Assembly (NCBI RefSeq): GCF_964204645.1
Contig: NW_027437443.1
Coordinates: forward strand, 53,739-117,738
DNA length: 64,000 nucleotides
Source: Tubulanus polymorphus
Taxonomy: Eukaryota > Nemertea > Palaeonemertea > Tubulaniformes > Tubulanidae
Direction of reading: 5' to 3'
Shown: positions 1 to 64,000 of the stretch, one piece after another
Numbering within the stretch: the first letter of the stretch is position 1
Layout: the number at the start of each line of letters is the position of its first letter
Program-made: the position numbers and the translations under genes
Notes under the pieces: generated by a model
What the model saw: only the letters and a program-made list of their open reading frames with translations
Told to the model about the DNA's origin: nothing
Databases searched by the model: none

Positions 1-557
1 CAAAAATACCAGCATACGAACGGGTTTGTGTTTTATCGCGGAGCCAAGCAGAAGAAAACATCAATAATGCAAAGGCAGACTTCGAGGGATTATTCGGGAG
101 TACTCGCTAAAATCTGAATCAAACTTGTCTCAAGTTCCAAGGGAATAGAATAGATGATCGCTTTGTCTTACATTCTAAATGCACACGAAATTGGCAAAAT
201 TTTAATGAATCCTCCTGCGCCTATAAGACACTTTCCTGTAATTCAATAGGCCAATTACCAATACCAATATATATTTCGGCCATTCAATCCAAAATTACTG
301 CTTGAAAACTTAAATCAACAAAGAAAACCAAGGACAAAAAAATCGCCCTGTTCCTATAATAATATATGTATAAATAGAGATATGAATTGGGATTGCGAGA
401 ACTATGAATCACTCACTCAAAGAAAAAAATAACTTATCTTAACCTGCATGAACACATGAACATTATTAAATGCACTATTTTCGACTTATATAAATGATAT
501 AGTCGATTCAAAGCTCAATAAACGTTTGGGACTATTTCACAATCACAATATACGTAC
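1..557. other. Presumed last intron of MEPCE, no feature seen
   Basis: This stretch lies 3' of the last MEPCE exon I can place. MEPCE should end with about 10 more residues after the donor at 552-557. I searched the minus strand here for a short exon matching the family C-terminus (a Phe-x-Arg-Pro-Val-Tyr-Leu-Phe type ending) with a correct acceptor and phase and found none, so the terminal exon is probably beyond base 1. The sequence is AT-rich and otherwise featureless to me. Confidence 0.5.
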
Positions 558-3194
558 CTTTTGATTTATTGAATGGCACATCGAGCACCTGACAGGTTGA
601 GAACCCAACCTCGGTAGACAGCAAATACTTTGAAAACTGATCCGGATAAAAGCTTATACTCTTGAAAACTTTCGATATACTCTCCTAAAAAAAAAGAAAG
701 AAGATTCATCAGTCCGACTTCATTTCTTCTAAAAAATCTCTCGACGATTCGAAAATAATTATATTAATTACTTACAGTTAAATTCTTCTTCTTTTTGTAT
801 GAAGACCACGATTGAGGCTCCAATAAGAGAATACCGCCGGGCCGAAGTTGTTTGAACATTCGTTTGAAGGCACGTTTTAAACCGGCGTCGCCGTTATGTA
901 GGTGCATCCACTTGGTCAAACTGAACGCAAGTATCACATCGTATTCTTCTTTTACCAATTCTAAGAGCTCATCCGATTCCGGCACATAGTTTGCCTAGAA
1001 ATGATAGCCGATGAACGGTTTGATTAATCGTTGGTAATTTTCAATAGTTTATCGCCGAAGAAACAACATTTTAACCCGCATACGTAGCGCAACAGTACAT
1101 ACATATAACAACACGTCGGACAACAGAAGGATGTGGCCTGCATTTCAAACATTATGTAGGCCTACCTTATCAGGAAAAAGAAGAATCGCTACGAAAATGA
1201 GATGCAGACTTGGAAATGATACAGATCGTCCCCCACTGGTTTCAGAGATAAGACGATAACTCCACGGGCAAGTCATTTAAAGCATCCTCATTTCCATAAC
1301 TAAGATGTTCCGATACAACTTCTGAAACAAGTTCAATGTCGATTATAAGGGTGAAAAATACAGTTGAACTGTTCTTTTTTAGAATCAACTTTTCAAAGTC
1401 CTACCCTTATTCGTTCGATTTCTTCAAGGTTCTTGTTTTCACAGGGTGGCCACTTTACGCCCAATAAAAAATCCCCAGTTTTCCCTGATTTTTTCCATGT
1501 GATCTCATAGAATTCCAAGCATGAATATATGAGAAATTTCTAGACTTAAAATGTGAGAAATATCTAGGCTTAAAATGTTACATTTCATTCACTGAATCAC
1601 GTATTGATAAAGAAATGTGTGGTCAATAGCATATACAAATTACTTGAGTTTCCTATTTTTGCAAAATTTGTGAAATGCCTGATCATTTTCTAGATTCTTC
1701 TGAATCTTTTCTTTCTTTTTTTCTGAGTTTTTCAATCCAGGTCTGACAGCGGCCACCCTGTTTCCGGGGCCCACATTTATTTTTTTCCAATGAATACAGA
1801 TACATTTTGTTCAGTTTATTTCTTACCTGCGCAAATCGAATGTTATTCAACAGCTTTTTATCTACATCGCTTTCCGGCAACTTCTTCGAAACGATCGGCC
1901 CGTACGTCGACGACATCGCGTCTGGGAATTTACCTTTACCAGCCAATTCCGACGACAGATAATGGCGGATATTTTTCCGCGCCGCCGCGATCAGATTCGG
2001 ATCGATGTCTAAACCGACGATTTTACGCGGCGTGAACTGACGCGCGATCGCCAACGTAACGTGTCCGACATTGCACCCGATATCGAGAACGTCTTTACCG
2101 GTAATCCATTCCTTCTTCAAACACTTCAACCGGTAATCTTCGTCCATGTTCGGATTACGATAGCCGTAATATCGATTGTAATTGCCGTAGATGAATTTCT
2201 TTTTCGGCGCGTTCGCGCGTTGTTTCTGCGACGGTTTTCCCCCGGCGGCCGTATTAATGACGCTCTGCTGCCGTTTGAATTTACTCGTACATTCGACCGG
2301 TGAAACGATTTCGTCCGCGACGACCGCGTTCTTCGTCGCCGATGACGCGTCGTTACCGTCTTTCAACAGACTGATCGATAAATTCGCGCTCGGTTCCGGG
2401 CGGCTGTCGCTAGTTTGACGTTTTCGTTTACGACTTTTCGGAGATATTTGCGGTATGACCGGAGAGACGATTTTATCGTCGACTTTCGATTTGTGCGCCG
2501 CGGCCGGTTTCGTAATCTTTTCAGACGCTTTTTCCGAATTGATGTCTATCGAAATCGGGCGCGTAACGTCCGACGATTCCGTATCGATCTTCAACGCCGG
2601 ATTCTCCGTCGGTAAACTCGCGACGGTCGCAATGCAACCGTCAGCGCTACGGCGTTTATGTTTATTGCGTTTTCGCTTGTGAGTCTTTGGCGACGCGAAG
2701 TCGAGATCTTCGCCCGAATTCAAATTCAACGGATCGGTGATATTCGGCGGAATAATGACGTCGATTTCCTGTTCGCGCCGATGCATCGGCGTCGGCAGCG
2801 GAGACGACACCGGAGTTTTTTCATTCGGATCTTCGCTCGTTAAACTATTCAGATTCAACGGATCGCTGATGTTGCCGCCGAGCAAAAACTTCGTCGGAAG
2901 AACGATTTTCTCGCTGTTGTGTCGACTGCGCCGTCGCCCGAAGCCTCCTCTCTGCGCGCCGCCGAACACCGAATTAAACCTTTTTCGTCCGCGCGGGTTT
3001 CCGCCTCCCTTTTCGAATCTATCTCGATTGTTGTCGAACCGTTGTTTAAATTCGGCGTGCTTTCCATCTTTGGACGACGCCGACGTCGATACGGCCATCA
3101 GATTCTCAGCCGGGGTCGCGGCGGCTCCGACGTAGTGTGGAAATTCACCGGCATGAGAAAACTGTGGCGGCGTCTTCACATCCACAACGCTCAT
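558..3194 (-). CDS. MEPCE: 7SK snRNA methylphosphate capping enzyme (Bin3 family), 3' end off the window
   Basis: Family role: nuclear SAM-dependent methyltransferase that caps the 5' gamma-phosphate of 7SK RNA and stabilises the 7SK snRNP that holds P-TEFb. Coding exons on the minus strand: 3194-1827 (ATG at 3194, ends phase 0), 994-776 (phase 0) and 684-558 (ends phase 1); the last exon is missing. The first ~330 residues are basic and disordered. They hold two family-type short motifs, [12 protein letters not shown] and [10 protein letters not shown]. The methyltransferase starts near residue 335 with [13 protein letters not shown], followed by the SAM motif [11 protein letters not shown] (about 368-378) and GLDIDP. 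Exon 2 has the Bin3 signature around [11 protein letters not shown] and [13 protein letters not shown]. Exon 3 ends with PDQFSKYL and VGFSTC. Antisense open frames across exon 1 are shadows. Intron 1 (995-1826) carries a mobile element. Confidence 0.95.
1442..1760. mobile_element. CAGGGTGGCCAC-end MITE, copy in MEPCE intron 1
   Basis: The element starts CAGGGTGGCCACTTT and ends with the inverted GCGGCCACCCTG, about 319 bp, with no coding capacity. Its interior (Ca. CACTGAATCACG... and AAAGAAATGTGTGGTCAA) matches, in reverse orientation, the copies at 8262-8495 and about 22845-23115. It looks like a non-autonomous DNA transposon. A clear target-site duplication could not be read. Confidence 0.75.
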
Positions 3195-4559
3195 ACTTCA
3201 AACTATTCGTTATTTTCAAAATTTGAATGATCACAAAAAAGTCACACAATAAATTTACAACAAAAAATTTTGTTAAGTTAATTGACCACTAACTAGTTTT
3301 TCGGATTCAATATCTCACAGATAAAACAACAACAAACCCAACTGAAATGGGTCCAAGATTAGGTAGGGCTAATTCATGCCGCTTCTACTAACCATCCAAC
3401 GTCGAATGAACGTCAATCATGCATCAACAACGTTTCAATGTTTTGATTCTGCAGACTCACACGTGGTTCCGGTCAGTTCAGCGCCACCTGGACAGCGCTT
3501 CCGCTTCATTTGCATAATTTATTCGCTCGCTCCAAAACAGCCCTACACAGTCGCTGTTCGGGCCAGATTTCTCCTTAAATCAGACGCGTCGTTCGGTATT
3601 CGTCCCGTGGATGAATATATGTGAAGATATTCTAGTCCTAGGTCGATGAAATGTCGAATGAACCTCTCTGGATGTCAGTCGAGGGGCGAGTTTTCTTCCC
3701 GTTCTTTCTCCAGATTTCACAATTCAGAGCACTGGGCGCTGGATGTGCGCAAGCGCGGCGCGTTGCATTATGGGCAATGATGGTGGTTTGCGCTAGAACC
3801 TTTCATTCTGAGGGATCGTCTCAAAAACTAATATCGAAGAAATAGAGAAACTTTCAATAGTGAGGCTTTTTATTAAAATCTTGAAACATTGTATTTCAAA
3901 TGAATAAGTTCTCCTATCATCGCTGTGTGTTTTGATTATCATCGGGTGTTGTCAAACAGTTATCAGCAAACAAGAACTTATATTTTCCACATGCCCCCAA
4001 TACAAACAAATCCGATGTCTCACTTTTTTGGTTGAACTGAATTAATTAGTCCACATTTATCTTCGTTTAGGTAGCATTACAATTTCTACAACAACAACCA
4101 AAAAAACAAAACTTAAAATGAAGATCTAAATGATCTGATTTGCCTATGAAACGAAATAGGTCTAAAGAGAAGAATCAGTGGAAGACATATTCACAAGGCG
4201 CGAAATTTAAAAATTGTCACACCATCACACTCTGTTCCACCGTGCGGCGCGTCGGTTGAGTGAAGCGCGCGCGCGCGTCGATCGCGTGTCAGTTTGGCCT
4301 AGTGTTTGCCGCCGTTTGATGCGACTGCAACAGGGAACAGAATCCGCGTTCATCTCGATTAGACTTTATTATCTCACCTTTAATTTGTCTCCAAAATGTA
4401 AGAGAATATAACCAACATTATTCAGGCTTAAATAAATTAAAGTTTTTTCTCGGCCTTATTAAACATTTTACGCCTGTTATTTTTTAGACTTGTGCAGTCA
4501 TCGATTGTTGACGTTTTTGGCTCTTATAAAAAATCTGATGATAACCACATTTTGAAAAA
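3195..4559. promoter_or_regulatory. Divergent spacer between MEPCE and ZCWPW1
   Basis: This 1.37 kb spacer separates two start codons pointing away from each other, so it must hold both promoters and 5' UTRs. Patches are richer in GC and CpG than the flanks (about 3470-3620 and 4240-4340). An octamer ATTTGCAT sits at 3508-3515. No TATA box is convincingly placed. Small open frames here (for example 3376-3624, 4214-4411) have no family resemblance and are not called. Confidence 0.55.
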
Positions 4560-7500
4560 ATGTCGAAGAAATTCAAAGCACCATCTTTCAGTAAGTTTTT
4601 GGTTCATTTTTGTGAACTTGAAAATAGTCATTTAGTTCTGGCATTTGAAACAAAAAAATTTTGCTTGAATCAAATCAACTGTTCTTTTGATCTTTCTTTT
4701 TGTATAATAATGTACTTGATGCCACTGGAACAGAACTAAAGGCAGGGTGTTTTTAATAGTTGAATTAAAAAGTGGCTTTTAAATGCAGCAGCTAGCCAGC
4801 AGCAGAAGCCATCACCAACAGTGATCCAGCCTCCAGTGGCAAACAATCCAAAAGACGATATATCATCGGAGCATCTGGGCGCAATCCTAAATGATGTGAT
4901 CAAAGATTTGAGCACAGATGACGTGTTTAATGATGTCTTGCCTGCAGTAAGTTATACTCAAAGAAATGGTTAATTTTAATAGCCCATTTATGATAATTTT
5001 TCTTTCCCTAGAGCCAATAATCACATATTTCAGCCCTCAGATGAGAAGACCCAAACCCCCCAGGGCCATACGAAATGTGGGGCAATTTTGGAGAAGGACC
5101 CTTTTGGCAAAAATGTATACATCCTTTCTGTAATACATTTTCTTAGACAAAACAAACCAAGAACATCAAAGCAGTAACAAAGAAGAAAGAAAAAAAGACA
5201 ACCAAAGAAAAGTCATCATTAATTTCGACTAAGCAGAAGATTAATCAATCTAGTATTGATATGGAGGAGTTGTTTGCGTCTGCTGTTCAAAATGTTGACA
5301 AATGGCTGGAAAATCATACGGGTATTTCTGATTAAATTCATCATATGATTCTCATATCAGGCGCCAAAATAATTTTGTTGACTCCCGTCCCATGACAGGC
5401 ACTAGAACTTTTGGGCCTGTCAGCCTTTCACAAAAAATTGAGGTCAATTTAGAAGGCACTGAGCCTGTCAAGATTCTCTGGCATTTCAACAATATTTCTG
5501 TCTGACACAAAGGGCATATCTATTCTTGCAAGCAGTTTAGGCATACAACAGCAGAGCCCATAGGAAAAAATTAAAACTTATGAAAAGAGAAATTTTTTTA
5601 TAATTGAATAAGTTCTCTAAACTGTTGTTGTCATAACTGTTGAATGTAACCCTAGATCGAATCGGAGATGTTTCTACGTATGGTGAAGAAGTTGAGGATA
5701 CATTTTCAACTGCACCCAGAAAAATCACCGAGCAGCAGCTTGACTTTGATGAACCATTAATCGTCGAACAACTAACTTCTGTAAAACCAACGATTCTTAG
5801 TACGGACGACTTCGACGGGTTGGAAGATGCCGATGGTAATTTCTTAAAAACCTTTCTTATTTAATTTTCATCAGGATTTTCACTCGCTCAAACTGTTCAG
5901 ATTTAACGCATCACTGATGTTGCCGCTGAGTAGTAACATTGTTACGCTATTGCACAGACTCCTAAACTAACTAAAAACTTTTCTAATTATTCTGGCATCT
6001 CTAGACGCTAGTATCTATATGCTAAATGTCCGTATTTGTTGAAATTTCAAACACAAACTTTTGCATATTCTTGCAGTCGAAAAACTAGTCGAAGAAAATG
6101 CTGAAAATGATCGAATCGGAGGGAGTCAAACGAATTTAAAAGGTGACAAGAACAGCGACGAAGAATGTGACGTTGAAACTGATTCCAAGATGCATAGTCC
6201 AGTTTTCGGTAGGAGCAAAATATACGGTGTATCACAAAAAGATAATTCACAGATTTGGTGAGTAAAATTACTCGGTATCTCGGTCATTAATTTCGAAAGA
6301 GTATCGTCAATTAACAAAATTTAACACGCAGAAAATTTATGATAGAGACCAAAATGAATCGATAAGATCGCAACATCCGTGATGAAATAATCAATGAAAA
6401 ATCCAATAATTTTTGAAAGACTAAAAAGTTTTTAAATACTTGTAGAAATATTTTTCGGGGGGTTCCTTCTTCAGTCTAAAATGGAGACAGAATTTTGTTT
6501 TAGAAATAAAATTCTGTCTTCATTTTGGACTAATAGATTGAAGAAGGGTGGTAGTAACCACCCAAAATAATTCTAGTATCTTAAATAGACTTTTTAGTCT
6601 TTCAGCAATTGTGGGATTTGATATCCTATTGAAACCATTATGTTTCGGCTGTCGGTCCCTTCCAGCCAAAGGGAATCCAAAGGGTGGATCAGAGAAACAA
6701 CAAATGCACTTGCATTCAGCTTGGTAAACTTATTAAAGAATTATTTGGTAAATGTTCATGTTTATCACTGAGAACAGAGATAAGAGTGTTTATTTGAGTT
6801 TTTATTATATGATTGGTAGTTGTGATGAAGGGTCAGAAGTGAATAAAGAGGAATTCGATGATTGTAGCGACAGCAGCAGAAAGAATTCATCGGCTAAACA
6901 GAAGAGACTTCAGAAATCTACTGTTACCAAACACGTCGCTTTGAGTTTAAACAAAAATAGAGATTCCGGATCTAAATTATCATCAGGAGGTTCTGGAGAC
7001 ATGGAACGAGAAAAAAAAATGAAAAGACTGACGGGTAAAAAAAAATTTTTTTTCAAACGCAATGAGCATTTCCTCCTTGTATATTAAAGGAATGGAGATT
7101 TCTTTTTCAGAATTCCGACCATTTTCCAGGAATGGATCTTCATCGGTCGGTGATGGAAAATCGAAACCTCCGCCGAAAAACAAAAAGATATCGATGAAAA
7201 AAAAAATGTTAGAAAGAAAGATTGAAATGAACGGTATGCAATACAATCCTTACTTGATACTCAGTTACCATTTTTAGCTAAGATAGACAGGAACAGTGAG
7301 TAATGACTAATGATGGTCATTGCACCATCCTCACTTGCCAGGGTTTGATTGCCTCCCGTCAAAGCTCATGGCCAACACAAACCCTGTTCGCATTAACTTC
7401 ATTGGTCAAGAGTTCTTGAGTCGCCACTAGTCTATGTATCTAGCCAATCAGATGTAAAGCGAATCTGCCGGTAAAAAACAAGGCATTTGATTGGCTTAAT

Positions 7501-10500
7501 ACGTTAGACTAATGGCCGCTTAGAAGCAAACTGGCCGCTTAGAAGCAAACTGGCCGCTCAAGAACTCTTGGGCAATGCAATAGACCAATCTTGCAGATCT
7601 TGGGTTTGTGTTGTCTTCAGCAGGAGACAATCAAACCCTGACAAGCAAGGGGTATCGATGAATTGATAAATGAAGTCTGATTTCTCTTTATTTCCAATAA
7701 GGAACGTGGGTTCAATGCGGAAACGTCGACTGCATGAAATGGCGTCACTTGAAAGACGTTCACGACCCGACGAGCGTGCCGGAGAAATGGACGTGTAATA
7801 TGAACGAAGATAAACGTTATAATTTGTGTAAACGACCCGAACAGGAATGGCACGAAGACGACGACGGAGACAACTTCGTTTATAACAAATACACCGAAGG
7901 TTCAATCGTTTGGGCGAAGATGGACGGATATCCTTGGTAAGCAGGGTTGTTTTATAGCAATTTTCCAACCGTTCATAGTGGATCTGGTTTTCACATACAG
8001 TGAGGGTTCCGTCGCCAATGCCCTCATCCTGTATTGAAAAATAAGACGTCAAACTACGAATAAAATGCTCTGAGACGAGATTGATGGAATTTCTGTTGAA
8101 TTTATTTGTTTTGTATGTTAGGTGGCCCGGAATGGTCGAAATAGATCCGAATATTGACACATATTTTGAAGTACCGAGCGACGATGAAAGTTATGTTCCG
8201 GTAAGATCACTTCTTAAATACCCTCATCATCAATACAGTACTAGTAGGAATATACCTTCCACAGGGTGACTTAACCACCGACCTGGCAAAATAACGGGGT
8301 CTGACTGAAAAATCTCGAATTTTCACAAATCTTACCAAAAATTTTGACTAGTGTTTCTTTATAACTACATGATTCAATGAAAAATGACTAAATTGTAACA
8401 TATTAAGCCTAAATATTTCTCTGATTCACTCTGGGAATTTTGTGTAATGGAAAACTTGCAGGATTTGTAAATGGGCAGAAAATGGCGGCACCCTGTCAAA
8501 TTCTGTAATATTGACGTTCTTAAAACATGATTATGTAATCTTCACTTGTAGAATTACTATCACGTTGTGTATTTCGACGATAAAGTTTCTCGTACTTGGG
8601 TCAGAGAACATAGACTTAAAAGTTTCAACGACATGTCCCCAGAAACAACTGCTGCTGTGAGTACTAACCTCACAGTACTTTTTCAATAAAATTTCTTGAT
8701 CTTAAAATAGGGATGATTGTCACTCTTATTTATTTGTTTGATACGTAAATCTTTAGTTAAGTAGTTTATTTCAAAGTTACAAAAAGTCAGGTAAAAACGT
8801 TTAGTTTTGCTGTTTTATAGGTGAGATATAATCGCGGAAAATACAAGAAGGACTTGGATAACGCCATCAGAAATGCTAAAAACGCCATAGAAATGACAAT
8901 AATGGTTAGTGATGTCCTTTACTCTTTGATTTGCTATAAGAACATCTCAAAAACATTTTTTTGAAATTTCCTAACTGTTTTTAAACTCAAAATCAAAACT
9001 GATTAGATTTAAATTATCGATTTCTCTCACACAGGAACGCCTTAAGAAATACGGATTCGCAAACAGATACAAAGGTCACTGGGGGACGGAGGAAATCACG
9101 GATAGAGGCAACGTCCGGTTACCCGAGAAGAAAAGCGATGTTACTCGAATTTTAACCGACGCCGAGAAATTTTTGTCGCAAACAGTTGAGATTCTGGACA
9201 CGATGGAAGAAGAGTTGCTTGATAATCGTGATAGCTCGACTGAGGAAAGCGGCGGTAGGTTGTTGCTGGAAAACTGTATTATATAGTAAAATCATTTTAC
9301 CGAATTTACTCTGGATATACATGTATTAGAGACTTAGATTAAAGTCTTTCGACGGTCATTGCCTTCTCGATCATTGGAGGGAATCCTTTGTCGGATGATG
9401 TCACTATTGTGATCAAGACTGCAATGACCGTGAAAGACTGATTCTTTTATGGATAGTTCCTCAATAATTTCCCGCAGAACAGGGAAACTGGGAAAAACTT
9501 GGGAATTTGGAAATAATAATTCCCGGTTTGGAAATATTTGAGAAATTTTCCTCAAATCAGGGAAATATTTGGGAAATTCGTTACATTTCATGGATTGCAT
9601 TTGCCAAGGGCGACTTTCTTCAGCGATTTCCCTTGAAAATCACCTTTATCAGCCAGTCACCAGTAAAATGTTGACTGTAGCATGATATGTCTGTTCATTT
9701 CCATTTGGGAAAATTGAAAAATCTCCCATGAAATACTTGGGAATTTTGAATTCATATAACTGTGGGAACCATGTTTCTTGCATACCAGGGTAGATGAATT
9801 TAGCTAGATAATTCTATAGATAAATTATTCTGGACCAAATAGATTTGTAGAAAATATATTACAGTTTTATTTTCAGGCGACGGCGATGAAGATTTCGAAA
9901 TGAGCGAATCTCCTAAAAAGCAGAAAAAACGAAAAAAGCAATCGAAAACGAGTCGATCGCCATCAGATGACGCGGGAGCATCGACTGATGATGAAGAGGG
10001 CGGGCAACAACCAGAGAAGAAATACACCGGACAGAGTTTATCCGAGCGCCGCGATCGAATCAAACTAAAAACGAAACGTCGAAGTAAAGTGAATTCATCG
10101 CGTAAAATTGATTCGGACGAGGGTAAAAGACCGAAAAAGAAGACCAAAGTAGAAATTAGCAATGTTAAAAAACCGACCTTCGCAGTTCCTAAAATGCCGA
10201 AATGGAAAAAAGTTTCGACTAAGAATGATTCGCCAGTGCAGGTTCTAAAGTCACCGGTGCTCGCAAAAATATCTGAACCAGTTTGCAAAGACAATCTTCC
10301 TGAAGAAACATCTGAAAATTCACAAAAATCAGCGGTGAAACCGAGGCAAATGAAATCCAGTAAATCGAAGTTTCTCGCGCCGAACTTTAAACTAGATACG
10401 GTTACTCCCGATAGCAAAGATAACAACAAGGAAAATACCAAACCGAAGAAACGTAAATCATCCGATTGCGACATTCGAAACTTTTTCGACGTTACGAGCG

Positions 10501-11117
10501 CGGATTCGAAAGTCAAACGAAAGTTGATCGTCGATGAAAGTTCCGTCGATAAATCGCAGCAGAACGACGCGAACAGTTCACAATCAGCAGTAAAACAGCA
10601 GGACAGTGCAAACAGTTCACAATCATCAGTAAAACAGCAGGACAGTGCAAACAGTTCACAATCATCAGTAAAACAGCAGGACGCTGCAAACAGTTCACAA
10701 TCATCAGTAAAACAGCAGGACAGTGCAAACAGTTCACAATCAGGGAGACACCGAGACTCGTATCTCGCAGATACATCGGTATTTACTATGGAGTTAGATA
10801 CGCAACAATCCGACATCGGACGACCGTCCAGCGATCAGAATAATAATAATAATAATAATCGAGACGTTTCGGAGAATTTCAGTCAGGCCGAATCGACTTC
10901 GAACTTCGAAATAAACGTCGACGAGAACGAGACGACGGATTCCGCGTTCGTTATTCCGTGCGCTCAGCAGCAGAAACGTCGCTCGTCGAATGATGTTCGA
11001 TACGATGATGATTGTATGGACGATGAGTTGAACGAGATAGCGTCTCAGTTATCAATAAAACACGCTCAAATAACAGATGGTAATGAGTCAGATCCGTTTG
11101 AGATCGGCGAAGAGTAG
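4560..11117 (+). CDS. ZCWPW1: CW-type zinc finger and PWWP domain protein 1
   Basis: Family role: nuclear reader of dual H3K4me3/H3K36me3, best known in vertebrate meiosis where it recognises PRDM9-marked hotspots. Exons: 4560-4590, 4789-4946, 5147-5321, 5656-5835, 6077-6257, 6820-7034, 7111-7233, 7702-7936, 8122-8200, 8552-8656, 8821-8904, 9035-9254, 9877-11117; all phases join, giving 1008 aa. The zf-CW domain (about residues 355-405) shows the four zinc cysteines and cage tryptophans in GTWVQCGNVDCMKWRHL, EKWTC and NLCKRPEQEW. The PWWP domain (from about 419) reads SIVWAKMDGYPWWPGMV, then YHVVYFDD and RTWVREHRLK. The C-terminus is charged and disordered, with a five-unit 13-residue repeat and a PIP-box-like CDIRNFF. 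The first exon codes only 10 residues; the acceptor of exon 2 could shift by one CAG (4789 or 4792). Longer than the human protein. Confidence 0.95.
5866..5945 (-). pseudogene. Fragment of MEPCE coding exon inside ZCWPW1 intron 4
   Basis: The plus strand from about 5868 resembles MEPCE exon 1 at about 2819-2895 over roughly 70-80 bp in the same orientation (shared blocks include CTGATGTTGCCGC and TTCAGATT-AACG). On the minus strand it still reads LLLSGNISDALNLNSLSE and then a stop, against the MEPCE motif [16 protein letters not shown]. It lies 2.7 kb upstream of MEPCE on MEPCE's own strand. The likely origin is a small local duplication of an exon fragment; no acceptor, donor or longer frame suggests use. 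Confidence 0.7.
6413..6604. mobile_element. Foldback/MITE in ZCWPW1 intron 5
   Basis: The ends are inverted repeats: TGAAAGACTAAAAAGT at the left and ACTTTTTAGTCTTTCA at the right. A nearly continuous inner stem follows (GTCTAAAATGGAGACAGAAT against ATTCTGTCTTCATTTTGGAC) around a loop near 6505. The whole 190 bp can fold into one hairpin. No coding capacity. Confidence 0.75.
7334..7645. mobile_element. MITE just upstream of the zf-CW exon of ZCWPW1
   Basis: Inverted ends of about 50 bp: CTTGCCAGGGTTTGATTG with CAACACAAACCC on the left, and GGGTTTGTGTTG with CAATCAAACCCTGACAAG on the right. Inside is a direct duplication of about 20 bp (CTGGCCGCTTAGAAGCAAA, near 7511-7552). The element ends about 57 bp before the exon at 7702, so it fills most of that intron. 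Confidence 0.7.
8262..8495. mobile_element. CAGGGTGGCCAC-end MITE, copy in ZCWPW1 intron 9
   Basis: Begins CAGGGTGACTTAACCACC and ends GGCGGCACCCTG. The interior (CATGATTCAATGAAAAATGA, TTTCTCTGATTC) matches the copies at 1442-1760 (opposite orientation) and 22845-23115. Non-coding, diverged ends. Confidence 0.7.
9343..9439. repeat. Foldback hairpin in ZCWPW1 intron 12
   Basis: Left arm AGTCTTTCGACGGTCATTGC and right arm GCAATGACCGTGAAAGACT are inverted, separated by about 58 bp. It resembles a very short foldback element. No target-site duplication was established. Confidence 0.65.
10564..10743 (+). repeat. 39-bp coding minisatellite in the last ZCWPW1 exon
   Basis: AACAGTTCACAATCA recurs at about 10571, 10610, 10649, 10688 and 10727, an exact 39-bp period, so the array keeps frame and encodes about 4.5 copies of a 13-residue unit (SANSSQSSVKQQD). 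The inner units are almost identical in DNA, which points to recent expansion or homogenisation. A short AAT trinucleotide run (polyAsn) follows near 10840-10857. Confidence 0.9.
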
Positions 11118-11221
11118 AAATGTTGAGCAGACGGCTTTATTTCGACTCCAAAATTCATTTCCGATTAATTTGAACGAGTCAAATTATCATGAACTGTTTT
11201 CAACTTATTAGTGATTGTTTC

Positions 11222-11506
11222 CAGGGTGGCCACTTTTACTTGATTTGCTTTTCCCCAACTACTCCCTAACATGCGTGTTTACCCTGAATGGATCTGCTAA
11301 GAATCCAATCAATTAACTCAGTAAAATATGTAAAACATAGATGAAAACTGCTTGATTTTACACGCAATCCAGCAATCTCAACACATTTCCCTGACTTTTC
11401 AGCCCTTATTGAACAAAATTCCTCGACTATTCCCTGACCTTTTTAAAGAAAAGAAAACTCCTTGACTTTCCCCTGATTTCCAAGTACTGGATAAGTGGTC
11501 ACCCTG
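11222..11506. mobile_element. CAGGGTGGCCAC-end MITE, second subfamily, ZCWPW1 3' flank
   Basis: Perfect-looking ends CAGGGTGGCCACTTTTA and AAGTGGTCACCCTG, 285 bp. The interior AGAATCCAATCAATTAAC and TGCTTGATTTTACACGC is shared with the copies at 15172-15345, 15857-16078 and 28403-28625, so this is a different interior subfamily from the copy at 1442-1760 with the same termini. Confidence 0.8.
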
Positions 11507-12229
11507 GTTTTGTTAATTCTAGTTCATCTCATACACAGAAAGTGTGTACATGAATTGTCTAGAGATGTTGGATTTCGACGTCACACAATGTTTTCTTATT
11601 GTTTAGTGTATTTAAATTTGTTAATGATTACCGCTCATTTATTGTTGTTGTTAGTTAAAGAAACGAGTTGAGGTTTCAACTTGTTGAAAGCAGGCCGGGC
11701 GTTTTTAATGCTAGAACTTGTGCAATATATCGAATGAGTTTGAATTGGAAATTACATGTGCAATAACATGATTGATAAAATGTGTGTTTGGTTGTGTTGC
11801 AAGTGATTTTTGTGTGTAAATGGGATTTAATGTGTTTGTATGTGTTAGGTGATTCTTGGTTAAGTATGTATAGGATAATATGTTATGGATATTCTCATTT
11901 GTGACGTCCATGGTTGTTTGAGTTGATGAGAGTTTGAGTTAATTGTCGGGATAGTGCAATATAAACGCGTGTAGTAATAATAATAATACACAAACGTATT
12001 AAATTGTTAGTGTTTCTTTAAATTGTTAGTGACGAAATTCACGTTGTTAATTCATGGAAATCCATGGTTGTTTGATTAAACTGATGTTTAATTAAGTCGG
12101 GATAGTGCAATATGAATGTGTAATCAGATACACAACTGTATTCAATTGTTGATGTTGTTTCTTCTGAATCTGTTAATGACTTAAATTTAATCATTCTAAT
12201 TGTTAATGTCGAGTTTGTTTTCTACAACA

Positions 12230-12533
12230 GCCTAATTCAGGTCGACCAAGATCCAATCGGATTATCACATCGTAAAGCAGTCAGGTTTGCGATTTTTTAA
12301 TCGGGAACCTGAAATGAGTAACAACTGCAATGGATTGATCACAGCTGAATCATAAGGATAGAACAAGTTCTATTTCTTATGACTGATGTCGCAGCCAATC
12401 AATGGCGAGTATTTTGTTCGGCCACATGATCGATAGTGCTGATCGAGTTGTAGTCGACCAATCAGCGGCCATGTGTGTACTACTGCTGTTCTTACGACAA
12501 TCTGATTGGTTCGTAAGTCGGCCTGACCTAGGC
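12230..12533. mobile_element. Long inverted-repeat MITE between ZCWPW1 and DCAF17
   Basis: The outer arms are GCCTAATTCAGGTCGACC plus ATCCAATCGGATTATC on the left and the inverted GACAATCTGATTGG plus GGCCTGACCTAGGC on the right. A second, inner stem pairs CAATGGATTGATCACAGCTG with CGCAGCCAATCAATGG. The element is about 300 bp with no coding capacity. Confidence 0.65.
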
Positions 12534-13585
12534 TTTAAGCTCTTGTTAAGAAAAGTTAAATTTGTGCAATAAAAGATTAGATAAGTTTGCGCAATGCAAT
12601 ACTTACCGGTTGTTAAAACATTGCTTTTGTTTTATTAATTCTAGACGTAATAGAATTCACTCTATTTTAGTTATTCAATTAAGATTTATATTTGTTAGGT
12701 ATGAAGTGAAGTTTGTTGTGCAAAGGGAAGCTCTTGATAAAGAGCAATACTTAAACGGTGTACTTCACTACAGTAGTGTAGGTTGAAGAGGTAGAAATTT
12801 ACTATGGATCAAACCACAATGATAAACAACCAAACAATTTTAAAACATTGACAAATTCATTAAGAACTCACAATTTTCAGTTTTTAATAAAAAAATGATA
12901 ATTCAGGGTTCTCGACGAATTTTCATTGATTTTAAAACTTTTTGTTTTCTTTTTACATTGTGGGGTTTGACATTGTACATATCCACTATTATTTCATAGG
13001 TTTCCTTTCCTGGATTCTGTAAATACATGTATATTGTAGTTTTGCCTATTTACTGAGTTTAGATAAACATTCATTCATTCACTTGTACATATCATTGAAA
13101 TTTGTTCTATTTGTGAATAATGTAAATATTTGTTGTTTTTTTTTCAAATTGTTCAATGACTTGTTCAATAAATTGTTATTTAAACATTTGTTATGTTATT
13201 AGATATATATTGTACATATTCATAAAGTTGGTGTTTTAAAATCTTATGTTTAATAATTCATGTTCATCAAAATTCATTCCATTTTTTTTAGAATAAATGT
13301 ATTTCATAATATTTACACAAAAGTTTCTTTCAATAATTTGACATTTCCTCTTGGAGGAGAGAACTACCTGGCTACTGATGTAGTTTGCTGAAATCCTTTG
13401 GAAGAAAAAATTACGCAAGAAAAATGCAATGCAGTATAAAATTTCATATTTTCATTAATCATGGACATAATTGCGATAACTAACCCTCTGCATAGATGCT
13501 GATATTGTGGTCACAATTTTGTTTGAAATTTAGCAAAGTTTTCTCGTCCTATATACAATTACTTGTGTACAGACGTAAAGTTTGT

Positions 13586-16500
13586 TCATTTACTTCTCTT
13601 TTTCTTCTTGGTAGTTTTTTTAACAGCACCAGTGGTATCCAATCTACGATCGAGTCTATACACATAACAACTAAATTTCGACATCGGTCCTTTCACTATA
13701 TCGATTATTGTATCCATATCTATCAGTACTGTATGCCCGTAAAGCTGCAATGAAAGAAATAAATTCTAAAAGCCTGGAAAATTTGGATGCAACTCTACAC
13801 TGCCAGTCGAGCGTGACACAATAGAACTTTTTACTCAAATGTGAACTCTGAACTGATTGGACAAAACAGACAGTTCCTACAGATCAATCATTCCTGGATA
13901 CAAGAGCTTGAATCATCGGAACTGTTTATCTCTAAATCCATTATCATTCCGTGGTTTTGTAAGCAAATTTTTATCCTATAAACTACTATTTGGTTACTGC
14001 CTAATTAGGTTAAAAATATCCCGCTCCTGACCCATTTAGGCGTAGTTTACTGTCCAACTACAAATTAGACAAAAATTTCTAATTGCCTATTTCTCAAAAT
14101 TGAAGGAGTTTTTGGAATTTGTTCAAATGAAAGGATTTCAAGCACCTTTAAAACATTTTTTTGTTATGAAGGATTTTTTTTAGGAATCAAGGAGTTGTAG
14201 AGACCCTGAAAGAGAGGATGTGCAGTTGTACCTCTTTCCATGGATGTTGTAGTTGAACTGTTTTTAGAAACTGTCCAGTCATATTGTCGAACATGTCTAT
14301 TCTGCCTTTAGTGCCTGTTTCTTCAGTTCGGTCCACGTATATCAGCGATATCACTTCTAAACAAGGCTCATAATCTATACTGTTTATATAAACCTGCAAT
14401 CAATGTTGTTAATCATTATAGAATACAACTGGACTTAAGAGTGAATAAGGTATTGATATTGCAAGAGCACATACCTCATTAGTGGTTTCATTAAATTGAT
14501 CTGGTTGAAATCTTCTTTTAATACATCTTCCAGATGATGTCACCTACAATATGGGTAAGACAGAATTCATAATTCATGAAAATAAGAAACTTTAGATTAT
14601 ATCAGCAGTTTGTATACATACAGTAATAGAGGGTGGAGCACTTTCAGATTGAGCTAGAATCGTAGGTTTCAGAGTGCAATATTCCTTGATTTGATGCTGA
14701 CCAGTCACTGGATTCTTATCACCAATTTTCAACACCCTCCAAACAAAAATTCAGCATTCAAATTCAGTACAACATGCCTTAAGGCAATATCAGTTTTATG
14801 ATGTTGTACCTACCTGACTTGTTTAGGTCCGAGATGCAGAATTTTTTCAGATCCATCCAAGTGAAACGTAGCTGATTCTGGCTCAATGGACACGTCATCC
14901 ATATCTAATACACCTCCATGAGCCTACAATAAGAAGAGAGATAATACTTTCGAACTAATAATCTTCAGTTTTCGATCAACGAAATAGAAATTCGGACAGG
15001 GTCTATACCAGGTAACCATTTTCCAGTGCATGCACGTGATGTATGCCTTCCTTTCCATGTGGAGTAATAATATAATGCCAGGGAATGCCACCAAACTGGA
15101 CATTGTGAAGAGCACACTTTACTTCTAATAGTATTGGAGGACGCTCTGCAAAGAAATTTGTAGAATATTGTTTTCCCTGTCAAGAATCCAATCAATTAAC
15201 ACTTTTAAATACGTCAGACATGATGGAAATTGTTTGATTGTATGCGTGATCTAGATAGAACTCTCAACAAATTTTCCCGACTTTTCTCTGATTCTTCGCA
15301 AAATTGCCTGACTTTACCCTGATTTCCAGGTAAGTGACCTTCCTGTCAAATCTCGCAAATTAGCCTAAACAATAAGTAAGAATGTCAATCAAATGCTTTT
15401 CAAGCTGTAATCGTTATTAGAATAAAGACATCCACCAAGGCAAACCGTAATCAGTATAGAGCAGGGAAGATCTACTGTAAAATCAGTATTTGTAAAGACT
15501 GCTCACCTGTAAGTTTCAGATTAATCGGTAATCCGCAAGACGTATCACCTACGATACCATGGCCCTCAACGTACTCTCCCAGCTTCGCCCTGAAAAGTAA
15601 ATTCTGTAATCAAATAAAATTTAGATTGAATTTCGTTGTACTACGCACCATCTAAACCAAAGTCAGCTCCACTGACCTCGGACATCAATCTTTCGAAACT
15701 ATGAAAACGAACAACTCCGCCGTGATGCATGGTAATCAATAAACCAACACTAACTATAACATCAGTTACAGTCGGACCAAACACCTGAAATAAAACGAGA
15801 AATCATTAAACCTCAAATGATAAATACTGTGTACTCTGACTTTACTGAGTTAGACACAGAGTGGCCACTTTCCTGGAAAAATTCACTCTAAAAATCAGGG
15901 AAAAGTCAGGGAGACAGCTAGATCGCGCGTTAAATCAAACAGTTTCAGTCTATGTCTTACCTATTTGACTGTGTTAATTGATTGGATTCTTAGCAGATCG
16001 AGTCTGGGAAAACAACGTACATGTCAGGGAATACGGGTAGTCAGGGGAAAAGTGAGTCAAATAAAAGTGGCCACCCTGAGACAGTCTACTGCCATTATTC
16101 AACATCTAATCTTTAAGCAGAGTAAAACAGAATACTAGTTCTTTCTTCGTTTAAGGTCTATGCTTGCCTCTTTGGTGATTTCCATCATAGCCACAAATTC
16201 TAACGGATAAACAGACAATATAGCGATTGTTTGTACAACATTCCCTGCTACACCAGACTGAAAGAATAATAATTTTATTCAGTGAAAATATATAATCAGG
16301 ACAAAAATGTTTTATCAAATATAGGACCTAGCTTGGAAACAAATCTTAGATTTAAGACCACTCGAGTCCACTTTTTCTACAGACATACAAATATCAAGTA
16401 ACTGTACCTCTCGTTGCTGGTATTGATTAGATTGTTTTGAGCGTAATTCCAGTTGATAGCCTTCCTTAGCCCAAGCTATATGTCTAAAACGTAATTATCA

Positions 16501-17849
16501 AATAATATTACATTATTATTATAATCATTTCAATGCAGGTTTTGCCATTGTTAGTAAGAAACACGTACAAAAATTTACATCTGGATAAAGGAGCCAGGAA
16601 TACCGATTCTAATAGTAAACCACTGTCTACGTCATATCTTACAAGTCGATTGTTAGCTTTTAAAGCGTATTGGCAAGGTCTAGACGATCTTCTGGTGTCT
16701 CTTAATTCGTGTGGATTTTCCTAATTTGAAAAGATAAAACTACCACCTATAGTAAAACGAACTGATCATCCAAATCAATTAATTAGATAACCTCAGGATG
16801 TCCATTCCCCATGCTTGAACTTTTACTCTAAAATTTTTCCAATTTTAAAGCAGGTTTTTTTTTCAATTCTCGATGTTTTGCTTACCATATTTACTTCACA
16901 TATAAGGCTTTCGATAACTTTTTCTTTAACATCACACATTGGACGTTCGTATAATAATCGAGCTTCATTCTGATTCCTATATAACAAAAAAATATTACGA
17001 AAGTCCCGTTAAATATTCATCTAGTAAAAAAGCTCCTAATAATTCAAATGCAGGTTAGCTTATTGAAAATGGATCAATCTTGAGTCTTTAAGAATAAATT
17101 CAAGCCCACTTAAAACTTGCTTACAGCGTATAACATGAGCAATCTTGGTTATAATATAGTCGACCATTACTGCAATGAAAAAAAAACTCAAATGAGAAAA
17201 CTACATTTTGAATTAGACTGTAATATAAGTTACAACAGGAATTATGAAATAAGTAAATTAAGAGACTTATCAAGTAATCAGAAGTGATACAAACTAATGG
17301 ATAATATAACATAGAAACAGTTACAAGAAACAGATTTAGATTATACTGATATCCACCAGGCTGTCATAATTAAGGTTGCCCGATGATGCAGTCACCTTAA
17401 AACATTCTGAAAATATTATTCTATACTTAACCCCTCATATGTCAGTTTCCGGCTGCAATGCTTTTCGTGGATTTTGATGAATTTGGCATCTTTCTGGAAT
17501 CATGAATTAAAACTGAAAATTTCTAAAACTAATGTTTTTAAGTTTTGTGCTGATTAAAGTGCAAATAAAAATCATTATTTCTGAAAATCTTGCATCTTGC
17601 AATAAATTGTGCATCATCGACTCAGCTTACACGAATACATTACTAGACTTTGTACTACAGATAAATAAAATTAAATTGAATTGCCCGGGCACTCATTTAG
17701 ACTGAGTTATTGCACTTGGAATCGATTAAATATTCCTGACTCACGGCTGTCATCAGATTTCTGATGATTCTATAATTATTCTTCCTCCTTTCATTAGTTT
17801 TGCAGCTGTATTCATTGTCATTTAACAACTTTAGAACATTGCGTGACAT
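13586..17849 (-). CDS. DCAF17: DDB1- and CUL4-associated factor 17
   Basis: Family role: substrate receptor of the CUL4-DDB1 ubiquitin ligase, nucleolar in vertebrates; human loss causes Woodhouse-Sakati syndrome. Fifteen exons on the minus strand: 17849-17745, 17493-17432, 17169-17125, 16976-16886, 16720-16569, 16483-16408, 16257-16168, 15784-15645, 15589-15507, 15145-15009, 14923-14814, 14736-14622, 14543-14475, 14393-14232, 13744-13586. They sum to 1596 nt, 531 aa; human is 520. Matches to the family run the full length: NGRLYYNQ with LLYERPMC, LAPLSRCKFLHIAWAKEGYQ, LSVYPLEFVAMMEI then VTDVIVSVGLLITMHHGGVV, HLDGSEKILHLGPKQVRVLK, and FSCYVYRLDR near the end, followed by a lysine-rich tail. 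The intron after 16168 appears to start with GC (GCAAGC). The donor after the exon ending at 15645 (GTAGTA) was chosen for phase; the GTGCGT four bases earlier breaks the frame. Confidence 0.93.
13873..14205. mobile_element. GTCCCTACAGATC-end MITE in the last DCAF17 intron
   Basis: Starts GTTCCTACAGATCAATCATT and ends with AGGAATCAAGGAGTTGTAGAG, an approximate inverted pair. The interior (TTAGACAAAAATTTCTAATTG, CTATTTCTCAAAATTGAAGG shortened) matches the copies at 31002-31415 and 24569-24901. Non-coding. Confidence 0.7.
15172..15345. mobile_element. Partial CAGGGTGGCCAC-family MITE in a DCAF17 intron
   Basis: Contains the subfamily interior AAGAATCCAATCAATTAACA and TTGTTTGATTGTATGCGTGA, then CCCTGATTTCCAGGTAAGTG. 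The left end is truncated. Confidence 0.6.
15857..16078. mobile_element. CAGGGTGGCCAC-family MITE in a DCAF17 intron
   Basis: Left end AGTGGCCACTTTCC and right end AAAAGTGGCCACCCTG are inverted. The interior TTAATTGATTGGATTCTTAG is the reverse complement of the copy at 11222-11506. Confidence 0.75.
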
Positions 17850-18018
17850 TTCTAATGTAATGAGAATTAATTAGATTTGAATTTGAGATGAGAATAGGGG
17901 CGCTCCGAGAAAATCTTAGCGCAAACCGGTCGTTTCCCCGATAGGCGACGCTACTGAAAACCCGACGGAAACAAACGATCATCACCGGAAACATACGATC
18001 TTCCTTGCAACGTCGACA
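17850..18018. promoter_or_regulatory. Compact bidirectional promoter, DCAF17/SSR3
   Basis: Only 169 bp separate the two start codons. The segment is richer in CpG than the flanks and has a direct near-repeat, GACGGAAACAAACGATCA and ACCGGAAACATACGATCT (about 17966-18001), each with a GGAA core of ETS type. There is no TATA box. A shared, housekeeping-type promoter is the simplest reading. Confidence 0.6.
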
Positions 18019-19931
18019 ATGGCCGTGGGAAAGAAACTTACCCGTGAAGAGGAGCTTTTACTCCAAGATTTTAGCCGAAATGTCACCACGAAGTCATCGG
18101 CTTTATTCTACGGAAATGCATTTATCGTTTCTGCAATCCCTATTTGTAAGTGTTACCGACATTACTCGACGAATCAGTCAAAAATCGACGAAATACTCGT
18201 ACGTTTTTTACATTTCCGGGTTCTACTCGCTTGCCAGGGCATTGCAGTGCCTTCATAACGAATATGTGTTGCATCTGTGATGGACTGTTACTATTGTTCA
18301 GTATGGCTCATGACAGTTGACTTTTCAAATTATCCTTATTAGAACAGTAATTCCTAACTACCAAATCCTGACCTTGCTATATACTTTCACACAGGGCTGT
18401 TTTGGAGAATTCACCAGATGGACCCATACCAATCTGGAATCATGTTCGGTATGATGACGCTAGTTAGCACATACTTGATGTCATTCGCGTATAAGAATGT
18501 CAAGTTCGTCCTCAAGCACAAGTGAGTATTGAATACTGTAGTTCAATTTCGTGGAGCCATTCCTGCAAATCCTGGTTCCTAGATAAGATTGTCATGGATC
18601 GAAAAACTTCTCGATTTCAGAGTTGCTTTGAAACGTGAAGAAGCCGTTACTCGCGAAGTGATGAAGTCGATCGGAGATGATAAGAAAATGTCGAAGAAAG
18701 AGAAAGACGAAAGGTGAACAATGATTGAAAATACTGGCAGAAATCAAACTCAATCGGTTCCAATGTATTAATAATGATTAAGATATCAGGGCCCTGTTTC
18801 ATGAAAAAGTATCACCCAAAAATTGGTTAAGTTGGAATTGTTGCCGTCAATGAAAATATGAAGTAACCAATAACAATTACACCTGATTTGCAAAAAAAAA
18901 TTAGTTTCAATATGATTTCGATAACTCAAACGGTTATTTTTATTTTATCAATTGTTGTTTCTTGTTTCAGAATTTTGTGGAAAAAGAACGAAGTAGCCGA
19001 TTATGAAGCGACCACTTATTCTATATTCTACAATAACGCTTTCTACTTGTTGTTGATGATCTTGTTATCGTTTTACGTTCTACGATCGTTCTCACCGATG
19101 TTGTATCCTTTTATCGTGCGGCGACTGTCGCCGCAACTCGCGAAAAATGGCTCGATGATCGTAAGTGGAAATTACTAAAAATGAGGAATCGAGTTTAGGT
19201 AGTGTATAGGATAAACATTAGCTGCTTACAAAACCACAAAATTAACGGATTAGGCTAAACAAAAATGATACCTTGTTTCTCCGCAGCAGCCGGGTCATTT
19301 TTGTAAAATATGATAAAATTTATAAACAGTTCATTTCTATAGCGGCCGGGTCTGTTATGGTAAAATTGATCACGATTTAAAAAAAAGTAATGTATAGGGT
19401 AGATAGGCGACCGGCCGGGTCAACATTTAAGCTCAGCAGAGGGGAGAAACAAGGTATCAATTTTTTTTAGCCTTACTAAGATAAACGGTACCGATATAGG
19501 AGGAGTCTACTGTATTTGGGATATAAAAGTGATAAGACACTTCCTGAAAATATGAAATTCTCTCCTTTAAAACTCGTTTTATCCAGGAATGACTGATCTG
19601 TAGGGACCCTGTATTACCGGTAAGTTATTCCTAGATATCAATTGTAATCGTACACGAGGTATTACGGTAGACTATTATTCCCTTATTAGAGTTGTTTTTT
19701 GGTATAATTCAACTCTGACAAACACTTATTACCCGGTAATAGAAGATTCATAATAGTTTGGTACAGTTGATTCAATGTTGTAGACAAATACTGAAATCCC
19801 GATAATTTTGACTCTTGTCTTTTCCCGTGTTGAATTTTCCTTGACTTTCTTACAGTAACTACATTTTATCAGTAGGCGTCGCATCTGGACTGATCGCGTT
19901 ATTCTCGACGAGTACCAAAACTGGAAAATAG
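18019..19931 (+). CDS. SSR3: Translocon-associated protein subunit gamma (signal sequence receptor 3)
   Basis: ER membrane subunit of the TRAP complex, which sits beside the Sec61 channel and assists insertion of some secretory and membrane proteins. Exons: 18019-18145, 18395-18521, 18621-18713, 18971-19099 and 19856-19931; 552 nt, 183 aa (human 185). Family signatures are clear: [70 protein letters not shown] and a final [17 protein letters not shown]. Four hydrophobic segments are present. The exon 4 donor was chosen by phase and homology: GTTGTA at 19100 gives SFSPI-NYILS. A much better consensus donor, GTAAGT, lies 61 bp further at 19161, but using it enters the last exon at a TAA. Confidence 0.94.
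18789..18895. mobile_element. Diverged GGGCCC-end MITE in SSR3 intron 3
   Basis: Starts GGGCCCTGTTTCATGAA. The interior GAAAATATGAAGTAACCAAT and the following AATTACACC match the copy at 35381-35511. The right terminus has decayed. Confidence 0.6.
19267..19458. mobile_element. GATACCTTGTTTCTCC-end MITE in SSR3 intron 4
   Basis: Left end GATACCTTGTTTCTCC and right end GGAGAAACAAGGTATC are perfect inverted repeats of 16 bp. The interior carries three GGCCGGGTC / AGCCGGGTC blocks. A partial copy in reverse orientation lies at about 28985-29097, sharing TACCATAACAGACCCGG and AGGAGAAACAAGATATC. Confidence 0.8.
19500..19611. mobile_element. Solo end of the GTCCCTAC MITE family
   Basis: TTTGGGATATAAAAGTGATA through CAGGAATGACTGATCTGTAG and GGGACC matches one terminal ~110 bp of the elements at 24569-24901 and 31002-31415 (reverse). 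The rest of the element is not recognisable. Confidence 0.6.
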
Positions 19932-20461
19932 ATACGAGAAACGGAGACGAAAGATCGCGGAGAGAGTGCAGCTGAAATTTCTTGAATGGATTTAATGATA
20001 AAAGAATAGACTCTTTGAGATCGAGAATGAGACAGTCGTGGAAATCCACCTGTTCGATGATAATCAGTGACTGCATTTACAAGGTCTTTCTCCGTGCATG
20101 CGGTTCATATTCTTGATTTATTCGTCGAACGCCAGAAAAGGACGGACACAATGTTTAGATACTTAAAGCAATTTTCAACTGTCTCTTCTTATGTAAGAGT
20201 GATGTATAAAGATTATATTCATCAAGATTTTCCGCAAGATTTATTTATGCATAAAAAAAATGAAATAATTTTTAATATAATAAAACGACACCCACAGCAG
20301 ATACCTGGCTTGTTTCTTTTTGTTTGTTTTTTCTGTCCTAGAATTTTATTCATCAATAATATGACTATCTGTGTGGTAGTGCCCCAATATTGCGTTGTTG
20401 GACATCGAACTGCCTATTAGCGATGTGACAAGTCCATCAAAATTGGCCTCTGGGTCCACCT

Positions 20462-20575
20462 TAGTCAGTAACCTGTCTGTGGTTTAGTTTCACAATCGGA
20501 TATTTTCACAAACCACAGTTGGTATAAGCCCATCCGATTATAAAAAGCTTACCACCAACGATTAGGTAACTAACT
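20462..20575. mobile_element. MITE with TAGTCAGTAACC / GGTAACTAACTA ends, intact copy
   Basis: Ends TAGTCAGTAACCTG and AGGTAACTAACTA are inverted. The interior CACAATCGGATATTTTCAC and GCCCATCCGATTATAAAAAG is also partly inverted. A second copy at 32569-33415 has the same sequence in reverse but is split by about 730 bp between ATACCAAC and TGTGGTTTG, so this copy is its empty site. Confidence 0.75.
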
Positions 20576-20999
20576 AGGTCCACCTCTGACTTTCTGGTTT
20601 AGAAATTGGCCATTAGAGATTAACTCCCAACGAAATTTATATAATTTGGTGTAAATAAGTCATTTGATTTCTCCAAAGCGGCGTAGTGTGAACATTTTTC
20701 TCGCCACAAGAATAATGATTCTGATGTTACCCGAACCGTCTTGTGTCACCATCTGTCGGATATCTCCTACACCACTGAACATAAACAAAATGGACTGGAA
20801 TTGAGGATAAAAATCGTCATGTAAAATCACAAGCAACGTGAGATTCATTTCATCCCAGGTCATCTTTTCTATTCAGATGAATAACATATACGTAATCGCA
20901 TCTTTTCGATAGGTTTTACATGTAGTTGCATTCTTAAAACGAATGTTAAATATACAGGTTAAAATGAAACCGGAACAGCTGATCTCAAGCACGGGCTCG

Positions 21000-21436
21000 T
21001 TACGATAGCTGGGGGTCCAAAATCAAAGATTTGACCCAGTATCCTAGGTACCACCTATAAAAAAAGAACCCCTGTGATCTCAAGGTGGACGATAGCATCA
21101 TCACACCAGCAAGACGAAGCACATAGACTGATGGTACATCATACGAGGACCAACGTGAAGCTTCACTCCTTCTTCCCGTCATCTATCCGTCTATGGAATA
21201 GTGTACCAGAAGAGATATGTGCTGCGTCCTCAGCAGATGCATTCAAGGCTGCGCTCCTCCGGGAGTGGAGCTCCAAATAGATGTGACCTACTCAGCCAAC
21301 ATTGTTTTCTTTTTTTTAAACTGTACATATTTGAATTTTAACCGTAACTGATATCCAGTCCGAGCATCGCTGACAAACGCTGTGGGACAATGCCCAACTA
21401 CAGGTCCTCCACATTACTCTAAAGAAGAAGAAGAAG
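21000..21436 (+). mobile_element. 5'-truncated non-LTR retrotransposon (LINE) 3' end
   Basis: An open frame ending at 21280 reads RTNVKLHSFFPSSIRLWNSV and then PEEICAAS, the pattern typical of the extreme C-terminus of LINE reverse-transcriptase ORFs (R-T-x-x-x-x-S-F-F-P-x-x-I-x-x-W-N-x-x-P). A 3' UTR follows, ending GCTGTGGGACAATGCCCAAC and CAGGTCCTCCACATTACTC, then an (AAG)n tail. The last ~58 bp match the 3' end of the SINE at 35101-35289 almost base for base. The 5' boundary is uncertain. Confidence 0.85.
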
Positions 21437-21646
21437 ATCTCAAATGAAAATGAATACTTTCACATTTCTGTACATTCTTTGCTGAAAAGTGTTTTCCATT
21501 GTAGTTTTATTTCCATGCCTATTGTATAACCATTTTGTTATGTCATGCAATATCATCCTCATCTTTTTATTCCAGACACTATCTATTCAGAAAATTAGTG
21601 GTACATTGATCTAGGCGTCTTTAATTCTGGTAGAGTGCGAATTATT

Positions 21647-24600
21647 ATGGAGAGTCCCAACTTTCCAGCTCCATGGCAAAGGCTGCCCGACGTCATCCTG
21701 TTAAAGGTTTTTACATTCATGCCAATGGAAACACTGCTGAATGTGTCAGAAGTCTGCCGCTCTTGGTACCGAGTCGCCTACGACGAACTGCTGTGGAAAG
21801 ACCTGTTTTACCGAACGTTCAAAATTAGTCGCAAAATACCGCGCAGTCCCGGTAAAACGTTGTGGCGTCACGAATATCGTAGGTTGCATTTTCATATTCC
21901 CAAAGTTGAAAGCGAAGTGTTGAGTAGTCATAAAGATCAAGTTCTGCACGTTAGTTTCTCGCATAACGGAGAAATGTTCGCTTCAAGCTCAAAAGATGGA
22001 AGCATCAAGGTAAGCAAAAGAGTAGAGCTGCCTCCCTTGGTTGTGGGGAACGTTATAAAATAAATTTCAATGTTGACAGGGTCCCTAGCTCCTTGTAGCT
22101 TGTATCTTGTACAAAAAGACAATTTACCACTTAATTACCATCTAATTACCGACATTTAATCGACCAAATAACCGCTCATTTACCGCAAGGGCCAATAGTG
22201 TGTATCTTCGGACAATAATGTCACGTGATGACTCGCTGGGTGCTGGCCATTACGTTGATATTCGCAGAAAATGTTTCGGAAGGTGCCCGAAACTCCTTAT
22301 CCCAAAAACTCTGTCAATTTTGAGAAATAGACATCGTTTTTCTGTTGATTTTAACATCAATTGATATAAATGTTCAACCTTTTCCATCTCACAGGTTTGG
22401 GACGCTACTTTTCCAGCTAAATTGAAGTATAGCCATAACTTGAAAGAACTGACTTGGAAATATACTCAGTATTCACAGTTTAATAGTAGCGATACTTTAT
22501 TACTTGTATCCGGGGTTCATTTTGGTTCGTACAGCACGTCTGGTGAAATAGCTGTCTTTAGTTTATTGGGTAAGTTTAAAATCAATATTCTTCTTACCGG
22601 GAACGCTACAAAACATTAAATACCAGTAATTTCGATCTCTTTAGACCAGATTAAAATCCAGTTTAAAGACATTTCTCTTACTTTCAGATAATTTTCAGTT
22701 GCAGTGCCGTGTTTTAAACAAACCATACGATATATTTGGTACATGGTACAATAACAGTTATTTGTTATCAGGAACTTTGTATTGGTTAGGTAATCTGTCG
22801 TCGTGTTCAGCTATCTGGCTCAATAAGGTAAATCAGATCCAATAGTTGGCGGGTCCGACCACCAACCTGGAAAACTTGGAGATGAGAAAACTCTTTGATA
22901 GATTTTACTGAAAACCTGAAAAAACTCTGAGAATTTGTAAATGCTATTGACCACATGTTTCTATATCAACATGTGATTCAATGAAAAACGAATTAGGCTA
23001 ATTGTTTTACATTCTAAACCTAAAAATTTCTCTGATTCCCTCTGAAAAGTTTGTGTTATCACATGGAAAAATCAGGGGAAACTCAGGGGATTTGTAAATG
23101 GGCGGAAAGTGACTACCGTAGTTGGATCCCATTTCTTTCAGTCCAAGTGGATTTTTAGTGTCAACAACTTTCTGTAATTTTAGGCCGACCAAGCCCCGGA
23201 GTCAGAACACGAATCCGTTTATATGAGAATGTTCAAGTTTGAAAACGAGAACGGTAGTTCGATTCGAACTTTAATGGTGGCGAATTGTCTGACGCCGTCA
23301 ACGTGCTCCCTCAGCGCGTCGTCGACGACTTCTAGTCAAAACACTCGTTCAGGACACAGTCAGTCAGAACCTTTACTCAGCAGCAGCGCAACACGGGGCA
23401 CTACTTCCAAAATACACACGGTTCACAGCGAACCGCGCGCTTACAGATACCTGTGGGACGAACCCGAAAACGACGTCGATTTCGAAAGCGACGATAACGA
23501 CGAAATGACCGTCAGCGATCAAGAGAACGATATCGAAATTTGCTCTAAACGTCCTCAATCGGACAACGACATGGACGTGTATTCGGAAACGAGTGAAACG
23601 GTCTCCACCGACACGACGGCGAGCGATCTAACCGATAAATACTTGATATTCACGACCGGTACGAAGACGTACACGCCGCACCTGGTCGGGATTAAACGGC
23701 TGTTCGCGTGCGACGCGCGACATAAGATTGAAACGACGACCGGTAGTACGATAGACGCTCGCGATAATGATAATATACAAGGCGTGAATAATGTGGATTA
23801 CGACCGCGTCGATCACCTCATAGACTTACACGGTCATATAATCGGAATGTGTTTGAGTCCTTGTCATAGGTAAGTGCTATTTTATTGTAAAGTAAGAAAA
23901 AATAATTTTTTTTCAATCAGTAAATTCAAGGGGTCTACAGTAACTGGGATATGAAAGTGATGCAGACGCTTTCTCGAAATTGGAAAATTACTCTTTTAAA
24001 ACTCCTTATATTCAGGAATGACTGATTTGTAGGGACCTTGGTGATAAGTGACAATCAAAAATGCATAATTACCGCAGTATTTATCTGATGTCTAACTGCA
24101 CCACTAAGCAACCACCTCAGGTTATAGCATAGAACTCAATCAATTTATTTCTTTGAGTTCTATGGTTATAGGTACTATGGACAGGGATTGATAAAAAAAA
24201 CCTACCATCACTGACAAATTCTGCGTTATTATTTATTACGTTGAAGTATTAGCCTTAGGTCGAATTATTTCAATATGATATGATAAAGAATGTGTTTTTA
24301 TTTCCACAGATTCCTGTATGTAAACAGTCGACCGTGGCCGCGGGGTTATATTATAGTCGACCCCTACGATCCTCCTCCGATCGCGCAGGAAATCGACATA
24401 CACGTCATCGATTTAACTACGATGAAAGAAGTCGACAAAATGCATCGCTCTCATAAAGCTTACACTCCTAATGATGAATGTTTCTTCATCTTTTTGGACG
24501 TCGGCAATGAATACGTCGCGAGGTATGTATCATAACACGTAAGCTGATCCTTAATGCCTTATGATAACAGGGTTCTGGCGACTCCTTCATTTCTTAAAAA

Positions 24601-25177
24601 CTCAATTTTGAGAAATAGGCAATTAGATGCTCTATGAAATTGCTCGTTAGACTACACCTAAATCAGTTTTTGGAACCGGGATCTTGCCCAATTAGGCAGT
24701 TACTGAATAAGAAACCGCGTTTATTATTGTCAAGGATAAAGATTAGCTTATGAAGCCGAGATAAACAGAACCGATTTAGTAGATGTCAACTGTATTTGGG
24801 ATATAAGAGTGTGATGCAGACACTTCCTTGAAATATGAAATTTTCTCCTCTAAAACTCTTAGAAAAACTCATTATATCCAGGAACGACTGATCTGTAGGG
24901 ACATTGGTACCTTAATACAATCCTATTTAACGATCTTTTCAGCGGTGCCGAAGACAAACACGGCTATTTGTGGGATCGACATTACGGGGTACTTCTTCAG
25001 AAATACCCTCACGCCGACGTCGTCAATTCGGTGGCGTTTAATCCACGAGATCCGGAAATGATGATCACCGCCAGCGATGACAACACGATCAAAGTCTGGC
25101 GTTCGTTGAATCGAGAACAGGAAATAAAAGATAAGAAGTTGGGTTTGAAATGGAGGAATCTTGTCGACCGAGCTTAA
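21647..25177 (+). CDS. FBXW5: F-box and WD repeat protein 5
   Basis: Family role: substrate receptor that can work with SKP1-CUL1 and, through DDB1, with CUL4; reported vertebrate targets include TSC2, EPS8 and SAS-6. Exons: 21647-22009, 22395-22569, 22688-22827, 23184-23869, 24310-24522, 24943-25177; 1812 nt, 603 aa (human 566). The F-box is at about residues 6-50 (LPDVILLKVFTFMPMETLL, VCRSWY, DELLWKDLFYR). A first WD repeat follows (HKDQVLHVSFSHNGEMFAS, SKDGSIKVWD), then the family-specific stretch KYTQYSQFNSSDTLLLVSGV with GEIAVFSLL and NKPYDIFGTW. Exon 4 carries a long acidic, serine-rich disordered insert. The last WD repeat is VNSVAFNPRDPEMMITASDD plus NTIKVWR. The ATG at 21647 was chosen because nothing in frame upstream is an ATG. 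Confidence 0.95.
22845..23115. mobile_element. CAGGGTGGCCAC-family MITE in FBXW5 intron 3
   Basis: The interior matches the copies at 8262-8495 and 1442-1760 (ACATGTGATTCAATGAAAAA, AATTTCTCTGATTCC, GATTTGTAAATGGGC). Both ends have drifted (GGCGGGTCCGACCACC ... GCGGAAAGTGACTACC). Confidence 0.65.
23925..24045. mobile_element. Solo end of the GTCCCTAC MITE family in FBXW5 intron 4
   Basis: CTGGGATATGAAAGTGATGC through CAGGAATGACTGATTTGTAG and GGGACC matches the same terminal ~110 bp seen at 19500-19611 and 24790-24901. A small hairpin (ATAGAACTCAA / TTGAGTTCTAT) lies just beyond, at about 24121-24171. Confidence 0.6.
24569..24901. mobile_element. GTCCCTAC-end MITE in FBXW5 intron 5
   Basis: A roughly full-length copy: it opens with GGGTTCTGGCGACTCCTTCA and AATTTTGAGAAATAGGCAAT and closes with GACTGATCTGTAGGGAC. 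The middle (CCAATTAGGCAGTTACTGAA) is the reverse complement of the DCAF17 copy at 13873-14205. Confidence 0.65.
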
Positions 25178-27990
25178 ATCCGCTATACTTAAATTGATTT
25201 TTCGACTTCCCTTTTGTATACGGAACTTTTTTCTGTAAATAACATTAATTCCATGTTTTGTTGCAATTGTTGGCATGAATATCAACGTAATGGCCAGCAT
25301 TGATAAATTCTACCAGCTTTCTGTATTATATATGCATTCATATCCCCGTTTTGTTAATGTTCATCCTATTTGTGTAAAATTTTGTTTCCTTTAAACCTGG
25401 TTAACCCTTTAAGTGCTGACCAATTTATTTGTACAGGCACTGAAAGGGTTAATGAACAGCATTGAAATAAACCTGATCGGGGATAATTGCAGATTTTTTT
25501 CAAACTTTGATTAGTTTTAGACGGACATATAGTTATGTACAATATAATTGAGTATTTATGTTATTATACATTTTATGCAGCTGTTGATTGAGAAGTTGTT
25601 TTAGATGTTATAAAGAAGCATAACCAGAGTTAATAGATATGTATATGATGGACTCTGCGTGCTCAGATCAAATCTAATTTAAGCATTATCGGAAGAGTTG
25701 GTTGGGGACATGTATATACTAACCTGGTACTTTATTTCATATGTACGGGGTCAGAAAGATATTTTGATAAATTTTCTTCCAAGATGATATGGTATCGGAG
25801 TTGGTTTGATTTAATAACACAAGAAACTGCATATACACAGGTTAGAAAAGTATCAATGTAACGAAAATTCTCTATATACTACTTCACACACATGTGTAGG
25901 GTCGGAAAGATATTTTAACAGATTTTCTACCAGGTTGAATTGTATCAGAGTTCGTAGATTTGGTTAGTTGATTGCGGAGATTTGACGCGGAGATACATAG
26001 ATAGCCTACTACTTTAAAGTTATCTATAAACAAACCACTGTTGATTGAAAGATGATAATGCATTCTACTAGTGGTTCGGTCGGTTATAGTTCAAATGTTT
26101 CTATTCACAGATAACTCTCAGGCTTATATAATGAAATGCACTTTTTCATATAGTTGAGGCTGTATAGTGAAGCTTGTCTGCTCTCACTTATTTATTCTAA
26201 GTACATGTTTTTTTCGACATTGTAAATGTAAAAGACGTTGTGATATAAACTACATGTATTTTATATGTTAGTTGTAAAAACTGTTTTTTCGTCTCAATGC
26301 GGTGACCAAACAACTGAGATTTTATTGAGCGATCAGATTCGTTTTTAGTTTTAATTTAGTTTTACTCTGTGTGCGTGGCAATGTGCTAATCTAAGCTAAG
26401 CATAGAATCTTGTATTATCTTTAAAGCCCATGGCAAGGATATGTTTTTCCTCGTGAAAAACGTTTTCAGTCTGTTTGTTATGTGGTGTGTGTTGAAGTCA
26501 AAACAGACAACAACGAACAGAAAAACGTTTTTCGAGAAAAAAGCGCCTGCCTTTTTTTCACCCCGAAAACATTTTTTGTCCTGCGTGCGTTGGATGTTGT
26601 GTTTTGCAAAACAACCACAACTGAAAAACAAATCGACGAGCACCGCTGCATCACATGACATGACACAAAAAATTGAATTGAATAACTTCAGTGTATTCTA
26701 CCCTTTTCTATGTGTTTTTGTTATAAATGCCATGAACCTTTTACCATCTGCGGGTAAAACTGTACTCAAAACGTATTGTGAAGAATATGTTTTCTATTTT
26801 GATGAAACAAACATTTTGCCGTGTGGGCTTAACACAGTGAAAGCATCGAGACGACGTAGTTAACTGTTGCAAGCATTTCATAAGTCTTCAGATTTATAAT
26901 AATGGTGCTGTTGTTTAATGTTAATATGTATATATGTCATACGTTAGCGCGAGTCTAAATATAAATTTATGCTTTGATGTATTTAGAAGAGAATGATTGT
27001 TTCTGATTATAAAGGACTCGAGAAGAATAAAAGTGACCGAGTTAGTGAAATATCTTTCATATTCATAGCAAGCAATTTATCTTGGCAGCATTAGCATATC
27101 TTTCGTGATGAAATAAAATCGCGTTGAATTCTAGAAACTGTAGTCATCATCTAAATTCTTTTGAAGGAATCCGAAATAAATACCGTATTCGATACCCCGT
27201 CAAGGCTGGTTTATTGTTACCGCAGGAGTCTTAGAAGGTAGCAGCATCATTGTAGGTCCATAGCCAGCCATATCTTTGGTCCTGGGAGAAGCTGTGCGGA
27301 CAGTTTTGAAAATGAGATGCAAAGAGAAGTAATTTCACAACTCGCACATTTCAATGAGTGGGTTTTAACCCCTAAATACAGGCCTGCATTGCACTTTCAC
27401 TGTCTGCAGGGAAGAAAATCAGTGTTTAATAAGGTGATTGCTCTCTTGTAGAGGGGCAAGTCCACAATTTTTTGCGAGATAACAAAAACATTTATGTCTA
27501 ATTATTTATATTGAATTTATTTACATAATAATGATGAATACATACAATGTACACACACGCACGTCACACAATGTACAATAAAATATTTAACATTGTTCAT
27601 TTTAATGTCGACGAATTCCACAAAATTGAAGGAATGGGATTTTCTTGACAACATCCGAAATATTGGACCATTTCCATATAATTTTCATGAAACTAACTTA
27701 CAATAAATGTTTATAACCGGTACATATTGATATATTAATAGTCCACATCCTTTTGATTACAGGGCAACTTTAAACCGATACATATTTTATCTTCATTTAA
27801 AATGTCGAGTACGAATTTATGTCGAACTTTATTTTATCGCGCTACTACACGAAGATTGATTCAATTCATTCAACGCAAAAATGATGGACAGCAATGATGG
27901 AATTAGTTGAAGAGTTGTCCACACGACATCCCAGTTGACTAGCAGTTGTAAAGATAATGCTTCGCTATACAGTCAGTAGTACACGGAGTC
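25178..27990. other. Convergent spacer FBXW5-AP3M1
   Basis: AT-rich 3' sequence with no recognisable gene. It contains a 52-bp TTAA-flanked element (25401-25452). An imperfect direct duplication near 25745-25965 repeats GGTC-GAAAGATATTTT twice, about 145 bp apart. At about 26443-26547 there is a foldback (TCGTGAAAAACGTTTT against AAAACGTTTTTCGA) that creates overlapping open frames on both strands around 26386-26863. I regard those frames as by-products of the repeat. Confidence 0.55.
25401..25452. mobile_element. Tiny piggyBac-like element with TTAA ends
   Basis: TTAACCCTTTAAGTGCTG at the left and CAGGCACTGAAAGGGTTAA at the right form inverted repeats bounded by TTAA on both sides, the hallmark target of piggyBac transposition. 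The remaining centre is about 15 bp. A longer relative with the same left end (TTAACCCTTTCAGTGC) lies at 34822-35017. Confidence 0.7.
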
Positions 27991-30900
27991 TCACGTTCTT
28001 ACTTGAAATTTCCCGGCTTTCGTTACGTATTTTACGCCCTTAAATGGTTTGTACTTCTGCAAGAAAAGCAAATTGAACTGAGAATTGAACTGGCTACTGA
28101 AATGTGGCCCAGAAAGACGAGTATAGCAGAATTTTAGAACTTACTTCTCCGTACATGTCTAATCTATTGACCTTGATTCCGGATACTGCTAACTGAGCTA
28201 TCTGAAATCGCACCTGAAATTAAGGATAAAACATTTAAAAGACATCATTCAATTATCAGGAACCCATCAACAAGCAAGACTACGAAAAATAGAATTTTGT
28301 CCTACCGTTATTGCTGGATTTGATTCTGGCACTGGACATCCGCTTTGAAGACTTATCTATAACCAAAAGAATAAGTAATAATTTCAAACAAAATTCAACT
28401 ATCAGGGTGGCTTCTCTATTTGACTCGCTTTACCCCCCGACTATTCCCTGACTTGTTTTTCCTGACTTGATCTGCCAACAATCCAATCAATTAACACAGG
28501 CAAACGTGTAAGACATAGACGGAAACTGTTTGATTTTACCTGCGATCTTACTATCTCGCTGAACTTTCCCTGATTTTTAGCTTTTCTGCAAAATTCCCTG
28601 ATTTTCAGGTGAAGTAGCCACTCTGAATCATTGCATTCAATAACCATCATTCAGAGGCCTGTCTCAAAATACTTACACTTCCGCGAATACTCGGTAGTTT
28701 GGAGACTTCGATTTTGCCGACGTCCCACGTCATGATTTTTGAAACGGGATCGAATGAGTATTTTCCTTGCGTAGGCGTTAACGTGACGTTCAATACTGGT
28801 TTCGGAAATGGAATCTCTATTACAACTTTCTCAACCTGACGGAAAAAACCGAAAAGAATTTTACCGACCTACTATATACCATGCACAGTTCTTGTTTCTC
28901 ATTTCTGGTGAGCTTAGAAGTTGACCTGGCCGGCCATCTATATATATATATATATATATATACCCTGTACACAACTTTTTTTAAATCATGATCAAGGTAA
29001 CCATAACAGACCCGGTTGTTATATATAGAAATGAACTGATTACAAATTTCATCGCAGTTTACAAAATGACCCCACTGATTAGGAGAAACAAGATATCATT
29101 ATTTTTAGTTCTTTTACATAAGTTTTTGCCTTTTTTCATTTTACCGCTCAACTGCCCCGACTTTCGACTCACCGTTTTTCCCATCGTTTGTTTTGGTCCG
29201 ACAGTAATATCTAATCGGCCGCCGCTGCCTTCGCGGAACTGTATCGTATGACGTAAGTAAACAGGAATTGCCACTAAACTAAAATAGCAGAAGAACATCG
29301 AACGTCGCTTTTACAAAATGGATAAATATAAACCATCATCGATTGACTGGATCATATTTCGGCACTTACTTCTGCGCTCCTATATGATACGAGATCAGCC
29401 TGAAATTACCATCAGGAGGAACAAATGACAAAATCTTTTCATTCTGTAAAAATCGACAGAAATCAAAACATATTATAACTCAACAGATGCTCAAAAATGA
29501 TTATTTACAAGTATACGCCAACAAAATCGTCCGAACTGTCAATCACGTTTTATTCGTACCTCCCATCTTTTGAATCGCACGCACGGATGAAAACTAACGT
29601 CGTCGAGAAGCCGCGGATTCATAAACGAAAGCGTCAAATCGGGCATTCCGGTCAATTTGATCAGACAATCAATCTACAAACATAGTAATGTAACGACAAT
29701 ATTCACTTCGAGTTACGGTTAATTTGGTTTGTGAAGTTCTCGGTTTCGATACTGACATAGCCTTGAATTTCGGCGCAAACGGTCGATCCCGATTTGTCGA
29801 TGATGGCATCGATTTCTTCGATGACGTCGAAATACGCCTCGTTATTCGTATATTTGACTCCCGTTCGTCTCCACGGTACGTTAGACAATTGACCAGTGGG
29901 CAACGTAGCGCTGACGCTGAATCAGAGAAAATAGCATAAACACATCTACAAAACTGAAACTATCGACAAAGAAAATATCATGTCATTTCTGAAGTAAAAC
30001 ATCAGGTACATTTGCCAGAATAAACCGATTAGGTTTTGGTTTAGTTAGTTTAGAAGTTACTGAAACCTGTTTATGCATGGTAATAACATATGCAACGATT
30101 TTGATTTTTGGTTGAGATGGCAGATGTAATCTCTCTATGTTTGAACCTGTCGCTATCTTGAGTCAGTTCACCGGGTACTTCATTCGGGAAACCAATTTGC
30201 TCTGAACAAATGCACCTCTTGATACAATCAAACTTGGTTAAGTCATTAATATACCAAGAGATTAAAAAAATCCGCAGAGTTTCTGTCAAATTCACTTTTC
30301 AAGAGAAATTATTCTTTGATTTCACAAAATCATGCATGAAATTTGTCAAATTGATAGTTCACAAAAAAGCTATTATCCCCCTAATAAAATCACTTTTAAG
30401 CCATCTCTATTCTCTTCATACCAATTTTGTACATCAAGATCAATTCAATAAGTGTTAAATACAAGTCATAATGATGGTTGCAACGAGTTTGACTGAATAA
30501 TATTTCTCTTTCTTCGCGTACTTATTTGATTTTCCAGTGACAGTGCTAGCGATTTGTCGCAGTAAATTCGGTGGTTTGATCAGTTCTTTGAGAATGTTCG
30601 ATTCGGTCGCCAACGGGAAACCGTTGTCCAACATCTCGTCCAAGATTTCGTAGACGATGACGTAGTTTTCTTTGATCACCGATTCGGTCGCTTCTTCGAA
30701 ATAGTCTTCCAAAATATCCATAACTCGATGTAGAAACTCGATGACGAACAACGGAGGAACTGAAAATTCATATAATAATATTGTATGTGTATGTTAGACA
30801 TTGCATTACTTCTCTCTCTCTCCTTTTATAATTTTTCTTTTATTGCACATCTTTTTGTGTTTTGTCTGTTTGTTGTTATTGTTGTTTTCCTTCATTCACA

Positions 30901-33547
30901 ATCTTATACTTTGGATTCATGCTGAATAAATTGAAATTGAAATTATAGAAGATCTACTCTGACAATTCTGCGAAAGATCAGAAATGTTCACAACGCAGCG
31001 AGTCCCTACAGATCAGTCATTCCTGGATATATGTGGAGTTTTCAAGGAGTTTTAAAGAAGTAAATTTCAAATTTTGAGGAAGTGTATGCATCACTTTTAT
31101 ATATCCCAATTACAGTACACTCCTCCTAAATCAGTACTGTTTATTTCGGTAAACTGTAAATTTGATGGTTTCGTAAGCAAACTTTACACTACTAAACTTT
31201 ATTTCTAATTTGGTTACCATCTAATTAGGTGAAAAAAAAATCCTGGTCCAAACTGTAGTCTACTGTACAATTACAAACTAGACAAGAATTTCTAATTGCC
31301 TATTTCTAGAAATTGAGGAGTTTTTGGCATTTTTCTCAAATCAAAGGAGTTTCAAGAACCTTTGAAACCGTTTTCCATTTAGAAGGAGTTTTTAGGAATC
31401 AAGGAGTCGTAGGGACCCTGACATCGTAGCCTGACAGCTGAAAGCGATGCAGATTGCTCCAGTTGGATAGGCCTACAGTTCAGCATCAAGTTATCTATAC
31501 TTGAACAGTGTTTTTACGTATTTTACCTTCTGTTGTGACGACGGCCACTACAAACATGTGGTTCCTGTGGATATTGATCAAATAATGATGTGGAGTAGCA
31601 ATCACTGGTGGAACATCATCATTGCAAGCAGCCTATAATCAAAATATTTAACAGAAACTTTAAAACAACTACTGCGAACTCAGTTTCACAAATCAGAGTA
31701 AGATTAATCTCATTAAGACACAACAGGGGAACGAGGCCGGCTGCACCATCTAAAAACAGAACCATCACCAAACTAATAAAAAACAATACAACCCTTCAAA
31801 GATAGTAATAAATTGTTGCGTGGGAGTTTTAAGGGAGGTAGAAGTACTTTTGGTTACATGGATGAAGGAATAATGATTTTCAGATATTAAAAATGTCATG
31901 ATAGGTCCATGTGGATTAATCATCAAAATGTTGTAAGCCAAAATATCGTAGTTCAAAAACAGCTGACAAAGTCGGGTCTGCCAATTGAAATAAAGATAAT
32001 CCGGATGGTTGGGTTCACCAGAATCATAGAGCATTATAGAGCACAGTGGATCCAACCACTTCCAGGGTTGGGTGAATTAAGCCGAGCGTTCAAATTGTAA
32101 CTACCTCGATTCCTCCCTTTTAAAATTGACCGGCATTAAACATAATACAGGAATTAGCTCAAAATTAAATCAAATACCGAAATAGTCTTTTATTTTTCAT
32201 GTAGGCCTTCTTTTATTTCAGTCAGAGTAAGCTATGTTAATGTAAGCTATAGGCGCTATATACCTTATTCTGTGCCTCAAAAAAGTAATCACATATTGAT
32301 CGATGTATGACACTCTTCCAATGCTTCTCAAGGAAAACATCCCTGAAAAAAACAGCACATTCTTTTTCATTATCGGCTTAAAATGAGGCAATAAGTTACG
32401 TCATCACTGCAGCGGTTTCAACATTTTCACAGACCACAGGGGCTTGTATTTGGTGAATTAACAGATTATTATTTATACATAAACCAAAAACTCCAATGCA
32501 AGATAACCAGGAAGAAAAATTCAAGTCCATCAACAAACTCCTGTGATTCACCAGGTCCAGGGTAGGGCTAGTTAGTTACCTAATCGTTGGTGGTAAGCTT
32601 TTTATAATCGGATGGGCTTATACCAACGTTAGGGATGACAAGGACCAAAACACGGTTGAAAAAAGTAACACTTCAAAAATATACTTTCTATCCACTTCAG
32701 TCCACAATAAATGGCTTAATTCACAAACTAACACAGGTACCTTTCGAAATAATCCAATTCTATGTATGTTTCGAGTGATTAATCAACATTATATTGAGAA
32801 ATTAATTAATTTCCTTACAAATTTCGCCATTGGCCGCCATTTCTCTGTATTGCACATGTGGCATGATAAGACAAGGGGACCTACAAGGATTTAGATAAAA
32901 CTTTCAAGACGAAACGACAATTTTTACTTTTGATGGTTTTCCAACCTATATTTCAAATCTTCGTGTTTTCCATTATAAATAATGAAATAATAAATTCTGG
33001 TAAAAGAAAAATGTGAATAAGTGTTGATTTCTTAATATTTTTCAATTTCGTCGTTTCGCTTCGTTAGTTTGTGCTGTAGTCCTGGCCTCAGTCCACAGGT
33101 GCCAGCACCTCCAGTAATTTTCAAAATGGCAGCTGTTGACTCTACGGAAATTTACTCTCACTTTACGGCCGATTTGCACATGGATTAAGATCGTCAGGTG
33201 AGGTGTTATAGGTATCAGACAAACTACGAATCTGTTGTGTGTCGATTATAACAAAAATTTGACGGATATCTTAAGAGACAATGAAATGCCAGGCAAATTA
33301 CTCGTCAGTCAAATTGGCTGACGAAGATTTCATACAAAAATGACCTTCCCATTCCTGACTGTGGTTTGTGAAAATATCCGATCGTGAAACTAAACCACAG
33401 ACAGGTTACTGACTAGGGTAGGGCCAGGGGCCCAAACTTCAAAAATAGGCCGAGCTCCTCCGACCGAATTTCATTAAATTAGTACCAATAATCTAATGAT
33501 TCGGTTACTTACCCAGAATTATTGATAAGAAATAAACTGTGAATCAT
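27991..33547 (-). CDS. AP3M1: AP-3 complex subunit mu (mu3A-like)
   Basis: Medium chain of the AP-3 adaptor, which sorts cargo with tyrosine or dileucine signals from endosomes to lysosome-related organelles. Twelve exons on the minus strand: 33547-33513, 32342-32264, 31632-31527, 30759-30522, 29916-29757, 29673-29560, 29443-29370, 29278-29173, 28835-28677, 28356-28306, 28213-28145, 28056-27991. They total 1257 nt, 418 aa, the same length as human AP3M1. The first exon codes MIHSLFLINNSG, then DVFLEKHWKSVIHRSICDYF (longin-like N-domain). The mu-homology domain starts after TLPTGQLSNVPWRR with VKYTNNEAYFDVIEEIDAII, and includes MPDLTLSFMNPRLLDDVSFH, LTPTQGKYSFDPV, VGKI and the C-terminal KPFKGVKYVTKAGKFQVRT. 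Introns carry several mobile elements. Confidence 0.97.
28403..28625. mobile_element. CAGGGTGGCCAC-family MITE in an AP3M1 intron
   Basis: Starts CAGGGTGGCTTCTC, ends AAGTAGCCACTCTG. The interior CAATCCAATCAATTAACACA and TGTTTGATTTTACC matches the copy at 11222-11506. Confidence 0.75.
28938..29098. repeat. (TA)n microsatellite followed by a partial MITE
   Basis: An uninterrupted TA run of about 25 bp lies at 28938-28962. About 25 bp downstream begins a partial reverse copy of the element at 19267-19458 (GTAACCATAACAGACCCGG ... AGGAGAAACAAGATATC), within the AP3M1 intron 28836-29172. Confidence 0.65.
30800..30945 (+). mobile_element. LINE/SINE 3' tail remnant in an AP3M1 intron
   Basis: A T-rich stretch ends GAATAAATTGAAATTGAAAT, the kind of short tandem tail seen at 3' ends of CR1/L2-type retroposons. 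No coding or Pol III promoter part is left. Similar tails occur in MRPS2's intron (TTGAATTGAATTG near 40963-40975) and at 52160-52180 (AAGTTCAAGTTCAAAT). Confidence 0.4.
31002..31415. mobile_element. GTCCCTAC-end MITE, longest copy, AP3M1 intron
   Basis: Starts GTCCCTACAGATCAGTCATT and ends AGGAATCAAGGAGTCGTAG plus GGAC, 414 bp. The outermost GTCCCTAC/GTAGGGAC pair is a perfect inversion. Shares its interior with the copies at 13873-14205 and 24569-24901. Confidence 0.75.
32569..33415. mobile_element. MITE split by a ~730-bp insertion, AP3M1 intron 1
   Basis: Left half (CTAGTTAGTTACCTAATCG to GGGCTTATACCAAC, 32569-32627) and right half (TGTGGTTTGTGAAAATATCC to GTTACTGACTA, about 33359-33415) together equal the reverse of the intact element at 20462-20575. 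The intervening DNA (about 32628-33357) starts AGGGATGACAAGGAC and ends GACCTTCCCATTCCTG, which looks like a weak inverted pair, so it is probably a second element. It is AT-rich and has no convincing gene. Confidence 0.65.
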
Positions 33548-34243
33548 TTTCTAAATTCAATATTTAACCTGGGTGGGCGTTTGATACAGGAATCTCAGCA
33601 AAACAGGCATCAAAATTTCATGAAAATAAATTTTTGACAACCCGGAAATCGTTGTCTTGTCATCGGAACACGGCACGGACGGACACCCGGAACCGGGCAC
33701 ACGGATGCGGAATACGAATCGTGATCGTTACCATGACAACTGAACAACAATATGGCCGCCACCTGTCAAGAAGGAAAGCAAAGAGGAATAAAAAAATGTG
33801 AATAAATGAACTAATTTGATAAATATGATTGATTATCATTACTTGTTGTTGATAAGAAATGTATAAAATTTACTTTTGGAATCATCCTCGTTCGGCCTAT
33901 ATTTTGTTAAATTTAATACTTGCAGGCTGAATCGAATGAAATGTCAATTATGATGTAATTATATTTATAATAGATTATTTGTTGGCATTTTTTATCTTAA
34001 ATTAAGATTTCATCGTTTCAAATTTGTTTATTTCATAGCCACCATACAGGAGCAGAGAGGGACCTCGGCTTGGTGCAAGAATTTTTGACTCAGTATCCTG
34101 GATGCCATATATGAAAACTGTTTTTGTTAAAATGGTGTCACAGATATCGGGTTCAAAAAATTTTCCTGTCAATTTCAATGATTTAATTTCCACACAGGTT
34201 GTAGACAAAACTAGGATAGGCTGAAATTAATAAAGAGCTGAAA
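33548..34243. promoter_or_regulatory. Divergent spacer AP3M1/LRRIQ3
   Basis: About 700 bp between two divergent start codons. A GC-rich block near 33645-33770 (CGGAACACGGCACGGACGG, CCGGAACCGGGCACACGG) has several CCGGAA/CGGAA cores and is the best promoter candidate; the LRRIQ3 side is AT-rich. No TATA box was assigned. Confidence 0.5.
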
Positions 34244-37200
34244 ATGGTGAGCATTCCGGACTGGTCGAAATTTGCTCGTCTACAGGACGCAGGAAATAAT
34301 CAAACACAATCGACTCAAAGCAAATATTATAAACAACGAGAATACGATGCCATCAGACAGGCGGAAAAACACGGATATTTCTTCAAGCCGGACGTCGATT
34401 TTCTGTTGGAAAGATTTGGCGAGTCCGTTCGTTCGGTCGACATCCGCGATATTCATTATATCAGATATGTTCAACTCGATGGCGTACATCTCCGTCATCT
34501 CGGCGATATAAGCGTATGCATGCGTTTGAGGATATGCGATTTAAGTAATAATTACATCACCAGATTCGACGCTCTCGGGACGTGTCGGCAACTCATCAAA
34601 CTAGATCTACATGGTAATCAGGTGAGTTGGAGATTGACGGCAAAAAGGCAAAGATATGAATTTTGTGCCTCTAAGAAAATGGCGGTGGGGAATTCAGGGC
34701 CCAGTTTCACAAAAAGGATTAAGGCCTAAATCGATTTAAGATAAACTGAATTAATGAAGGAATTAAATCGATTTAAGAGTTAAACCTTTTCGTGAAACTG
34801 GGCCCAGTGATACTACTGCTCTTAACCCTTTCAGTGCGTCTACACCGCAGTGCGGTGTATGAATCGATGATGGATTTTGCTCGTACACCGCACAGCGGTG
34901 TATTGATGTTATCAGTAATTAATTTCTATCTCTATTGAAAGAAAGCAGCACCTGTCAAACGTAGTGTAATAGACCTACTAGTAACTAACAATACACTGCA
35001 CCGCGGTGTAGACGCACTATGGTGGTAATCCCGTTATTCAGCACACTAGGGTGAGATTTTTCAAAATTTTCAAAAAGGCTAAGATATGAATTTGGTGCCT
35101 GTCCTGTGGCATGGTGGATAAGGTGTTTGACTCACAACCGAGAGGTTGAGGGTTCGAATCCTAGTGAAACCATGCATTCAGGCAGGACACATATCAGTGT
35201 TCGTCGACTCACTGATTAAAAAAAAAAAAAAAGGCGCTGTGGGACAATGCCCAACTACGGGTCCTCCACATTACTCTAAAGAAGAAGAAGCCTCTAAGAA
35301 AATGGCGGTGGGGAATTCAGTGATATTACCGCCCTTAAGATGACAAGGATTTAATAACTTTCTTTAGAGCAGCCTAACCTGGGCCCAGTTTCACGAATAA
35401 GTTAAAGCTTAAAACGGTTAAGTTTGAATTGTTGTCCTCATTGAAAACATGAAGTAACCAATAGCGATTACACCAAAAATTTGAGTTAAACTCTTTTGTG
35501 AAACTGGGCCCTGACCCTATCCAATGCTCATTCCCCTTAATCGCTTGTTTACTCACCAATTCCATGCACATCTATTATCTTCTACAGATCGCCTTCGTTC
35601 CGAGTATAGCTTTTTGGTCCGGGCTGAAACACTTGAAGATACTTTACCTGCACGACAATCCGATCGGACGTATCGAAAACATTCATTATCTCGGCGCTAC
35701 TCGTCGCCTGTCGTTGTTAACGCTACACGATACGCCGCTCAGTTTAAAGAAGAACTATCGACATCACGTCGTTAACAGTATTTGGTCGTTGAAAGCGCTG
35801 GATAATTTCGTCATTTCCGACGAGGAGATCATCGAAGAATCGGCGTTCGGCGGAAGGTTTTCAACGATGCATCCGGCTTTCTATATTAATTTATCACCCG
35901 CGATACCAAAGGTATGTTACGTAATCTGCATTGAGTTTATCGCGGAGAGTCGAACTTGCTTTAGTCATTCATAGGTGGGACTACACCATTATGACTTTAT
36001 GAAGTTTTACAGTAATAAGAATTTCTCGTGTCTAATCCCTGCCTTTTCACCAAGCTAGAGATTGTTAAAACCCTCAAATTTCACATTCATCCTCTCGGAA
36101 ATGTCAGGATGTCTTTCCCCCATTCTCTGCACCATGTCCAGCCTCTGCTGTGTCTAACTTATTCTTTTGTTTCGTCATTCCGTAGGATTCGACTTACGTA
36201 GAACACTTGACAATCATACAACATTTGATCAGTGAAATCAATCTGATAATGGCACGTCACTCACCAGTTCTTATAATACAGCGCTATATCAGAGGATATC
36301 TAACTAGAAAGCGCTATAAACTAGTTCAGGACACTAGAGTTTGGTAAGTATTTCTTCAAATCTTGATTATCCAATTCAACTTACAGTAAATCACAAACTT
36401 CGATCTAACATTACATTTCAGTTTGAGAATTTGATCTTAATCTTGATTACCTTGAACATTCATCTCAAATAGTCCGGCTTCTTATTATTGTAATCTATAG
36501 AAATTTTTTTCTCTATCAGGGCTGCGATCATTATCCAGAGAAAGTGGCGAGACTACAAGGGTCTACCTCAGTTAACCGCGCGATCGGAAAGAATTCCTCC
36601 CCCGCCGAGTTCATCGCCTGTGAATTGCGAAGGAGAACCGAAAATATTAAAGAATGAACCAGAAAATCTCACTCTAGATTCACCGCTAGCAGAAGAGACA
36701 GTCCGCCCGAGTTCAACGCCAGCGCTTAGCGAAAAACAATTACAAGGAGACGTGAGTGAAAACTATTAATAAAACACAGGGTTGACGATAATCTATAGGG
36801 AACCTCTTGTTGATAACAACGAAAAAATAATATCGAGTCCGAAAATCTTCCCTAGTAGTTCATTCGACCTTTTGACTACATTCTATTAATAGTCATGTTC
36901 AGGAATAATGCCGATAACTAGTCGAAACGTCGATTAAACTACTAGCTGTAGGAAAGATTTTCGGACTTGATATAATTTCTTCCTTATTTCTGTGGGATAC
37001 TCTATAGATGTGATCTGATTTCAGTTGATCAACTTATTTCGTAATGTTTCAAGACATAGATATCAATTCCTACGTTTTGTTTTTCCAGGGAGAACCACGA
37101 CCGACACCTGAATTAGGTTACGTTCGATCGGCCGGCTCAAAACCATCATCCCGATACAAATCATTACATATCAACTTGAGCAAACTACAGACCAGTACTT

Positions 37201-38411
37201 TACAAACTCTTCAGAACGACGCGCAAGTTTTCGAGTCGCAAATGTCTGAAAGACCGGACGCTCTTCCGGCAATAGCATATCTGACCCCACGCCGACAGAG
37301 GAAAGAAACCAAGCCAATACTACACGATAAAACTGCTACAAGTAAATGCCAAGATAAAATCATTCAAAGGACGAAACAATCGTTCGCGCCAGTAATATCG
37401 GCATCTTCGACTCCTCCCGAGACGAGGATGAAATTCGCTTTGTATGAATCCGTTGAGCAGACGGAAATCCCTGAAACTCAGTTTCGTTTACGCGGCTACA
37501 AACCGATCATATATCGTATCGATCCGCTGGCCGAGTTGATAATATCGCGACAAGAGGTCGCGAACGATATCCGAGATGCCGAGGACGAACACCACAGGAG
37601 ACAGCAAATGATACCGAAACCGAGGATTATTCCGCGAAAAGCGAAAAACAACGGCGATCGATTCTTCGCGAAAACGCAAGGAACGATGGGATTCTCGTGT
37701 TTGCAAGCGGTTCAGAACGCGTACAAGGAGCGCGCGCGCGCTGAACGAACAGCGATCAAGATGGAACGGATAATGAATCGACGAGACGACCGCGACGCCG
37801 CCAAACAGAGAATCAAAATCTACCAGGAGGAAAAACGTCAGAATATCCTGAAGCAGCGTCGACGCGAGAACGCGCGAGTCGTTGAACTGTTAGAACAACG
37901 AGAAGTTCGTCGTCTCCACGACGTCGACCGAGCTCACGAGATCCGAAATAAAGTGAAAGAAATGGCGAAAAATCTACTGAACGAATATACTTTCGTTAGC
38001 GATTTCTGTACGCAGCACACTTCAGTGTCGAACGCGCTCACCAGACACGACAGACAGGTGAGACGTGAGGATTCGCTGAACGATAATAACGATCGCGTTC
38101 AAGCGAATCGCGACATCGAAATGGAACAACAAGACGTCATCAACCGATACTTGGAACATCGGCAGTTGACGCGGCAAGCCGAGAGCGCCGTGGCTCGTGA
38201 GGCTTTAGAAACGAAAATACTAAAGGACGCCAACGATAGAATGATGCAAGCTCATGCCCGGGTCGAACAACTGCGCAGTTTAAGGAAGAAAGCTCGCGAA
38301 ATGTGTCCGCTGCCTCCAGAGAGTCGGTTGTCGTACCCAGCAGAAGAACTCGGACCTCCTATTAGCAGCCGTTTAGGCAAACACCCTCAACAATCAACTT
38401 TCATTCAGTAA
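34244..38411 (+). CDS. LRRIQ3: Leucine-rich repeat and IQ motif protein 3
   Basis: Little is known of its role; in mammals it is mostly testis-expressed, and IQ motifs bind calmodulin-type proteins. Exons: 34244-34621, 35588-35911, 36186-36343, 36520-36751, 37089-38411; 2415 nt, 804 aa (human 624). Leucine-rich repeats run over about residues 80-190: LRICDLSNNYITRFDAL, LIKLDLHGNQ, FWSGLKHLKILYLHDNPIG. The LRR cap region is SLKKNYRHHVVNSIWSLKAL then VISDEEIIEES. Two IQ motifs follow: VLIIQRYIRGYLTRKRYK and AAIIIQRKWRDYKG. The large last exon is basic and rich in Arg, Glu and Lys, and is predicted coiled coil over much of residues 590-790. The spacing and order match vertebrate LRRIQ3 rather than LRRIQ1. 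Intron 1 holds a dense nest of mobile elements. Confidence 0.9.
34641..34696 (+). repeat. Duplicated intronic segment, copy 1
   Basis: CAAAAAGGCAAAGATATGAA through TGCCTCTAAGAAAATGGCGG to GGGGAATTCA recurs at 35071-35100 plus 35290-35321. In this copy the SINE site is empty (a single GCCT at 34667-34670), while a GGGCCC-end MITE interrupts the end of the segment. Confidence 0.85.
34697..34805. mobile_element. GGGCCCAGTTTCAC-end MITE, copy 1, LRRIQ3 intron 1
   Basis: Perfect ends GGGCCCAGTTTCAC and GTGAAACTGGGCCC, 109 bp. The empty site is preserved in the duplicated segment at about 35320 (GGAATTCAGTGATATT). Comparing the two suggests a short direct repeat of CAG at the insertion point. Confidence 0.85.
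34822..35017. mobile_element. piggyBac-like MITE with TTAACCCTTT left end
   Basis: Left end TTAACCCTTTCAGTGCGTCT then ACACCGC; right side GCGGTGTAGACGCAC pairs with it. A further inverted block TACACCGCACAGCGGTGTA lies inside. The right TTAA end is degraded. The left end matches the 52-bp element at 25401-25452. Confidence 0.6.
35071..35321 (+). repeat. Duplicated intronic segment, copy 2, split by a SINE
   Basis: AAAAAGGCTAAGATATGAAT to GGTGCCT (to 35100), then the SINE, then CCTCTAAGAAAATGGCGGTG and GGGAATTCAG (35291-35321). The GCCT flanking both sides of the SINE is present once in copy 1. Confidence 0.85.
35101..35289 (+). mobile_element. tRNA-derived SINE with LINE-type tail
   Basis: The head (about 35101-35175) has Pol III box A-like TGGCATGGTGG and box B GGTTCGAATCC in tRNA spacing. 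A short middle and an A-rich run follow (about 35219-35232). The last 55 bp, GCTGTGGGACAATGCCCAAC to the (AAG)n end, match the LINE 3' end at 21379-21436. Four-base target duplication GCCT at 35097-35100 and 35290-35293. Not a functional tRNA: the acceptor and anticodon arms do not fold. Confidence 0.9.
35381..35511. mobile_element. GGGCCCAGTTTCAC-end MITE, copy 2, LRRIQ3 intron 1
   Basis: Ends GGGCCCAGTTTCACGAA and TTTTGTGAAACTGGGCCC, 131 bp. Its interior (AAACATGAAGTAACCAATAG) matches the SSR3 intron copy at 18789 better than the neighbouring copy at 34697. Confidence 0.8.
36824..36979. mobile_element. MITE in LRRIQ3 intron 4
   Basis: Left arm AAATAATATCGAGTCCGAAA, ATCTTCCCTAGTAGTT; right arm AACTACTAGCTGTAGGAAAG, ATTTTCGGACTTGATATAAT. 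These are inverted over about 40 bp. The core contains AACTAGTCGAAACGTC. Non-coding. Confidence 0.7.
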
Positions 38412-39635
38412 ATTATGTTTTAAATAATATGAAGGTAACGATTTAGACTGCGACTCTAACTAATTAAACGTTCTAATTCAATATTTTTCTTTCACTTCAG
38501 AATCGGTTACTACTTAAAATCTATTATGGTGCTTATTCTTGTCAGTTTTGTTGCTCTCTATGTTGGGTCCGCTCCAAGGGAGTGGAGCGATGATAAATAC
38601 ATGTATTGCCAATGATAATTAAACCAATGAAGTTATTTGCACGTCAAGATAAATAGAAACAGTGGAAGTTTTGATACTGTAGGATAAACAGCGAAAATAT
38701 ATTTTGTAGTTCATTATTCTTCACTATTATATAGGTGTCTATTGTTGAATCAATGTAAATGATTAAATTATGTGAAAAATGTTTGATTTTTTTGTTTAAT
38801 TCATTAATAGAATCAGACTAGAATCTGTGCAATGTATTTTACACGATGAATAAATACGAGATTTTTTAAAAGGATAATTATAGAAATACTTTGTTATGAT
38901 GTGTTAATCATTTCCTCACATGTGTGAATTGGGAAATTGATAACAAGACATTTTGCCTAGTTCTTACAGCTACTCGTGATTCCGATGACAGCCACAAGAT
39001 TCTGTGATTAGGTGATTGTGCGTCATTTGGTTGATTTGAAGCTAGGCCTCATTTCTCTACTTAGCATATACAACTGAACAAAGCCTGGATCCTTGTGAGA
39101 ATAATGAGATACAGGGGTGGTTCCTGGGGCAGACTTTGACAAAGTTAAGTATCCACCTAGCCACAAGGGTCCGGATAATTTTGAAATTTCAGTGCATTTA
39201 CGTACAATATCTAGGCACTTGAGGGACATTGACGAGTATATAAGCTAAAACTAAAACTGGATAACTGTTCTATTAGTTGTATTAGGGTGGAAAAAGTGCC
39301 CTGAAAAATATTTCCATCGTATTTTGAAAAGGGCACAGGAAGATGAGCACGCTGTGCACCTTGTACTGCCGTCTGGATCCACCCCTGGGATGTCAAATCT
39401 AGAAGCTTTACATCTTGGCCGCCCTTACCTCAAACCGTCAAATTCAATACCATAACTAAAACTTGCTTTAGGTATAAAAACTAACCAAAATATCTTATGA
39501 AAACACATTGTATACTTAAAGAAAGTTATTGTGTTTATAATTTTCATCATTATCATCAAATGTTACTAAATACATCTTTCTGCATTATCGATTAAACATT
39601 TTTTCTACATGAAAGATCGGCGAAATCTCTTCTGA
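38412..39635. other. Convergent 3' spacer LRRIQ3-MRPS2
   Basis: Two 3' UTRs face each other here. Candidate AATAAA signals occur on both strands (for example near 38848 on plus). Small open frames at 39023-39396 on the minus strand have no family resemblance. Nothing else was recognised. Confidence 0.55.
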
Positions 39636-41142
39636 TCAAAGATCGTATCCAAGTTCTAATAACTCTTTACGCTTGGCCTTCGCGCGAAGAATAACCTCCT
39701 TGAACAATCGACAGTAAAGTTCGACGGCGACCGGCGTGTCGTCATTTCCGGGGACCGGGTACGTCACGTAACGCGGGTCGCAGTTCGAGTCGAGCACCGC
39801 GATACTCGGGATGTTTAATTTCGCCGCCGAAACGATCCCCGAATGCGGTTGAAACACCGAGGTCAACGTGCTGAGAAATACGCATAAATCCGGCAATCGA
39901 GTGATCGCACCGAACTGATTCGTCGAGTTCGTAAACGTACCCCCGCTCCAGTAACGACAGTGCGCGTATTCGCCGCATTCTTGAGCCGTTTTTTCGATTA
40001 ACGGCATCATTTGCCGATTGCGGCCGAGGAATAAAATGATTCCGTCTCGAAACGCGACGTGAGCCGCGAAATTCAACGCGTCTCTCAGCAACGACAGCGT
40101 CTGATCTAAATCGATAATATCGACGTCCTGGCGATTGCCATAAATGTACGGCAGCATGTACGGATTTCGCGTGCCGTATTTGTGACCGAGGTGCACTTTA
40201 CAAGCGAATAAATCGTTCAAGGTGACGAGCTTCTGCACCTCGAAAAAATCCTCATGCGCCAGAGGGTTGACGACTGCTTTATCCAGTCGCATATTTTCTG
40301 CCGTTTCTGATACCAGGCCATCTACAAAATCATAGAAATGAAGGGATTTGAAAATACAATTCATATTTTTCGAGTTAGTTGAGTCGCTCGATTGATCACA
40401 CAATCAATTAATGAAATTACCTGCTGCTGATGATGGGACTGTTTTACCAACTCCAACTGCTGTTGAACTTTCAATCGTCAACTTTCGGAACCAGGACTTA
40501 GAGATGCAAGCTCTACTTCGCATGAGTTTGTGCATGATTTTTGATTATTTTTCTGGCCAACAACAAATTCCCAAATTCAATTCAATTTTAAACTTGCACC
40601 ATGTTGTGAGATAATCCTGGGATCCTCACTTGCCGCAATTCAATCCATTCAATTCATACTTTATTGATCCATGTCGAAACATTACAAAATCAGATATCTA
40701 AATCGATAATACCAGCATGCCACAGCTGAACGTCCTGCCTTATGAACTTTAATTTTCCCGATCACTCAGGATTTCATAATTTAGGAATTGAGGGATCCTT
40801 CCTATACATTGTACCTTAATGTTTGTTTTTTCTTTCTCACTTATTTTAAATTGCATGCTGTTTAATTGTTTTATTTGTTTCTATGATTATGTATATTGTG
40901 TTTACTTTATTGCCAATATTTGTAACTAATGCGTTTTCTTGTATACGTACGGAACGATTAAATGTTGAATTGAATTGTCCTGCCAAGCGTCCGAAGGTTC
41001 CGTGTACTTACTTCCTTGTTTACCGACTGTCCCTATCGTGTCGACTCTACTAATCGTTTTAAAGCCCGAAAGCTTGCATATCGGCTGAATATCGCTTCGT
41101 AAACCTTACAACCGTTGCCGAAATATTCAGAAGCTTCGTCAT
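39636..41142 (-). CDS. MRPS2: Mitochondrial small ribosomal subunit protein uS2m
   Basis: Nucleus-encoded component of the mitochondrial small ribosomal subunit. The main exon (40321-39636, entering in phase 1) is unambiguous: HLGHKYGTRNPYMLPYIYG, VDIIDLDQTLSLLRDALNF, GIILFLGRNRQMMPLIEK, CGEYAHCRYW, ITRLPDLCVFL, SIAVLDSNCDPRYVTYPVPG and NDDTPVAVELYCRLF. The 5' exon is inferred: a donor GTAAGT after 41012 in the right phase follows FKTISRVDTIGTVGKQG. That frame has no ATG and is closed by a TAA near 41100. In the frame one base away, an ATG at 41142 opens MTKLLNISATVVRFTKRYSA, a convincing mitochondrial targeting peptide, which runs into a stop just after a GGG at 41065-41067. Either one base is wrong or changed there, or a further exon was missed. 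The ATG at 40403 is intronic. Confidence 0.85.
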
Positions 41143-41955
41143 GGATTTCATAATGCCCTACGTTCCTGATGCTATCCGAAAATTACCCACGCATATGGTA
41201 CGTGTACGTCGTGTACAACAAAAATTCAAATCAAAATTTATTGCGATTCCAACGAAATTAGTATGTCTACGATGCAATGATATTCTGCTTCCATATTGTC
41301 GACCCTAAAACGTTATGGCTGTATTATTTTCAGGATTTTGAAGGTCAGAAGAAAGCTGAGAAAATATTTCAGACCATAATTATACTTTTTGCGGTGAGTG
41401 GGTTTGAATCGTCTTTTTTGACTCCATACAAATCAATCATTTTGTCATTGGCCTAACAGAGTTCTTTTTGGGACATTTAAGAAAACTTTTGTCTTATCCG
41501 TTTTTGACTCATGTTGATCTTTGTCATTTTTCTATGAATTTCAGGTTGTTGGTTTTGTATGGGGCTACATCTGTCAACAGTTCTCACAAACAGTTTACAT
41601 TCTAGGGGCCGGATTTGCTTTGTCATGTTTAGTAAGTGCTTAGTGTAATTATACTAAACTCGTAGAGAGCCAGATGATTGGGGTCACTTTACTCTAATTA
41701 GAGTTTTATGGATCCAATTTGTAATTAAATCTATCTTGCAGTTAGGATGAAATTGGACCAAAGACATCAAAATTCTAATCAGTATGTAAATTACTCTACA
41801 TTGAAATCTCTCCTATGTTTCAGTTGACTTTGCCACCGTGGCCGATGTACAGGGTGAAACCTTTGACCTGGCAGAAACCACGCGAAATCAAAGAAGAAAA
41901 TGAACCTGCTCCATCAACGCAGCAAGTCTCTCAGAAAACGAAGAAGAAAAAATAA
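41141..41955 (+). CDS. SPCS1: Signal peptidase complex subunit 1 (12 kDa)
   Basis: Non-catalytic membrane subunit of the ER signal peptidase complex. Exons: 41141-41197, 41334-41393, 41545-41631, 41824-41955; 336 nt, 111 aa. The family pattern is complete: HMDFEGQKKAEKIFQTIIIL, a second hydrophobic hairpin segment VVGFVWGYICQQFSQTVYIL with GAGFALSCL, then LTLPPWPMYRVKPLTWQKP and a lysine-rich cytosolic tail. A second in-frame ATG at 41153 is an alternative start. The first ATG overlaps on the opposite strand with the ATG proposed for MRPS2. The last exon has a damaged paralogue about 3.2 kb downstream. Confidence 0.93.
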
Positions 41956-43076
41956 ATCGAAACTAGTCACGTTTTAGGCTTAAGCATTTATTCAATAGAA
42001 ATAATTAAGCGCATATAAATCTGAGTGTGGGGTATGTGTTCGATCAAAATGACTACTTCAAAAACCACAGTCACCTCGGCCATTGTCGAGATTACCAGTA
42101 TATTCCTTTCGATACAGTGTTATCAATTGGAAGACTCTTTTCTGATGCGTGTTAGTAACGTTAATGGTTAAACGGTTTATAATTCTGGGCTAAGCACGTT
42201 TAATCGTCTAGCTTGTACAATATATCTAACTTATTTCGTTCGAAAAGCAAAAGGTTTCAATAAGTTCCCCGGGGTTAGCCAGCTGATTGCTTTGGACCAT
42301 AAATTATCTGACCATAAACAAATCGACTAAACTGTGGTTCTTGAAGACATTCATTTGTGGCGTGGCTGAAGATCCGTTTTATATGTTTTAAGTGTCAAAT
42401 ATTTATTAAAAGTGAAAATAAATTTGTATACATCAAATTTGAATGATAGAATTCTTACAGTTTTCTGTTGGATTCCAGTGATTTATTTGCAGTTTCCTCT
42501 AATAAAGAAGAATATTGTTTTTCTGATAGGATCAGCCAAGCTTGCAAAATGTGATAATGCGTTACATTCTCCTGGAAAACATTATATTTACTTGACAACC
42601 ATCTGAATTTCATCTGGATACGATTCAATTCAGGGCAGGTTACCGTCACCTCCCTGACAGATACACCTTCATCCTACTTCTAGTCCTATAGCAGGACAAA
42701 CAACGAAACAAAATAATCCTGCATCTCAGCGATGAAGAAATCGGCTTTACAAATATAATTTTATTTTCAAATAAGAACTTCAACGGTCAGGGACCAGTTG
42801 CTCAACGATTGGTTTGAGGTAACCTGGTTAACCAACCAATCTTTGAGCAACTGGCCCCCGGAATTTGATAAGAAAGTATTGACAATATAAAGCTTATTAT
42901 ATATATAATCAATGAACACTGACTTTAATGATATCATCTTGGTTGCAACTTTCAATAAAAAGACTAACTATAAGATCCTGTAAATTTGATGCGTAGGCTT
43001 TTCTACGTAAAAGAATTCACGTTCGTTGCTATCTAAAAATTGATCTCGCTTGGATATTTCCTTGCTGAAACTGTTG
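41956..43076. other. Spacer SPCS1 to first Ly6-like gene
   Basis: SPCS1 3' UTR and the 3' flank of the Ly6-like gene. A short hairpin element lies at 42790-42858. No other gene was seen. The first ~200 bp (TTTTAGGCTTAAGCATTTAT) are duplicated at 45154-45200. Confidence 0.55.
42790..42858. mobile_element. Short GGGACCAGTTGCTCAA hairpin element
   Basis: Left end GGGACCAGTTGCTCAACG and right end TTTGAGCAACTGGCCCCC are inverted; an inner pair (GATTGGTTTGAGG / CCAACCAATC) extends the stem. The termini resemble the GGGCCCAGTTTCAC elements of LRRIQ3 and may be a distant relative. Confidence 0.55.
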
Positions 43077-44256
43077 CTATTTCGTTGGAATATTTGAGAA
43101 CATAAGTTTTTGAACAGTTAAGATCACAAGAAAGCCACAGGCACTAGCCCAAATGGTTGTTTTAGTTGAACCTGCGGCATTGCAGTAATCAGTGTAACAA
43201 CAATAAGTAATTGTACCACTAACTGTGACTTTTTTACGTCCATCACAAATAGAAGCAGGTTGACATCCTTTACCACGTCCCGTTTTCTGAATTTTTAGAA
43301 GAGAGGAATATTTATTCCCCTAGGGATTTTATCGTCAATCAGGCTACTGCAAGAAAATCTGTTGTGCTTTGTCTACAATTGGCTGCGTCCTAAAAGAATG
43401 TTTCCGTTATTGGTAACGGCATTGGAAGAGTGCAACAATAGCCGCGATCACATGGAGACAATTTGGCCGGGGCCAATTGGCATTTCCGGTGCCAGTTGCA
43501 ATTCAAACGCAATCATTTGTCTGGTGCTAAAATTTGGCTCGGGCCTGGTCCGACGTTTTTGGTCGGGCCATGTTTGGCCCGGTCCAAACATGTTCGGGCC
43601 CATTTGGCACCCATGTGAACAGTTGTTCCGGGCAAAAATGCTCGTTTGGTCGCGGCTAATGATACGATTCGAGATCTGTAGGCTGAGTATATATACGCAA
43701 TATTTTTTCGTCATTATCAACTATCAAGATTATGATGATTTTGTATAGATACATGTTTTATTGTATAATGGCTTTCGATAGCGTTGTACACCCCTGAGGA
43801 CCGCCAAGCTGAGATACGTACCCCACATCCACCATTAGCTAATGGTAAACACGGTAATTTCTTAGCGTACCTGCCTTGACCAATCCAGCAATTTTTTACT
43901 GCACCACTACACGTACCTACGATGAATGCAGTATATCTGATTAAATTAATTATGCCATGTCACTGGTTGGTGCTTCTTGTGTCCAGGATATAGATTCTAG
44001 AAATCCACACTGCATCAACATCCTTCAAGTCACTAGGCTCTATTTCGAGTTTTATACGTACAGCAGCAATTTTTCTAAGCCAATGATAGAGAATCTTAGA
44101 CGTAAAACTTCATCTCGTTTTCGCTGGACATTAAATCACAAATGACTTCTCTGATTTTGTTCATATCTAATCTTACCAAATATTGTATCAAAGGATCTTA
44201 CCTGCAAGTACTGCAACGATCACCGGTACAACTGCGAAATAAAGATTGTATTTCAT
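43077..44256 (-). CDS. Small secreted Ly6/uPAR-like, probably GPI-anchored protein, copy 1
   Basis: Three exons: 44256-44202, 43916-43822, 43286-43077; 360 nt, 119 aa. The first exon codes a signal peptide (MKYNLYFAVVPVIVAVLAG). The mature part is cysteine-rich: TCSGAVKNCWIGQG, LPCLPLANGGCG, KGCQPASICDG, and the Ly6/uPAR-type signature YCCYTDYCNAAGS. A hydrophobic C-terminus follows (WASACGFLVILTVQKLM), as expected for a GPI-attachment signal. The mature domain has nine cysteines rather than ten, so it is an atypical three-finger fold. Exon phases (1, 0) are the same in copy 2. Role unknown; members in other animals act in cell adhesion, receptor modulation or immunity. Intron 2 has an extra ~220 bp element absent from copy 2. 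Confidence 0.8.
43440..43670. mobile_element. GC-rich insertion in intron 2 of Ly6-like copy 1
   Basis: This block has inverted outer parts (ATAGCCGCGATCACATGG at the left, CCATGTGAAC then GTCGCGGCTAATG at the right) and many GGCC and GGGCC words, unlike its AT-rich surroundings. The same intron in copy 2 is about 215 bp shorter and lacks it, so it inserted after the duplication or was lost from copy 2. Confidence 0.65.
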
Positions 44257-46230
44257 TTTGCTCCTTAAACTACAATCTGTACTGATTCTACGCCCTGTTT
44301 CCCGGGGACCATATCGGCCTTATAATTTAGATGGAGCGTGTGATGACGCAGGGATGACGAAATAATTTAGCATAAAAGGCCGTACGCGAGAAAAAATTTG
44401 TGTTAGGCATAATGTCAATATTAGAAACCGATATTTAGCGGTATTTTACTGTGACAAACCATATAACTTAAGAAGAGGAGACGGGAGAGTCAATGGTTTT
44501 TTAAAAAATGCGATCTGTTTACACGTTAACTCGCAAGTTACATTTCTCACCCGAGAATTTTCATTAACATAAATGAAACTACTCATTATGGTTGCCATGG
44601 TGATGGTATCGAATGCGGTACAACAGTGTTAGAAAACCTTTGGACTGCACGACAAAAATGAACACAGAAACTGAAAATGTATGTGGCAGGACATAAATCT
44701 GTTTTTTATAGTAATTTCTCGCTGTATTAGTCCACCAGGAGTTAACTTCATCCTCGTCTGCCAATTCAGGCTGGTTGGATTATGATATTGTTTGATTGTT
44801 TACACGAACCTGAACGAGAAATAAATATGTACGTCGATTTAGATTTGTGAAAAATCCGTCAATTCACAAACTGTATCTGTACTTTTGAACCGTAGACAGC
44901 TCCAGCTGCCAGATGAAGAACTGCGAAAAAAATTTCGATTCAGGGAATTGAAAAAATTCAGGAATAAATGAAATGAAATTACTTCACATGGAAATCTTTG
45001 CGATATTTCAGTTAACATTGCCCCCGTACCCCATGTACAGGGTGAAACCTTAGAACTGGCAGAAACCACGCGATATCAAAGGAATTGAACCTGCTTCATT
45101 TTATCAAACGCAGCGTCACAGATAAACGAGGGAAAAATAATAAACTAGTCACATTTTAGGCTTAAGCATTTATTCAATAGAAAGAATTAAGCATAAATGA
45201 ATAATAGTGCGTTGCGGTGGGATATAAAATGTATGTCGTTGTACAACAGATGCTTTGAAAACTTCTCTGAATACATCAATATAAGTATTTGAACATTGAT
45301 TTTAATGTGTCCCTGCTACCAAAGCGCCTCTCTGAGACCGTTATATCCTATTTCTGGCCCTGGGCAAACAACAGGTGGAAAATAAGGGCTACACCTGAGC
45401 GATCGGATTTACTATTAACAGATACTTTTATAGTATCTGTTTGATCATGGATTCTAAAACGAAGTCGTATTAGAGTCCATGGTTTGATGGAATTACATTT
45501 TCAGTACTTTAACAGGTAATTTAATAAGAGAAAATAAATTGGCAGTTGTAACACCACCATTGGTACACAATAAAACACAATAAAACAAATGACATCAACT
45601 ATTACATGTATTTCTCTGAATTCACTACATACGATCGATACGGCACTTCCAAAGTACCGTACTTGTGTGGTGTCGAAATCCCCAGAATACCGCGCTTATA
45701 GAGCTTGATTGGGGGCCTTTTTAATAGCTCGGTGGTTTAAGGGGTAGACCTATTCAACTGTCATTTCGGAGGAAATTATTTTTTGCTAAATTCCCTTAGT
45801 GAGATAAAATCACTTTTTGAAGGAAGAGGGACCTGTCGATAGGGCAATGTACATAACAAACAAATGATTCTTGGAAAGTTCGAATTCTGCACACTGCAAT
45901 TAAAAAGAACGTCACGTTTTTCAATTTTGTTCATCATTCAAGCCAGGATTCCCATTTTGATGAAAAAATTGTGAACATTTTTTTGTTTTGCTTATTTATG
46001 CACCGTATTCGTTCCACGGATGGGAATAAAAGAAAATAAGATTTACTTTTATTTGAGTTCTCTTCAAATTTCGGAGGTGGTTCCAGTAAACCAGCTATCA
46101 ACACAAAGGCCTCGCGTTCACACCAGATTCGGTACTGTTTATAAGTTATTGAAAGTTAACGTCAAAAAATATGAATACTGCTGCTATAAATATGATCAGT
46201 GAAAAACGAGTAAAAACTGGAATGTTTAGT
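44257..46230. other. Spacer between the two Ly6-like copies
   Basis: Contains the 5' flank of copy 1 (matching copy 2's flank through GCATAATGTCAATATTAGAA and GAAGAGGAGACGGGAGAGT, 44407-44489 versus 47430-47692). Next come unique sequence and the duplication junction near 44970, then the SPCS1 exon fragment, then unassigned AT-rich sequence. Confidence 0.6.
45012..45200 (+). pseudogene. Broken duplicate of SPCS1 exon 4 and 3' UTR
   Basis: After a decayed intron end (GATATTTCAG, 45003-45012), the sequence follows SPCS1 exon 4: ATGTACAGGGTGAAACCTT and CTGGCAGAAACCACGCGA are exact. It reads LTLPPYPMYRVKP and then hits a TAG where SPCS1 continues, and further on it has a deletion in the lysine-rich tail. 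The 3' UTR block ACTAGTCACATTTTAGGCTT, AAGCATTTATTCAATAGAAA is also kept. Exons 1-3 are absent. It cannot encode a functional subunit. Confidence 0.9.
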
Positions 46231-47294
46231 TTAGGACATGAGTTTTTGAACAGTTAAGATCACAAGAAAGCCAAAGGCACTAGCCCAACTGAATGTTGTA
46301 GTTGAACCTGCGGCATTGCAGTAATCTGTGTAACAACAAAAAGTAGTTTGCTGACCAGCTGTGATCGTTGTACTTCCATTGCAAATCAATGCAGGTTGAC
46401 ACGATTTAGCATCTCCTGGTTCCGTTTTCTGAATATTAGAAAAGAGGAATATTATGCCACTAGCGATTACTACAATCATGCAGAATAGTTGAAGAAAAGT
46501 TGTGCTTTGTCTACCATTGCCTATAAGCATAATTCAAGATACAGTTTCCGTTATGGTATAACAACATCGAGAAAGTGAAAAAAATGATGAGTTTCAAAAT
46601 TTGGAAGCACGGTTAAAGAATATAATATTTTTTTGTCATCACCAAATAGAAGCATTTTGTATATCTAATTCGTATAATGGCTTTCGGTAGCGAATTGCGT
46701 GTTACCCCCTGAGGAATGCCGCATCCACAGTCTGTGGTAGTTACGTACCGCACATCCACCATTAGCAATTGGTAAACATGGCGCCTTCACAGCTTTGCTG
46801 CCTTGACCATTCCAGCAATTTCCTACTGCACCACTACACGTACCTACACAATAACAATGAATTCAGAGAATATCAATGATCTGATCAAATTTTACTAATC
46901 TATTCATTTTTTGTGTCGCATGGGGACTTCGTGTCTGCAGGATGTTTTAGAAATTCACTTTGTACCAATCTCTTTGTCCTCAAGGCTTGGGAGTTCGAAT
47001 TTTCATACAGCATGCAGGCATAGGATTTCTTCTGTGCCAACCATGAACTCATAAACGTAAAGCCTCATCTCGTTTTCGCTGATATTTACCATGGACTCTA
47101 GTCCATGCATTAACCATGAATGATTCCTTATTCCCATTTGGGAGTATTTCTTACTAGGCCTGGGATCTCAGGTGGAAATCGTGGACAAAAGGATTCTGTC
47201 CGTATTGATATCAATCTTACCAAAAAATAGGGGCCTTACCTGTAAGTACTGCAATAATCACTAGCACAACAGCGAAATAATGTCTGTATTTCAT
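46231..47294 (-). CDS. Small secreted Ly6/uPAR-like, probably GPI-anchored protein, copy 2
   Basis: Three exons: 47294-47240, 46843-46749, 46428-46231; 348 nt, 115 aa. Signal peptide MKYRHYFAVVLVIIAVLTG, then TCSGAVGNCWNGQG, APCLPIANGGCA, KSCQPALICNG and FCCYTDYCNAAGS. The hydrophobic tail WASAFGFLVILTVQKLMS ends the protein. The signal peptide and C-terminal signature are nearly identical to copy 1, while the loops between cysteines differ (for example SKAVKA against RYAKKL, STTITAGQQT against KKVTVSGTI), as is usual for fast-evolving surface proteins. The two lie in the same orientation 3.0-3.2 kb apart and arose by tandem duplication. Confidence 0.8.
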
Positions 47295-50200
47295 TTTGCT
47301 CCAATCTGTTATGATTCTATATGGCCTGGTTGCCAGGTAGCGTATTGGACTTGTATTTTGTATTAATTATAACGATGACGTGTAGGATGACGATATCAAT
47401 ATGCAAAAAGGTCCTTACCGTGCGGGAAAAGCATAATGTCAATATTAGAAACCGATACCTGGCGGGGCGTGGTAGCTATAGTCCATGGCTTGCGCAAATA
47501 TATTCTTGCCGCTGATTATCGGAGTGGTTGTTTTTGTCAATCATTAATATATACTTTAAAGAAATACGTGATTGATTCTAAAATTATAAATTTTCTGTGC
47601 ATTCATGCTCAAATATTCTCTTAATTTCACTAAATCTGGTGACCTTGTTGATAGTTAAACCATAGATTTTAGAAGAGGAGACGGGAGAGTATATAGTATT
47701 ATGGTAAACTCTCCAATACAAATGCCAAATGGAGAAAAAGAGGATCTGGTCAACAAAAAAAAAACAATTGTTGTGGCGGTCTTGAGGTATCTATTGTTTC
47801 GATAATTTACACCATTTTTGAAACAAAAGTTTTGATTAAATTTCAATTAGCTTTGCAGTCCCGCGCTTGATAAACTTAATTTGTACACCATTTTAGGAAA
47901 TGAAATGCAGATATTTGCCGATGATTCTTTGTTTTTTTGTTGCAACAATATGAAAGCAGTGACGACGTGAACCCAAGGCATATTCTAACCTCTAGTAAAA
48001 AAGATCGCGATTTTAATTGATTAGTAAATATCTAAATATCTCTTAAAGCTACATTTCTCATTTTACAGTGGTTAAAGAGCATTATTTGCAATTTGGGTCT
48101 TCTTACCTGACAACTGATCTGTAACCGCTTGAGTTTGAGGTTACGCGCCAAAGGGGTCTCCTACTGCGCATCACCATTTCACTGAACATTGAGATCTGCG
48201 CGAAAGGAAATAAAGATTTTATACAGGTTTGTTATTATTCATATTGCTTCCTATGGTTATGCGATACCTTTTCGCATGGTTGAAAGTAAACTTTGCCAGT
48301 GCTTTGAAACTTTAGTAGCGGGCCAAACCGGATGCCGAAACCAAGCTAAACGAATGCTCCCGCCAAATACAGTAAAACGAAGCGAATTTTAAAATCTAAA
48401 ATCTTGCCATGGAAAATGTGAAGGTATTGAATGGAATTTTAAAGATTTGTTTTCGCAAATCTCAATGTTTAATTCACCTAGCGAATGATTTTCATTCGTT
48501 CATATAATGAACTCATTAACTGTCAGGCATGACTGGAAGTGAAACCTCCATTGAGACTGTCCGAATACGCTGATCTGCGCATTCATGGTATTTTTGGTAT
48601 AACGTATATTCACAACTCTACTGAACTCTCGTTGTGACAATATTGGAATACAGGGCAAATACCTCTAATTATAGATGAAATATCTTTAAAACTTCAGATT
48701 CAGACATTTTGCCTGAAGTCATACACTGACTATATTTGGTTCATTAAGTAAAGATAGTACTCGTAATTATCATTAAGTGTGCAATCCATGATTTTGTCTG
48801 CCTCGTCTAGACGATTCTTTGTGATTCCTATATAGGTACAGTCAGGGGGTATATAGGCGGCTGCCATACTCAATTATGCCTCCAGGGCTTGCTTCGTATG
48901 TTTTAGCAAGAAACCACCTGGATATTTGTCCTCCTTTTCTAATAATTAGTGACACAATCAATACATAATCTAGCCCGAAAGGCCTGTTCAGTGTGAATCC
49001 ATCCATTGTACAGTACATGAGCCACTAACGCTTATAATTTCCAAAAATAATACATGTACACGTTTATATAAATATTCATGTTCAAATCATTCAACCACTA
49101 CAAACCTATGAACATTTTGAAAACTTAATTACTCAACAAAGTGTGAGCTATAAAAATAACTTGGGCGTACATAAATTGATTTTAGATTGCACGGTGATTT
49201 GATTCCGACTGAGTCGTCTGCAAGCAGCTGCCACTTGTCTAATCAGTGTAATTAATCCTGTTGCTTATTATACAAATATCATATGTCAGTTTTGTTTGTA
49301 TTTGAGTAGTTAGAATAATACATGCGTTCTTGATTGAGAAAATAATTCCGCTTACTCCACATGAGGGTTTGCGTGACAGTTAAAAGGCTTGTTTTTATAA
49401 ATGCTTTGCAGCCCCGAAAACTTAACATTATATGACCAGCTACTTATGAGAACAACATTTCCGTCAGGATTATAGGACATGTTGGATGTACAGAAAACAG
49501 GTAACTTCATTTTAGATGGAATTGCTAACATGTATCATTAACTCTTCAAATGGAATCAATTAACAATTTTCATTGCATCCCTGTCGAAAATTCTGTGGAA
49601 AGATTTTGAAACGGTGCTAACAAAACTTCCTGCTATATATGGAAAAAAATTAATTGTCAATGTTTTGTCCAAATTAGGCCTATAAATGTAACTTTTAATT
49701 TCGATGTACAATAATTTCCCCTCTTTGGTGTGGGGGTCCATATGTGCGCCATTACGATTCGTTAATCTATTAAGAGTGCAATATTAGAAAGTGTCTTAAT
49801 TCAACGAGATTCCTTGGTCATGATATTGAACAAACACTTCGGTTAGAAGCCCCGCATTAGCGGATTAATATTAGGACAAACGTTCGTTTGGCAATGATCA
49901 ATGCATTTAATGTGATACAATGAACTGCTTATACATCCTTCTTCTCCGGATTTTGCTATGTAAATCTCTTGTGTCACAGGTTTTGATTCTTTTATATCAA
50001 GAGTTTGCTTTTCATAAGATTAGAAGCGCAAAGCTTGAAAATAGCCACCGATTCCATCCTTTGATTGGGTTTAAGATTTAAGTACAGACTTTTAAAAGAT
50101 TTTAGTAGATCGTTATATTTTAGCAGTAGAATGTTTGGTTTCGAAACGTGTTATCACCTGCCAACAGTGTCAGATGTCAAAATATCAGTCTTCTGTGATT

Positions 50201-53030
50201 GTGATAAGACGTCCTCGCATGCATATCATGTAAGGCACAAGCATTCGATGTTCCTAAGAAAGGCCCAAGTAAGGCGGACTCGTATTCATAATAGCAAAAT
50301 TTCGAAAAAGATTATTTGATAATAACGATATTCATATTCGAGATCTATGAAGTAATGATTCAGACGACTATAGAATATTATTACTCCACGCTGTACATCA
50401 ATTACTTAGAAACCCATTCAAGAAGTCATTTGCCACAAGACAAAATCATTAAGCAACCATTCACTGTAGATTTTAATGTCATAATTTTCATCACATTAAT
50501 CATGGATTGATTGTCATATCGAGCAGATGTGCCGGACTAACAGACAAGGCTCCCAAACAGTTAACCACATTGATTTTTATCGATAACTGTCATAATTAGT
50601 AATCCCTTCATATGAGAGAACGGCGTTAATTAATGATTTGACTATTACGTTAATGAAATAATTCAGAGCTGCTGGATGCAGCCTCGCATGCTCTGCCTGT
50701 GACTTCGCACCTGTGGTCTTTAATCTAGTATAAATATGTGATAATTAATGCCTATGTTCTGATAATTAATGCCCACATTTATCATCATATCGTATGATAT
50801 TATGTCCCCCGTAATATTCGTGGTATGCGGTCACTAGCGCATACTTCGAATATCAAAGGATGCGTACCGGTAGGGGATGTTACACACTTCTTAGTCATTT
50901 GTTCACAAAACTCGCGTGAAAAATATATAACTTTGCTGCTGAAATATATTATATACGTCAACATTCGTGATAAAATCTCTTGATTTATTGGTACTAAAAC
51001 ACATTCATGATGACCGTCCAGATTATGGGTCACGATTTCGGTGAATAATAGGACCGCAAGGAAGCCGCATGATTCCTGTTCACCTTATGTAACATTTAGA
51101 CCTGTGAAATAAACGACAAAAATCGAACTTCTTTTCACATATTCAGTGAATCAAGCGATGGGCGGGACTTCATTTTAATCTTCACTAAAACCATCCAAGC
51201 GCAGTTTAAATCTTTATGGTGAAATAAACAGTTATGTGAATGCGTCTTTTCCCTGGACGACGAAATAAATTTGCTAATTATTGTCCGATTTTGAATGCGC
51301 CCCAGATCCATTAGCGGTTTAGTATAGGATTATTATTTATCGTGGGCCAAGGTCCCGTAGAATGGGCAGCATTGCATAACTCGGTAATATGAACCGAGCC
51401 CTTTTATAAGTGGCTGTTTGTAACAGTTGACCACGAGTTCACCGCAGCTGGCTGAACCATATTTTCATTTCATAAGATGCATCATGGACTCCTTACTCAT
51501 TTTGAATAGTCCTGAAAGGAAATCTAATGAAAGACACATGTTTTCTTAGAGTCGTCTCCGAAGATATATACATCTGCTCGCATGATGCAGACATATTGGT
51601 CGGTGGCTTCAACAAATATTTAGCCGTCCAGCAATAAGAGTGCCTTGAATAAAGTGAACGTTGGTGGACCACACGGCTCCGATGCCACTCAAAAAGATTA
51701 AATCGAAACAACACGCTATTCTTAATCAAGTATATATCAGCTGATTAGGTTCTCATGTTTGAGACATGGGAATTTGTTTCAATAAATATCCACTCGCGCA
51801 TTTCGAACTCTATTTGCACATTCCGCATTGTTTATCACCTGGATATTTGAATTTGCCGCTGATAACGTCGGGTTTAATTCCAACAGGCGGGTTACCAGCA
51901 TGTTAGCAAATACACCCAACTACCTTCCAACTTCATTGCTATTATATCGAGTGATAAGTGGCGGCACTCGTGAAAATACGTGTATACATTATGAACTTTT
52001 GAAATCGATGAAAACTATCATATTTCTGCAATTTCTGCAGGTATTATGCATGATCACCCTACGAGCATGATTGCTCATCATTGGACATTTTTTTCAATGT
52101 TATTTTTCTGTCAATTGATTGCATGTCTTAACCTATGTATAAATTTTATATACGGCGCAATAAAAAGAAGTTCAAGTTCAAATCCAAGCTCGTAGGACCA
52201 CCAAATCGGATAGATTTTCGCAAAAAGAAAGCCGTCGTAATTCCTTTATAAAGAAATGAAATTAGTTCCATTCATCTCAACATTTTATTCCTGTTTAATG
52301 AAATGGGAATATCCTGCTAATATGATTAATGTACAGGGAAAGCATGTGTATCAAAGACATAGTAGACGATACGTATCAATAAATTTAGGGCACTATCCTA
52401 TTTCCCTAGAAGAATGACCAGTGATGGTTTTAATGACGTGTTTAGCTTAAGTGCCTACTTATTATATCTAACTACTCACTTAGTCGGAACAATCAACTTC
52501 GATACCACCCTTCTTTTGTATTAATTGGACATTTGTGAGGCCTTTCTTTTTGTGGGAGGTGCTTTCGTGGGGAGCCGGCCGGTCTTTGTATTATAACAAT
52601 AGAATCCAGCGCGCCCAATCAAAGTGAGAGCCACATAAGGTCGAGCTGAGATCCATCAGTTCATCATCGGCAGACACTCTGCGAAGTGCACACGTATACA
52701 TCCTCTTACGAGGTCAGATATACTGCACGGATTAATGGATTAATGGATTTATATTTTAAGCAGACTTTACAAAATACATATTAACTCATTTATTGATAAG
52801 TTACACATTTATTACTCACGACTCAGATTCAGAAGGTAGGTATCTGCTACAGCAGGTCATATAGTTTATGACGCGTATTTGCTGGTGATAAGTTTCACAT
52901 TCTTAAGACAGTTCTTTGGGTTAGATCTTGTATTGTATTGAAAATGGAATTGGTCACTCTTATCTTATTCCTCCAGTTGTAAAGGAAACTTAACCCTGAC
53001 TTTCTTCTTTCTTTACCAGACATCGTCACA
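47295..53030. other. Long spacer without recognisable genes
   Basis: About 5.7 kb. The first ~400 bp is the 5' flank of Ly6-like copy 2, shared with copy 1. The rest is AT-rich with many TAATTA-type words and only short random open frames. A retroposon-like tail lies near 52160-52180 (AATAAAAAGAAGTTCAAGTT). The final ~350 bp must hold the promoter and a 5' UTR exon of the RGS3-like gene, since the start codon at 53031 follows an acceptor (TTTACCAG, to 53020). Confidence 0.5.
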
Positions 53031-56000
53031 ATGAGTAAACGCAGTAACCTAGCGTCAGCAGTTGAGGTTATCGATACATTGGAGCCGGATTTCTTGAGCC
53101 CGTTCAAGAGATTGAAAGTTCGGACGTCGACACCAAAATGTTCACCAAACAACGGGCGAAAACTGAAATCGAGAAAAGCCGAAACCGACGAAAACGCCGA
53201 CCCGAATTATGGACGATGTGAAAAAATCAGCGAAAAGATAAGCTGTCTGGTGGCTGGTAAAGGTAAGCCGTGGTTTGGGGTATCTTATGATTGAAACGAA
53301 ACGAAGCTAAAACTGTACTCCTATATCCCTGGGTTCACATCCCCTCCTGTACGCGGATTCAGTATCTCTCTTCATTATCATGATTCTTTAGCCAGCAGAT
53401 GTTTTCTATTAGCCTTACATTGGATCAACGTTTTTTTTGCCCGTGATATCTCCTCAGAAAACGTGTTGACTCCATCGATTCTTTGATGTGATTATTACCG
53501 ACACGCCTCTCGTCTTTAGCTTACTCTATTGACGGAGGGAGGTTTTGTTTATATTGCTTGAAACTTTGATGTATAATGCCGTGGACCGCGCGTAGTAAAA
53601 TCGGTCACAATACAACAAACTAAAAGGCTGAACTTCGTTGCCCTTGCCCTTGACGATGATTAGCACTTCAGTTGAGTTGAGTGTGTATTTTTTGAAATTT
53701 CCAATAGTTGGCACAGAAAAAATGAGGTAAATGAAGTCAGTCGAATCCAGTGCCGTGTACGTCGTCAGATATTACCTGCCTTTTTCGTAAATTTTGCTAA
53801 ATACCAACCGATTACTCTATTTCTTGCATCGAATGATTCGTATGGTTATTTCAATGTTTAATTTGGCATTTTAACAAGGTGGATACGATGATTGAATTGC
53901 ACCCTTGAGTGGAGAACCCTTAAGTACGCTAAAATGCGTTCAAACAGCCGGTCCCGATATCGGAATTAATAATTGAAATATGGAAATCGAGAACCCTGGG
54001 TGTGAATAGTACTTTCAACCTGGCCTATTTTTACCACTAGTTCAGATAGCTTAGCGTTTTTATAGAGCAATGCCCTCTAACTCAATCTATTGAACATTTT
54101 TGGAGAAGATATAAGCATATAAGCCATATCGGAATATCGGAAGTTCTAGAAGGGACTTCTAATCTATGATACTATGCCCCATGGAAATAACAATCTAATT
54201 TTGGATGATTTCGGTAGCGCATGCATTGAAACAAAAGATATTTGGACATCAACGGATAAACCATATGTAATAGTTTGTCAACAGAATTTTAACTTTTGTT
54301 CGAAATGGTAGCTTGTTAACGGACTGATGATACCTCCCCATGTTTGGACTGCGGACTTCGTATGTCCAAACAACTTACAATTCAATTACATCACAGATAA
54401 AAGCAAGTTTAGGTTTCTATACGCCGAGTGGATTCTTTTGAATTGAACCGAGTATTAATGAGTATCATAATTATCTCTATATGTGGTCACGATTAGGACT
54501 AACTTGAAAAAGATTGAGCTATTTGGAGAGATGAACTGAAGTTGCATCAATTGGTTCTAACTCTGTTGAAGTGGTTTTTGGTATGGTGGATCTTCGTCAA
54601 GTGTAGAAGTTGTAGGGAGTGACTTTTGATCTTTCGGTGTAATGGCCCTTCTCGATCGAAAATAGATTTCTTATTTCAACGCCAAATGTCTTTTGAATCA
54701 AAAAGGTCAATGTAGCTCTCTGTTGAGATGGCCGGAATGTTGACTGAAGCATCCTTTGGACTAACCTATTGTTTACGTACCCGATTTCAACTCTTTTATA
54801 TTACATAGACGCCCCATTATCGCTGGATTTAAGAATTTCAAAGATTTCTCCAAGTTTTAAGTTTATTGAGACGTTGTTGACATTTTTCATTATCATCAAT
54901 TTCAACGTAAAGCTATCTGAACAATAGTAGAAACGGGTCCGACCATTTCTGGTGTTTTTTGGTGTTAGTGAAGACCTATGAATGCCCAGATCGGTGGTCT
55001 CTTGTTATTTGGAAGAAATATACGTTTCACGTCGAGAATGATTCAGATTTTGAATTGAAATACGATTCCCTTGGTGGATGAGAAATTCGGACAATATGCA
55101 ACTGGCGAAGAAACTATTTGAATCACAATTTAGTTTTGTAGTTTTGACAGGTATTATATTTGCTAAGGAAACTTTTGGAATCGGAATTGATTTATATCCG
55201 GAAGCAAGGCTCGTCCTGTATGTAGGATTTCCACATCAACAAAGCCATTGAAATATATATGAATATTCGCTATTTCAGTTAAATGTATCCTCATAACTGC
55301 ATGTGGATGAAAAATAAATTGAAACCACTTAAAAATCTGAAGGTGTCTGAAAATGTGTTCAATGGCAGCGAACTGAGAACTCAATTGTTAACTTTGAATT
55401 ATTTATTTCGCTGGTATGAAAAAAATCAATTCAAATATGTTACTCTCAGTCTCTGAAGTGCATGGAACGTATCGTGCTCTCATAGCAACCTAGTTCTAGT
55501 GAAATGACACTTCTAAAAATGTTAATCAGGCGAAGGTATTTTATGACAATACAACGAAGTTCGGTCGTGTTAGTTTCTTGGATATGATTCTTTGCTACAT
55601 TGATTGAAAGAGCAAATCGAATATATTGACACGGAAGCTCATCCTTTCTTCAAAACGTTGTTTTCGTAGATTATTACCATTGACAAAGATTGGGCTCGGT
55701 TGCTGCCCGATGAAGGCGAGACTTCAATTTAGTATTATTACACCTGTTTTGGGCGCTCGTTTTCATTCTGTGGACACCACCTTCAACAAGTAATCTATTT
55801 CAATTCCATAAGACACAATGCAGCTTATAAAATCCTCGCCCAATACCTTTCGTTTTCATCACGAGTCAAATGTTATTACAAGGTGTTTCCATGTAAAGGT
55901 TTATGCCGAGGGGTTCGATTCCAAATTCCGATGACGTCGATGACACCAACTTTCTTCCCATGGACAAATTTTGTAGTTGTCATCAGTCTTCAAATGATGA

Positions 56001-59000
56001 TATACAACGTCTGAGATGTCAACTGTTCGCTGGTTATTTCTACGTAAATGTGATGAAATCAAATTTCAACTTGAAATTCTGAATGAAGTTTGATCATAGT
56101 TTGTCAAATAAAGTTGAAATTAAAGTTAAATATAGTAAATGAAAACATAGTACCGGTAAATGAGTGTTTGCAATGCGCAAACTTGCTGGAATTAGTTCAG
56201 GGTGTATTTTTACACAATAGCTGCAGTCATCATCATATTTGTTTGTGTTGAGCCGCCATATTGTTTCTAACACCTATCAATTAATTGCATCAAATCATAC
56301 AGTATCTCAGTACCAGTATACATATAAAAGCTGGGCTGGAATCTTAAATACCATGCAGTTCCCTACTACTATCCAATCCACTACAGCAATCATTTGGAGT
56401 TTACATACATGTGTTTGAACACATTTGGAGATTTTTCTTCTTGGATAAACATGACTGTTACCAGGTACACGAGTAAGTAATGTCACAATTTACTTTTGGG
56501 GCTATCTTCTAAAACAAATAATTTTTCTTGGCAATTTTCTTTGGGATAGGCGGTGCTAGACTGACAATATTTAGACCCCTAGTGGAATTTCAGTTACTAG
56601 TCCATGCTTTGGCGCCAAGCTCGAAGACGTATCTTAGAATTCATAGGTGATAGACAAAGTTGTTCACAGTTTCTGAAATGCTGTAATTTTGATGTGGGAA
56701 TAGGCCTGCTGCTAGGCTCAACTCGATGCGATACTGAAAGGAGAATGCTTTGATGATCTAACAACACCTAATTTTCACCAAACTATTACAAGAACTTGCG
56801 ATTGCACATCAGCAATTAATTAACAATAAGTTACGGCTATTAGTTACAAGATTAGTCATCAGTGCGAAGCGTAACATTTCTAAACAAAATATCGTCGCAA
56901 TAATCGGGGTTACGTGTATAAATTAACAACAAACCGCTGTTAAAACATTGCACCTTCAGGCAATGCCAGTGACAGATCATCGAAAATCGATCTGTAAACG
57001 AACTTTCAGTAGTTTCTGGCGAAATGTTTTTATACGGGTTTCGCAAGTAAACGCCACGCACGCTTTCTGTATTGAAACTGGTGAAAGTGCTTGTATATCG
57101 ATAAAATAATTTCTGCATATAAAATTTTTATCTGTCCTGCGATGCTCAGTACCTCGTAGACCAGTAAATAGCTGAGATATTGTTACTGTTTACCGGGACT
57201 ACTTCTAAATTTCACAATGACCGTTGTATATTACTCAAGTGAGTGTACTTTAGACCTTTGATATGGACGTTAGGAATTTTCCCAACTTATTCATAACCAT
57301 GTATTTTTTTCTCTCTTCCAGGACAACTCAAACTCGCGATATACGTCAATTATGGATTGTTGACAGTTCACAGTAAGTGTTCGATTTGTCAAGGTCCTGA
57401 ATCAGAATATCACGTTTCAAATTTCTGCGACCTAAAAATTTTGTTTTTTCACCTTTTAGTCATTCAAGGGCGTCATTTGAAATCTCGCTGGAAAGTTCTC
57501 AGTGATTCTTATGTTAAGGTTAGTAACTTAATTCATGGCATTCACAACTGATGGCGCTAAAATCTAGTAAAGATTTGCTTTTCCCTCAGATAGTTTCATG
57601 AATTGTCGGTAGATGGAAGCTTTGTCTATAGTGCATATTCTGTGTCCGCGTCTTCAGATATTATTTAGTTGAATTCAACTATACTACGATATAGAAATTA
57701 ATCAATTTCTAAGAAATTATTATTCAAATTAAGATGACTTGAATATGTGAATATATTGGATATGCTGTGATGGTTTTATTGTCGTGCCTGGATCGTTTCA
57801 CTCTCCGGCGAACTTCGTTATGATATCGTTAACTGTTATTTTTATGCTTTTAGATCTCCCTCGTTCCCGATCATGATCGTCGATCTCGCTGTAAAACGAA
57901 CGTAGTCGCCGACACAAATAACCCTCTTTACGACGACAAATTCTCGTTGTAAGTTAATATAATTCTCCTCATACTACGCCGAATAATGGCCGGCGAAAAA
58001 ACATCGGTTTTACAATTCAATCTGTATACCGACGTTGAAATGAAGATAAACTAAAATTGTACCTACTAATTATACAGTTTAAATCATATACATTCAATAT
58101 CGTTCCTTTTTTTTGTAGTGAACTTCTTGATGAGGATAAGAAAAAGCGACTTTTAGTTTCTGTTTGGCACAAAGATGCAAAGAATGGGTAAATTGAAGCT
58201 TTCTCCTTTATCGATATAACGATTAATTCGAAAACTTCGATTACGAATTATATTTCAATTTTCCAGACGCAGTGAATTTCTCGGATGTATGTCATTCGGT
58301 GTAAAAAACCTTCTACAACCGACTCGAGTAAGTATTGCATCTAAACTGCTCTCGATTTTGGTATAGTTTCGAGTTGCTCGATTCGGCGCAATCTAATTTT
58401 CTTAAGCGTTCTTGAAATAATCGCGAAACAGTTTATCATTTCCACGGTCAATTGTTTCGTCAATATTTTCTCATCCTCTTCAATGATATTCCTGACTTTT
58501 CTCTCTCTCGGGATTGAGAACTAATGTTCACTCGCGATCGAAGTAATCAAATTAAAAACTGCTGTTTACTTTAGTTTAAACATAACGTTTTTAATTATGT
58601 TTGCGCAGCCTGTCAACGGATGGTACTACCTTCTCACCGAGGAAACTGGACGACGAAAACATTTGCCCGCACCGACTGGCAAGCCTGTGTTTGGACTGCA
58701 ACATAAATGTAAGTTCACCCCGTTATTCAGGCAGTAGAATCCGTACGACTTTCTGCTGATTTGTCTTGCAAACTTGATTAAGCCGGACGAATGCACATCG
58801 TCATAAATTACAAAGTAGTTTATCTGGCATTCCACGTGTGCATGTTTGCCAGAATTTGTGAGGGTTTAATTCGTGATTTGTCTGTTCATTCATTTGAGTT
58901 AGATTTATGATTACGCATTAACCGAGCTCAGCATTTGACTGAAGGCACTCTTCACTGTCATCTCACTAGGATGGCGGACGGAGAGGCGGATTGTGTGCGT

Positions 59001-62000
59001 ACATCAGGTTATTCGAATCTAATGATACAAAAACATCATTTGTTGACACGTGTTTATGCAGATGTTAAGAATTTTGCGTAACATGCGAGGTTTTATAGAA
59101 TATAGCTTGGTTGTTCATTATACATTTTCGAAATTTTTTCATATTGTATCATAGTTAAAACGTTATGGTTCTGGGAAAATGCAGGTCGTTTTCAATCACA
59201 GTAGAAAGGTGGATAATACGATTGAATATCCAGATACAGCCTTACACCTACCTAAAATGAATCGTATATACCCTTTTTATTAGATATGTGTTCTAGCTTT
59301 CATGATTGCCGTGATCTTTCTAGCTAATACTTTAACTGAGGTATGGTGTAGATTTTCTGAAGTTGTACCACCATAGCCGATGGGCTGCTCTTTCGTATCC
59401 ACCTATTCTCCGATTAATTGCTCATCTTTGTTTTTCATTAGCTTCAATGAAGAATGTAAATGTAGTTTATTAGCACGCACCGGTGTCTCCTCATTATCGA
59501 GCCGCCGCAATCCGCACACACCTTCATGCGCCGTCATCAATATTCAAAAGTCTCCTCTAGTTGGTATGACAAAGGTGACTTCGAGTTGAAACTATATCAA
59601 AACTAAACTTAGAATCGTTTGTTGAAAGTATACCGCAGTGAACACCGAGAGTCAAGACCTTGCAGGTGCAATATTTATATCCTTCTTTCTAAGAATTCGT
59701 ATCTAGTCAACAAGCATGATTATCGAATCTATGAATGATGTTTAATAATCTTTTGCACGTAGGGCAAAAGAAAATCACGCCGTATTAGCCATTTTCCTTT
59801 CGAAATAGAAATGTATGTTTATATATGAGCTATTCTAAAAAAAAAACTTTGTCCAAATTACGAATTGGAAAACTCGTAATTCACCACCATCAGGGGATCG
59901 TAACGCGTGAGTACTGTGTTCTCGGGGCTAACGGCCACTTTTTATCAATGTTCTCATTTATTTCTCGTTCGCGGGCTCTTATCGCTAATTATAAATCGCT
60001 AATGAAATGTGAGAAATGCGAATGTTTCTCTCTCGGGCCGACCGCGGGAGCGTTTATTTTTAGTCAGTCAACATTGCGCAATAATTCGCTGATTATTTCC
60101 TAATTACTTGACTTATTGCGCCGAATAATCAGCATTTTCGCGATTCATCTGCGCTGATGTATGTTATGATATCGTTTTTTTTTTCATTTTCTGTGAATTT
60201 AGAGGTTCTTTTGACGTCACTACTAGCCCGGGTCCATTATCCAATTTTCCGAGGAGATTTCCGTTCTGAACATGTACATACACCACCGAATCCCATTGTA
60301 CACAAACAGTTCTGATTTCGTCGGTTACAAATTCCTTTCTTGGATGTGAAATTATATCCTGAAATTAATCTGCCGTCTCTATATTGAAATTATGATATTA
60401 ATCGTTAACTGTTAAATTAGTGATAAAACTACGCTTAGTTTCCAACCGGCAATATACCTCTATATCGCCACAAAGAAAATGTTGTTATCCCTACTGGCGA
60501 ATTTTCTCCATGGATTCGTACGATTCGGTCTTTATGATTACTGCTATATTGCTTATAAATTACCCTGATACACCCAGTATAAGACGCTAATTTTCCTTCG
60601 TTCGCTTGAAACTGACTTGAATTCGTAAACGTCAGAGAATTACAATTTCTGATCACATATGTTACCTCTTTGTCTATCTCGCTGCTTATCGTATTCAGAT
60701 GGATTAAAGGAATACATTCGAGTACGTTTGAATAGCGTTGAAAATAATTCCTAGAACGCAGTCTTTTAAATGTTTAAGTTTAGGGGTCTTTCTTATTAAT
60801 TTGTTCGATGAACATTAACGAGGGTTAGAATTTCAAATTAGAATGCTCTGAAGGGTTGGTTTAGAGGCTAATTAGTGTTAAGATATGATGTATGCTAGAA
60901 TCGCTTAATAGGGTACTTAATCTAGTCAATACGTATGTATTATAAATAATATGGAATAAGTTAAGAACTTAGCCAGTTACCGGCGATGTCTACTAGCTAT
61001 CAGCAGTGTTGACGAGTCTCGAATCTGTTGGTGGTAATTTCATCACCGCCTCCAGTTGACATCAGTCAAGTGGCTGTACAGACATCGTCGCTGCATTACG
61101 TCAATTCAGTTCTCTAACTCGGCCGCAAGAAGACAAAGTATAAGCAATGTTTAAGAAATTTTCGAAAACTTTCTGATTTTTTATTTTTTTGTCGAACGTA
61201 TTTCTTTGAGACGTTTTGAGAAATATATATTTATCTCCGCGATTTATATTCGTTGCGAAAACAACTGTAACAGGAATACTTTAGTTAGTTCGGATAATGA
61301 CTATGAACTGTCTTAAGTTAAGCATACTGAAATGTAAGTATAAAAAAGTGTCATACTTACTGCATTAAATGGTTTTTTTGTATTTCTTGTTAAGTTAATC
61401 AACGTACGTTTAAAAAAACTTTAAGGATTCTAAAGATTGTTTGATCGACGAGCTTTTTCCGGGGTTTTTGATCTACGTACTATAAATCATTCGTTTCAGA
61501 CGATGACACGAATTGATTAAACGTGAATTATTGTTTGTCTATTTGCAGCTCACAAGAATATCCCGGAGGTCAATTCCGATGTATTATGGATGGATTCTAA
61601 AACGGTGAGTAATTGAACCCGTTTTTGAAACATGGGCTCGGGGTGCACAGATAGCTCCTTAATTTCGGCCTCGTGATGACATCTTCGAAAAATATTTGTT
61701 TGAGGTTGCGCGCAAGAATATGATGTAGAATGTAAAATAACAAAAAGAAAACACTTTCAGTAGAAATATTCTGGATGAGATTTGTGTTGACCGATTTATC
61801 ATAGATTCAAACTAATCGACTTCAAAGTGTCGTTTTGTTAATTTGGTATAGAAGCGAATCCCACCGGTGTTAACACCGGTAGGAGGAAATTTGATAAATA
61901 TTTATGATGGCGGTCGGGCCCAATTAGGTAGTCATTAATACTAGATCATTGATCGGTACAGTGAACGGCGACACGGGTGTCAGGAATTATTGATGTATTT

Positions 62001-63952
62001 AAGGGAAGCCGATGATGGAGTTAGTTCATGATATCAAAAATATTTTCGTTGATATCTATTAGTGTAGAGTGAATGCAATTACTCAAGTAATTCATTGTGT
62101 TGACAATTTATTTGTAAAATTGCTGACAAATTTAATGTTCGGTGTGTCTGAAAATGTGAGATCGACGCATCTGTTTCATCGTCGCTGAAGTTCGATGATT
62201 GATTTCATCAGATTCTACGTTAAGAAGGGACCCATATTTCTGCACTTGCTGGTTATTCCATGATTTCATAATTTCACGCGTGAAGATTGAGGGGCTTGTA
62301 TATATTTCAACTCAGGACTGTGGGACTAGTTCCTGATTTAGGCAAATATTTCTAGCAGCGGGCATTTAACGTCTTCATACGTAAGTCCATAAATCAAGTT
62401 ATCCCTGATCAGGTTGGTCGGCCCTGAGCGCGGGAATATTCTCTTATAACGAGATGACTATAGCGATAACTAGATCCTGATCCGATGAAGTGCAGTTACG
62501 GTACCTAAGCAAATTATACCTTTATGCCTGGCATTCTCTATACGTATGGAATTAGGCGTCAAGTATAGTGAGTTGTGATTAAGTATATAGCGTCAGCGCG
62601 TGAGGATTAACAGGGTGTTGTCTCTTACACCAGCAAAGCTCTTCTATAACTTCCCGCGGTCGGTTGGTTGCCCAAGCATGATTCGCGGTATATTTCTGGT
62701 TTAACGATTTTCCATCCTAAAATCCGTCTCAGCCGATCTAGATCAATATTACAGTAGCCCACATGTAGTTTATCCAAACCTCTGTAAGATTCGAGCCACC
62801 TCTCATTGTTCGATAACTAGTCTCATCTGCTGATAACTATGTCAAAGGCGTTCATTTTTTGCATTTTTGCGCTAACCTCGTCGTCACATAGAAAAACATT
62901 GAAAATCCATACGAAGTATGAGAGATACATTTTGATAGTGGACTTATGGGTTTTGGGTCAATTAAGTTTATTTGATTTTGTTTTAGTGCAATGAATTGAA
63001 TATTGTTGTCATTTGTTATCCCCCGAATGCAATGACTAACAGCTATGGAATCAATAATTGTAGCTTTTGCGATATTTCATCAGAAGTAAAGCAATATATA
63101 TAAATATATGAATATCTTCTGAATAGTTCTTTATCTTTCTAGATTTCCATACAGAAAAGAAAGTCAGGATATGGATTTACATTAACCGGTGCTAGTCCGG
63201 CCTATATCAGCAAAATAGAAAAAGGTAAATAAATATACAATAAAACATCCTGGTTCTGATAACGGCTATAGCGTGACAGGATAAATCAGGTTGTCGGAAA
63301 AAGAAATACATTTCTACTCATTGGAGTGTATTTTGTGATAACTGTGGGGGTCATTGTGCTGTCATACGTATCTGCAAAAAATCTGAAAAAAAACGTCTGT
63401 TGTGGAAGAGTTATACATTACTGCATATGATATTGGCCTGTAGCGGGCAGTATTGAAAATGATGAATTCATTTTTCACGTCCTCAGAAACATGTCTCGAG
63501 TATTTAACTATTCTTGACGCTTTTATTGGACATTAATTGCAAGTGAATACTCATTTCGCGTAGTTACCTTTGCCCGTACACGTATAAATAGAACTAAGTA
63601 CGTGTTGAAGACTTTCAAAGCTTGCCACATGATTTGAACAAAATCCGCTTAATTTCCCTCGAGGATATTCGGTGCTTAATTAATACACTGATTGACGTTT
63701 CAGAATTCATTTTACAGTAAACTGCATTAAGTGCATTAATTCTATCACTCTTGTTTCTCCCTCGTGTCATGCTATGGCTATTAAGGTCATTCCCGGTTCT
63801 CTGTACAGTTTCTAATTCATTTTCGACACGATTTCAGATTCCCCGGCTGACGAAGCGGGTCTCCAAATCGGTGACTTCATAGTTCGCATAAACGGTCAAA
63901 ATGTTTCGCGGTCGACTTCTGAAAGCATCGGACGCATTATTCGATACGAAAG
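53031..63952 (+). CDS. RGS3: RGS3-like regulator of G-protein signalling, 5' part (C2 and PDZ), continues off the window
   Basis: Family role: GTPase-activating protein for G-alpha subunits; the C2/PDZ-bearing forms link G-protein signalling to membranes and receptors. Exons so far: 53031-53262, 57322-57372, 57460-57518, 57854-57948, 58119-58187, 58267-58327, 58609-58708, 61549-61604, 63143-63224, 63838-63952 (ends phase 2 at a GTAAGA donor); 306 codons. The first 77 residues are disordered and basic. The C2 domain (about 78-200) reads GQLKLAIYVNYGLLTVH, GRHLKSRW, LSDSYVKISLVPD, CKTNVVADTNNPLYDDKF, KKRLLVSVWHKD, SEFLGCMSFGVKNLL, NGWYYLL. The PDZ domain starts ISIQKRKSGYGFTLTG, with carboxylate loop GYGF, then DSPADEAGLQIGDFIVRING. 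The RGS domain itself must lie beyond 64000, so the assignment rests on the C2-PDZ order. Another C2-PDZ RGS (nematode RGS-7 type) is the alternative. Confidence 0.85.
53263..57321. other. Large first coding intron of the RGS3-like gene
   Basis: Four kilobases between the disordered N-terminal exon and the first C2 exon. I see no exon, no clear mobile-element ends and no long open frame. The length suggests that the C2-starting part may have its own downstream promoter, as known for mammalian RGS3, but nothing in the sequence proves it. Confidence 0.45.
58709..61548. other. RGS3-like intron 7, with a candidate conserved element
   Basis: Non-coding. Around 60085-60140 are two related blocks, ATTGCGCAATAATTCGCTGA and ATTGCGCCGAATAATCAGC, close to homeodomain-type TAATTA words. 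The arrangement resembles an enhancer but is only a pattern. The open frame at 59825-60103 overlaps it and is not called. Confidence 0.35.
61863..61880. repeat. 18-bp perfect palindrome in RGS3-like intron 8
   Basis: ACCGGTGTTAACACCGGT is a perfect self-complementary sequence with no spacer. It could bind a dimeric regulator or be chance; there is no neighbouring repeat copy in this window. Confidence 0.6.
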
Positions 63953-64000
63953 GTAAGAAACAAAAATATAAACTCGATTATGAATACTTTGAATTTATCC

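Follow-up and report, generated by a model that had tools for sequence, protein, structure and literature searches.

A SINE in the window (the whole 64,000-nucleotide stretch of Tubulanus polymorphus DNA analysed here) ends in the same sequence as a LINE copy lying in the same window. SINEs depend on LINEs, and the mobilising LINE is usually recognised by the 3' tail that it has in common with the SINE. In all probability, this SINE combines a pol III-type head, a small hairpin in the body and an A-rich linker with a tail acquired, by a swap of tails, from a CR1/L2/Jockey-like LINE of the same genome, by which it would now be moved. Bases 35235-35289 of the SINE and 21378-21432 of the LINE were identical at 54 of 55 positions in a gap-free alignment (E 2e-24), bearing out the sequence-only reading, in which the last ~55 bp of the SINE had been equated with the 3' end of a LINE. 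A 23-base core of this tail was found at only two sites in the window, one in the SINE and one in the LINE, the number of matches expected from shuffles of the window being zero, even with 3 mismatches allowed. In the genome (268 Mb, 77 contigs), a 20-base core gave 24 matches with no more than one mismatch, and the reversed control gave none. The coordinates of the features are listed below.

Features of the SINE and of the LINE copy in the window (positions in the window; all on the + strand)
Feature	Position	Strand	Remarks
5'-truncated LINE copy	21084..21436	+	same family as L033-L036, from comparison with longer relatives
LINE protein C-terminus, 53 residues	21119..21277	+	corresponds to residues 1058-1110 of the full-length protein, at 98% identity
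Target-site duplication GATCTCAA, 8 bp	21076-21083 (5' copy), 21436-21443 (second copy)	+	flanks the LINE copy
LINE 3' tail and (AAG)n common to the SINE	21376..21436	+	
End of another repeat, outside the LINE	21000..21069	+	69-bp piece 100% identical elsewhere, often in inverted pairs
SINE head, pol III-type promoter	35101..35192	+	A box TGGCATGGTGG 35107-35117, B box GGTTCGAATCC 35151-35161
SINE body	35193..35217	+	7-bp inverted repeat ATCAGTG...CACTGAT; variant TTC at 35200-35202 marks the LINE-tailed subfamily
A-rich linker	35218..35232	+	junction of body and LINE-derived tail
LINE-derived tail in the SINE	35233..35290	+	predicted two-stem hairpin, then (AAG)n
Possible target-site duplication GCCT, 4 bp	35097..35100, 35290-35293 (second copy)	+	weak, chance-level length

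Genome-wide, 27 copies of the tail were counted, of which 12 lie in SINEs (eight of them complete at the 5' end and four 5'-truncated), 11 lie in LINE copies and four are tail-only stubs. No unrelated repeat family bearing the tail was found among these copies, all of which were assigned; the tail is therefore limited to the SINE/LINE pair and is not the third independent repeat, present in unrelated families, that the sequence-only reading had named as its possible undoing. A chance match, or a third repeat family inserted at both sites, has virtually no probability and is refuted by these counts (none expected in shuffles, none in the reversed control, 27/27 copies assigned). The stubs (L038, L041, L042 and L043; ~50-60 bp) are extreme 5' truncations of the LINE or SINE, and L041 is flanked by a 7-bp duplication, AATTCAC. 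The number of LINE copies may be overestimated by one, because L010 (G000:C20:152288) and L011 (G000:C2:12600289), 99.85% identical over 3.4 kb, are probably one locus present twice in the assembly (C20 is a small contig).

The SINE extends from 35101 to 35289, or from 35097 to 35290 if a possible 5' duplication, GCCT, is included; other full copies start 4 bp further 5', with TCCT at the place at which the window copy has GCCT (35097-35100). Its A and B boxes lie at tRNA-like spacing and are kept in other copies, and to this extent the initial description of the element as tRNA-headed holds. However, the head was not recognised as a tRNA by ARAGORN and had no Rfam match at E≤1, so it is from the boxes that the label derives. 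The predicted fold of the head RNA is an extended hairpin, with no cloverleaf. Copies of the family are dispersed, have no ORF and include 5'-truncated members, and most are flanked by duplications of 4-7 bp, some of which are within chance. A different repeat (L063, L065, G000:C3:17179742, C7:11111963 and C7:9171861) contains, within a longer unit, the SINE head over its first ~98 bases; L063 and L065 have 367 bp in common at 95.6% identity, flanks included, and this repeat looks like the SINE head carried by another element.

The LINE copy in the window comprises, contiguously, the last ~70 codons, the 3' UTR and the tail, and is 89-94% identical to longer copies. It had initially been placed at 21000-21436; the end of this interval was correct, but the start was not, the first 70 bases belonging to another repeat. 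The copy had also been credited with a C-terminal reverse transcriptase (RT) motif. A coding remnant is indeed present, but it consists of only the last 53 amino acids, beyond the RT domain, with no RT core. The presence of GATCTCAA on both sides and colinearity with the other copies, including the full-length LINEs, identify the coding remnant and the tail as a single insertion, and not as the two separate insertions against which the sequence-only reading had cautioned. The 69-bp piece of the repeat preceding the LINE was identical at about 30 listed places, many of them forming inverted pairs separated by ~1.0-1.1 kb, with two further pairs spanning 143 bp, a pattern that recalls a DNA element with terminal inverted repeats and a short palindromic derivative.

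Recovery of a full-length LINE, which had been proposed as a check, yielded three copies of ~3.78 kb (L033, L034 and L035) that were 99.6-99.8% identical, with open frames and an RT region 100% identical and free of stops; the SINE copies have the tail of this LINE without its ORF. The L033 frame, of ~1110 residues, gave matches above the cut-off to endonuclease, reverse transcriptase and PHD finger models (PF14529, PF00078 and PF00628). The endonuclease and RT lie in a single frame, the 3' end is (AAG)n and the duplications are up to 8 bp long. Judging from these sequence features, the element is a CR1/L2/Jockey-like non-LTR retrotransposon. L036, which is ~94% identical to L033-L035 and interrupted by stops, represents a second lineage. 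The near-identity of the full-length copies points to recent copying, and the LINE may well be active today. Other LINE families of the genome (L119-L138) end in (AAG)n, (CTGATA)n, (GAT)n, (ACGAT)n, (AATTC)n or (ATCAT)n, with a long hairpin-like stretch 5' of the terminal repeat in L136-L138.

Outside the window, nine of the 11 SINE copies had an identical 52-nt tail and the other two differed from it by small indels. The tail of LINE copy L044 matched this common SINE tail at 51 of 52 positions, the sole difference being an A instead of a G at the first base, whereas the tails of the full-length LINEs had three differences beyond the first base, including two within the inner stem. These three further differences indicate that the SINE tail was derived from an older subtype of the LINE (the GCCC/CTAC variant, as in the window copy and L044) rather than from the near-identical full-length copies. 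For the same reason, together with the difference at the first base, the full-length LINE is not proven to be the current partner.

The tail RNA was predicted to form two stacked stems in the window SINE and the full-length LINE, with a poorer fold in the decayed window LINE. Relative to shuffled sequences, the fold energies gave unremarkable z-scores of -0.6 for the window SINE and +0.3 for the window LINE, and one of -1.8, which is only mildly favourable, for the full-length LINE. Pairing was maintained in 92% of the hairpin pair cells, far above the values for slid versions, and no compensatory base changes were found in the tail hairpin. Given these modest z-scores and the lack of compensatory change, the hairpin is consistent with stringent recognition but is no proof of it. 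In zebrafish L2 LINEs, the tail hairpin is bound by the part of the protein that lies between the endonuclease and the RT (PMC4176376); the corresponding part of the LINE protein studied here contains a PW motif and, after it, a strongly basic stretch beginning at residue 477. The present LINE resembles the stringent LINEs ZfL2-1 and ZfL2-2 in having an endonuclease and an RT, a basic PW-containing region between them and a 3' hairpin, but differs from them in that a PHD finger is present in the same reading frame and that binding of the tail is only predicted (PMC4176376).

The SINE may be mobilised by stringent-type recognition of the LINE tail. Its RNA would be made by pol III, and the 3' hairpin and AAG repeat of this RNA would mimic the end of the LINE RNA, such that the SINE RNA could be bound by the LINE protein and copied, through target-primed reverse transcription, at further genomic sites. 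Such reverse transcription fits the short duplications and 5' truncation observed for both elements: duplications of 4-8 bp flank many SINE and LINE copies, although several are only 3-4 bp long and compatible with chance. It is improbable that the tail is idle and that the SINE is moved by another LINE through relaxed recognition of an A-rich or AAG repeat. Another LINE family (L119-L121, L133 and L134; about 45% amino-acid identity) does end in (AAG)n, preceded by a different hairpin, and the weak hairpin evidence also leaves room for such a route. However, the full 52-nt tail is nearly unchanged across the SINE copies, and the LINE families of this genome differ in the sequence 5' of the repeat even where the repeats are similar.

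In a larger and older subfamily (hereafter referred to as SINE-B, the LINE-tailed copies being referred to as SINE-A), this head and body are joined to a different tail. The SINE-B tail contains a predicted hairpin, CTGGC...CTTCA...TGAAG...GCCAG, and terminates in GGTAGAACTAG(AACTAG)n. In a census of the body motif (n=51), all 11 copies with the TTC variant had the LINE tail, whereas none of the 40 copies with other bodies was in the list of LINE-tailed copies. Mean divergence from the respective consensus was 1.9% for SINE-A and 7.1% for SINE-B. SINE-A copies grouped beside young SINE-B copies in the tree, with low support (0.53, from ~120 bp). At the linker junction, copies with the old tail read ATTTAACAACAAAAGTCC and LINE-tailed copies ATTAAAAAAAAAAGACGC; the LINE has CAAACGC at the same place. 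Most likely, as far as can be judged from these sequences, the LINE tail replaced the older SINE tail once, and this change of tail would most likely have entailed a change of partner LINE. The swap itself probably occurred by template switching within the A-rich linker during reverse transcription, a usual proposal for such chimeras (PMC3272025; PMC5729268).

Identity between the two tails does not, by itself, give the direction of transfer, and the LINE might have obtained its 3' end from the SINE. Such a transfer is very improbable: the LINE tail is missing from the majority of the SINE family, namely from its older copies; each of the six LINE copies retrieved by protein comparison (84-100% identity), representing two lineages ~6% apart, ends in the tail; and the tails of SINE-A vary very little and correspond to a single LINE subtype. 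It is less easy to set aside, though still unlikely, that the SINE inserted beside the 3' end of a LINE and that the resulting chimera, produced by read-through, spread as a unit with no template switch. The A-rich junction might represent the 3' terminus of a SINE, itself rich in A, lying directly against a truncated LINE tail, but it is identical in all copies, with no extra bases or duplication. An origin of this kind would alter the birth event of the SINE, not its present working. On the favoured reading, that of a tail swap by template switching, the older (AACTAG)n tail would likewise have come from a LINE. No LINE donor of this tail was found by similarity and pattern searches, and none of the (AACTAG)n-tail places without a SINE head contained LINE coding sequence (in both cases, with 14 (AACTAG)n places left out of the reading); nor did the tail match the 3' ends of 20 other LINE copies. 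We tentatively suggest, at slightly less than an even chance, that the SINE lineage abandoned a failing partner LINE and survived by adopting the tail of a LINE family in which intact copies persist.

Pairs of SINEs and LINEs with a common 3' end have long been known, and 58 of them, including UnaSINE/UnaL2, HpaI/RSg-1, SURF1/CR1-4_SP and TguSINE1/CR1-X, have been tabulated in a review (PMC3747384). Like these, the pair described here has a pol III-type head, a ~50-bp tail identical in sequence to a LINE 3' terminus from the same genome, a terminal simple repeat and a predicted hairpin, but its sequences are different, it ends in (AAG)n, its copy number is low (12 SINEs and ~11 LINEs) and its retrotransposition is a prediction. 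In Nematostella, Nve-Nin-DC-SINE-1, -2 and -3 are, likewise, subfamilies of one SINE family with the tails of different LINEs (PMC3747384, Table 1); each of those tails has a named partner LINE, whereas a LINE was found here for only one of the two tails. HaSE1 and HaSE2 of Helicoverpa armigera similarly have a head and central domain in common and two different 3' regions, for which template switching has been proposed, but the 3' region of HaSE2 comes from a mariner DNA transposon, whereas the second tail in the present family is a hairpin with a repeat end (PMC3272025). In the literature on tail switching, nothing closer was found than the Nematostella and HaSE1/HaSE2 SINEs and the other cases cited.

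The SINE/LINE pair confirms a known principle without changing it, its modest addition being two tails of different age together with intact copies of the LINE. Two such tails on one head and body make a change of partner within a single family likely. If this switch is real, one small genome contains the two tails together with intact LINEs and dated copies, so that switching could be traced there, and the 12 SINEs, ~11 LINEs and ~40 older SINEs would form a small natural set for dating the change of partner.
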